A stretch of 37,882 nt of DNA from a virus: positions 1-37,882 of the IMG/VR virus record IMGVR_UViG_3300028596_000034. The stretch is one strand, 5' to 3'. A program made the position numbers and the translations under genes. Shown piece after piece: positions 1 to 37,882 of this stretch (positions are counted from its first letter, which is position 1; each line of letters starts with the position of its first letter). Under the pieces are notes generated by a model. The model did no database searches. It had not been told where the DNA came from and was given only the letters and a program-made list of their open reading frames with translations.

Positions 1-126
1 ACATCCAGAATCGGAGATATCCTTTTCCGTCTTTGCTTCCAATCTTCCCTCCGGCTTTTGCCTTGTTGCTAATTGTCTTCTTCCAGTAAAGAAAACCATC
101 TCGATATTCGACATGCTCGCTCAAAA
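1..126. repeat. Terminal direct repeat, left copy
   Basis: Identical to 37749-37874 over 126 bases. After base 126 the copies differ at three of the next eight positions (127, 129, 131), where the window stops. An HNH endonuclease gene is continuous if the copies are overlaid, so this is best read as the overlap of a circular or circularly permuted genome, not a T7-type packaged terminal repeat. Confidence 0.9.
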
Positions 127-172
127 ATCCTCTCAAGGCATTTTCGTCCATTTCGTTTTCGTTGTTGGTCAC
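1..172 (-). CDS. HNH-AP2 endonuclease, N-terminal part (gene spans the genome join)
   Basis: This is the start of the gene whose remainder lies at 37393-37748 (displayed to 37872). The preferred start is GTG at 172, seven bases after a GAGGAG ribosome site that overlaps the stop of the gene ending at 184. An in-frame ATG at 151 has no such site. Through the join the protein is 175 residues. It begins with an acidic stretch (MTNNENEMDENALRG) followed by the conserved part starting SEHVEYRDGFLYWKK. Domains are described under the right-hand part. The split is an artefact of where the circle was opened. Confidence 0.8.
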   Translation of the reverse strand, partial: MTNNENEMDENALRGFLSEHVEYRDGFLYWKKTISNKAKAGGKIGSKDGKGYLRFWM

Positions 173-183
173 GGTGGTTCTCC

Positions 184-756
184 TCAGAACGGAATGCATT
201 GATCAAAAAAGTCTTTGCCGCCGCAGTCGACAAGGCCGCAGGTCGGGCATGGCTTCTTGGGGTCGTTCGGGTCGACTGGCTTTGCCCATTCGGGCTGCTC
301 GAAAGCTATCTGGGTCAGTTCCCAGCAAGACAGGAACATAGATCGGCCAAATTCATCGGACTCGCCCTGCATGAAGTAGGCCTCGTAGGTGTAAATACCT
401 GGGCCATGCTCAAACTCATGTTCCTCTCCGGAAATCTGCTCTTCGATTCCGTGCAAGCCTTCAGTCGTGCATTCACCGTTCACGCCGATGATGAATGGAT
501 CGTCGCCGGCGGTGTGCATAACCTTGATCAACAGGTTTTCTCTGGTTCTGAATTCTCCACGGTAAATAGCCAGTGCATCGAGCAGCATCTTGACGTGCGA
601 TCCGTTCCCGCCACAGTAGCCGCGGTAGTGAGTGTGCACATTGATATCCCAGTGCTTAACGACCTGCCAAAGCGCTTCAAACTGAGGCAGCAGCAGTTCT
701 GCAGGCGAAGGGTTCGGCATTTCGGTAATGATTACGGATGGTTCAATCTTGCTCAT
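184..756 (-). CDS. Conserved-type phage protein of unknown function, Cys-containing C-terminus
   Basis: A 190-residue acidic, soluble protein that I do not recognise. The middle has a His/Tyr/Cys/Gly-rich patch (HTHYRGYCGGNGSH, about residues 41-54). The C-terminus carries CPTCGLVDCGG, a possible zinc knuckle. The start is ATG 756 behind GAGAGGCGTGACC, a version of the linker seen at several gene starts in this genome. It sits directly downstream of the helicase gene and overlaps the ribosome site of the HNH-AP2 gene, so it belongs to the leftward replication operon. A role in DNA metabolism is only a guess from position. Confidence 0.7.
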   Translation of the reverse strand: MSKIEPSVIITEMPNPSPAELLLPQFEALWQVVKHWDINVHTHYRGYCGGNGSHVKMLLDALAIYRGEFRTRENLLIKVMHTAGDDPFIIGVNGECTTEGLHGIEEQISGEEHEFEHGPGIYTYEAYFMQGESDEFGRSMFLSCWELTQIAFEQPEWAKPVDPNDPKKPCPTCGLVDCGGKDFFDQCIPF

Positions 757-770
757 TGGTCACGCCTCTC

Positions 771-2135
771 TCAGTCCAACAGTGATTTCTTGGCATACGA
801 GCGAGTCGGCTTCGGGCTCAACTCGCGGTATTCGTCTTCGCTCAGCATGTCGCTGAACGAGCTGTACTTGCCCTGGTAGCGGGCGCGGACTGTGCCGGGC
901 TCGCCGTCACGGATCGCGCCGATGATGATCTCGGCAACGCCGCGGCACTCTGTGTGCTCGTTGTAAACCTCGTCGCGGTAAACGAAGAGGATTACGTCGG
1001 CGTCCTGCTCGATGGACCCTGAGTCGCGCAGGTCGCTCGGGATTGGGCGCTTGTTCGGGCGCTGCTCAAGCGCACGGCTCAGCTGCGACAGTGCGATAAC
1101 TACGCATCCAAGCTCCTTGGCTAGTAGCTTCAGCGCACGGGTGATCTCGGATATCCGCTGCACTGGGCTGGCCTTGTGGTCGTCGATGTCCACCAAGCCG
1201 ATGTGGTCTACCAGCAGCACCTTCAGGCCATGCTTCAACTTGTGCCGGCGCGCCGCTGCACGAATCTGGTTGATCGTCGCGCTCTTGCGCTTGTAGAACG
1301 TCAGTCCAGATGCCGCGATCTTGGCCGTAGTCTCGCTCAGCTCCTTGGCGTGGCTCTTGAACACGGAGCCGGACTTCAGCGCGTCAAGCGGAATGCTGCC
1401 CAGGTGCGCTATCGACTTGTCCATCAGCTGTCGCGTGCTCATCTCCAGGCTTACAGCCAGGACCTGCTCGTTGAGCGTGACCCCGATGTGGTCGCAGATG
1501 TTCTGCGCCAGAGTGGTCTTACCCATCTTCGGCCGGCCGGCGATGATGATCAGCTGCTCTTCCTTGAGTCCATGCAGGTGATCGTCCAGCGCCTTGATCC
1601 CAGTCGATAGCCCGTCCATGGCTCCAGCGAGGCTCTCACGGCGCTCAAGCTCTTCCATGTGCTCGCGTAAGGCCTCGCAGGCGTTCAGCGTCTCAGCGCT
1701 CATCGTTTGGCCTTGTACGCCCATGATCTCTGCCTGAGCCCTGCCAATCTTGTCCTGCGCGTCACCGGCAGACGCCGCGATCTCTTCGATGATTCGCGAG
1801 ACCTTGATCAGGTCGCGGTCAACAGAGCGCGCCTGAACGATCCGAACATACTCCTTGGCGTTCGCCGCGCTGGGCGTGTTCCGGTGCAGGTCGACAACGT
1901 AGGGCAGTGCAGGCTCCCCGTTGTCCAGCGTGCCGATCTCGTCAGACACGGTCAGCACATCAACCGAACGCTCCTTGGCCCGCAAATCCGTGATCGCCTT
2001 GTACACCGCCTGGTTGTACGAGAAAAAGAAATCCGACGGCTTCAAGTCCATGGCCAGGATGTCGATCAACTCAGGGTTGATCAGCATCGAGCCCAACACA
2101 CCCTGCTCTGCCTCCTGGCTCCATGGTTCATGCAT
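771..2135 (-). CDS. Replicative DNA helicase, DnaB family
   Basis: A 454-residue DnaB-type hexameric helicase (compare P22 gp12), expected to unwind the phage replication fork. The N-terminal domain has the DnaB opening EAEQGVLGSMLINPE. The RecA-like core has Walker A GRPKMGKTT (200-208), the catalytic Glu in SLEMS (E230), Walker B VLLVDHIG (D310), then ALSQLSRALEQR and DLRDSGSIEQDADVI, typical of motif H4 and the arginine-finger region. Length is normal for the family. Its start overlaps the end of the initiator gene by 8 bases, suggesting translational coupling. An initiator-helicase pair replaces the O/P arrangement of lambda, so no separate helicase loader is needed. Confidence 0.95.
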   Translation of the reverse strand: MHEPWSQEAEQGVLGSMLINPELIDILAMDLKPSDFFFSYNQAVYKAITDLRAKERSVDVLTVSDEIGTLDNGEPALPYVVDLHRNTPSAANAKEYVRIVQARSVDRDLIKVSRIIEEIAASAGDAQDKIGRAQAEIMGVQGQTMSAETLNACEALREHMEELERRESLAGAMDGLSTGIKALDDHLHGLKEEQLIIIAGRPKMGKTTLAQNICDHIGVTLNEQVLAVSLEMSTRQLMDKSIAHLGSIPLDALKSGSVFKSHAKELSETTAKIAASGLTFYKRKSATINQIRAAARRHKLKHGLKVLLVDHIGLVDIDDHKASPVQRISEITRALKLLAKELGCVVIALSQLSRALEQRPNKRPIPSDLRDSGSIEQDADVILFVYRDEVYNEHTECRGVAEIIIGAIRDGEPGTVRARYQGKYSSFSDMLSEDEYRELSPKPTRSYAKKSLLD

Positions 2136-2820
2136 TGTCGTAATTTCCCTCGGCTACCTTTTTGAAATTGGCTGGCTTCATGAGCCAATCGAAGGCGAAT
2201 GTCTTTTGGCTCATAAGGAAGGTGCTGTCGCGCACCACCGTGAAGTACCTCTCCCAGAATTCAACACTCTGGAATTTCTTGTCCTTCCGCCACAGAGACC
2301 GGATAGCCTTGCGCCTTGCGTCGTCACGGATCCGAACCCTTGGCTTCGTTGGCAATACTCGCTCGTAGACCTCGAAGATTTCATCGACAGGGACGTCGTC
2401 AGCTTGCTGATGACAAGGGTTTTTATCTTCCTTCTCTGTATTACTTAAACCTGTATTCTTCCCTTGCGTGTTTTCCGAAGAACCTTCATCGCCTTTTCCG
2501 AAGGGGTTCTTCGTATTTTCCGAAGAAGTCGCATAGCGCGGAATGATCTTGATGATGCGCTGAACCGTCCTGACGCCTTCACGCTTCTGATCAACCGTAA
2601 CGAACCCCTTGCTTGCCAGAGAGCTGATGATCTCGGACACCCTGGATGTCGAAATGCTGAACATGTCGGCAAAGTGAGCGTTGCTGGCAAAGCAGCCACG
2701 CCCAAGCCTTGAAAGGCTCTCGATCTCGACGTACATGAGCTTTTCGCCGACGGTCAGTTCCTTGGTAAGCCAGAGATCCGCAGGAATCCAGATCCCTCTG
2801 AAATCACGATTCGGATTCAT
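2128..2820 (-). CDS. Phage replication initiator with winged-helix N-terminus (O-like)
   Basis: A 230-residue protein immediately before the helicase gene, in the position of lambda O or P22 gp18. Residues about 10-100 look like a winged-helix DNA-binding domain (KLMYVEIESLSRLGRGCF, then FSISTSRVSEIISSLASKGFV, the recognition helix region). A polar low-complexity linker (about 95-140) containing SSENT twice separates it from a C-terminal helical domain (about 145-220, EVYERVLPTKPR to FDWLMKPANFKK), probably the helicase-contacting part. The DNA encoding the linker holds three spaced iterons and an AT-rich tract, so the gene likely contains its own origin, as lambda O does. Family assignment is from architecture and position. 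Confidence 0.85.
   Translation of the reverse strand: MNPNRDFRGIWIPADLWLTKELTVGEKLMYVEIESLSRLGRGCFASNAHFADMFSISTSRVSEIISSLASKGFVTVDQKREGVRTVQRIIKIIPRYATSSENTKNPFGKGDEGSSENTQGKNTGLSNTEKEDKNPCHQQADDVPVDEIFEVYERVLPTKPRVRIRDDARRKAIRSLWRKDKKFQSVEFWERYFTVVRDSTFLMSQKTFAFDWLMKPANFKKVAEGNYDNA
2419..2525. other. Putative replication origin: three iterons plus AT-rich tract inside the initiator gene
   Basis: TTTTCCGAAG occurs at 2471-2480, 2494-2503 and 2516-2525. The start spacing of 23 and 22 bp places all copies on one face of the helix. Two copies share the longer form TTTTCCGAAGAA, preceded by CGT or CGTA. Immediately beside them (2419-2463) is a T/A-rich tract suited to unwinding. Lambda ori has the same plan (iterons inside gene O beside an AT-rich region). 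The repeats are seen directly; origin function is inferred. Confidence 0.65.
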
Positions 2821-3376
2821 CGTCCGACTCCTTGGTTAGGGCGTTCTTCTTTGCTTCAGCCAGTGCCGCGGCAAGAGTCGAATGCTCTACCGGGCATGGA
2901 AGAGGCAAAACATGGGTCCACCCCATTCGCTCAAAATGGTAGGTGTCAGTCGTCTTCAAAATCAGGACTCCCATGTGCAGAAGACGTGTTGCTACCTTCG
3001 ACGAGATCACCTCGCCAACGGGAGACTCCTTAAGCGCCCACTTCACATGAAGTGAGCTGTAGTGCTCATTGCTCTTTGAGGTATTGCACGACCGGCACGC
3101 ATACATGAGATTTGGCGGACGATCCTCGCCACCAAGGCGACGTGGCTTGATGTGTTCGACGTGAGCATTTGGATTGCCACTCCAGTCTTCACCTAGAACG
3201 CAGCCGCAATAGCCGCACTTCCCATCCTGAATCGAAAAAAGCCAGTCCTTGAACTCGTCCGTAAAGGACGCGGTGAAATCGTCAAAACGACGGACCACTG
3301 GCCCGACAAAGCCGAAGCCATCTGACTTTTTCAACGTAACCAGGTCTGCTTGTCGCTTATTGCTGACAATCCTCAT
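2804..3376 (-). CDS. HNH endonuclease
   Basis: A 190-residue protein with a classic zinc-bound HNH fold: CGYC (C54, C57), HVEHIKPRRLGG (H72, H75), the conserved Asn in RPPNL (N89) and CRSCNTSK (C94, C97). The N-terminal 50 and C-terminal 90 residues are not recognised and may supply DNA specificity. The start ATG at 3376 overlaps the stop of the cro-like gene and follows GGGGAAG. It overlaps the initiator gene by 17 bases. It sits where lambda carries cII, between cro and the replication genes, so it is either a free-standing homing-type nuclease or a domesticated operon member. Confidence 0.9.
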   Translation of the reverse strand: MRIVSNKRQADLVTLKKSDGFGFVGPVVRRFDDFTASFTDEFKDWLFSIQDGKCGYCGCVLGEDWSGNPNAHVEHIKPRRLGGEDRPPNLMYACRSCNTSKSNEHYSSLHVKWALKESPVGEVISSKVATRLLHMGVLILKTTDTYHFERMGWTHVLPLPCPVEHSTLAAALAEAKKNALTKESDDESES

Positions 3377-3546
3377 TTCTTCCCCTTACTCATTTTGAGC
3401 TTGCCTTTGGTCACGATCTGGATGTGTGGCTGGCGCATGGCAGGAACCTCATCGCCCCAACGGTAGATCGCTTGGGTTGTCACGCCCAAAGCCTCTGCTG
3501 CCTGTCGAACACCACCAAAGTGGTCTATTACGTCTTGGGTTTTCAT
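3373..3546 (-). CDS. cro: Cro-like transcriptional repressor
   Basis: A 57-residue basic protein starting MKTQDVIDHFGG. The helix-turn-helix is in VRQAAEALGVTTQAIYRW, very close to the P22/HK022 Cro family, which is this short. The start at ATG 3546 is chosen because GGAG lies six bases upstream. An ATG two codons earlier lacks this spacing, and further extension would run into the promoter. It is the first gene of the leftward arm, with a leader of only about 25 bases. It probably binds the TTGCA-containing repeats at 3564-3614 and lowers both divergent promoters. No partner CI gene is visible. Confidence 0.88.
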   Translation of the reverse strand: MKTQDVIDHFGGVRQAAEALGVTTQAIYRWGDEVPAMRQPHIQIVTKGKLKMSKGKK

Positions 3547-3563
3547 GTGCATCTCCGTCTGTC

Positions 3564-3614
3564 GATGCAACCAATATACGTTGGTAATTTTATTTTGCAA
3601 TGGGGGTTGCAATG
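3564..3614. promoter_or_regulatory. Operator-like repeats between the divergent promoters
   Basis: TTGCAATG occurs twice in direct orientation (3595-3602 and 3607-3614). GGTTGCAAT (3605-3613) recurs inverted as GATGCAACC (3564-3572). CCAATATACGTTGG (3571-3584) is an imperfect palindrome. These sites cover both -35 boxes and the leftward -10, as expected for Cro operators. The repeats are visible; the binding protein is inferred from the adjacent gene. Confidence 0.55.
3573..3600 (-). promoter_or_regulatory. Putative leftward early promoter (PR-like)
   Basis: On the minus strand, TTGCAA (3600-3595), a 16-bp spacer, then TATATT (3578-3573), about 27 bases before the cro-like ATG. Both hexamers are close to the sigma-70 consensus. 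It overlaps an imperfect palindrome, CCAATATACGTTGG (3571-3584), and would be directly blocked by a repressor bound there. Confidence 0.7.
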
Positions 3615-3635
3615 TTTTTCTGCCTGATCCATTAT
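3607..3635 (+). promoter_or_regulatory. Putative rightward early promoter (PL-like)
   Basis: TTGCAA (3607-3612), a 17-bp spacer, then CATTAT (3630-3635, four of six consensus). Its -35 lies only 6 bp (TGGGGG) from the -35 of the leftward promoter. TTGCAA is its own reverse complement, so each box can be read either way. Transcription would start near 3642, leaving a leader of about 235 bases before the first gene. Confidence 0.55.
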
Positions 3636-3672
3636 TCGCTCAACAACGCAACACACCAAACGCAGCTTCACC

Positions 3673-3714
3673 CGCTCTTTACACAACTCGACGCAACAAC
3701 CCTCCCGACCGGGA
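3673..3714 (+). promoter_or_regulatory. Putative antitermination site: boxA followed by a hairpin
   Basis: CGCTCTTTACACA at 3673-3685 closely matches known boxA elements (lambda nutR CGCTCTTACACA, P22 CGCTCTTTA). Eighteen bases on, TCCC-GACC-GGGA (3703-3714) can form a small hairpin in the place of boxB. It lies in the long leader of the rightward arm, exactly where lambda nutL would be. The hairpin loop is not the GNRA-like loop used by lambda N. The boxA match is good; function is inferred. Confidence 0.6.
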
Positions 3715-3757
3715 AAGGCAGTTAGCAACCCACATAGCCATGCGGCTCCCTGGGGCT

Positions 3758-3809
3758 GGCCGTATCGGCCTCGGTAGGCGGGAGTAGGTGCACGGGAATT
3801 CCCGTGTAC
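3758..3809 (+). promoter_or_regulatory. Leader hairpin and 22-bp palindrome
   Basis: GGCCG-TAT-CGGCC (3758-3770) is followed by a near-perfect 22-bp palindrome at 3788-3809 whose core CACGGGAATTCCCGTG (3791-3806) is exact; only the third and its mirrored base break the outer symmetry. In RNA this is a stem with almost no loop; in DNA it is a good dimer-binding operator. A weaker repeat, TGCCA-N9-TGGCA, follows (about 3828-3846). Together with boxA this fills the 331-base gap before the first rightward gene, where I find no convincing coding sequence. Confidence 0.5.
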
Positions 3810-3877
3810 GTGATTGCTTTCCTCGGTGCCATTCCATGAGTGGCATCAGGGGGAAATCAACCAACGAGGAAAGAGGT

Positions 3878-4306
3878 ATGCAATTTGAAAACTTGGGCTG
3901 CTTGTACGACTTTGCTGTTGCTATCGGCCTGCTTCTTAGCGTGGCTTGGGTGGCTTGCTACATTCTCAGCTGGGTTTGGGCTTGGACTTGGGCTTGGATT
4001 GACGATTCGAAAAGCCCGAGGAACAACCCATTGCTCAGCAAAACGATGAAGCTGATGGGCTGGAAGGAAGGGAATTGGCTTTATGGCTACTCAAAGAGTG
4101 GCCGTGGTTCAGATGGGGAGGCTGCATTTTTCTATCCACTTCTGGCGCTTCTGTTCACGCCGTGCCTGGCGCTGACAATCCTGGTTTTCTACCCGCTGGC
4201 GATCGGAATAGCCTGCGCATTTGCGCTTGCCCATATCACCCGCTTCGCGCGGCGCCACAAGAAGCTATTCGACAAGCACATCAAAGACCCTGATGCACAC
4301 AAATGA
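3878..4306 (+). CDS. Membrane protein, first gene of the rightward arm
   Basis: 142 residues with about three hydrophobic segments: roughly 10-40 (AVAIGLLLSVAWVACYIL, then a Trp-rich WVWAWTWAWI run), and two close helices at about 90-130 (FFYPLLALLFTPCLALTIL, FYPLAIGIACAFALAHI). The C-terminus is basic and probably cytoplasmic. ATG 3878 is chosen because of the strong GAGGAAAGAGG just before it; the frame is open upstream but without a ribosome site. It takes the place of the lambda N gene but is not N-like. Superinfection exclusion or membrane remodelling would fit, but no family is recognised. Confidence 0.75.
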   Translation: MQFENLGCLYDFAVAIGLLLSVAWVACYILSWVWAWTWAWIDDSKSPRNNPLLSKTMKLMGWKEGNWLYGYSKSGRGSDGEAAFFYPLLALLFTPCLALTILVFYPLAIGIACAFALAHITRFARRHKKLFDKHIKDPDAHK

Positions 4307-4313
4307 TTGACTA

Positions 4314-4337
4314 GCTGCGCTTGGCGACAGGCGCAGC
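4314..4337 (+). other. Intergenic hairpin
   Basis: GCTGCGC (4314-4320) and GCGCAGC (4331-4337) form a perfect 7-bp stem with a 10-base loop, just after the membrane-protein gene. No T-tract follows, so it is more likely an RNA-processing or attenuation structure than a terminator. Confidence 0.4.
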
Positions 4338-4365
4338 GTGTGAATCGAACGAATGGAGAAATGCC

Positions 4366-4554
4366 GTGACCGATATCTTCCAAAAAGTGATGCAAGACAA
4401 CGCCTGGACCTGCCACAGCATTGAGGTAGAGCCGGCAATTGAGATGCCTGGGCGTGTAACAGGTATCTGCATCGAAATCTGCGACGCAGAAGCGCCGATC
4501 TTCATTAGCTCAGATCAGCTACGGAAGATGGCTGACGAAGCGGACAAGCAATGA
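4366..4554 (+). CDS. Small protein of unknown function
   Basis: 62 residues starting at GTG 4366 (VTDIFQKVMQDN), which has GGAGAA seven bases upstream. A TTG further upstream at 4321 would translate through the preceding hairpin and is less likely. It is soluble and acidic, ending SSDQLRKMADEADKQ. The pattern of a short beta region (VTGICIEICDAEAPIFIS) then a helix resembles small early phage proteins, but I do not recognise a family. Its stop overlaps the next start (ATGA). Confidence 0.6.
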   Translation: MTDIFQKVMQDNAWTCHSIEVEPAIEMPGRVTGICIEICDAEAPIFISSDQLRKMADEADKQ

Positions 4555-4706
4555 CCGACCTACCCCTAGACCCACCCGACGAAACCTACAAATGCCCCTT
4601 CTGCAAGCAGCAGTGCGGCGGCCCAAACTCATATCGGCAGCACGTCATGCGCTGCCCGATGAACACTGACCTGGACCCTGAGCCGAATACGGAGAGTGAC
4701 CAATGA
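4551..4706 (+). CDS. Small zinc-finger protein
   Basis: 51 residues, overlapping both neighbours by ATGA-type junctions (4551-4554 and 4703-4706). The core CPFCKQQCGGPNSYRQH is followed by VMRC, a C-x2-C...H-x3-C arrangement like a C2HC/C2H2 finger; both tails are acidic and proline-rich. Probably a small nucleic-acid- or protein-binding early protein. The tight overlaps and intact zinc ligands support it being real despite its size. Confidence 0.65.
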   Translation: MTDLPLDPPDETYKCPFCKQQCGGPNSYRQHVMRCPMNTDLDPEPNTESDQ

Positions 4707-4909
4707 GCAAAGACCATAGCGAACCTGCATTCCCAAGCGCTTCCCACGAATATGGGCCGGTGCTTGGACTTTCGATCCGAGATTACTTCGCGGCAAAGGC
4801 AATGCAGGGCTGGTCGGCAAATCCGATCCCCCAAGACTCCTCAATTCAAGAGGTTGCTGCATGGGCATATCGTCAAGCCGACGCCATGATTGAGGCGCGC
4901 GCCAAATGA
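4703..4909 (+). CDS. Small conserved-type phage protein
   Basis: 68 residues. It contains GLSIRDYFAAKAMQGW (about 22-37), the hallmark of a widespread family of small accessory phage proteins of unknown function often found in lambdoid early regions. The C-terminal part is a helix (EVAAWAYRQADAMIEAR). It starts with GGAGAGTGACCAATGA, one copy of a linker repeated at several starts in this genome, and overlaps the next gene by 4 bases. Confidence 0.75.
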   Translation: MSKDHSEPAFPSASHEYGPVLGLSIRDYFAAKAMQGWSANPIPQDSSIQEVAAWAYRQADAMIEARAK

Positions 4910-5139
4910 ACCGAGAACTCAGCAACCAAGTGCGCGACCTGATCGAGGCGCGCTTCCTGGCCGTAGCCGATAAGGGCCTGACCTGTTGCCTGCAGCGGGA
5001 GATTGAAACCGCCGTGGACATGGCCGGCCTGTGCGGTGCCATCGAGATCGAAGAGCAGCGGCACTACAAGGAGCGGCTGAGCAAGCTCGAAGCGCGCAAT
5101 CACGAACAATGGAAAGAACAGCTTGCGAGGATTGGGTAA
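4906..5139 (+). CDS. Small helical protein of unknown function
   Basis: 77 residues, predicted almost entirely helical and charged (LSNQVRDLIEARF, then IEEQRHYKERLSKLEARN), so probably a coiled coil or dimer. It begins inside an ATGA overlap with the upstream gene and ends in a TAATG overlap with the next. No family recognised. Confidence 0.65.
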   Translation: MNRELSNQVRDLIEARFLAVADKGLTCCLQREIETAVDMAGLCGAIEIEEQRHYKERLSKLEARNHEQWKEQLARIG

Positions 5140-5687
5140 TGGAAATTGATTGGAGAAAGGCGCCAGAAGACGCAACGCACTTCGTAATCAGCGCAGAAGC
5201 GCGCATCCCATCAGGCTGGTATCAGGCAGACGGGAACAAGATGCGCGACTTGTCCCGGGAGGGCGAGTACACATTCCGGCTTGATGATCTGCACGATGAT
5301 CGACCCTTGCGTTTAGCCCCACGGCCGAACCAATGGAACGGCGAAGGCCTGCCGCCGGTTGGCATGGTGTGCGAACGAATGTGGATGTCTGGCCCAGCAA
5401 GCTACACGCCTGTCAGGGTTATCGCTCACGATAGCGGGCAGGCAATTTATCGATTTATTGAAGATCGGCGCAAAGGAGAGGTTCAGGCTGATTCTCAGGG
5501 TGAAGGAGATTCATCCGGAAATCCGATATTCCGCCCCATCCGCACGCCCGAGCAGATCGCGGCGGAAGAGCGAGACAAGGGCATTGAAGTGATCCGTGAA
5601 TTGCTGAGCAATGTGGCTTGCGACGACTTCCATGCTGCTGTCGCCATCTACGACGCCGGCTACCGCAAGCAGGAACCAAACAAATAG
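5139..5687 (+). CDS. Early phage protein of unknown function
   Basis: 182 residues. ATG 5139 overlaps the preceding stop (TAATG); the frame is open further upstream, but that part is the shadow of the preceding gene. The N-terminus (MEIDWRKAPEDATHF) and Trp/Pro-rich middle (RPNQWNGEGLPPVGMVCE) occur in accessory proteins of many tailed phages, often in pieces and mosaics. The C-terminus is a helical tail (AAEERDKGIEVIRELL). No catalytic motif is visible. Confidence 0.7.
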   Translation: MEIDWRKAPEDATHFVISAEARIPSGWYQADGNKMRDLSREGEYTFRLDDLHDDRPLRLAPRPNQWNGEGLPPVGMVCERMWMSGPASYTPVRVIAHDSGQAIYRFIEDRRKGEVQADSQGEGDSSGNPIFRPIRTPEQIAAEERDKGIEVIRELLSNVACDDFHAAVAIYDAGYRKQEPNK

Positions 5688-5702
5688 ACCAAGGAGGCGA
5701 CC

Positions 5703-5936
5703 ATGAAATCGCAGGCCACACGCTTGACCGAAGAGCAGCGCGCAATGTTCGACTACTGGACCTGCAAGGGCCACAAGTTCAAGGCCGGCGAGAAGCCGCC
5801 CGCGTCAACGCATACGCCGCCGAGCCTGGCAACGCGCTGCCCGGTTGCTGATGCGCTGGTCGGCCTGTTCGTGATCGTCTTCTGCATGTTCTTGCTGGGC
5901 ATGTGGGTCTACTACGGCGCCGGCCTTCATGGCTGA
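5703..5936 (+). CDS. Small single-pass membrane protein
   Basis: 77 residues: a soluble N-terminal part (about 1-48) with TEEQRAMFDYWTCKGHKF, then one hydrophobic segment (about 50-72, ALVGLFVIVFCMFLLGMWV). AAGGAGG precedes the ATG. The topology suggests a small inner-membrane protein with a cytoplasmic head. It overlaps the next gene by 8 bases. Confidence 0.65.
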   Translation: MKSQATRLTEEQRAMFDYWTCKGHKFKAGEKPPASTHTPPSLATRCPVADALVGLFVIVFCMFLLGMWVYYGAGLHG

Positions 5937-6102
5937 CCTCACCGTAATCCGCGTCGTGAAGCCGGCGCACAAACGATTCCAGCAGTTCTGGGTGCTCGCC
6001 GAGGTCAAGCAGGCCTTCGGCGAAAACTTCGAGAAGCTGCTGATGTTCAACACCAAGGCCGAGGCTGACCGCGTTGGGCCTGGGTACAACTTCAAGGGGT
6101 GA
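5929..6102 (+). CDS. Small basic protein of unknown function
   Basis: 57 residues (MADLTVIRVVKPAHKRFQQF...), compact alpha/beta-looking and Lys/Arg-rich. It starts 8 bases inside the preceding gene and stops three bases before the next ATG, within a GGGTGACCAATGA linker copy. No family recognised; the tight packing and good codon use support it. Confidence 0.55.
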   Translation: MADLTVIRVVKPAHKRFQQFWVLAEVKQAFGENFEKLLMFNTKAEADRVGPGYNFKG

Positions 6103-6105
6103 CCA

Positions 6106-6450
6106 ATGATCCACGGCCGCACCACCAGCGCACCGATGAACAGCCTTGACGTGGTCTTGTGCCTGAGCCTTTCCCTGGCCATGAACAAGACCGCTGAGGC
6201 CGTCAGGCGCACCGCCATGCGCATTCGCAGCAAGGTTCCATACGAGCACCAGCCGAAGCTTGCAAAGATCGCCAGGGCGGCCGACAGCGCCGTTCTGACG
6301 GCAGTCTTCGAAATGCTCGACAAGACCGTAGCACTGACCAACGCCAAACAACCTGAGCCGCCGCGCTGCCACATGAAGCCGATGATCTTTGTCGGCTACC
6401 AGTGGAAGTGCCGGCATTGCACGCATACCAAACAGAGAACACTGGGGTAA
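6106..6450 (+). CDS. Small helical protein with C-terminal Cys pair
   Basis: 114 residues. A helical body (NKTAEAVRRTAMRIRSKV, then AADSAVLTAVFEMLDKTVAL) is followed by a short metal-binding-like tail, CHMKPMIFVGYQWKCRHCTH, where one Cys/His and a CRHC pair could bind zinc. Unknown function. Preceded by a linker copy (GGGGTGACCAATGA). Confidence 0.65.
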   Translation: MIHGRTTSAPMNSLDVVLCLSLSLAMNKTAEAVRRTAMRIRSKVPYEHQPKLAKIARAADSAVLTAVFEMLDKTVALTNAKQPEPPRCHMKPMIFVGYQWKCRHCTHTKQRTLG

Positions 6451-6452
6451 CC

Positions 6453-6710
6453 ATGGGAAGCTGGTTCAAAGAAGAATCCAAGGCCAAGCGTGCCGGTAAC
6501 CGTGAGAACAGCGCAGACATCCTGTCTCAGCGCGGTATCTCTTTCACCACCAACAACGGGGGCGCTCACCTGATCGTCACCCACAACAGCAAGACAGCCG
6601 ACTTCTGGCCAGGCACAGGCAAGTACCAAGTGCGCGGCACCGGCAAGTACAAGCGCGGCGTCTTCAACCTTCTGAAAGATCTTGGAGTGACCAATGAGCC
6701 GAGTAATTGA
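6453..6710 (+). CDS. Small protein preceding Erf
   Basis: 85 residues from ATG 6453 (MGSWFKEESKAKRAG); an earlier in-frame start would overlap the upstream gene heavily. A basic helix (about 1-25) is followed by a beta-rich part, GISFTTNNGGAHLIV...TADFWPGTGKYQVRG. This looks like the small family in which a short strand set follows an N-terminal helix next to phage recombination genes. It overlaps erf by 17 bases, so it is probably co-translated with it. Function unknown. Confidence 0.7.
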   Translation: MGSWFKEESKAKRAGNRENSADILSQRGISFTTNNGGAHLIVTHNSKTADFWPGTGKYQVRGTGKYKRGVFNLLKDLGVTNEPSN

Positions 6711-7443
6711 ACACAAGGCAGAGCAGCTGCCTTCCGTGCAACCTGAATCAACCACCGTGCTGTCGATCATAAGCAAGGCCGCCAGCGACCCGAGCGTCGA
6801 TATCGACAAGCTTGAGCGCCTGATGCAGATGCATGAGCGCATGCAGGCACGAAGCGCTCAAGAGCAGTTCAACGCCGCGATGGCAGAAATGCAGTGCGAG
6901 ATCCCGACCATAGCTGAGCGCGCAAAGGGTCACGGAACCATCCGCTACGCAACGCTGGAGGACATCAGCGATGTGGTGAAGCCGATCATGAAAGCCCATG
7001 GGTTCGCCATCAGCTTCAAGGTCGAGCACGCCCAGGCGGGCCTCAGCGTGACCGGCATCCTGATGCACCGCGCCGGCCACCGCGAAGAGACGACCATGCT
7101 TCTGCCGCTCGACACCAGCGGCAGCAAGAACGCCGTTCAGGCCGTTGGCTCGACCACCAGCTACGGCAAGCGCTATGTCATGTGTGCGCTGCTGAACATC
7201 ACCACCCGTGGCGAGGACGACGACGCCTACAGCGCAGCGCCATCCACTCAGGAACCGACCATAACCGAGATCCAGGTGCGCCAGCTCAAGGCCCTGCTCG
7301 ACAAGGTCAGCCCCAGGGCCAAGACCAACTTTGAAAAGGTCTGCCCGGACATCTACGCCATCCCGCGTAGCCAGTTCGATGGCCTGCTGAATGGCCTTAC
7401 CAAATCGGCGCAGAACAACGTGCAGAAGGACCCTGGCCAATGA
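6694..7443 (+). CDS. erf: Erf-family single-strand DNA annealing protein
   Basis: 249 residues, matching the ERF family (compare P22 Erf, 204). These ring-forming proteins anneal complementary single strands and drive phage recombination and circularisation of headful DNA. The conserved core runs from about 55 to 180: FNAAMAEMQCEIPTI, the GHGTIRYATLEDISDVVKP signature, the beta region FAISFKVEHAQAGLSVTGIL, and GSTTSYGKRYVMCALLNI. The C-terminal tail (about 190-249) is less conserved and helical. It begins with a GGAGTGACCAATGAGC linker and overlaps the exonuclease by 4 bases, forming an annealing-protein/exonuclease pair like Red beta/exo. Confidence 0.95.
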   Translation: MSRVIEHKAEQLPSVQPESTTVLSIISKAASDPSVDIDKLERLMQMHERMQARSAQEQFNAAMAEMQCEIPTIAERAKGHGTIRYATLEDISDVVKPIMKAHGFAISFKVEHAQAGLSVTGILMHRAGHREETTMLLPLDTSGSKNAVQAVGSTTSYGKRYVMCALLNITTRGEDDDAYSAAPSTQEPTITEIQVRQLKALLDKVSPRAKTNFEKVCPDIYAIPRSQFDGLLNGLTKSAQNNVQKDPGQ

Positions 7444-8054
7444 TCGTTCTCGACTGCGCCCAGGGCACGCCTGAATGGCGCGAGGCGCGCCGAGGGATCA
7501 TGACTGCCTCTGTCATGCATTGCCTACTGGTCAACGGCAAGGGTGAGGGCGGCTTGGGCGCCGGTGCATTCACCCTGATGAACGAGCTGATCGGCGAGCG
7601 CTTCACCGGCGAATCCTGCGATACCTTCGGCGGCAACAAGCACACCGAGCGCGGGCATGAGTGGGAGCCGGTCGCCCGGTCGTTCGTCAGCGAACGCCTG
7701 GGAATCCAGATCGTGAACTGCGGACTGATCCTGAATCACGGGGTTGGGTACTCGCCAGACGGCCTCGTAGGTGATAAAGGCCTAGTCGAGATAAAAACCA
7801 AACTCCCAAATTTTCAGATCGATGTGATCCTGGGCGGCACCATCCCGGCCGAGCACGTTGTTCAGTGCCAGGTTGGCCTTTGGGTCAGCGAGCGTGACCA
7901 CATCGACTTTGCATCCTTCTGGCCTGGTATGCCGCTGTTTCACAAACGCGCCTACCGCGATGAGGACATGATCAAGAAGCTGGAGGAGAAGGTGAAGGTC
8001 TTCTACGAGATCATGGAAAAGCGCACGCAGCAGATCATCGAGCTGGCGACCTGA
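7440..8054 (+). CDS. Lambda exonuclease/YqaJ-type recombination nuclease
   Basis: 204 residues, partner of the adjacent Erf. It should digest 5' ends of double-stranded DNA to give 3' single strands for annealing. PD-(D/E)xK signature: GTPEWREARRGIMTAS at the N-terminus (substrate grip), the Glu in HTERGHEWEP, then YSPDGLVGDKGLVEIKTK, which supplies the Asp and the Glu-x-Lys, followed by HVVQCQVGLWV (the QxQ helix of the family). Length is normal (lambda exo 226). The start overlaps the erf stop. Confidence 0.93.
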   Translation: MIVLDCAQGTPEWREARRGIMTASVMHCLLVNGKGEGGLGAGAFTLMNELIGERFTGESCDTFGGNKHTERGHEWEPVARSFVSERLGIQIVNCGLILNHGVGYSPDGLVGDKGLVEIKTKLPNFQIDVILGGTIPAEHVVQCQVGLWVSERDHIDFASFWPGMPLFHKRAYRDEDMIKKLEEKVKVFYEIMEKRTQQIIELAT

Positions 8055-8056
8055 CC

Positions 8057-8644
8057 ATGGCTGACCTGGCCCTGATCAGAACTGCTACGGGCCTGGTCGG
8101 CGCCACCGAAGCCGACCGGGAATTTATCAACAAGCTCAAGTACGGATCAGCGATCCACGGCGACTTCCGCAAGATGCGCAACGCAGCGCTGCACGGGAAG
8201 TTCTTCGCGCTGATCGACCTGGCCTATCAGTACTGGGAGCCAACTGGCGGCCTGATACCTCGCCAGGAAATGCGCGGCATCATCGGACTGCAAAAGTACT
8301 TCGAAGAGCTCAACGACCGGCCCGGCCAGCTTAACAAGGCCGTACAGGCCTACATCGACAAGCTGCACGCCGAACGCTCTGAGAGATTCCCGGCTGTCGA
8401 GAAAAGCCGCGAGGCGTTCCGCGAGTTCATCACCATTGAGGCCGGATGGTGCGAAATCATCCAGACGCCTGACGGCATCCGCAAGAAGGCCAAGTCAATC
8501 AGCTGGTCGAGGATGGATGACGTAGCGTTCTCTGCGCTCTACAAGGACGTTTTCAACGCCTGCTGGCGCACCGTCCTGCAATCCCATTTCAACAACGAGG
8601 CCGACGCAATGGCAGCGGCCGAACAACTTGGCGCTTTCGCCTAA
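8057..8644 (+). CDS. DUF1367-family protein
   Basis: 195 residues. The segment DFRKMRNAALHGKFFALIDLAYQYWEP (about 36-62, split here only for reference) and the C-terminal FSALYKDVFNACWRTVL match the DUF1367 family of lambdoid phages, whose members sit beside recombination or nin-type genes. Biochemical function is not established. Here it directly follows the exonuclease with a two-base gap, suggesting a link with recombination or Holliday-junction handling. No catalytic motif is evident. Confidence 0.8.
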   Translation: MADLALIRTATGLVGATEADREFINKLKYGSAIHGDFRKMRNAALHGKFFALIDLAYQYWEPTGGLIPRQEMRGIIGLQKYFEELNDRPGQLNKAVQAYIDKLHAERSERFPAVEKSREAFREFITIEAGWCEIIQTPDGIRKKAKSISWSRMDDVAFSALYKDVFNACWRTVLQSHFNNEADAMAAAEQLGAFA

Positions 8645-8659
8645 ACCTAAGGAAGAGAT

Positions 8660-9655
8660 ATGACCCGCGAACAAAAAGCACTGCTGGACCAAGCCCGCGC
8701 CGAAGGCAAGCTGGCAATGGAGTATTCGCCCGAATTCATCGTCCACGGCATGGTCGACACCATGCGCAACCAGATGGTGCGCTATGAGGTCGGCTACAAG
8801 AAGCTGTCTCAGCAGCAGCAGGACACTGTCTTGGCCGAGCTGCAGCACGCGGCCGAAGGCATCGCGCACACCGTGGCGCGCATGATCCATTCGGCTGGCA
8901 GTCAGACCGTGAACATGACCTTGAAAGACCTCAAGGTTTCGAATGGCCAGGTAACCGGCATGGTCAAGGCCGACGAGGACTACTACAACGACCTGATCAG
9001 CAAAGTTCAGGACAAGGGCGAAGTTCTGATTGTCCTGTACCCGCGCGAGTTCAGCGCCGGCATGGCAGACATCCAGTCGGAAAAAGATCAGCGATCCTTG
9101 CCGCTGGACGACGAAAAGCCAGCTCGCAAGCCACGCACCAAGAAGGCGATCGATGAGCCAAAGGCCATCGAGATCCCGAAGAAGTTCCTCGATGACGCCC
9201 GCGACTTCGTGACCATCCAGCAGAACTGCACGGTGGCCGGCCTGCAGAACCAAATGCGCTGCGGCTTCGACAAGGCTGTAGCCGTGCTCGACAAGCTGGC
9301 CGAGGAAGGCATTGTGAAGCGCACCGGCGATTCGCCGAATGATCAGTTCGAGCTGGTTCGCGATAAACCTGGTGCTGAGGCCTCGCCAAAGGACGCTGAC
9401 GGCCTTCCGACGCACTATGGCGAGCTGACCTACAGCGAGGTGCAGCAAACCGTTGTATTGCACGCCAAGAGCTTCTACCTGCCATGGTTGAGCGACCGCT
9501 TCAACATTGAGGGCGAGCAGGCCGAGCACCTGGCCCTGCGGCTGCTGGATGATGGAGTGATCCAGGCCGAGCAATCGGATGTTGTCGAAGGTGAGCCTCC
9601 GCTTGTCACCTACAAGGTCATCGCCACCCTGGCCGATCTCGACCTTCCGTTCTAA
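8660..9655 (+). CDS. Protein with two FtsK-gamma-like winged helices
   Basis: 331 residues in three parts. An N-terminal domain (about 1-140) is of a type common in Pseudomonas-like phages and of unknown function. A charged linker follows (about 140-172, KPARKPRTKKAIDEPK). Residues about 174-236 (KFLDDARDFVTIQQ ... LQNQMRCGFDKAVAVLDKLAEEGIV) match the gamma domain of FtsK, which reads KOPS sites and activates XerD. Residues about 257-322 (YSEVQQTVVLHAKSFYLPWLSDRF ... LALRLLDDGVI) look like a second, more diverged copy. There is no FtsK motor. It may bind KOPS-like DNA, interfere with host FtsK/Xer, or orient its own DNA; these roles are inference. Confidence 0.75.
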   Translation: MTREQKALLDQARAEGKLAMEYSPEFIVHGMVDTMRNQMVRYEVGYKKLSQQQQDTVLAELQHAAEGIAHTVARMIHSAGSQTVNMTLKDLKVSNGQVTGMVKADEDYYNDLISKVQDKGEVLIVLYPREFSAGMADIQSEKDQRSLPLDDEKPARKPRTKKAIDEPKAIEIPKKFLDDARDFVTIQQNCTVAGLQNQMRCGFDKAVAVLDKLAEEGIVKRTGDSPNDQFELVRDKPGAEASPKDADGLPTHYGELTYSEVQQTVVLHAKSFYLPWLSDRFNIEGEQAEHLALRLLDDGVIQAEQSDVVEGEPPLVTYKVIATLADLDLPF

Positions 9656-9662
9656 CCATCCT

Positions 9663-9689
9663 GCCCCGGCATTCGTCGGGGCTTCTTCC
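9663..9689 (+). terminator. Weak factor-independent terminator
   Basis: GCCCCG (9663-9668), loop GCATTCGT, CGGGGC (9677-9682), then TTCTTCCCC. The stem is good but the T-tract is interrupted, so read-through is likely, especially if the arm is antiterminated. It separates the recombination block from the distal accessory block. Confidence 0.55.
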
Positions 9690-9702
9690 CCTGGAGTGAC
9701 CA

Positions 9703-10086
9703 ATGAACATGACTGCCGTATACGTGCGCGCAGCGGTCCAGCGCGCCGAAAGCGAAGGATCACGCAGCGTCGAGCTGAACATCAAGGACATGCTCGAGCT
9801 GCTTCCCTACATAGAATCAGGCCTTGCAAAGGAGCGCGCAGAAGGCCGCATGAAACCTGCCGGGTGGGTGAGCCCGCATGACCTACGCAAGATGCGCCGC
9901 GAGAAGGGAAACCACATCCGCATTAGCCGCAAGAAGTCTGCGGAGCGCTGCATGCAGGTCTTCCACTGCGACGATATCAAGGCCATGGAACTCGAATCCG
10001 TGCGCCTGGTTGCAGTGCGCGCCGAAGAACAGCGCCAAGCCAAAGAGAAGAAGGAGGCAGCCAATGTGCAAAGTACTGTTTCGTAG
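9703..10086 (+). CDS. Small basic protein of unknown function
   Basis: 127 residues, rich in Lys/Arg, with a helical C-terminal tail (RAEEQRQAKEKKEAA). The N-terminal part contains VELNIKDMLELLPYIESGL and GWVSPHDLRKMRREKGNHIRI, which could be a DNA-binding helix pair, but no defined family is recognised. It starts with GGAGTGACCAATGA after the hairpin at 9663, so a new module begins here. It overlaps the next gene by 23 bases. Confidence 0.65.
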   Translation: MNMTAVYVRAAVQRAESEGSRSVELNIKDMLELLPYIESGLAKERAEGRMKPAGWVSPHDLRKMRREKGNHIRISRKKSAERCMQVFHCDDIKAMELESVRLVAVRAEEQRQAKEKKEAANVQSTVS

Positions 10087-10282
10087 CGGGTACATGTGGG
10101 CGATGGATGTGACGCGTGACCTTCTCGCGCTGACCATCAAGGACGGAGGCTATGACGAACTGATCAAGGTCGTGGAGCGCGGTAAGCAGGATAAGCCAAA
10201 GAGCTACGCTGATGGAGTGCAGGCATGGATCAACAAGCTGATGGATGCGCGGGACATTGCAGCTGTTAAGGCAAAGGGATGA
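10064..10282 (+). CDS. Small protein of unknown function
   Basis: 72 residues starting at ATG 10064, which has AAGGAGG upstream inside the preceding gene; the same frame is open earlier but without a start signal. Sequence MCKVLFRSGYMWAMDV followed by a helical, charged body ending AWINKLMDARDIAAVKAKG. No family recognised. Confidence 0.6.
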   Translation: MCKVLFRSGYMWAMDVTRDLLALTIKDGGYDELIKVVERGKQDKPKSYADGVQAWINKLMDARDIAAVKAKG

Positions 10283-10304
10283 CGTGTGGTTGTTGCATCT
10301 CCTA

Positions 10305-10335
10305 TAGGTGATGTGTAAATTGAACACATCACCTA
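10305..10335. promoter_or_regulatory. Perfect 12-bp inverted repeat upstream of rha
   Basis: TAGGTGATGTGT (10305-10316) and ACACATCACCTA (10324-10335) flank AAATTGA. It ends 14 bases before the rha ATG and overlaps no gene. It can serve as an operator for a dimer or as a hairpin in front of the ribosome site. No strong -10/-35 pair was found beside it (TTGTTG with GTGTAA at 17 bp is weak). Confidence 0.6.
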
Positions 10336-10349
10336 CAGAGGCAAATGCA

Positions 10350-10835
10350 ATGACAGATCTCGTATCCATCGATGGCGGAACCATTCGAGTCGACTCCAAA
10401 ACCGTTGCCGACTCATTCGGGAAGATCCACCGCGACGTACTTCGCGCCATCGAAAACACTGAATTCTCAGACGAATTTAGAGCGCGCAATTTTGCGCACT
10501 CCTTCTACACGTCGGAGCAGGGCAAGAAGCTTCCTTGCATAAGCATGACTCGCAATGGGTTTTGCATGGTCATGATGGGATTTACCGGGAAAAAAGCAGC
10601 CAAATGGAAAGAGGCATTCATAGACGCCTTTGATGCCATGGAGGCTGCATTGCTTGAGCAGCAGAAAGGCGTTATGGCTTCGCTATCAGAAGCTATTGCA
10701 CACATGGAGAAAGACAAGGACATAGCAAGCGCCAGCGCCCGAGCACTTGCCAAATGGAAGCGTGTCCGAAAGCAGCACATCGACACAGTGACCGAGGCTC
10801 ACCAGCGGGCGCAGCTGGTCCTCAATTTCAAGTAG
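10350..10835 (+). CDS. rha: Rha-family phage regulatory protein
   Basis: 161 residues matching the Rha family (lambdoid regulators; in phi-80 and P22 relatives, Rha interferes with growth in hosts lacking IHF). The signature region is TIRVDSKTVADSFGKIHRDVLRAIE at the N-terminus, then FAHSFYTSEQGKKLPCISMTRNGFCMVMMGFTGKKAAKWKEAFIDAF. This part resembles an antirepressor-type DNA-binding fold. The C-terminal helix (about 105-155) has no recognised domain. ATG 10350 follows GAGGCAA. The perfect inverted repeat just upstream suggests its own control. Confidence 0.9.
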   Translation: MTDLVSIDGGTIRVDSKTVADSFGKIHRDVLRAIENTEFSDEFRARNFAHSFYTSEQGKKLPCISMTRNGFCMVMMGFTGKKAAKWKEAFIDAFDAMEAALLEQQKGVMASLSEAIAHMEKDKDIASASARALAKWKRVRKQHIDTVTEAHQRAQLVLNFK

Positions 10836-10844
10836 GGCACCGCC

Positions 10845-10976
10845 ATGATCAAGCAACGCGTCTACACCTTCCGCGACCTGATGCAGCGGCTGAACCACCC
10901 TGACTGGGCCGTCGCCGCCATCGGCAAAGACTTCTTTTTCGTGCCTCGCACTTACCTTCCGGGGAGGAAGATTTGA
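10845..10976 (+). CDS. Mini-protein of unknown function
   Basis: 43 residues (MIKQRVYTFRDLMQRLNHPD...). Basic, one predicted helix followed by FFFVPRTYLPGRKI. It ends in a TGATG overlap with the Ead-like gene and follows rha closely. No clear ribosome site (CACCGCC precedes the ATG), so translation may depend on coupling. Moderately likely to be real from codon use and packing. Confidence 0.5.
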   Translation: MIKQRVYTFRDLMQRLNHPDWAVAAIGKDFFFVPRTYLPGRKI

Positions 10977-12037
10977 TGAATATGCAACGTAAGCTGAATC
11001 AGCGTGAACGCATGGCGTACGAGACGGTTGCAAGGCTTGAGGCCGAGCGCGACGCCCTCCAGCAGCTGCTGAATGCGCGGGATGAGGAGATAGCGCGACT
11101 GAGCAAGCCTGCCGAGAAGCACCATGGCGAGCCAGTGGCGCTGCCTGAGCGACGTGAGTTGAAACTTCCTCCGGAGGGCGAGAACACCGATACCGGCAGT
11201 TTTGAGCGTGGATGGCTTCGCGGCTGGAACGCCTGCCTCGACGAAATCGCCAAGCTGGGGCCGCTGTTCACGCATCCTGCGCCAGCAGTTCAGCAAGAGC
11301 CGGTGGCGTGGTGTCAGCCCCACTGGAGCGGGAAGTACGCTGACTATTGCTGGGGTTCTGAGCGCCCCAATTCCCCTTGTCCCGAGTTGTGGAAACCCCT
11401 CTACGCCCACGCCGACCCTGGCGAGGTTGAGCGGCTGCGTACAAGGCTTGAGGAAGAGTTGAATCTTCATGTGGGCGTAGAGTTGAAGCACGAAAAAGAG
11501 CGCGATACCCTGCGCGCCCAGCTGAACGAACTGCTCACGGCAATAGACCGGCATCGCGAAGCGCTGAAGCCCCTCGGCCTCCCTCTTGGTGACCGCCTGG
11601 AGGAAGCCGTCCTATCCGCCAGCGCAGAGCCGAGCTCACCGAAGTGCAGCACCTGTCACGATCAGGGCGAAGTATTCGTCCGCAAGGGTGATGTCCATTA
11701 CGGGATGCAGACAGAGCCCGAGCCAATCATGGCGGCATGCCCTGAATGCGAAGGGCCGAGCGCGCCGGTTGAGCGCGATGAGCGGGCGGAGTTTGAGTCG
11801 GAACTCAGAAAGAAAGGTCGGCCGTTGACCCGCGCGGACTACGACCCGGAGGCGTACGGTAACGCATTTGATGATGGCGCTTGGCTAGGCTGGCAAGCCC
11901 GCGCCGCCCTGGAGAGCAAGCCATCAGACCTTGAGGTTGCCGGCTACGAAGGCTCGGCCGGACTCTACTACAGCAAGCAAGCGGCCGTGGCCAATGGCGA
12001 GCAGCGGATTGAGCCGGTTTATAGGGTGAAGAAATAA
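10976..12037 (+). CDS. Ead/Ea22-like mosaic protein
   Basis: 353 residues from ATG 10976, behind GGGGAGG. It carries the features of the Ead/Ea22 group of lambdoid PL-arm proteins: an N-terminal coiled coil (ETVARLEAERDALQQLLNARDEEI), the GFERGWLRGWNACLDE-type segment (here SFERGWLRGWNACLDEIAK, about 77-95), a second coil (EVERLRTRLEEELNLH), a Cys cluster CSTCHDQGEV...CPECEGP (about 223-258, probably zinc), and AFDDGAWLGWQARAAL near the C-terminus. These proteins are assembled from repeated modules and are non-essential; function is unknown. FERGWLRGW and DDGAWLGW look like duplicated versions of one motif. Confidence 0.75.
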   Translation: MNMQRKLNQRERMAYETVARLEAERDALQQLLNARDEEIARLSKPAEKHHGEPVALPERRELKLPPEGENTDTGSFERGWLRGWNACLDEIAKLGPLFTHPAPAVQQEPVAWCQPHWSGKYADYCWGSERPNSPCPELWKPLYAHADPGEVERLRTRLEEELNLHVGVELKHEKERDTLRAQLNELLTAIDRHREALKPLGLPLGDRLEEAVLSASAEPSSPKCSTCHDQGEVFVRKGDVHYGMQTEPEPIMAACPECEGPSAPVERDERAEFESELRKKGRPLTRADYDPEAYGNAFDDGAWLGWQARAALESKPSDLEVAGYEGSAGLYYSKQAAVANGEQRIEPVYRVKK

Positions 12038-12087
12038 CACCTCTCCAATCTATTTACTGCCGCCATATCGCGGCCAAGGACGAAGTC

Positions 12088-12411
12088 ATGCCTGAAGAAA
12101 AGCAACTGATTCAGCCGGTAGCCATTGAGCGTGATGAGCACGGCTTCTGGACTCACCCTGCGTGGCCATCCACGGACGAGGAGTTGATTCCCTATGCCTG
12201 GTTCTATGATCGCGGCCTGGACGTAAAGCAGGTTGAGTTCGAGTACGACGCCCCCGAAACCCTGCAGGCAGCCTGGTACCACGACGGAACGGCAGATTGC
12301 ACCAGCTGGAACCCTACGCAACCGGCGGGTGATGGCTGGTTCATCTTCTCCATCCATGACACCGAGGATGGCCCAATCTGCGTGTGGGTTCGCCACAAGG
12401 TGCAGCCATGA
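12088..12411 (+). CDS. Small acidic protein of unknown function
   Basis: 107 residues, strongly acidic and Trp-rich (HGFWTHPAWPSTDEELIPYAWFYDRG, then AAWYHDGTADCTSWNP and GWFIFSIHDTEDGPICVWVRH). This looks like a compact beta protein of the type often found near the distal end of phage early arms. No catalytic motif. Its stop overlaps the following mini-ORF (ATGA). Confidence 0.7.
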   Translation: MPEEKQLIQPVAIERDEHGFWTHPAWPSTDEELIPYAWFYDRGLDVKQVEFEYDAPETLQAAWYHDGTADCTSWNPTQPAGDGWFIFSIHDTEDGPICVWVRHKVQP

Positions 12412-12461
12412 CCCGCCTCGCCCTCTGCCTCCTGCTGCTGGCGATCGGCGCCAGTGCTTAA
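12408..12461 (+). CDS. Signal-peptide-like mini-ORF
   Basis: 17 codons, MTRLALCLLLLAIGASA, then TAA. It starts in an ATGA overlap with the gene before. It is a complete Sec-type signal sequence ending exactly at an AxA cleavage motif, with no mature part. It is either a truncated lysis/secreted-protein remnant or a small membrane peptide. Nine bases after its stop the convergent terminator begins. Confidence 0.4.
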   Translation: MTRLALCLLLLAIGASA

Positions 12462-12469
12462 ACGAGAAA

Positions 12470-12488
12470 GGCCCGCGCAATGCGGGCC
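12470..12488. terminator. Bidirectional terminator between converging arms
   Basis: GGCCCGC (12470-12476), loop GCAAT, GCGGGCC (12482-12488). On the minus strand the stem is followed by TTTCTCGTTT, a fair T-tract; on the plus strand by CTGTTTC. It lies between the last rightward and last leftward genes, so it closes both arms. Confidence 0.85.
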
Positions 12489-12512
12489 CTGTTTCAGCTT
12501 CTCGAAAATCCC

Positions 12513-13502
12513 CTACTGCAACACCTCCTGGCCGGCGCGATATGCGAAGGCAGGAGTACCCGTAACGTTCACCGTCCTGAGCCGTGCGTAATAGCCGGCC
12601 GGGACATACCCCACGACCTGCTGCGTCTGCGGTTGCACGCCCTGCAGCGCGATGGCCAAGGTGTACGTCTGGCCTAACCCGGCGATGCCCAGCGTTTGCA
12701 CGTTCGTGGTGAAGCCGCTGTCGCTGGCGATCTCAAGTACCACTTCACCGTTCTGGCCCCCGGCGATGCTGGCAGTCACCGTGATCTGCACGGTGTAGCG
12801 CACTTCGGCGTCACGGGTGGCGCTTACCTGGAACGCGGCGTTCAGTGCCCTGGTGGCTGCGGCCTGGCTGCGATTGGTACCAGCGGTTACCCGGCCCTGC
12901 GCGTCGGTGGTGACGTTAGCGTAGGAGCCAGCCGTGCCGGTGTTCGGCAGGCTGATCGTGCCGGACGTGGTGATGGTGCCCCCGGATAACCCGGTACCGG
13001 CCGTGATGCTGGTAACCGTGCCGGCGTTCAGGGCTGGGAATGGCGCCAGGCTGCCGTCACCGCGCAGGTATTGCGCCGTCGTCCCTGTGGGGGTGGGGAA
13101 CTTGCCATCTAGCGCAGTCTGCAGGCCGGTGGTCTGGCTGATCGGCAGCGCGGGCAGCCGGGCCAGGGCCAGCGTGCCACTGACGATATCCGCCGCTGCG
13201 TGGGTGTGGGCCGAGGGAGCGAACGTGGCCGGCTTGTCGGTGATGGTCGACCATGACTGCGGCAGCGCCACGAGCGCATCAGAGGCTATGGCCAGACCCG
13301 CTCCGATAGTCCAGTGCGCTGGGCGCGGATCTACGGGGTCACCTCGATAGCCCATGATCCCGTTCTGCGTGCCGGGCGGTTTGGCCACCGTGCGCGGGAT
13401 GCTGCTGGTGTCCGTGGCGTTGCGCTGGTTGGTGACGATGTCGCTTGGCCCGGCAAAGGCCAGGGCCGGCAACAACGCCAGCGCGGTAAGGAGGCGCTTC
13501 AT
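12513..13502 (-). CDS. Tail-fibre-like protein with an N-terminal Sec signal
   Basis: 329 residues. Residues 1-17 (MKRLLTALALLPALAFA) form a classic signal peptide with an AFA cleavage site, unexpected for a cytoplasmically assembled virion protein. The rest is fibre-like: TFAPSAHTHAAADIVSGTLALARLP (the phage fibre SAHTH motif, about 93-117), QYLRGDGS, TAGTGLSGGTITTSGTI and YANVTTDAQGRVT, repeats found in many tail fibres. The C-terminal 110 residues form a beta domain (VRYTVQITVTASIAGGQNGEVVLEI). It overlaps the gene above by 4 bases. Either it is exported and attaches outside the cell, or the hydrophobic segment anchors something else; the sequence does not decide. Confidence 0.8.
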   Translation of the reverse strand: MKRLLTALALLPALAFAGPSDIVTNQRNATDTSSIPRTVAKPPGTQNGIMGYRGDPVDPRPAHWTIGAGLAIASDALVALPQSWSTITDKPATFAPSAHTHAAADIVSGTLALARLPALPISQTTGLQTALDGKFPTPTGTTAQYLRGDGSLAPFPALNAGTVTSITAGTGLSGGTITTSGTISLPNTGTAGSYANVTTDAQGRVTAGTNRSQAAATRALNAAFQVSATRDAEVRYTVQITVTASIAGGQNGEVVLEIASDSGFTTNVQTLGIAGLGQTYTLAIALQGVQPQTQQVVGYVPAGYYARLRTVNVTGTPAFAYRAGQEVLQ

Positions 13503-13888
13503 GCGGTGATCCTCGACATGATGGCGGGCTTGTTCCGGTAGAACACGCAGTTGTCGCCTGGGTTGAACATATAATCCGATCCGTTGACCGTGACGCCGGC
13601 CGCCGCCTGGAAGTGCGCCAGGGCGATGTTGCCGTCGGCGTTGACGAAAACCCTCTGGCCGACCCGGCCGTCAGTGTTGCCTGGCAGGTTGACGGTGACG
13701 GCGTTCAGCGAGGCACCACCGGTTTCGAGATTTAGGGTGATGTCGTTATTGGTGTTGGGCAGCGTGACGGTCTGCCCTTCGACCACCGCCTGATTCACGA
13801 GGACCATCGGTGCGCCAGAGGCCATCGCATCGGTGATCATCTGCTGGACCTGCGCCTGGGTCAGGTCCGGGGTATTGGCCGGCATCAT
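13499..13888 (-). CDS. Small fibre-associated protein
   Basis: 129 residues from ATG 13888 (MMPANTPDLTQAQVQQMITDAM), with GCAGGAG upstream; longer in-frame versions overlap the gene before. A short helix (about 6-22) is followed by an all-beta domain (VEGQTVTLPNTNNDITLNLETGG ... VGQRVFVNADGNIALAHFQAAAGVTVNG) that looks like a phage fibre tip or shaft cap. It overlaps its neighbours by 4 bases at both ends, so it works with them as a fibre module. Confidence 0.7.
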   Translation of the reverse strand: MMPANTPDLTQAQVQQMITDAMASGAPMVLVNQAVVEGQTVTLPNTNNDITLNLETGGASLNAVTVNLPGNTDGRVGQRVFVNADGNIALAHFQAAAGVTVNGSDYMFNPGDNCVFYRNKPAIMSRITA

Positions 13889-14178
13889 GGCAGGTACTCC
13901 TGCACGCAGAGCCTGCCTTTTGCGGCAGAGCCGAACTGCGGATAGCGCACCCAGACGCCAGCCGGGCTTGGGTTGGTCTTGGCCGTGTCGCCACGCTTGA
14001 GGATGATGTAGCCCTGCAGGTCGTCGGTTCCATCGCTGACTGGCTTGGCGGCGCCTTCCCACACCAGCAGCTCCATGTCGGTCTTGTTCTGCACCAGCAG
14101 CCGGGTGCCCACGGTAAAGCCGCTCAGGGTGTACAGGTTGAGCCATTGGCCTGTGTCCGGGCGTATGTCTGGAATCAT
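13885..14178 (-). CDS. Small virion/tail-associated protein
   Basis: 97 residues (MIPDIRPDTGQWLNLYTLSGFTVGTRLLVQNKTDM...). Predicted all-beta; this kind of short protein often precedes fibre genes in Pseudomonas-type phages, with no assigned function. It is four bases from the Rz stop and overlaps the next gene by ATGA. The preceding AAGGAGA gives a clear ribosome site. Confidence 0.65.
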   Translation of the reverse strand: MIPDIRPDTGQWLNLYTLSGFTVGTRLLVQNKTDMELLVWEGAAKPVSDGTDDLQGYIILKRGDTAKTNPSPAGVWVRYPQFGSAAKGRLCVQEYLP

Positions 14179-14181
14179 TTC

Positions 14182-14703
14182 CTAAATCTCCTTTGGGTGG
14201 CCCTGCAGCCTATCTGCAAGGCCTTGGTATAGAGCTTGGCACGTCAGTCCAGCGGTGCGGTAGCGCTCAGCTTCTGCTGCCAGCGCCTTGTTGCGTTCAA
14301 GAGATTCGTCGAGCAGTCCGGCAAGCACTCCTTGGCCCGGCTCGGCTGCAGGGCCTCGGCCGGAAGCGGCGGAACGCTCGGCGGATCGCTGCAGGGCGCG
14401 GACCTGGTCGCGCAGCCCGTCAACGAGAGCGCCAGTACCAGCAGCATTGGTGCGGTCCATTTCAGCTTGTGCGCGGGCATCGGTAACCACCTTGTCTTGG
14501 TCAGCCTGCAGCGCACGCTGAAGCTGCAGGGTTTTGCTGAGGGAGTCGGCCCGGGCGGCGGCCTGGCTGGCCTCGGCTCGGGCATTCTGTGTGGCCTGGC
14601 GCTCGTCGTTGATCTGCTCGCGCTGCCAGAGGATCACGCCGGCAGCCACCAGGGCTAGCCATGCCCAAAGCGGAACCAGGCGGACCAGCGCCATGGCCTG
14701 CAT
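14182..14703 (-). CDS. Rz: i-spanin (Rz-like)
   Basis: 173 residues. One N-terminal membrane helix (about 8-26, RLVPLWAWLALVAAGVILW) is followed by a long periplasmic coiled coil (REQINDERQATQNARAEASQ onward), as in inner-membrane spanins. A Cys (LTCQAL) lies near the C-terminus. It works with the lipoprotein encoded inside it (14244-14480) to fuse inner and outer membranes at the last step of lysis. It overlaps the endolysin stop by one base (TGATG). Confidence 0.9.
   Translation of the reverse strand: MQAMALVRLVPLWAWLALVAAGVILWQREQINDERQATQNARAEASQAAARADSLSKTLQLQRALQADQDKVVTDARAQAEMDRTNAAGTGALVDGLRDQVRALQRSAERSAASGRGPAAEPGQGVLAGLLDESLERNKALAAEAERYRTAGLTCQALYQGLADRLQGHPKEI
14244..14480 (-). 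CDS. Rz1: o-spanin lipoprotein (Rz1-like) embedded in Rz
   Basis: 78 residues in another frame wholly inside the i-spanin gene. Start at ATG 14480 with AGGTGG seven bases upstream. The N-terminus KLKWTAPMLLVLALSLTGCA is a lipoprotein signal with an LTGC lipobox; after the Cys comes a Pro-rich stretch (CSDPPSVPPLPAEALQP), as in known Rz1 proteins. It is expected in the outer membrane. Nested Rz/Rz1 arrangement is typical of lambda and P22. Confidence 0.9.
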   Translation of the reverse strand: MPAHKLKWTAPMLLVLALSLTGCATRSAPCSDPPSVPPLPAEALQPSRAKECLPDCSTNLLNATRRWQQKLSATAPLD

Positions 14704-15185
14704 CAGGCCTTCACCGCCAGCAGCGCGGCCGCGTAGTTCTTGCGGAATTTGGCGCGCAGCTCGGCAGGCTGCCGCTCGTAGGCGCCAGGCCGCCAGACGC
14801 GTAGGTACAACTCCCAGGCGCCTTGCTCATCGCTGGTGTCAGGCAGTGGCTTTGGATCAGTCCATAGCAGGAGGCGCGCAAGAGCGGCTGCAAGGATCGA
14901 ATCGCGGCCAATGGCCTGGTAGATCGACTCAGCGTCGAACGCAGCGCCACGCGCAGAGCAGACGGCCTCAGCGTGCTTTCTGACAGAGGCATGAGTCATA
15001 ACCCCCTTAACCCCTCCGCCCTTCTCAAACTGGTAGTCACCCCGGGCTGGGCCATTGACCTGCTGGGCCAGGCGCTTTGGATTCTCCTGCAGGTTGATGG
15101 CATGCAGCATCACCCGGGCCGGGCGGCTGTTCATTTTTTCTGGAAGCAGTGCCAGGCCTGCCTTGATGTCATTGCTGATGGTCAT
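14703..15185 (-). CDS. Endolysin, lysozyme-like
   Basis: 160 residues, no signal peptide or membrane segment, so it needs a holin for release. It resembles a group of Pseudomonas-phage lysozyme-like proteins beginning with MTISNDIKAGLALLPEKMNSRPARVML. The motif INLQENPKR (E34 is the candidate catalytic acid) is followed by GDYQFEKGGGVKGV (about 49-62). The C-terminal half is helical (ILAAALARLLLWTDPKPLP). The adjacent spanins support a lysis role. The exact bond cleaved cannot be said from this. Confidence 0.8.
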   Translation of the reverse strand: MTISNDIKAGLALLPEKMNSRPARVMLHAINLQENPKRLAQQVNGPARGDYQFEKGGGVKGVMTHASVRKHAEAVCSARGAAFDAESIYQAIGRDSILAAALARLLLWTDPKPLPDTSDEQGAWELYLRVWRPGAYERQPAELRAKFRKNYAAALLAVKA

Positions 15186-15208
15186 AGTGCCCCCGATGTT
15201 TTCCTTGA

Positions 15209-16954
15209 TCAGCAGATCACGCCGTAGATCTGCCGAATGTGCTGTGCGTCTGCGAGCATGCTGAAAGAGGTCATGCTCAGAATGTCACCGGTGGTAATGC
15301 CACCCACCGTCTGGATTACGATCTTGTCGCTGGTGGTCCAGCGGCCCTGGGCGAACGGGCGCAAGATGTGCGACTGAGCGGTGTAGGCTGAGACCTGGCC
15401 GGTGATCACTTCCAGGTGATCGTAGTTGTTGATGTTGTCCAGCAGCGTGATTGTCACCGGCGGAATGGCATCACCCGAGAAGATCAGGGTCCGGCCGTTG
15501 CGGTTGGTCAGTGTTCCGCTGTCGGCGATCATGCCGCCAGCCGCAAAGCTTGAGCCTGCCTTGGCGCCCTTGGTGTTGACGATGTTGCGGCTGCCAGATG
15601 CGACGCCGTAGGGGTATGGGTACAGGTTGGCGTACCCGGTGTTGTCGATGATGTTGTCGCCGGCCATGTTGTCATCGCCCGCCAGGCGGATCGCCGAGTA
15701 CTGGCCGTTGGTGAGCGTGCTGGCGCCAAGGATGATGTTTCCGGTGATGATGTTGCGATTGCCGGTCAGGACGGTGATCGCCTCCTGGCCGATGTTGATG
15801 AACAGGTTCCCAGTGATCTTGGAGTTGTTCCAGCCCTGGGCACGCACAGCCCTTCCGCCAATGTTCTGGAAGGTGTTCCCCTTGACCTGGATGTTGTTGT
15901 GCATTTCTGTGCCGGCCGGAACCGAGTGAGACGAGACGCCGCCCTGCACGTTCCTGAACACGTTGTCGCGAACCACAATCCCGTTGTCCGGAGTGTTGTC
16001 GTACACGCCCCACCCCGGGAATCCTGCCGGACTGGCGTAGTCGATATTGATCACTTCGAAGGAGCTGGCAGTGTCGCTGTAGGCCTGGTCCTGGAAGAGG
16101 TTTTCCGCGATCACTGCGTCGGCGCTGGCGTTGATCTCGATGTTGTGGCTGTTGTACCCGTTCTTGAAGGTGTTGCCGATGATCTTGATGCCGCGCGAGT
16201 GACCGAGAACGAAAGCCGCTGCCGTCTGGCCTGGGAAGCCATTCAGGTCGAAGGTATTTCCGTATACGCGGATGTTGCTATCGCCGTTGTAGGCGGTGGC
16301 GTAGTTCACGTCGCCGATAACGCCGTTCACGAACATCCAGGATTGCCCCGTGCCCAACCGACGGATGACAACGCCAGGATCCGAGATCACTTCGGTATTG
16401 GCGAAAAGGCGCGTCGGCTGGCTTTTTCCGTAAACGCCGCCGCCCTGCGTCATCACAAACCTGATACGGCGACCGGCGCCAGCGGTGCAGAACGCTTGGA
16501 TCTTTTCCCATTCGTCGGATCCGTCGCCCAGCAATCCGAAGTCCGCAGAGCTCAGCTCGTCAGCGTTCTTGTCGTGCTGGGTTCTCGCTGCGGCGCCGGC
16601 GAACGGCTGTTTCACCGCGATGAGGGCATCGCCCTTGGTGATGTCGTTAGGGTCTCCAAGGCCCTCGATGAAGTTGTTTGCGTCCATCGCCGGGTCAAGT
16701 ACAACCTGGTCCCAGATCAGAGCACCAAGCGCGTTACGCACCACCTGGCGATAATTACCAGACCCGTAGATGGTGGCCTCGCCTCGCGCATCAAGGATCA
16801 CCGGGTTGGTGTGAAGGATAGTCTCGCCAGGGTCCTGGTAGGTGTTCTTGGGCGTGTTGGTGCCCACCGAGTAGAAGTAAACCCGGCCACCAACCAGCGG
16901 GCGACCAAGCAAGTCATCAAAATGCTGCCTTCCGTTGGGCAATAGCTGAGTCAT
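15209..16954 (-). CDS. Tailspike with P22-type head-binding domain and beta-helix
   Basis: 581 residues (P22 gp9 is 667). The N-terminal head-binding domain (about 1-95) shows LLGRPLVGGRVYFYSVGTNT, LDARGEATIYGSGNYRQVV and ALGALIWDQVV, as in many spikes that attach to P22-like tails. From about 110 to 500 the sequence is a right-handed beta-helix of pectate-lyase type with repeated N-x-F/I-x-x-N turns (NTFDLNG, NTFKNGYNSHNI, NVFRNVQGG, NTFQNIGG, NLFINIGQ, NIILG). It should bind and cut a surface polysaccharide; the substrate cannot be deduced. The receptor-binding part is the region most likely exchanged by transfer. Confidence 0.9.
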   Translation of the reverse strand: MTQLLPNGRQHFDDLLGRPLVGGRVYFYSVGTNTPKNTYQDPGETILHTNPVILDARGEATIYGSGNYRQVVRNALGALIWDQVVLDPAMDANNFIEGLGDPNDITKGDALIAVKQPFAGAAARTQHDKNADELSSADFGLLGDGSDEWEKIQAFCTAGAGRRIRFVMTQGGGVYGKSQPTRLFANTEVISDPGVVIRRLGTGQSWMFVNGVIGDVNYATAYNGDSNIRVYGNTFDLNGFPGQTAAAFVLGHSRGIKIIGNTFKNGYNSHNIEINASADAVIAENLFQDQAYSDTASSFEVINIDYASPAGFPGWGVYDNTPDNGIVVRDNVFRNVQGGVSSHSVPAGTEMHNNIQVKGNTFQNIGGRAVRAQGWNNSKITGNLFINIGQEAITVLTGNRNIITGNIILGASTLTNGQYSAIRLAGDDNMAGDNIIDNTGYANLYPYPYGVASGSRNIVNTKGAKAGSSFAAGGMIADSGTLTNRNGRTLIFSGDAIPPVTITLLDNINNYDHLEVITGQVSAYTAQSHILRPFAQGRWTTSDKIVIQTVGGITTGDILSMTSFSMLADAQHIRQIYGVIC

Positions 16955-16992
16955 GAGAGGTTTCCTTTGGATTTCTTGAGTGTTGTGGCCAT
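16951..16992 (-). other. Possible 13-codon leader ORF before tailspike
   Basis: MATTLKKSKGNLS, whose TGA overlaps the tailspike ATG. It may couple or regulate tailspike translation, or be chance. The rest of the gap to gp16 (16993-17047) shows only a weak hairpin on the minus strand. Confidence 0.25.
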
Positions 16993-17047
16993 TTCGTTTT
17001 TCTCGTTCGTCACCGACTACACGAAGCCGGGGTTCTGGCTGTGGTGG

Positions 17048-19600
17048 TTATCGGTTGTTTTGTCCGCTGGTCGACAGCCCGGTTGGCGCGATAGGCGCTG
17101 CCCTACGGAGAAGGAGGTTCGCGGCACCCGGATCAGCTGAGCGTCGCAGCAACTCGCCGCCGCTCGGGTTCAGCAGGTAGTCAATCAGGCGAGCCTCGAT
17201 TTCCGGGGCTTGCGCATTCATGGCGCGGCTGGCTATGCCGCCAACCTGCTGCCCGCCCACGGCGCCAATGCCCGCGCCAACCGGGCCGCCCAACGCATAG
17301 CCCAGCGCGCCGCCAATTGCGCCAGGGGTGACCGGTGCCACTGCGCCAAGCTTCCCTGGAAGCATCGAGTCAATCAGCTGGTTGGTGGCGAAGTTCTGGA
17401 AAGTGTTTGACCCGATAGCCATACCGCGCGAGCTGTGAGCCTCTCGCTGCAGGTCCGACTGCAGGTTTCTCAGCATGGAAAGCTGCTCATCGCTGATCGA
17501 CTTGGCCTCGTTTGCTCCACTCGCCGCGCGCTGCTTCTCGATGCGCGTAAGCGCGCTCTTCACCTTGTTAAGCGTGATGCGCTGGCTAGTCTGGTCGGTC
17601 AGGTCAAGGCCCTGCAGGTAGCGCTGCGCATCCACAGGGCGAGACAGGCTGGCATACGTGCTCAGAAACTCCTTGAATCCCGGGGCAGCCTGCTGAATCT
17701 GATCATCGAGTTTGTCGCGCACCTGGATCAACTCGCGGGATGCCAGCTGCGATGCCGAGTTGTCCCGCCCCGCTACGGTGGCCAGCTGGTCGTTGATGCT
17801 CTGGCGGATGCCATACAGCTGCTCAACGTCAGACTGCAGGCCTTTGCCTTCTCCCAGGTCGAGCTTGTCACGAACGCGGCCGAGCGCCTTGACCACTTCG
17901 TCACGCTGGCCGGCGCGCCCCTCAAGTATGGTGGTGATCTCGTCCATAACCGGGTTGGCGTTGGCCGGGCGGGCACCTGCAAGGGCGTCACGCAGGAATG
18001 GCAACGCCTCTTCGTCGCGCTTCGCTACGGCCGCTGCAAGCGTCTCTGGCGTCCCCTTGATCTCGGACAGGTAGGCGTTGCGAGCGGCGTAGTTGGACAG
18101 CTGGCGTTCTGCGAAGGCATTCGGCTGGCGACTCATGGCGGCCCGCTCAAGCGCTGCCAGGCCGGCGTTTCCCGTGGCCTGTGCCAGGGTCGGCTGGCTG
18201 CCTGGCACGATCTCGTCAAAGTTCGCATCGATGCGCCCAGAGGCTGCTGCGCGATTTACCGCATCGTCGGCCGCCGCGCGCTCGGCTGCCTGTGCCGCTG
18301 GAGCAGCCGCGACAGACTGGCCTGGCGCCCCTCGGCTTGATGCACCCAAGACGTTCTGGGCTTGGTTCAGTGGGTCTTTTGCTGCTTCGGCCTGCACTGC
18401 CCGCTGAGCGATGCCGGCGCGGCCCGCCTCGGTGAACGGTGCCGCCAGCGCCCGGCCGGCGTTGCCGATGTAGCGAATGCCTGCGCCTGCTACTGGTGCT
18501 GCAGCGCCCAGCGCGGCCCCTAGCGCCGCCTGCTCGCCGGTGCTCGACTCCTGGCCACCGCCGCTCAGCAGTGCGCCACCTGCAGCGCCTTGCCCGGCGC
18601 CGTAGGTCATGCGCGACAGCAGGCCGCCGTTGCCGCGCAGGAACTCGCCGGCACGGGCCAAGGCCTGGGGGTTGCCGAGGGCACGCGATGCCGCCTGTGC
18701 GCCCTGGGTGATAGCTGCCTCTGCGCCGGCGATCGGCACCAGCACCCCGCCGATGTTGCCCGCAACGCGCCCAAGCGTGCCTTGAATGCCAGGCTCGGGG
18801 TTGGCCTGGTCATACGCGGCCCGGCTGGCGCGGTTAAGCTCGACCTGGCCTTCGTAGGTGGGGAAAGGTAGGCCGGCAGAGTTCAGGGCGCCAGTGAGCC
18901 CGGACTTCTCGGCGCCATACGCCAGCCACTCGGCTGGTGCGTCCAGGGCGTCGCTGATCCCTCGGCCGATTGCATTGGCGTTGCTCAGGCCGGTTTCGCC
19001 CAGGTACTCAAGGCCACGGCCGACCAGGTCCAGCAGGCTGGATGAGCTTTCCGGCGCCTGAGCTGCAGGCGCTGCAGGTGCTGCAGCTTCCGCTGCCATC
19101 GCGGCCTTCTCTGGGCGTGCGCCAAAGCGCGCAGAGAACGCGGCCTGCGCATTGTCTGCAGGCTGTTGCGCTGCTCTATTGGCCGTCGGTCGTGGGCCGA
19201 ATCTCGCCTCGAAGGCGCTGTCTTGAGATGTGCTAGCCACTGCTGGCGCTCCATATCGGGCGGTGACCTTACGCAGGTAATCCTGCGTCTTCGGCCCCCA
19301 GTTGGATTGGTCGGTGCCTCCGTGGTAGGCCAGCACCGCCTGCTCGGGGTTTCCGTAGCGGTTGAGATTTTCGTTCAGCAGCTTGGCGACCCCTTCGATG
19401 GACTGCGCAGGGTCTTTCGGGTCGATGCCGAGCGACTTGGCTGTAGCCGGGATCTGCTGGCCAAGGCCGGTTGCGCCGGTGATGGCGTTGTAGGCCTTGG
19501 GGTTGCCGCTCGACTCGACGTGAACAAGGGCAGCGATCAGCTGCGGATCGACGTTGTAGCGCTGGCCTGCGGCCTGAATCAGCTGGTCCCATTGGCTCAT
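17048..19600 (-). CDS. Ejection protein with lytic transglycosylase domain (P22 gp16-like)
   Basis: 850 residues. Residues about 5-115 form a lytic transglycosylase (SLT) domain: YNVDPQLIAALVHVESSGNP (catalytic Glu E29), GATGLGQQIPATAKSLG, then EQAVLAYHGG. It cuts peptidoglycan locally during DNA entry. The rest is Ala/Gly-rich and helical, with repeated FEARFGPRP/FSARFGARP segments (about 128-160) and glycine-zipper-like hydrophobic stretches near the C-terminus (GGALGYALGGPVGAGIGAVGG), fitting insertion into host membranes. P22 gp16 (609) lacks such a clear SLT domain, so here the enzyme is fused to the ejection protein. It overlaps the preceding gene by 4 bases. Confidence 0.88.
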   Translation of the reverse strand: MSQWDQLIQAAGQRYNVDPQLIAALVHVESSGNPKAYNAITGATGLGQQIPATAKSLGIDPKDPAQSIEGVAKLLNENLNRYGNPEQAVLAYHGGTDQSNWGPKTQDYLRKVTARYGAPAVASTSQDSAFEARFGPRPTANRAAQQPADNAQAAFSARFGARPEKAAMAAEAAAPAAPAAQAPESSSSLLDLVGRGLEYLGETGLSNANAIGRGISDALDAPAEWLAYGAEKSGLTGALNSAGLPFPTYEGQVELNRASRAAYDQANPEPGIQGTLGRVAGNIGGVLVPIAGAEAAITQGAQAASRALGNPQALARAGEFLRGNGGLLSRMTYGAGQGAAGGALLSGGGQESSTGEQAALGAALGAAAPVAGAGIRYIGNAGRALAAPFTEAGRAGIAQRAVQAEAAKDPLNQAQNVLGASSRGAPGQSVAAAPAAQAAERAAADDAVNRAAASGRIDANFDEIVPGSQPTLAQATGNAGLAALERAAMSRQPNAFAERQLSNYAARNAYLSEIKGTPETLAAAVAKRDEEALPFLRDALAGARPANANPVMDEITTILEGRAGQRDEVVKALGRVRDKLDLGEGKGLQSDVEQLYGIRQSINDQLATVAGRDNSASQLASRELIQVRDKLDDQIQQAAPGFKEFLSTYASLSRPVDAQRYLQGLDLTDQTSQRITLNKVKSALTRIEKQRAASGANEAKSISDEQLSMLRNLQSDLQREAHSSRGMAIGSNTFQNFATNQLIDSMLPGKLGAVAPVTPGAIGGALGYALGGPVGAGIGAVGGQQVGGIASRAMNAQAPEIEARLIDYLLNPSGGELLRRSADPGAANLLLRRAAPIAPTGLSTSGQNNR

Positions 19601-21078
19601 TGGACATACCCCAGGCGCTGCGCCCTATCCCACGAGCGCATGAACTCGTCCTGCTCGCGCTTGGTCAGGCTGTCAACCATCTTCCACACCTGATCGTTGC
19701 TCATGTCCTGGGCGGCGAACACTCGAGGATCGATCTCCTTGTTCCACTGGGTGGAGAACTTGTTGAACTGCTCAGGCGGAAGCCCGCTGGCCTGCCACGC
19801 GCTGTTCTTCGCGCTGATAGCCCGCTGGCCAGCAATCAGAACGTCGATCAGCTGCTGGTTGCCCAGCTTCGAAAGCTGCGTCCCAGGGTTGGCGGCGGCG
19901 GCGCTGGCTAGCTTGGAGTCGGTACCTTCGCCAAGGCTGGCCAGGGTGGCCTGGGTAGCCTGGGTCGCGTACTTCTTGAACTCTTCGGCGCTGGCGATCT
20001 TCTGCGGGTCGATGCCGATCTTGGCGGCCACGTCAGGGCTCAACCCGGTGATGAAGGCCTGAGCCGTGTTGCGCCAATCGGTGCCGGGGCCGGTGTTGAT
20101 GTCGGCCAGCTTCTCGCGCATGTTCTGGAACTGGTAGATCGACTGCGGCGCGGCATCGGCCTGTCGCTGCAGGGCAAGGCTGGCCTCGGCAGCGCCTTTT
20201 CCGACGACCTGGGCAGCCTCGGCAGAGCCAAGCGCCGGGCCAGCCTGCAGGCCAGGTGCCCCCCCGGTTATCGGCGTCAGGCGGCCAGAGCCCAGGCTTC
20301 CGCCAGAGGTATCGGGGATGTAGGGCTGTTGCGCACCCTGGCCACCACCAGCAGCCATGCCGGCGAATTGCTCTCGGGTGATGTTGCGCATGGTGCCGGT
20401 CGCAGGATCGAAGACCTGGGTTGGCTGGCTCGCGGCTTCCGGCGAAAGCTGGTTGTTGAACACCGTGCTCTGCCCAGTTGGCTGGCCGGTGAGCGGGTCA
20501 ATAGACGCCAGCACCTGCTGGGCACCGGTGTTGATGGTCTGGGTGGTCGGCAGTAGCGCCTTGAGGCGGTCGGTGTCTTCCGTGAAGCCGATGTACTTTT
20601 GCTTTGCCCAGGCCTGCAGCTGCGCAGGGTCTGCCGGCATGTCGCCCAGCACGTTCATAACGTCCTTGTCGCTGAACAGGCCTTGCCTGATACCGCTTGC
20701 TGCCAGCTTCATGATCTCAGGCTGGCTGATGTTCCCAGAGGCAAGCAGGCCGCCCAGGCCATTGGACACATAGCTGGTTCGCTTGGCGGCCAGCTCAAGC
20801 TGCTTCGCATCCAGGTTCAGCTGGTTGGTCTGTGCCTCGTTGATCTGCTGCTGAATCTGCGGAATGTTGTAGGCAGCCGGGCCCTGCGCAAGCGCCGCCG
20901 TCAGGGCCCCATAGTTGATCCTGCCGTCTTCACCGGTGTTGGCCTTGTAGGCCTCTGAGACAGCCTTGTTTGCCTGCCGCTGATCCTGCAGCTGGCGCAA
21001 CTGCAAGACGCTGCCCAGGGTGTTGATGAAATTCCCGTTGTTGTTGACGCTCAGCGGAATGCTTGGATCGATAGCCAT
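19597..21078 (-). CDS. Ejection protein (P22 gp20-like)
   Basis: 493 residues (P22 gp20 is 471). Largely helical and Gln/Ala-rich, starting MAIDPSIPLSVNNNGNF with an early coiled segment (LQLRQLQDQRQANKAVSEAY). A low-complexity Gly/Pro/Thr region lies at about 235-300. Assignment rests on composition, length and its place between the gp7- and gp16-like genes in the P22 order. It would be packed in the capsid and ejected with the DNA to build the trans-envelope channel. Confidence 0.75.
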   Translation of the reverse strand: MAIDPSIPLSVNNNGNFINTLGSVLQLRQLQDQRQANKAVSEAYKANTGEDGRINYGALTAALAQGPAAYNIPQIQQQINEAQTNQLNLDAKQLELAAKRTSYVSNGLGGLLASGNISQPEIMKLAASGIRQGLFSDKDVMNVLGDMPADPAQLQAWAKQKYIGFTEDTDRLKALLPTTQTINTGAQQVLASIDPLTGQPTGQSTVFNNQLSPEAASQPTQVFDPATGTMRNITREQFAGMAAGGGQGAQQPYIPDTSGGSLGSGRLTPITGGAPGLQAGPALGSAEAAQVVGKGAAEASLALQRQADAAPQSIYQFQNMREKLADINTGPGTDWRNTAQAFITGLSPDVAAKIGIDPQKIASAEEFKKYATQATQATLASLGEGTDSKLASAAAANPGTQLSKLGNQQLIDVLIAGQRAISAKNSAWQASGLPPEQFNKFSTQWNKEIDPRVFAAQDMSNDQVWKMVDSLTKREQDEFMRSWDRAQRLGYVQ

Positions 21079-21088
21079 TGCTCAGGCC

Positions 21089-21916
21089 TCACTTGTAGAG
21101 GGCGTTGTAAAGAAGGTAGTTGTTGGCGCCGTTGTTTAGCGCATTCGCCACCCCGGTCACGCCTGCGGCCTGGGCATTGCCGGCCTGGGTCAGGTAGTTG
21201 CCCGCATTGTTCGCCGCCGTGATCTGCGCCTGCCCGGTCTGCGCGGCCGAGTTTTGCCCGACGTTAAGCAGGTTCTGCAGGTTGTTGACGTTGTTGGCGG
21301 CCACCTGATAGTTCGTGTTGTAGCTCGACAGGGCGCGGTTGTACTGCTCGCCGTAGGTCTGGTCGGCCAGGCCAGTAGCGTAGCGGGACAGACCCTTCGC
21401 CTGCGCACCAGAAAGGCCAAGCCCCTGCGATGCAAGCATGTTGCCGGTGGACTTGAGGCCTTGGCCAAGCGCGAACTGGTAACCCGGCGTGTTGGCCAGG
21501 TCTTTGGCATCGAAGGCGAATTTCTTCTGCAGCGCAGAGTTGGGGTCTACCGATGGGATCAGGTTGTTCTGGGCAGCCTCGAGCTCGCTGCGGTATGCCG
21601 CGATCTTCTCCTGCGCCTTTGCCTGGTTCCACTGTGGGTTTTCTGCAACCTGCTTGATCAGGGTGTCAAGCTTGGCTTGGGCGGCCGACACGGCCTTGGC
21701 ATCTGGCGCGAGTTTGTAGCCCATCGCCGCCCACAAGGGGTTTATCGCCTGCTCCCCCAGGTCGCGGTATGGCGCAAGATCCTCGCGCATTGCTGCGGCG
21801 GCATCGCCCTGCTGCGCTGCAGCGTCTTTTGCAGCGCTGGATTGAGCCTTTGACGCCTTGTTCGCCGCGTAGGCGGACGCAGCCGCCCCAGCGACTACAG
21901 CGGTAGTGGCTGCCAT
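21089..21916 (-). CDS. Ejection protein (P22 gp7-like)
   Basis: 275 residues (P22 gp7 is 229). The Ala-rich N-terminus (TTAVVAGAAASAYAANKASK) is followed by a helical region and a conserved-looking middle LANTPGYQFALGQGLKSTGN and LSGAQAKGLSRYATGLAD. The C-terminus is Asn/Ala/Gln-rich. This pattern is typical of DNA-transfer proteins of P22-like and Pseudomonas podoviruses. It is the first of three ejection genes in the expected order. Confidence 0.78.
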   Translation of the reverse strand: MAATTAVVAGAAASAYAANKASKAQSSAAKDAAAQQGDAAAAMREDLAPYRDLGEQAINPLWAAMGYKLAPDAKAVSAAQAKLDTLIKQVAENPQWNQAKAQEKIAAYRSELEAAQNNLIPSVDPNSALQKKFAFDAKDLANTPGYQFALGQGLKSTGNMLASQGLGLSGAQAKGLSRYATGLADQTYGEQYNRALSSYNTNYQVAANNVNNLQNLLNVGQNSAAQTGQAQITAANNAGNYLTQAGNAQAAGVTGVANALNNGANNYLLYNALYK

Positions 21917-22357
21917 TTAAAGAATCCTCGTGAATGAAGTTTCGGAATGTTTATAGCCGTGGCGCAGGTAGATACGCTCGGCCACATCCGGCGCCGACGA
22001 CTGCATGCTTACCATGGTCCAGTATTTGACGCCCACGGCCTTTGCCTGGCGCTCTATGTGACGGAGAAGATCAAGGCTGTGCCTACCCTTGCGTGCATCA
22101 GGATTGACCCACCAGGCGATCTCCGTGGCGGTCTTCGTGGATGCGTTGCCCAGCAGTGGCCCGCTGATCCCAGCGGTGAAGCCCTCAAGCCTGCCGTCAA
22201 TCTCAAGCACGGCCAGCAGGCCATGATCGAGCGCCAGGCCAGTCATGAATGCCACATGCTCGCCGTCGAATTCCTCGGTGTACATGGTGTGCTTCCAGAA
22301 CTCCCGAGCCATGTCGACGATGGCCGGGATGTCTGCTGCTGTGCCGTCTCTGGTCAT
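21917..22357 (-). CDS. GNAT-family N-acetyltransferase
   Basis: 146 residues with the GNAT plan: N-terminal helices (AADIPAIVDMAREFW), the beta hairpin LLAVLEIDGRLEGFTAGI, then EIAWWVNPDARKGRHSLDLLRHIERQAKAVG (strand 4 and the acetyl-CoA loop, about 80-109; the R-K-G-R of the loop is a variant of the R/QxxGxG/A consensus), and C-terminal AERIYLRHGYKHSETSFTRIL, the usual final strands. The substrate is unknown. It sits in the gp14 slot of P22 between the 2OG oxygenase and the first ejection protein; its stop codon is immediately followed by the next ATG. It may modify virion or host proteins. Confidence 0.85.
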   Translation of the reverse strand: MTRDGTAADIPAIVDMAREFWKHTMYTEEFDGEHVAFMTGLALDHGLLAVLEIDGRLEGFTAGISGPLLGNASTKTATEIAWWVNPDARKGRHSLDLLRHIERQAKAVGVKYWTMVSMQSSAPDVAERIYLRHGYKHSETSFTRIL

Positions 22358-22367
22358 CGCGATTGCC

Positions 22368-22928
22368 TCAGCTGAAAAAGCAGGTCAGAACCAGGCGGGC
22401 ATGCTCGTTACCCACGCCAAATCCACCTGGTGGCTCGGCCCTGTGCAGGGCGGACGCATCAAAGACAAAAGCCCGGTTGGGCTTCATGTCTATCATGCTG
22501 CGGATGTCCCAAGCTGACCGGATGTTCTGCGCGTCCCGCACGATCTTCTCGAATGGCTCGATGCCTGGGTGGTAGGCGATGCCGGTATCGCGGTGCGAGA
22601 CCAGGCTGGTGCCGCCCTGACAGTCTTCCTCTCGGTTCAGGTACAGCATGAGGCTGAAAGCACCCATGCTTGCATCGGAATGGACCTCATGCGGGCAATA
22701 GACGCCGGCAGGAGACAGGCGCAGGAACATGGTGGGCTTGACGATGGGGGCGCCCTTGATCTCGCCAAGAAGCTCGAAGATCTCTTGCGCAATGTGCTCA
22801 GGGATATCGCTACAGATGTAGGGATACGAGACGCCGTCAACGGGATTGACCACGCTGCCAAACTTGGCCTTGTCGCAGTGATTGCGCAGTTCTTCGAAAT
22901 TGCGCAAGAAATCGTCGATTATCAGCAT
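22368..22928 (-). CDS. 2-oxoglutarate/Fe(II)-dependent oxygenase-like protein
   Basis: 186 residues. The double-stranded beta-helix signature is present: HSD (H83, D85) as the first iron ligands, FSLMLYLN (about 91-98), GGTSLV, the distal His in FDASALHRAEPP (H162), and R178 in ARLVLTCFF as the likely 2OG-carboxylate ligand. MLIIDDFLRNFEELRN at the N-terminus is typical of this group of oxygenases. It may hydroxylate a protein residue; the target is unknown. It lies 11 bases from the GNAT gene in the same operon. Confidence 0.82.
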   Translation of the reverse strand: MLIIDDFLRNFEELRNHCDKAKFGSVVNPVDGVSYPYICSDIPEHIAQEIFELLGEIKGAPIVKPTMFLRLSPAGVYCPHEVHSDASMGAFSLMLYLNREEDCQGGTSLVSHRDTGIAYHPGIEPFEKIVRDAQNIRSAWDIRSMIDMKPNRAFVFDASALHRAEPPGGFGVGNEHARLVLTCFFS

Positions 22929-22974
22929 TTTGAAGCCTCGGATATTGTGTGCTGCCCTTATTCTACGCCATGAA

Positions 22975-23313
22975 TCAGTTGGTGATCTCTCGGCCAGATA
23001 CCCGCAAGGTCAGCGATGCGGCAGCGCCAGCAATCGTAGACAGGAAGTCGCCGGGCTCCAGTACCTGGCCGATCAGCTCGGGCAGTGGGTAGCACTCTTT
23101 GGGCGCGATCTGGCGAAGGTTGACCACCAGGTTGGATGCGCCGGCCGTTGCCGCTGCAGTGACCACGTTGGCGCTGAACGTGACGTTGTTGTTGGTGGTG
23201 TTGGTGATCGTCGCTTTGTCGATGATCGCCTTGCAGTTGTTCGCCGTGTACTGAGTAGTTTGGGCGCTCTCGGCTTGCTTGGCTGGCACAAGCGTGCGGG
23301 TGGTGACGGTCAT
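22975..23313 (-). CDS. Small structural protein of unknown role
   Basis: 112 residues, Thr/Ala/Asn-rich and predicted all-beta (MTVTTRTLVPAKQAESAQ ... ATITNTTNNNVTFSANVV ... LVVNLRQIAPKECYPLPELIGQVLEPGDFLSTI). It resembles short beta-sandwich virion accessory proteins. Its ATG overlaps the stop of the needle-like gene (TAATG). It has no counterpart in the minimal P22 set. Confidence 0.65.
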   Translation of the reverse strand: MTVTTRTLVPAKQAESAQTTQYTANNCKAIIDKATITNTTNNNVTFSANVVTAAATAGASNLVVNLRQIAPKECYPLPELIGQVLEPGDFLSTIAGAAASLTLRVSGREITN

Positions 23314-24887
23314 TATTGTTGCTCCTGGTTTACGGATAGGGTGGCTGCTGGTGCGGCCGGCGAGAAGGCGGTCGCGGCGATATTGTCCACGGTCATGGCG
23401 GTGCTGTCGCAGGCGAACATAATTTCGATGTAATCGCCCGCCGCCATGGAGAAGAACAGGCTACGCGATGGCGCGCGAATGGCGGTGGCGCTGTCCAGCG
23501 AAGAAATCAGCGTACTGTTGGGTACGTCCACGCCGTTTTTCCTGAACCATAGGTAAACGTTCTTCACGCTGGCGCTGCTGGAGGTCAGCTGAAGGGACAC
23601 GCTGAACTTGTAGAGCCCGGCATTGGCCACCACGATGCGCGAGGTCGGCGCCCCGATGCTCACGCCATTGGCGATCAATGCAGAATCCCAGGTCAGGGCC
23701 TGGGCGGTGTTGATGGCTGACGGCACCTGGTCGGTCGTCTTGACGAACTGCCCGTAGAACAGCTGCTGCTCGACCGTTGGGCGTACAGCGATTTGCCCGG
23801 TGGTGGCGCTCACCGTCATAACTTGGGCAATCGGCAGGCTCAGCCTTGGCGCCGTAGGCTTGACGTTGGTGAAGCCACCGGCAATCGTCGGAGACACGTA
23901 CAGCACCTGGCCGGCAGTCCATGTCTCACCATAGGGCGCCCCTGTCGTGTCGATGTCGCGCACGCGGCCCCATACGGTGATTCGTCCCTGAGCGCCAATG
24001 GCGATGGCCTGGGTGGTTACGCCGACAATGGTGATGGGTGAGAGCGAGCCATTAGCGATGAAAAGAACGTAGCTGTTGGTGGCCGGGTTGATGCCCAGGC
24101 ATACGCCATTGGGGATGATGGCGCCGGTGTTGTTGGTGATGCGCCCGTACAGCTCCTGTCCCATCTGCTGGGTAACGCCGTCACTGTGGTGCAGGTTCAG
24201 GGTGTCATCGGCCGTATTCCAGGCCATGCGCGCCGTTTGCTGGAAGTATGCCGGCTGCTGGTCCCAGTCGATGTAGTCAAGGGATAGCGACCTTTGCGTC
24301 TGCACCTGTGGATTGCTGGTGGCAAGCTCGATGTTTCGAGACAGCACCTGCAGCGCATCCGCAACCCGCCCAGCTGCCGTCATGGCATTCCCGCCATCAA
24401 GCTCGAGGATCCTGGCGATGCCCTGCAGCGAGTCGCCGACCTGGTTGGCCTTGGCCAGCGCTGAGCCTGCATCGGTCAGGAATAGCCGAAGGACTTCCGC
24501 GATGGATGCCAGCGCCTGGTTGGCCTTGGCGACAGCTGTACCCGATAGCTCGTCAATGGCGCGCACTGCCGACTCCATGGAATCGATGCGCGATTGGTCT
24601 TGTGGCGGCGCTTGCGCCAGCGTGTCGAGCAGCAGTGACAGCTGGCTGATTGCGTCGTTGGCCTGGATGGCCTTGTTCTCTGCCGTGCCGGCGCCTATCG
24701 AGAGCTCGTTCAGGTCAAGGAAGATCTGCCGGATCAGCTCCAGGATGTTGGAGATATCGACGCCAGAAGAGCCGCCAGTGCGGGTCAGCAGGGTCTGGAA
24801 GAACCGCCACCAAACCTCACTGATGTTGCCGCGCGCGTCGATGATCGGCGTGTTGTAGATCGGCAGGTCAATTGCCACGTCAGCCAT
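23313..24887 (-). CDS. Tail needle/fibre-like protein with TNF-like C-terminal knob
   Basis: 524 residues, far longer than P22 needle gp26 (233), but in the same position after gp10. A short beta N-terminus containing ISEVWWRFFQTLLTR is followed by a long helical region (about 45-190, including AVAKANQALASIAEVLRLFLTD, shown in part) likely to form a trimeric coiled coil. A beta part follows (about 235-365, NTGAIIPNGVCLGINPA, VWGRVRDIDTTG). The C-terminal 150 residues (GLYKFSVSLQLTSSS ... VYLWFRKNGVDVPNS ... GDYIEIMFACD) look like a TNF-type jelly-roll, as in the Sf6 needle knob. It probably plugs the tail and senses the cell surface. Confidence 0.7.
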   Translation of the reverse strand: MADVAIDLPIYNTPIIDARGNISEVWWRFFQTLLTRTGGSSGVDISNILELIRQIFLDLNELSIGAGTAENKAIQANDAISQLSLLLDTLAQAPPQDQSRIDSMESAVRAIDELSGTAVAKANQALASIAEVLRLFLTDAGSALAKANQVGDSLQGIARILELDGGNAMTAAGRVADALQVLSRNIELATSNPQVQTQRSLSLDYIDWDQQPAYFQQTARMAWNTADDTLNLHHSDGVTQQMGQELYGRITNNTGAIIPNGVCLGINPATNSYVLFIANGSLSPITIVGVTTQAIAIGAQGRITVWGRVRDIDTTGAPYGETWTAGQVLYVSPTIAGGFTNVKPTAPRLSLPIAQVMTVSATTGQIAVRPTVEQQLFYGQFVKTTDQVPSAINTAQALTWDSALIANGVSIGAPTSRIVVANAGLYKFSVSLQLTSSSASVKNVYLWFRKNGVDVPNSTLISSLDSATAIRAPSRSLFFSMAAGDYIEIMFACDSTAMTVDNIAATAFSPAAPAATLSVNQEQQ

Positions 24888-26308
24888 TATCGTTTCCCCG
24901 ACTGGGCGTCAATGAATGCGCCGTTGAGGGCAGTTCGGCAGTCTGCAGACCAGGAGATCTCAAATACCCGGTCGCGGGCCTGGCCGAGCCGGTGCCAGCG
25001 CGCAATCGATCCGTATTGGCCGCGAAACCCTAGCGTTGTGCTGATGTGCTGCGACCAGCTGTTGCCCTTGGTGTCGCTGAATCGCAAGCGGATCTCTGGC
25101 GGCGTTTCAGGCTCCATGCTGGATGGATGGCCTGCCTCCATGTCCGCCTGGAACATCCGGTAAGCAATCCGGTTGCCGTCCTCGACCATGTGCGGGAAAG
25201 AGCGGATTCGCCGAATCTCGTTGCCGTCGTCGTTGTAGGTGTCCAGGTCCATCTCATAGAGGCGACCGTTCTTGTAATCGCCGACGACGTGCCGGCCATT
25301 CCAGAAGGCAAAGCAGTTGGCCCGGTGCCGCTCGAACACACCAGTCTCGGCAAGGTAGGCGCGCTCATGCCATTGGTTGGTGGACAGGTCGTAAACCCAG
25401 GTCTTGTTGGCAGTCGGAAAGGTCAGCACGTACCAGTAGTGGCCGGCCATCTGCTGCACATAGCCGATGGCGTCATCCACGCGTTCATAGCCCTGCAGCT
25501 CGTTCTCGATGGCGAAGGTGCTGATTCGCTCCCTGTCGTAGTTGGATGTGCGCAGCACCATGCAATCGCCCTGTGGCGCCTTGCTGACCCAGTACAGGCT
25601 GCCGTCCGCCTCGGTCAGGCTGTATGGCGCGGCGCACCCAAACTGGATGAACGCGCCCGGGATGCGCGAGAAGGTGAAGTCGGCGCCGCCCGTGTTGGTC
25701 CATACCTCGGTTGTCTCGTCACCGAAGATGAAGATGTTTCGCCGCGTCACGCCAATGCACACGATCTTGTCGGCGTGGCCAATCTTCGACGCAAAGTCCA
25801 GAGAATCGAAGTCCACGTCGCTAAACAGGGTGATGTACCACTGGTTGGTACCTGGCCGGTTCAGCACCAGGTAACCGTCCACCTCGGCGATGCGCGTAGA
25901 TCCGTAGAAAGCATCGTTGCTCACCCGGGCAAACTTGAGGTCGCCAAGGGTGATGGTGTAGCCGTTCACCGAGCCATCCACCAGCAGGATCTGAACGCCG
26001 TTGTCCTCCATGCTGCACGGCGTCAGGCGCGTCTCAATGTCGCCAAGGTGGTTCAACGTCCAGTCCTCGCGGATCTGGTAAACCTTGACCCCGCACACGC
26101 CAAACAGACGGTTGTCGGATGAGACGAACAGGCATCGCCAGGGCTCAACCTCAGCCTGCAGCAAGCGGCGCAAGCCTGGGGTCGGGTAGTGCGTAGTGGG
26201 GAACGTCTCGCCTTCGTTGTTCTTCTCAGGGAACAGGTTTACGCAGCGCTGCGCCGAGGCAATCACGCTGCGCGCCTGGTAGGCCCCAGTGAGCAATGGG
26301 ATTTTCAT
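24887..26308 (-). CDS. Packaged-DNA stabilisation protein (P22 gp10-like)
   Basis: 473 residues, almost exactly P22 gp10 (472). Start at ATG 26308 (MKIPLLTGAYQARSVIASAQ), which follows the gp4-like stop by one base; a longer frame would run into that gene. The family signature SAQRCVNLFPEKNNEGE is present (about 16-33), followed by beta-propeller-like repeats (LFVSSDNRLFGVCGVKVYQI, IFGDETTEVW, SLYWVSKAPQG). It forms the tail hub that retains DNA after packaging. Confidence 0.92.
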   Translation of the reverse strand: MKIPLLTGAYQARSVIASAQRCVNLFPEKNNEGETFPTTHYPTPGLRRLLQAEVEPWRCLFVSSDNRLFGVCGVKVYQIREDWTLNHLGDIETRLTPCSMEDNGVQILLVDGSVNGYTITLGDLKFARVSNDAFYGSTRIAEVDGYLVLNRPGTNQWYITLFSDVDFDSLDFASKIGHADKIVCIGVTRRNIFIFGDETTEVWTNTGGADFTFSRIPGAFIQFGCAAPYSLTEADGSLYWVSKAPQGDCMVLRTSNYDRERISTFAIENELQGYERVDDAIGYVQQMAGHYWYVLTFPTANKTWVYDLSTNQWHERAYLAETGVFERHRANCFAFWNGRHVVGDYKNGRLYEMDLDTYNDDGNEIRRIRSFPHMVEDGNRIAYRMFQADMEAGHPSSMEPETPPEIRLRFSDTKGNSWSQHISTTLGFRGQYGSIARWHRLGQARDRVFEISWSADCRTALNGAFIDAQSGKR

Positions 26309-26309
26309 G

Positions 26310-27011
26310 TCAGCGATCCGTGTAGACGTTGTAGTTGGCGCCGCGCACCAAGTCGGCTGGCATGTACAGCTTGCCAATCTGCGCGTTGGCCATTCGCACC
26401 GTCGCCAGAGAGGCCTGGGCCAACTGGATGACCACCTGATCGGGTGGCATGCCGTACATGGGGTACAGGCGCCCGGCCAGGTTGTACATCAGCGCCTCTT
26501 GGTACTCTGGCGGCAGCTCGATGTCGTCAAAGGGCGTCTCAAAGCGCTGCAGGGGCACCAGTGCCTGCAGGTGGATCTCGTAGATGCTGTCGGGGATGGG
26601 CCAGACGTGCAAAACCCCCAGTGGGTACTGAGGGTCGTAGTAGACGAGGGATGGCATTGATCCGATGGTCTTGGTGCTGATCCTACCCCAGTCGGTCTGC
26701 GATTGCAGAAGCTTGAGCGGCGTATCGACGGGCATCGGGTTCATCTGTCGGATGTAGGCGCCAACCACCCGGGCTGGTCGGGCGATATCGAAATCACCAC
26801 CAACCCCAACCGTATAGGTGGCGGCGCCTGTTGCAACCAGTGGCGCATCAAGGATCTGGTGCACCACGTTCCGTTTTACCGACCACTGCGACAGCATCAT
26901 GTTGAGCATGCTGAACGCGTCTTCGATGTCTTCGGCGGCGGCGGTCTGGCCGACCCCCAGCACCCCCACCTGTTTCAGTGCCAGATTGATCAGCTCGACC
27001 GGCGTCGTCAT
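26310..27011 (-). CDS. Tail accessory factor (P22 gp4-like)
   Basis: 233 residues (P22 gp4 is 166, so it is longer). Begins with MTTPVELINLALKQVGVL and EDAFSMLNMMLSQWSVKR, the family signature, then ADYDPQYPLGVLHVWP-type beta segments (here YYDPQYPLGVLHVWPIPD) and PEYQEALMYNLAGRLYPMYG near the C-terminus. It binds under the portal as the first tail ring and precedes gp10 as in P22. AAGGAG precedes the ATG. Confidence 0.9.
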   Translation of the reverse strand: MTTPVELINLALKQVGVLGVGQTAAAEDIEDAFSMLNMMLSQWSVKRNVVHQILDAPLVATGAATYTVGVGGDFDIARPARVVGAYIRQMNPMPVDTPLKLLQSQTDWGRISTKTIGSMPSLVYYDPQYPLGVLHVWPIPDSIYEIHLQALVPLQRFETPFDDIELPPEYQEALMYNLAGRLYPMYGMPPDQVVIQLAQASLATVRMANAQIGKLYMPADLVRGANYNVYTDR

Positions 27012-27017
27012 GGGGTG

Positions 27018-27563
27018 TTACTCCTTGGTGGTGTCCTTGCTGTCGGTGACATCGGTGTCTTTCGGCAGGGCGGTGGCCGCTGCAGGGGTAGCCGACTTGG
27101 TAGCCACGAACGCATCGATGGCGGCCTGGATGGTTTTCGAGCTGGAGGCGTGGTGCACCTCAACGCCCATTTCCTTGGCCTGTTTCAGCAGCGCCTTGCG
27201 GGCCGTCTCGCTGTCCACCATGGTCACCGAATCCTGCGGGCCGACCGGATGGCCGTACTCGATTGCTGGGATGGTGCCGGTGCTGGTGGGCACATGGTCG
27301 TAGCCGATGCGGATCTGCGCCTTGACGGTGTTGGATACCTTGTCCAGCCCGTTGTCAGCCAGGAACTGGTCGAACACGTCATCACCGGTGAGGGTGCTGA
27401 CCTCTTGGCCTTCGCCCTGGATGCCCTGCGATGGATCGACATCGGTATTGCCCTTGACCGGCGCGTTGTGCCAGCCGCTGCCCAGGTTCTTTTCGGCCTC
27501 GGCGTCTTCGACGATCACAGCAGGTTTGCTTGCGTGGTACTTCCAGCGTGGGTAGTTGCTCAT
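27018..27563 (-). CDS. Head-associated protein of unknown role between coat and gp4
   Basis: 181 residues. The N-terminus MSNYPRWKYHASKPAVIVED and GSGWHNAP (about 28-35) are found in small proteins next to coat genes of several podo- and siphoviruses. The C-terminus is helical and Ala/Thr-rich (SSSKTIQAAIDAFVA, then polar). P22 has no gene here. It might be an accessory decoration or neck protein, but nothing in the sequence decides. Confidence 0.65.
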   Translation of the reverse strand: MSNYPRWKYHASKPAVIVEDAEAEKNLGSGWHNAPVKGNTDVDPSQGIQGEGQEVSTLTGDDVFDQFLADNGLDKVSNTVKAQIRIGYDHVPTSTGTIPAIEYGHPVGPQDSVTMVDSETARKALLKQAKEMGVEVHHASSSKTIQAAIDAFVATKSATPAAATALPKDTDVTDSKDTTKE

Positions 27564-27584
27564 GGGTGAATCCTCTTGATAGGG

Positions 27585-27607
27585 AAAGGGGCCCAGTAGG
27601 CCCCTTT
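27585..27607 (-). terminator. Hairpin after the coat gene
   Basis: AAAGGGGCC (27585-27593), loop CAGTA, GGCCCCTTT (27599-27607): a perfect 9-bp stem 35 bases after the coat stop. On the minus strand it ends with CCTTTCCC, a poor T-tract, so it probably only partly terminates, allowing more coat than tail mRNA, or stabilises the coat message. Confidence 0.7.
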
Positions 27608-27641
27608 GGTTGACACTAGCCTGTCGGCGATGGTGCCCGGT

Positions 27642-28862
27642 TTACAGCACGTCTGCCACGCCGACGATCCACTCTGGGCGGATCGATGCATAGCCGTACA
27701 GCACGTCCAGACGAGTGATGAAATCGTCGTTGTAGACGTCATACGCGGTCACCAAGCGCATGGACACGCCATCGTATGTTTCGCGGTAGGCCTCGTGCAC
27801 GCCGCGCGGCAGCTCCAGGTCAGCGGTTGCCATGGTCATGGCCATCGGGTCGAACGCGAAGTTCTTCCGGTAGGTCACGCCAGCGCCACCCACCAGGGTG
27901 ATCAACGCGCCGTTGGCAGGCGATGCGGTGACGGTGCCGTAGGCCACGTTGCCCGGGATGATCGCAGGGTAGATCGGGATGGTGGTGGCGCCTGCCGCGA
28001 CGTTGGCAGTGACCACGAACTGGCGCAGCTCGCCGGTAGATTGCTTGGTCACTGGGTTGACGCCGAACACGCCGGCGATGCTGATAACGTCGCCCTTGAC
28101 GAAGGTACCGGTGATGGCGGTAACGGTCAGCGCCGAACCAGTCTGGCCTGCACCGTTCACCGCACCGGCCGAGTAGGTGCCGTTGGTGTGCTTGATGACG
28201 GTCTGGTCCATACCCCAATCGAAGCCAAGTGTGTCGATGCCCATTTCGCCGGTCTTGTACTGCTGGCCAACCTTCTGCTGGTTGTTGAACAGGCCTTTCA
28301 GGCTGTCGACGGTGCGGGCCTGGGTGCGTGGGTCGAGGATCACCTTGCGCATGCCTTTGGGGTTGGCGCGCGGGGTGCTGGTCATGTCCAGCAGGGCGCC
28401 GGCATCCAACCAGGTGCTGGCATCTGGCGAGGCGATGGTGCCGGTGCCGTCAGCGTTGCGACCCTTGAACGTCAGGTTCGACGCGCTTTCCACGGTCTGC
28501 ATGATGTCGACCGCGATGGAGCCCGCCAGGGTGTTCATCGCCGGCAGCAGGATGCGCTGGCTGTAGTCGTCCAGGGACAGGGCGCGCTCGGCAGAGCTGA
28601 ACTTGACGTCAACACCCTTCTGGGTGGCAACGGTCAGCGGGATGGAGCGTTCGACGGTGTCTTGCGGGGCCGCCACCTTGCCGGTACGGACGGTGTATTC
28701 GTTCGGCAGGCGGATGCGCAGGGTGTCGCCGATCTTGGCGCCGGACTTGGCGAAGCTGTCGTCGTACTGCGAGTCGATGTTGCGCAGGAACAGGTTGCTG
28801 TTCTTGAAGATGCGCAGCGCCTCGCGGGTGATCATCTGGGGCGTGAGGAGTTGGTTAGCCAT
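27642..28862 (-). CDS. Major capsid protein (P22 coat gp5-like)
   Basis: 406 residues (P22 coat 430). It matches the P22 coat family: N-terminal MANQLLTPQMITREALRIFKN and LFLRNIDSQYDDSFAKSGAKIGDTLRIRLP (given in pieces), LTVATQKGVDVKFSSAERAL, then an inserted beta domain (about 225-330), and C-terminal LPRGVHEAYRETYDGVSMRL and the closing VLYGYASIRPEWIVGV. It uses the HK97 fold to build a T=7-type head. It lies between scaffold and tail-factor genes in the standard order, with its own downstream hairpin. Confidence 0.95.
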   Translation of the reverse strand: MANQLLTPQMITREALRIFKNSNLFLRNIDSQYDDSFAKSGAKIGDTLRIRLPNEYTVRTGKVAAPQDTVERSIPLTVATQKGVDVKFSSAERALSLDDYSQRILLPAMNTLAGSIAVDIMQTVESASNLTFKGRNADGTGTIASPDASTWLDAGALLDMTSTPRANPKGMRKVILDPRTQARTVDSLKGLFNNQQKVGQQYKTGEMGIDTLGFDWGMDQTVIKHTNGTYSAGAVNGAGQTGSALTVTAITGTFVKGDVISIAGVFGVNPVTKQSTGELRQFVVTANVAAGATTIPIYPAIIPGNVAYGTVTASPANGALITLVGGAGVTYRKNFAFDPMAMTMATADLELPRGVHEAYRETYDGVSMRLVTAYDVYNDDFITRLDVLYGYASIRPEWIVGVADVL

Positions 28863-28874
28863 GGTGCTGATTCC

Positions 28875-29642
28875 TTAGATTCGGACTTTTGAGGTTTTTT
28901 CGCGCCAGGCCATCCACTCGGCAGCGCTCATCTTGCTCGGGTCTTTCTCCCCGGCCGATGCGCTGTCAAGCGGGCGGACTGGTGCAGGTGCATTTGACAC
29001 AGCCTTTGGGGCAGGGCCCTTGGCGGCTTTCGCTGCCAGGCGCTCAAGCTCCCGGCCTTGCTGCAGTGGCGACATGGCGAGGATGCGGGCGGCTTCCTCA
29101 GGGTTTTTGCCCAGGTTGTAGATCACGGCGTGCGCGTCATCCATTCCGAGCAGGCTCTGCACCTGCTCGCTGGTGATCCCCAAGGCATCCAGGGTCTGTA
29201 CCGCGTCCTGGAAGTCGGTGAACTGCTCGGCACCGGTCTTGGCTACCGATTGGCCGCGCTCGACCATGGCTTGCTGCTGGGCTTTCTCACTGGCTCGACG
29301 CTCAACCAGCTCATCAATGTTCGGCTCTTGGCCTGGCACCTTCGGCTTGTCGGCGTTATCGCCACCTTGCTGCAACTGCTCAACCAGCATGCGGTACCGG
29401 GCGGCCTCGTTCTTGGCCGATTCCAGCTCGCGAGCGGTTTCGTGTTTCTGCGCCGTCAGCTGATCAATACGTTTGCGCGCCCAGGCGGTGGGATCCTTCC
29501 CTTCCTGATTGTCCGGCTGTTGCGCATCGTTCGATTGGCTGTCGGTTTCGCTGGTGGACTGGTCCAGCTGATCAGTAACGTCCGGCTGCGTCGGTTCGGC
29601 TTCCTGCCCGGTCGAATGCACCTGCAATGTCTCTTCACTCAT
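28875..29642 (-). CDS. Scaffolding protein
   Basis: 255 residues from ATG 29642 (MSEETLQVHSTGQEAEPTQP); an earlier TTG has no ribosome site. Acidic, disordered N-terminus, long central helices (RIDQLTAQKHETARELESAK, LVERRASEKAQQQAMVERGQ), and a short C-terminal SAAEWMAWREKTSKVRI with basic and Trp residues like the coat-binding helix-turn-helix of P22 gp8 (303). It lies between portal and coat, as in P22, and is expected to leave the prohead before DNA packaging. Confidence 0.88.
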   Translation of the reverse strand: MSEETLQVHSTGQEAEPTQPDVTDQLDQSTSETDSQSNDAQQPDNQEGKDPTAWARKRIDQLTAQKHETARELESAKNEAARYRMLVEQLQQGGDNADKPKVPGQEPNIDELVERRASEKAQQQAMVERGQSVAKTGAEQFTDFQDAVQTLDALGITSEQVQSLLGMDDAHAVIYNLGKNPEEAARILAMSPLQQGRELERLAAKAAKGPAPKAVSNAPAPVRPLDSASAGEKDPSKMSAAEWMAWREKTSKVRI

Positions 29643-29702
29643 GGCCTTGGATTCCAAGTTATCAGCACCGGGGAACCGCCCGGAGTCGGTATGTCGCAAA
29701 TT

Positions 29703-31820
29703 CTACTGCACAAATTGCTGAATTTCCTGCTGAGGCGCAAGTTCCTGCTGCAACGAAGGCAGATCAAGGGGCATTTCTTGCTCTGGAAGCGGCGATGGCT
29801 GGTCGTTCGCCGCCTGCACCGAGTTGAGCGCCACCATGGCGGCTTCCAATGGGCCGAGACGGTCCATGAACGCATCGAGACGCTTGGTGGTGGCCTCGAA
29901 CGCCTTGATTTCGTTCTCTTTCTCCTTGTCGTGGTACTTCTGCTCGTTGTCGGCGGCGGCCTGCAGCGCGGCGGCAAGCTGTGCCTGCAGCTGCTCGATC
30001 TGCTGGGTGGCCTGCTGAACCTCAGGGGACGGACCTTCGCCACGCACATTCGCCGGGATGACGTTGCGGAAGCGCTCGGCCAGCTCGTCAGCCATCGGGA
30101 ATGGCGCGGTTTTGAAGTAGAGGTCACCGGCAGTCGCCATGAAGCTGGGGTCAGCTGCCGCGAGCATGGAGAGGGCTTCGAAGGCCTCGTCACGCTTGCT
30201 GACATAGCTGGGGCCGGTGTCCGCGACCACCTCATATTGGCCAACGGCCGGGTTGAAGATGCGGTCAACCCCTTCGCCCTGTGGCTTCGGCTGCTCGGTC
30301 ATGGCCTGATCCAGGCCGGGGTCGATTTGCACGGTGTCATCGCTGCCATCTTCGGCCAGGATGCGGATCACGCGCGGGGTGTCGTAGATCTTCGGGATCA
30401 CGTCAACCAGGATCTTGCCGGTGTAGCGCACGGCCTTGGCCAGGTTGTCGCGGAAGTGCATGGTACTGCGGTCGGACTGCTTCGCGCGCCGGCTGATGGC
30501 CACGCCGCTGATCTCGTTGGACGGGGCGCCCATGAGCGGATCGTTCTGCCCGCTGGCCATCTTGAATTCTTCGGCGGCGGACATCTGGCCTTGGATGTAG
30601 GCCTGGCTCATCACGGGCGGCTCAATGCGCTGCGGGACTGGTAGCGGGTTGCCCTGGTCGTCCACATCGTTGAATGGCAGGTACGCGTGGTTCTCGGTGT
30701 TGGCGGTCTCCCAGTACGACTCATAGCCCTCGATGGACCGGGCGCCAGCCACGTATGGCGTCTTGGTCTGCAACGCGACGTGCTCAACCGCCGAGGATGA
30801 CCAGTAGTTGTACATGCGCTGCGGGTCTTTCAGGTTGCGCACATGGCCCTTACGGTCAAGCTTGCCGTCGATGATCATTTCCTCACCGACCACGCGCACG
30901 ATCGGAATGGTGGTGCCGACCCACTCTCCGCGCTCGATGATCTGGTCGCCGGCGATCTTGCACCACTTCCAGGCTGGCTGCTGCACCTCGCGCTTGCGGA
31001 TGCTGCTGTCTTCCATGGCGATCTTGGCCAGATCAGGCATCGACTCGCGCAGCACCGAGAGCATGACCTCGCTGATCACCGGCTGACCATCTGCGCCCGG
31101 GGTCGGCAGGGCGATGAGCGTGTCTTTCTTGTAGTCGACGTAGTAGTACTCGGCGACGCGCACGGTGTCCTCGCCAAGCCAACCGTTGCTGTCACCGAAC
31201 GAGGCGTCGCCTACCCGGTCCTTCCACTCTGCATGCTTGCGGTTGAAGTCAGCGCGCGGCATGTCGTCGAAGACGAAGCCCCACTTCGAATCGCTGCCGT
31301 CCGTCTCGCGCGAATCGCAGTCCAGCACCACGGACAGCGGGTTGCGGATGCGGCGGATGAACAGTTCTTGGTCGAAGCTGTTGTCGTTCACGTAGTCGGT
31401 GACGACGCGCCAGTAGCCAATGCCGCCCTCTACCTGGAACTCCAGCGCGGTGTCGTAGGCGTCGGCCGCGTTGGACTGGTACTCGATGTGGCGGATGACC
31501 CCTTCTAACACCTGGGCGCTCTCGTATGAGGCTTCACCGCCCACGGCAGAAACGCGCACCGATGGCTTGTTCTCCTTGGCCTCGTTGATAACCATCAGCG
31601 CGTGCTGGCGGGTCTTGTTGATCGTCAGGCAGGGCTTTGCGTCCTCTGTGCGCCGGTTGCGCATCGTCTCAGGCCACTGGTAGCCGTTGTCGCTGTCGGC
31701 ATGGCAGAACTTGAGGTCATCGGTGAACAGCTTGCGGAAGTCGCCCTCGAAGTCCATGGCGCGCTGAAAGCGTTCCTTGGCAATGCGCACAATCTCGTCG
31801 TCTTTCTTGGTGTCAGCCAT
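29703..31820 (-). CDS. Portal protein (P22 gp1-like)
   Basis: 705 residues (P22 gp1 725). P22-type portal signature: DLKFCHADSDNGYQWPETMR, KPCLTINKTRQHALMVINE, IRHIEYQSNAADAYDTALE, GGIGYWRVVTDYV, then EISGVAISRRAKQSDRSTMH. The C-terminal 110 residues form a coiled barrel (QQIEQLQAQLAAALQAAADN, and later Gln/Pro-rich). This twelve-subunit ring is the DNA gateway and headful sensor. It starts three bases after the terminase stop. Confidence 0.95.
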   Translation of the reverse strand: MADTKKDDEIVRIAKERFQRAMDFEGDFRKLFTDDLKFCHADSDNGYQWPETMRNRRTEDAKPCLTINKTRQHALMVINEAKENKPSVRVSAVGGEASYESAQVLEGVIRHIEYQSNAADAYDTALEFQVEGGIGYWRVVTDYVNDNSFDQELFIRRIRNPLSVVLDCDSRETDGSDSKWGFVFDDMPRADFNRKHAEWKDRVGDASFGDSNGWLGEDTVRVAEYYYVDYKKDTLIALPTPGADGQPVISEVMLSVLRESMPDLAKIAMEDSSIRKREVQQPAWKWCKIAGDQIIERGEWVGTTIPIVRVVGEEMIIDGKLDRKGHVRNLKDPQRMYNYWSSSAVEHVALQTKTPYVAGARSIEGYESYWETANTENHAYLPFNDVDDQGNPLPVPQRIEPPVMSQAYIQGQMSAAEEFKMASGQNDPLMGAPSNEISGVAISRRAKQSDRSTMHFRDNLAKAVRYTGKILVDVIPKIYDTPRVIRILAEDGSDDTVQIDPGLDQAMTEQPKPQGEGVDRIFNPAVGQYEVVADTGPSYVSKRDEAFEALSMLAAADPSFMATAGDLYFKTAPFPMADELAERFRNVIPANVRGEGPSPEVQQATQQIEQLQAQLAAALQAAADNEQKYHDKEKENEIKAFEATTKRLDAFMDRLGPLEAAMVALNSVQAANDQPSPLPEQEMPLDLPSLQQELAPQQEIQQFVQ

Positions 31821-31823
31821 CTG

Positions 31824-33161
31824 TCAGCCCATCCAGCTGTGATTGCCCAGGCGTGGGCGCGTTTTAGGGGGTTCTTTCGGTTCTTTCTTGGCTCTGACCA
31901 TGCCGGGGAACAGCTCGGCCAGGGCCCATATCAGTGCGTCTGCTCGGTTTGGCGATGATTCGCCGACATAGCCGAAGGTGGTGAAGCCAACTAGCTCGTC
32001 TTCCAGCTTCTGGAACTGACCGACGTGCTTGACCTTTCCCTGCTCATACAGCGCTGAGAAGGGTTCGGCGCGCACGGCTTTGCCACGGGTCGCGGTGACC
32101 TGCTTATACGGCGTGCGCGGGCGGCTGGTGTCGATCACATGCTTGACCATGGCGCCGCCATAGTTCTGCTCGCCCACCACGACATCTGCTGCGTGCCGGT
32201 CGAATGCGTCGGTAGCCACGCGACCCCAGGTAGCTGGCCCGGCCTTGACGGTGCAGTCCTCCAGCAGATAGGCATTACCGTCGGTGCCCAGGCCAGCCAC
32301 CATGATGCCGATCTCGTCATTGTCCGCGTTGTCGGCATCACCCGAGCCTGATGGGTCAACCGACACCACCACGCGCACCATTTCCGGCAGGTCTGTGCCG
32401 TCTGTGCGGTGCGTCTCTATGGTTTCCTCGCTGAACAGCTGGCTTGGGTTGGCGTCGGTGAACTCGCCTTTGAGGAATCGCTTCTGCAGTCTCGGGCTGA
32501 GTGCGCGCAGGCTCTCCAGGTATTCAGGCGAAAGGTTGTCCTGGTTGGCCTCTGGGTTGATCTGGTAGCTGGTGTAGTTGTCTGGCCTGGCGAGGGGAAG
32601 CTTCGTCTCGGGGTCGCGCTTCTCGATGAACAGGCGGTACGACCAGTGTGATTTGCTCGGCGGGTTGCAGTCGTAGTAGGCGCGCGGCTTCATCAGCTGC
32701 TCATTGCCGGCAACCACCTGGTGAACCTTCTGCGCCAGTCGGGTCATGACGATGCCGACGGACGCCCACGGGATCTGGCTGCACTCGTTCAGGTACACGG
32801 TGACGAACTCCATGCCCAGGATCTTCTCGATCCGGTCCTTGTCGTCCAGGCCGGCAAACCAGATCTCTGAGCCGTTGGCAAACGTGGCGTACCAGTCCGT
32901 CTTGCTGATGTTGTAGGCCACGCCAGGGAAGCAGATGTCCATCACCTTGGGGAAGGTATCGAGAACAATGGAATTCTTGATCGACTTGAAGCTGAGGCGC
33001 AGCATCGCATGCCGGCTCTTGGGTGCCTTCACGGCGCGCATGATGGTGTTGCGCACATGCAGGAACGTCTTGCCCGAACGTGAACCGCCAAACAGCATGG
33101 CGTGGGTGGCGTCTCCCGCCAGCAGAATTTGGGCCTCTGCCTGCTTCGGGTTCAGCTTCAC
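31824..33161 (-). CDS. terL: Terminase large subunit
   Basis: 445 residues (P22 gp2 499). ATPase: Walker A GGSRSGKT (25-32) and Walker B VTVYLNE (120-126, catalytic Glu E126). The C-terminal RNase-H-like nuclease has three acidic residues, D269 in VVSVDPSG, E331 in VVVGEQNYGG and D408 in PNRADALIWAL. It packages DNA into the portal and makes headful cuts. It overlaps TerS by 4 bases and precedes portal. Confidence 0.95.
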   Translation of the reverse strand: MKLNPKQAEAQILLAGDATHAMLFGGSRSGKTFLHVRNTIMRAVKAPKSRHAMLRLSFKSIKNSIVLDTFPKVMDICFPGVAYNISKTDWYATFANGSEIWFAGLDDKDRIEKILGMEFVTVYLNECSQIPWASVGIVMTRLAQKVHQVVAGNEQLMKPRAYYDCNPPSKSHWSYRLFIEKRDPETKLPLARPDNYTSYQINPEANQDNLSPEYLESLRALSPRLQKRFLKGEFTDANPSQLFSEETIETHRTDGTDLPEMVRVVVSVDPSGSGDADNADNDEIGIMVAGLGTDGNAYLLEDCTVKAGPATWGRVATDAFDRHAADVVVGEQNYGGAMVKHVIDTSRPRTPYKQVTATRGKAVRAEPFSALYEQGKVKHVGQFQKLEDELVGFTTFGYVGESSPNRADALIWALAELFPGMVRAKKEPKEPPKTRPRLGNHSWMG

Positions 33162-33589
33162 AGCTTCTCGTCCAGTTCGTTGGCCTGAACAACACTGATG
33201 CCGCCAGAGTGCTCGAACTCGTGCTTGTCGCGCCAGTTGGCCTTATCCCGGTTCTTCAACCAGAAGATCATCGATGTGGGGTCAGGCGGGTAATGCTTAG
33301 TCACCTCCACTCTCTCGATCTTGCCGTCGATTACCTTGATTTCCTCCTCGGTGACCGTGTAGCCCATGGCGCGCTTGAACAGTGACTCAACCACCTTTTG
33401 GTCAGCGACAGCCTTGTCGACCTTTACGGACTCGGAAAACTCGGGATGCTTGACCTTCCACAGGTTGATGGTTGCGATGGATACAGCGAATTCAGACGCA
33501 AGGTCAGCATCGGTCGCCCCCAGCTTGGCCATGGCTACGCCGATCTTGCAGAATTCCGGCTTGTACTTCGTAGGGCGACCGCCTGCCAT
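33158..33589 (-). CDS. terS: Terminase small subunit
   Basis: 143 residues. The N-terminal helix-turn-helix, GRPTKYKPEFCKIGVAMAK then GATDADLASEFAVSIATINLWKVKHPEF (read in two parts), is the standard small-terminase DNA-binding domain. The middle KVVESLFKRAMGYTVTEEE and the tail PTSMIFWLKNRDKANWRDKH are family features. P22 gp3 (162) recognises pac within its own gene, so a pac site may lie here, but I could not point to it. Preceding small gene stops immediately upstream. Confidence 0.92.
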   Translation of the reverse strand: MAGGRPTKYKPEFCKIGVAMAKLGATDADLASEFAVSIATINLWKVKHPEFSESVKVDKAVADQKVVESLFKRAMGYTVTEEEIKVIDGKIERVEVTKHYPPDPTSMIFWLKNRDKANWRDKHEFEHSGGISVVQANELDEKL

Positions 33590-33868
33590 TTAGATCACCT
33601 CGTATTTCGAGTAGAAGTCCGCTGCATCGAGCACGGCTACAGCGCCTTCACTGCTCAGCGTGATGACCTGGCCTTCGATCACGGTGTAGGTAATAGCCTC
33701 CTCGCCTTCCCCAACCTTGAGCACCTGCGAGCGCTTGCCATCGCCATTGAACGTGGTGCCCACTTCCTTGGCGCCGATCATGTTGGCCACCTCGGCCAGC
33801 TGGTTCAGCGCATCGGTCACTTCCACCGCCTGGAACTGCGGCGCTTTTTCCTTGTAGTTTCGGATCAT
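33590..33868 (-). CDS. Small protein preceding terminase, PGDYG-like architecture
   Basis: 92 residues from ATG 33868 (MIRNYKEKAPQFQAVEV). An alpha helix (ALNQLAEVANMIG) is followed by small beta strands, TYTVIEGQVITLSSEGAVAVLDAADFYSKYEVI, resembling the small PGDYG-type phage proteins. Function unknown. It directly precedes TerS and follows the terminator at 33926, so it is the first gene of the packaging operon. Confidence 0.65.
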   Translation of the reverse strand: MIRNYKEKAPQFQAVEVTDALNQLAEVANMIGAKEVGTTFNGDGKRSQVLKVGEGEEAITYTVIEGQVITLSSEGAVAVLDAADFYSKYEVI

Positions 33869-33925
33869 GTCGATATCTCGTCTGGTTGGTGAATATTGGT
33901 GAATCATAGCGCCATAGGTGTTTCA

Positions 33926-33960
33926 GGCACAAAAAACCCGGCGTTATGCCGGGCTTTGTG
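33926..33960 (-). terminator. Terminator between the membrane-protein genes and the packaging operon
   Basis: Minus-strand CCCGGC, loop ATAAC, GCCGGG (33953-33937), followed by TTTTTTGTGCC. Flanking GCACAAA/TTTGTGC (33928-33934 and 33955-33961) can extend the stem. A strong intrinsic terminator for leftward transcription, lying between the holin-like genes and the packaging genes. Confidence 0.85.
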
Positions 33961-33972
33961 CAATTCGGTGCT

Positions 33973-34347
33973 TCATCGCCTGATTGGCCGGATGGCCGGT
34001 GTTCGCTGCCGGTGCTGCTGAATCACACCGATGATCATCGTGACACCCATGACCATGTCGAAATAGCCCTGCATGCTGGTATCGGCCTGCTGCAGCAGAT
34101 CCTGGAGCATGGCCATTTCAACCGAGAGCGCGGCCGACCAGAGCATGGACACCACCAGCGCGCATTGGGCGACCGACTCAAGTATGCCGCTTGCACGACC
34201 CAGAAGAATCAAGCCGATCAGATCAACCAGGGCAAAGCTGGCGTACCAGACCGACAGCAGGTCAGCGTCAGCGCTCTGCGCCCAGGCCGGCATCAGCGAG
34301 TTGATCGCGTAGAACCCGATGAAGTGGATGGCGAGGGCGCGAAGCAT
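33973..34347 (-). CDS. Membrane protein, possible holin/antiholin
   Basis: 124 residues. Three to four hydrophobic stretches: 4-22 (ALAIHFIGFYAINSLMPAW), 32-49 (VWYASFALVDLIGLILLG), 60-75 (AQCALVVSMLWSAALS), and about 93-108 (YFDMVMGVTMIIGVI), ending with a charged tail (QQHRQRTPAIRPIRR). It is preceded by the tiny basic gene, overlapping by one base (TGATG). Position suggests lysis or assembly; no family assigned. Confidence 0.65.
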   Translation of the reverse strand: MLRALAIHFIGFYAINSLMPAWAQSADADLLSVWYASFALVDLIGLILLGRASGILESVAQCALVVSMLWSAALSVEMAMLQDLLQQADTSMQGYFDMVMGVTMIIGVIQQHRQRTPAIRPIRR

Positions 34348-34478
34348 CAGGCCTTACCCTTGGCCGGCTTTGGCACTGCGCGCTTGCCAGGTGCGGCTGG
34401 CGGGCTTTGGCGGGGCATCTTCTCGGCATACACCTGGCCGCCATTGCGACCGGTAGAGGATGGGGCTTTACGTGACAT
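34347..34478 (-). CDS. 43-residue basic Pro-rich peptide
   Basis: MSRKAPSSTGRNGGQVYAEK..., ending PGKRAVPKPAKGKA. AGGA seven bases before the ATG and overlap with the next start support expression. Strongly basic and probably disordered. It could bind RNA or membranes; similar lone basic peptides occur near phage lysis genes, but nothing here identifies it. Confidence 0.55.
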   Translation of the reverse strand: MSRKAPSSTGRNGGQVYAEKMPRQSPPAAPGKRAVPKPAKGKA

Positions 34479-34487
34479 GGTAATTTC

Positions 34488-34823
34488 CTATGCGGCTGTG
34501 ATGTGGGAAACGTTGCCCTTCGCGACATGGAGTCGGTACGCGAGCATGAGCAGGATCAGGGAGACAAATGGCGATACGCCGGTGGCGATGCCTGTCATCA
34601 CCCTGGAGAGCTCCATGATACAGAGCATGAACAGCGCTGTGGCGGTCAGCGTAACGCGGGGCTTGAAGCGGGTTTCATCGTCAGGCTTGAAGCGCATGAT
34701 GCTAAGGGCTATCCAGCCGCACGCGCTTGACTTTATCAGGTTCCACATGGGGGTGTAACTCACCTCCCAGAGGTACGCGGCGAACTCGAAGAGCCTGTCG
34801 AAGAAGTGGGCCCACTCATGCAT
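34488..34823 (-). CDS. Putative holin (LydA/holin 3_3-like)
   Basis: 111 residues from ATG 34823 (MHEWAHFFDRLFEFAAY); longer in-frame starts lie within the gene above. N-terminal amphipathic segment, then a hydrophobic helix around the SACGWIALSIM stretch, RFKPDDETRFKPRVTLTA, and two hydrophobic helices (ATALFMLCIMELSRVM, SPFVSLILLMLAYRL). The RF+PR-type loop between helices resembles LydA-family holins. It would make inner-membrane holes for the endolysin at 14703-15185. It overlaps the upstream gene by 8 bases. Confidence 0.6.
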   Translation of the reverse strand: MHEWAHFFDRLFEFAAYLWEVSYTPMWNLIKSSACGWIALSIMRFKPDDETRFKPRVTLTATALFMLCIMELSRVMTGIATGVSPFVSLILLMLAYRLHVAKGNVSHITAA

Positions 34824-35202
34824 CGGGGTCACCTTTGCGGGAGAGCCGGAGCTTGCCAAGCTCGCCGATCCACCCCGGCAGTTTGTTGGTGCGCACGAAC
34901 TCGATGACGGCCGTGCACAGGATCACGATCAGGAACGAAGCAATGAAGCCCCGGATGCCTGGCGCGTTATCGAATATGGCGGGCATAGGGCCTTGGACAG
35001 CGTAAATGTAGCCGAATGCCCAAGCGATGAAGAAGTAGGCGAACTTCACCCAGAAGTTGGGGATCCAGTAGGCCATCATGCAGAACATGCCGGCGCCCCC
35101 TCCAGATCCGATCACGGTGAGAGGGTCAAGGCCTGGGAATGCCGCTGCAACGGACGATCCACCGAGGACCAGGTAGGGGATCGCTGATGACGGCTCGGCC
35201 AT
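34816..35202 (-). CDS. Putative holin-like membrane protein
   Basis: 128 residues with three hydrophobic segments: about 8-24 (YLVLGGSSVAAAFPGL), 32-62 (IGSGGGAGMFCMMAYW, then a second FWVKFAYFFIAWAFGYIYAV), and 85-103 (GFIASFLIVILCTAVIEFV), followed by a basic tail. It is the first gene after the putative late promoter. A class I-like holin is the best guess; an antiholin pair with the next gene is possible. Confidence 0.6.
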   Translation of the reverse strand: MAEPSSAIPYLVLGGSSVAAAFPGLDPLTVIGSGGGAGMFCMMAYWIPNFWVKFAYFFIAWAFGYIYAVQGPMPAIFDNAPGIRGFIASFLIVILCTAVIEFVRTNKLPGWIGELGKLRLSRKGDPDA

Positions 35203-35238
35203 TGATTGCTTTCCGTGGCTTGGGAAGGTGTTTCAGGA

Positions 35239-35247
35239 GTGTATCAC
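35239..35247 (-). promoter_or_regulatory. Putative late promoter, extended -10
   Basis: Minus-strand TGATACACT (35247-35239): an extended -10 (TGN) with TACACT, about 37 bases before the start of the first membrane-protein gene. No good -35 is seen at the usual distance, as in promoters that need an activator or rely on the extended -10. Together with the two terminators upstream it fills the 307-base gap (35203-35509), in which I see no gene. Confidence 0.4.
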
Positions 35248-35283
35248 GCGACCCGAAAGGTGATGGCACGGAGCCAGATGCAG

Positions 35284-35308
35284 AAAGACCCACTGCTGTG
35301 GGCCCTTT
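35284..35308 (-). terminator. Second terminator of the leftward early arm
   Basis: AAAG-A-CCCAC (35284-35293), loop TGCT, GTGGG-CC-CTTT (35298-35308). On the minus strand the stem is followed by CTTTCTGC. A weaker partner of the terminator at 35419, in tandem. Confidence 0.5.
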
Positions 35309-35418
35309 GGGTGTGATGGTTGGAAAGCCCCGCTTTAACCCCACCGCATGTATTTGCGACTTTTCTAGTGGACGGTCCAGGGATTCCCGAGTGGCCAGCA
35401 TACATCGCGCCCAAAGAA

Positions 35419-35449
35419 AAAGCCCAGATCCTTTTGAGATCTGGGCTTT
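35419..35449 (-). terminator. Strong intrinsic terminator after rusA
   Basis: AAAGCCCAGATC (35419-35430), loop CTTTTGA, GATCTGGGCTTT (35438-35449): a perfect 12-bp stem. On the minus strand it ends in TTTTTCTTTGG. It closes the leftward early arm after RusA. Confidence 0.92.
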
Positions 35450-35509
35450 CCCCGCGTGACCAACGCACATGCCTTAGGCGTGAAGCGCACCGATGGAGGC
35501 GTGAAGCGA

Positions 35510-35953
35510 TCATGCCTCCAGCGGCAGGCCCAGGTCAAGCGGTCGCACCTTGATGATTGCGCAGGCCTCTTCTGCATACCGCTTCGATACTGTTGCCTCA
35601 ACCACCTGCGAGTCATCCATCCATGCAATACCGTTTAAAGCGTCACACAGCGCTTTACAGACGTTTTCCCAGTCCGGCTTACTCGTCGGTCGGATCTCAC
35701 CTGAAAACGCCTGTAATCGCTTCTTTTTGCTCCATGACATGGGTATGCCCATGCTCAGCTCGATCTTGAGCGCCACTGGGCCAACAATCGGCGCTCTTGC
35801 TCCCATCGAGCGCCGGGCCTCACACGACACCTTCAGCTCGTAATCGCGGGTCTTCTCCGGGGTGTACGTGCTGACGAAATTGCCGCGCTTGGCGAACCGG
35901 GGTCTTCCTTTGGCGACAGGCTCGCCCGGTACGAGAATAAACACTTCGGTCAT
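35510..35953 (-). CDS. rusA: RusA-family Holliday-junction resolvase
   Basis: 147 residues (typical 120) from ATG 35953, behind AAGGAG. The RusA signature is clear: VPGEPVAKGRPRF at the N-terminus and KPDWENVCKALCDALNGIAWMDDSQVV, which supply the metal-binding Asp residues (KPD, the Asp of CDAL and the DD pair), then a C-terminal EEACAIIKVRP. It resolves branched recombination intermediates and concatemer branches before packaging. It is the last gene of the leftward arm, where lambdoid nin regions end. Overlaps the DUF3310 stop by 4 bases. Confidence 0.93.
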   Translation of the reverse strand: MTEVFILVPGEPVAKGRPRFAKRGNFVSTYTPEKTRDYELKVSCEARRSMGARAPIVGPVALKIELSMGIPMSWSKKKRLQAFSGEIRPTSKPDWENVCKALCDALNGIAWMDDSQVVEATVSKRYAEEACAIIKVRPLDLGLPLEA

Positions 35954-36174
35954 GTGAACTCCTTCCAGACCAGATCCCTGTACCAATTTGCCTTCGCCAG
36001 ATCCTCAGCTGCATCGCCCTTCTCGCCTGCGCGCAACCGGTACTTGAGAGCATTCCCCTTGCAGAACCCTGAGAATTCTTCCGGCGTCAGCGCGGCGCGT
36101 ATCACGTCGATGGATTGCTGGCCTGGGAATAGGTCGTAGTGTTTGGGGTTGGTTACTGGGTTGTGGTCACTCAT
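35950..36174 (-). CDS. DUF3310 protein
   Basis: 74 residues. Starts MSDHNPVTNPKHY; the segment GQQSIDVIRAALTPEEFSGFC and the core KGNALKYRLRAGEKGDAAEDLAKANWYRDLVW match DUF3310, widespread in phages (sometimes fused to nucleotide-metabolism enzymes). Its function is unknown; a role in nucleotide binding is sometimes proposed. ATG overlaps the preceding stop. Confidence 0.85.
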   Translation of the reverse strand: MSDHNPVTNPKHYDLFPGQQSIDVIRAALTPEEFSGFCKGNALKYRLRAGEKGDAAEDLAKANWYRDLVWKEFT

Positions 36175-36341
36175 CCGTTCTTCCCCCTGTTCCGCTCCTG
36201 CCGAATCTTGGAGCATTTGGTGTGCTTGTAGGTGTTGAGGCCGAAGGACCGTGGACGCCCGCATACATCGCAGGTCGTTTTGAGATCAAGCGCCTTCATC
36301 GGAAAGCCACGGATTGTGGTGGTGCGGCGTAGGGCGGTCAT
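36171..36341 (-). CDS. Small zinc-binding protein, paralogue of the 98-residue neighbour
   Basis: 56 residues from ATG 36341 (MTALRRTTTIRGFP), GGAG upstream. Contains CDVCGRPRSFGLNTYKHTKC followed by SKIRQERN, matching CDVCGFARGMGKHDKCSQIR in the gene at 36550-36846. Probably a C-x2-C...H-x2-C zinc finger. A later start (MKALDL) is possible. Function unknown. Confidence 0.65.
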   Translation of the reverse strand: MTALRRTTTIRGFPMKALDLKTTCDVCGRPRSFGLNTYKHTKCSKIRQERNRGKNG

Positions 36342-36553
36342 GGTTTTCCATCTCCGCATGATGGGCACCACCAAATACCCAGGCCAGGATTATCCTCATC
36401 TTCCTGGTAGTTCGATGGCCATTCCTCTTTTGGCAAAGGCTGGCTTTCACCCATTACCGCCCCTGGAATTTTCCAGAAGCATTTGTGCGGACCTACGCCG
36501 TAGATCGGAAAGCATGGGAACCCGTCAGGATCTGTGCACATTTCGCAGCTCAT
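36338..36553 (-). CDS. Small Cys-rich protein
   Basis: 71 residues, MSCEMCTDPDGFPCFPIYGVGPHKC..., ending WWCPSCGDGKP. Seven Cys in CxxC/GPHKC patterns suggest one or two zinc sites. A similar arrangement of small CEMC...CFPIYG proteins occurs in nin-like regions of gamma-proteobacterial phages. It overlaps its neighbours by 4 bases at both ends. Confidence 0.65.
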   Translation of the reverse strand: MSCEMCTDPDGFPCFPIYGVGPHKCFWKIPGAVMGESQPLPKEEWPSNYQEDEDNPGLGIWWCPSCGDGKP

Positions 36554-36846
36554 ACCTCACCCCCAAACCCCGCCGCCCGCGCCAGCGTCTTCACATGGCA
36601 CTCCCGGCAAACGTTGCCCATCATCTCGCCGTGCTTATGCTCCTGCTTGCAGTCCTTGCACTTCACCTTGGTGCTCGGATCTGTTCCGCCGATGAAATTG
36701 AAACCAGCCGCCTTGCGGATCTGGGAGCACTTGTCGTGCTTTCCCATGCCGCGAGCAAAGCCACACACATCGCACCGGCCATGCATCGCCGTCCTGAAAT
36801 TCGGATTCATGCCGCGTGGTGGCTTGGTCATTGGTTCGTAGTTCAT
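36550..36846 (-). CDS. Zinc-ribbon protein, possible regulator
   Basis: 98 residues from ATG 36846 (MNYEPMTKPPRGMNPNF); a longer open frame lacks a good start. Two zinc modules: CDVCGFARGMGKHDKCSQIR (about 25-44), shared with the 36171-36341 protein, and CKDCKQEHKHGEMMGNVCREC (read as CKDC ... CREC, about 63-83). It sits where lambdoid nin regions carry small zinc proteins and Q. It could be a late regulator, but no Q motif is visible. Confidence 0.65.
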   Translation of the reverse strand: MNYEPMTKPPRGMNPNFRTAMHGRCDVCGFARGMGKHDKCSQIRKAAGFNFIGGTDPSTKVKCKDCKQEHKHGEMMGNVCRECHVKTLARAAGFGGEV

Positions 36847-36986
36847 GGCCAAAGACTCCGGATGGTTAAAAGATTGGCGCCAGCGAGAAGAAGCACAATC
36901 AGAGCAGGACCGTTCTGCCCGCTGATTCCTAGAACTGCGCCAGCAACACACATAGCCATTCCTGAGAAACACATGAAGCGCCTCAT
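36843..36986 (-). CDS. Small membrane peptide
   Basis: 47 residues from ATG 36986 (MRRFMCFSGMAMCVAGAVLG), GGGGGAGG upstream. Two hydrophobic halves separated by GISGQNGP and ending LLLAGANLLTIRSLWP: likely a two-pass mini membrane protein. It overlaps both neighbours by 4 bases. Function unknown. Confidence 0.6.
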   Translation of the reverse strand: MRRFMCFSGMAMCVAGAVLGISGQNGPALIVLLLAGANLLTIRSLWP

Positions 36987-37396
36987 ACCGCCTCCCCCTT
37001 GGCCAGAGCCAGTGCTGCGCGTGCGGCGGCGAGCTCTTTCTCGTTCCACTCCACGCCTACGCCATCGTCGAAGCACTTCATCATTCCGGTGAGGGCATCG
37101 ACCAATGCCGTGAACACCTCACCCCGCTCACCCGCCAGCCGCTCAATGTGCCGCACATTCTCCTGAACCTGCTCGCTGAGCTTCTGCGCCCGGGCGAAGT
37201 TCTCGTCGGCCACCTCGGTGGCTTGGACGATAGATTCGGCCTGGAGCCATACAAGCGCAGATACCTTCTGCCTCAGAGATTCAAGGTTCAGTTCGAATGC
37301 GCCCGCGAAACCCATGCTGTCGCCGCAGTCGCGCATGGCTTCAAAGGCTGCTTCCATTTCGGCGCGCGCCTGCTTGATCTTCTCGATGTTGGTCAT
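36983..37396 (-). CDS. Coiled-coil protein of unknown function
   Basis: 137 residues, helical almost throughout (KIKQARAEMEAAFEAMRDC, then RQKVSALVWLQAESIVQATE, FARAQKLSEQVQENVRHIER, and NEKELAAARAALALAKGE). No catalytic motif. Overlaps the HNH-AP2 stop by 4 bases, and its ATG lies in a TGACCAAATGA variant of the linker. Confidence 0.65.
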   Translation of the reverse strand: MTNIEKIKQARAEMEAAFEAMRDCGDSMGFAGAFELNLESLRQKVSALVWLQAESIVQATEVADENFARAQKLSEQVQENVRHIERLAGERGEVFTALVDALTGMMKCFDDGVGVEWNEKELAAARAALALAKGEAV

Positions 37397-37872
37397 TTGG
37401 TCACCGCTAAGCCCTGGTTATAAAACTCACCGTGCAGTCTCATTGCCGCCGATGCCCTTGCTTTCGATGCAAGCTCTACAGAATCAAAGCTTCCAAGATG
37501 AATAAGCCTTCCTTGATGCCTAACGCTTGCCGTCCACTTTTTGTTGGTGGAATGCCAGTGAACCCCTTTAAAGCCAGACTTACTGGTTAGCCTGCCCTTT
37601 TGGTTGTATAGGTTCTGAGCAACCGTGGCCTCCCTCAGATTTTCAATTCGGTTGTCACCACTAATTCCTTTAATGTGATCTATACATGCCGGCATATATC
37701 CATTAGCAAGTAGGAAAATTACTCTGTGAACTGAGTACTGACGCTTGAACATCCAGAATCGGAGATATCCTTTTCCGTCTTTGCTTCCAATCTTCCCTCC
37801 GGCTTTTGCCTTGTTGCTAATTGTCTTCTTCCAGTAAAGAAAACCATCTCGATATTCGACATGCTCGCTCAA
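37393..37872 (-). CDS. HNH endonuclease with AP2 DNA-binding domain (main part, N-terminus at 1-172)
   Basis: Visible part 159 residues; the true protein is 175 and starts at GTG 172 across the join. An HNH_3-type nuclease core lies at about 40-95 of this part: YLRFWMFKRQYSVHRVIFLLAN, then CIDHIKGISGDNRIENLREAT with the H-x-x-G and N-x-x-x-N pattern of the fold. An AP2-type domain follows (about 105-150, GFKGVHWHSTNKKWTASVRH, LIHLGSFDSVELAS), typical of phage HNH-AP2 homing nucleases. These are usually self-spreading elements. It is free-standing, not inside another gene. The TTG at 37872 is not the genuine start. Confidence 0.9.
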   Translation of the reverse strand: MSEHVEYRDGFLYWKKTISNKAKAGGKIGSKDGKGYLRFWMFKRQYSVHRVIFLLANGYMPACIDHIKGISGDNRIENLREATVAQNLYNQKGRLTSKSGFKGVHWHSTNKKWTASVRHQGRLIHLGSFDSVELASKARASAAMRLHGEFYNQGLAVTK

Positions 37873-37874
37873 AA
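37749..37874. repeat. Terminal direct repeat, right copy
   Basis: Identical to 1-126. Removing one copy leaves 37,748 unique bases and an intact HNH-AP2 gene. The last eight bases (37875-37882) agree with 127-134 at five of eight positions. Confidence 0.9.
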
Positions 37875-37882
37875 TTACACTC

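Follow-up and report, generated by a model that had tools for sequence, protein, structure and literature searches.

The gene for a predicted 2OG-Fe(II) dioxygenase is linked, at every locus where we found it, to a GNAT-fold gene in the slot between the tail-needle and first ejection genes of short-tailed phages, and this strictly linked partner of a known phage GNAT slot has apparently not been described. The window, by which we mean the whole stretch of 37,882 nucleotides analysed, is a viral record and carries the pair on its - strand, within a late operon of P22 type. The operon encodes a large terminase, a P22-like portal, a scaffold, a P22-like coat, a gp4-like adaptor, a gp10-like head-closure protein, a needle-like protein, a 112-aa protein, the oxygenase, the GNAT-fold protein and a gp7-like ejection protein. 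It also encodes two proteins that stand where P22 has gp20 and gp16, and a beta-helix tail spike. Both genes of the pair do exist: the ORFs have the extents first assigned to them, on the - strand (Table 1), and they lie between the needle-like and ejection genes, in the order head-closure, needle-like, 112-aa, oxygenase, GNAT, gp7-like. The original prediction is confirmed in this respect, with corrections that we give below. We tentatively propose, with somewhat less than even confidence, that the pair forms a late-expressed protein-modification cassette with a virion protein as its target; the likeliest candidate is the gp7-like ejection protein, the product of the next gene downstream.

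Table 1. Genes around the oxygenase-GNAT pair, in the order of the late operon.
Feature	Coordinates	Strand	Basis
P22 gp10-like head-closure protein	24887..26377	-	phrog_578 E 3.8e-112; Phage_stabilise 42.1 bits
Needle-like protein, 524 aa, BclA_C-like C-terminal region	23313..24887	-	BclA_C E 9e-4 (below cut-off); position
112-aa protein upstream of oxygenase	22975..23313	-	54-68% identity in L006-L010
2OG-Fe(II) dioxygenase gene (DUF6445), 186 aa, predicted	22368..22928	-	Pfam, AF2 model, closest solved folds
GNAT-fold gene (PHROG 1249), 146 aa, predicted	21917..22357	-	PF00583, phrog_1249, family profile, residues
gp7-like DNA-ejection protein, 275 aa	21089..21916	-	phrog_598 'DNA ejection' E 3.6e-24
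Ejection protein, gp20 position, 493 aa	19597..21078	-	position only; homologous to L021 at 42%
Ejection protein, gp16 position, 850 aa	17048..19600	-	SLT domain E 5.5e-20, residues 7-101

The needle-like gene follows gp10, as gp26 does in P22. Neither the 112-aa protein nor the 493-aa protein drew a family match in Pfam/PHROG profile searches; the SLT domain of the 850-aa protein is an N-terminal lytic transglycosylase domain. In part of the relatives the gene of the 112-aa protein is conserved together with the pair. The oxygenase and GNAT genes are separated by 10 bases, not by the 11 first counted, and the GAGG (ribosome-site-like) of the GNAT gene overlaps the stop codon of the oxygenase gene. 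The ATG of the ejection gene (21916) comes directly after the GNAT stop. Because the three genes are so closely joined, they are probably translated together.

How constant is the pairing? A search with an alignment of the oxygenase only returned 32 viral-contig loci and, among bacterial genomes, one contig each of Gilvimarinus chinensis DSM 19667 and a Pseudooceanicola MAG; together these represent 23 distinct sequences below 95% similarity. At all 34 loci (32/32 viral-contig, 2/2 bacterial) a GNAT gene lies directly downstream of the oxygenase gene, in the same order and on the same strand; the co-occurrence in relatives to which the original prediction had looked is thus found. A search with the GNAT only gave 67 loci, many of them on the same contigs, and the oxygenase is present at 31. 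The pairing is far beyond chance. Since every oxygenase locus has the GNAT, and fewer than half of the GNAT loci have the oxygenase, the linkage is strong but one-way: the dependence is that of the oxygenase on the GNAT only. A literature search, with most subscription journals outside its scope, found no published description of such a pair.

A single-sequence oxygenase search of phage records and viral contigs found no relatives, where alignment searches succeeded, and a first oxygenase alignment found none in bacterial genomes, the two contigs coming from the other alignment search. In a tree of 30 GNATs, the sampled oxygenase-bearing members form one clade with one loss of the oxygenase. 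Among the wider set of 67 loci are more relatives that lack the oxygenase (43-49% identity), and the number of losses may therefore exceed one. One GNAT nested in the oxygenase-bearing clade (L018:6677-8435) is preceded by a 426-aa protein in place of the oxygenase. In the cultured type strain G. chinensis DSM 19667 the pair (L222, 6992-8021) lies inside a virion operon on a 1.3-Mb contig, in a region that is probably a prophage.

The oxygenase scores 34.8 bits against Pfam DUF6445 (PF20043; cut-off 24), which is matched by 24/24 of the oxygenase relatives, and 25.4 bits against 2OG-FeII_Oxy_3 (PF13640), below the cut-off of 27; the latter family is matched at E <= 0.01 by 17 of the 24. The iron triad HxD...H consists of H83, D85 and H162, and the 2OG-binding Arg is R178. 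All four residues are invariant in an alignment of 23 distinct relatives, so the catalytic signature first read in this gene holds. An AF2 model built from 24 aligned relatives (pLDDT 94.7) has a double-stranded beta-helix fold with 60 solved matches at E <= 0.001, and those listed are almost all 2OG enzymes. Prolyl hydroxylases take all of ranks 1-6 by Z, headed by the P. putida enzyme in its complex with EF-Tu (Z 13.7), and the other close folds are Trichoplax PHD, human PHD2, OGFOD1 and a viral collagen prolyl hydroxylase, with Tpa1 also listed. By modelled fold and residues, then, the protein is a member of the 2OG-Fe(II) dioxygenase superfamily, and the predicted fold together with the invariant Fe and 2OG residues makes it very likely that it is an active enzyme. 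The enzymes closest to it in fold belong to a type whose substrates are usually proteins, which points to protein hydroxylation.

The likeness to the protein prolyl hydroxylases (P. putida P4H, PHD2, OGFOD1, viral collagen P4H; Z 12-14) extends to the HxD...H and Arg signature, but identity is only 13-19%. A PDB search with the oxygenase sequence gave only chance UHRF1 matches, and one with the oxygenase profile gave no match. Unlike these hydroxylases, the window oxygenase belongs to a domain-of-unknown-function family, DUF6445, and is encoded in a phage virion operon. PHROG 1644 ('minor coat protein') and its Flavobacterium phage homologues belong to the same family, as all 24 members match both DUF6445 and PHROG 1644. 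The distant homologues are under 30% identical to the window oxygenase and occur away from this slot, in cyanomyoviruses and in Flavobacterium or Tenacibaculum phages; in S-SSM4, elemo and Gundel, DUF6445 lies outside the needle-ejection slot with no annotated GNAT beside it.

The second gene passes the PF00583 cut-off narrowly (22.5 bits against 20.7), and matches phrog_1249 at E 2.2e-16. Given the Pfam score and the match of its family profile to solved GNATs (E 2.7e-6), we assign its predicted product a GNAT fold. Is it an acetyltransferase? The acetyl-CoA loop, at first thought to be intact, reads RKGRHS and is without both glycines of R/Q-x-x-G-x-G/A. Most relatives have R-x-G-[RK]-N-G, and several oxygenase-linked GNATs keep a canonical loop (RNTGIG, RNTGGG, RRGGAG). 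Residues E79, W82, E102, Y130 and G134 are conserved, and Y130, at the position of the usual GNAT general acid, is kept in 30 of 31 GNATs. In the GNATs of phages Pam1 and Pan3 (L001:8141-8560, L002:8998-9417) the loop residues are missing altogether, which suggests that these members are non-catalytic GNAT-fold proteins in this slot. Since the window protein lacks the glycines, and its Pam1 and Pan3 counterparts the loop residues, catalysis by the window GNAT is uncertain, and because its loop is non-canonical we file the protein as GNAT-fold, an unproven acetyltransferase.

What might the pair act upon? At nearly all GNAT loci of the 67-locus set with sequence left downstream, an ejection-type ORF follows directly, with a hydrophobic N-terminus that usually starts Met-Ala. 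This adjacency makes the gp7-like protein the main candidate substrate, and its Ala2 is kept in 21 of the 23 oxygenase-bearing phages. The N-terminus of the ejection protein (21089-21916 and homologues) is usually Met-Ala-x-x-Thr and then a hydrophobic stretch, whether the oxygenase is present or absent. A Pro after the first helix of the gp7-like protein was considered as a site tracking the oxygenase; at one aligned column it is present in 18 of the 23 oxygenase-bearing phages, but it occurs also in Pam1 and Pan3, and in the gp7-like alignment no proline or other site tracks oxygenase presence cleanly. Oxygenase, GNAT and gp7 distances are all correlated (rho 0.42-0.55), so that co-divergence does not set the pair apart from gp7.

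A scenario for the pair is that short-tailed phages have had a GNAT-fold protein in the slot between tail-needle and first ejection gene for a long time, and that one lineage gained a prolyl-hydroxylase-type enzyme directly upstream. Within the infected cell both products would work on one of the virion proteins translated from the same message; the gp7-like ejection protein, whose gene comes next downstream, is the most likely target. Acetylation of an amino group, perhaps that of an exposed N-terminal alanine, would be the part of the GNAT, unless it binds the target as a chaperone; the oxygenase would add a hydroxyl group to one of the target's side chains. The benefit would be a target that is packaged, or crosses the envelope, correctly. 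A virion target is plausible, and what stands of the original interpretation is the presence of enzyme-type genes in a virion operon, their co-occurrence and a fold suited to protein hydroxylation; the intact loop does not stand, nor does the contrast drawn with P22. The cassette proposal is weakened by the loops of the window and Pam1/Pan3 GNATs, by the absence of a gp7-like site that cleanly tracks the oxygenase, and by the distant DUF6445 relatives that lie outside the slot with no annotated GNAT nearby. A full two-enzyme pathway, in which the DNA-ejection protein is both hydroxylated and acetylated before packaging, seems to us doubtful.

The phages compared here have exchanged segments around the pair. 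Between the window and several of the relatives L006-L010, the 112-aa protein, the oxygenase and the GNAT are 54-68% identical, as is the needle C-terminus in L006 and L010, whereas identity falls to about 20% in gp10 and about 35% in gp7. Against L021, in contrast, the ejection genes, gp10 and the pair are conserved, and the needle and 112-aa protein are not. In both exchanges it is the oxygenase-GNAT pair that stays constant. In the comparison with L006-L010, what has moved between phages with much more diverged gp10 and ejection genes is a segment (window 21917-24887) that runs from the needle C-terminus, or from the 112-aa gene, as far as the GNAT.

Might the pair have some other role? The exchange itself could be taken to mean that both genes are cargo, auxiliary metabolic genes with small-molecule targets in a recombination hot spot between the needle and ejection modules, since the high identity from needle C-terminus to GNAT, set against that of gp10, indicates that the stretch recombines as a block; an auxiliary-metabolic-gene role has also been discussed in the literature for roseophage GNATs. 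One would expect variation at a hot spot, yet the same two genes occur in the same order at 34/34 loci, and the GNAT slot is common to P22-, Pam1- and SIO1-like phages, so we regard cargo as very improbable. The constancy of that slot beside ejection genes, across very different phages, also fits a virion role better than one in which the pair, late in infection, would modify EF-Tu, a ribosomal protein or another host protein so as to favour virion protein synthesis or lysis. The EF-Tu complex of the closest solved oxygenase would fit such a host target equally well, the ribosome-linked hydroxylases OGFOD1 and Tpa1 are among the fold matches, and the window GNAT has a very weak match (E 0.019) to RimI, the S18 acetyltransferase. 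A substrate is not given by fold similarity, however, and identity to the EF-Tu- and ribosome-linked hydroxylases is only 13-18%; we think a host target unlikely.

A third reading keeps the virion target and gives up one of the two enzymes. Catalysis would be left to the oxygenase, and the GNAT-fold protein would, like P22 gp14, assist the ejection protein as chaperone or assembly factor. Annotations of P22 gp14 name head morphogenesis or virion stability as its function, in keeping with such a role, and the non-canonical loop of the window protein and the missing loop residues of Pam1 and Pan3 agree with it. It is harder to reconcile with the canonical loops of several oxygenase-linked members and with the near-universal Y130, and on balance we judge it rather unlikely. 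The modification cassette acting on a virion protein is the reading that we prefer.

How does the window compare with better-known phages? The PHROG 1249 acetyltransferases of Pam1, Pan3 and the cobaviruses (SIO1) are of the same family as the window GNAT (E 4e-34 to 8e-11) at 27-32% identity, and they occupy the same slot, before an ejection-type gene, but with no oxygenase. In Pam1-like cyanophages the slot has the needle gene on one side and the first ejection gene on the other; in SIO1-like phages its neighbours are tail and internal-virion genes. It also holds a GNAT in KZY1. Because Pam1, Pan3 and SIO1-like phages have a GNAT there, it is clear that a GNAT is old in this slot. The cobavirus GNAT was likened to T7 gp13 by its authors (PMC6775973). 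The T7 gp13 gene (PF11090) is just before internal-core protein gene 14, much as the GNAT gene is just before the ejection gene, and comparison of gp13 with the window GNAT gives an hhalign probability of 36% and a pairwise E of 3.7e-4. Pfam, we presume, groups both DUF2824 and the T7 gp13 family with acetyltransferases.

P22 itself is the most instructive case. There the slot between needle and gp7 holds gp14 (DUF2824, PF11039, PHROG 651), and the original prediction had set the window apart from P22 as a phage with only gp14 at this place. As input for a model of gp14 we took an IMG/VR sequence with no difference from that of P22 (L025:8911-9366), together with 16 relatives. The model has pLDDT 82 (only two of five models above 80). 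With either aligner, every one of its top 50 solved structures is a GNAT or a related acyltransferase, and the best has Z 16.4, with rmsd 2.1 over 142 residues (spermidine acetyltransferases). P22 gp14 very probably has a GNAT fold, and so resembles the window GNAT in predicted fold as well as in slot; the supposed contrast gives way. Profile-profile comparison of the window GNAT with gp14/DUF2824 gave an hhalign probability below 1%, and the window GNAT has no PF11039 match, so the relation is seen only via the structure model. P22, Sf6 and phiSG1, unlike the window, have no oxygenase next to gp14. If gp14 is a GNAT, the window lineage would have added a hydroxylase to an existing GNAT slot.

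We found no mechanism for the action of P22 gp14, and we know of no earlier case of enzymatic 'conditioning' of ejection proteins; a two-enzyme pathway, if true, would be the first known to us. The predicted GNAT fold of gp14 and the existence of a hydroxylase-paired lineage make it feasible to examine ejection proteins for acetylation and hydroxylation. Were such modifications found, phages would be seen to modify their own injection machinery enzymatically, and host oxygen and 2-oxoglutarate would feed into virion quality. The pathway would also account for the persistence, in P22-type phages, of a GNAT-fold gene (gp14) in the slot where the window has its pair.
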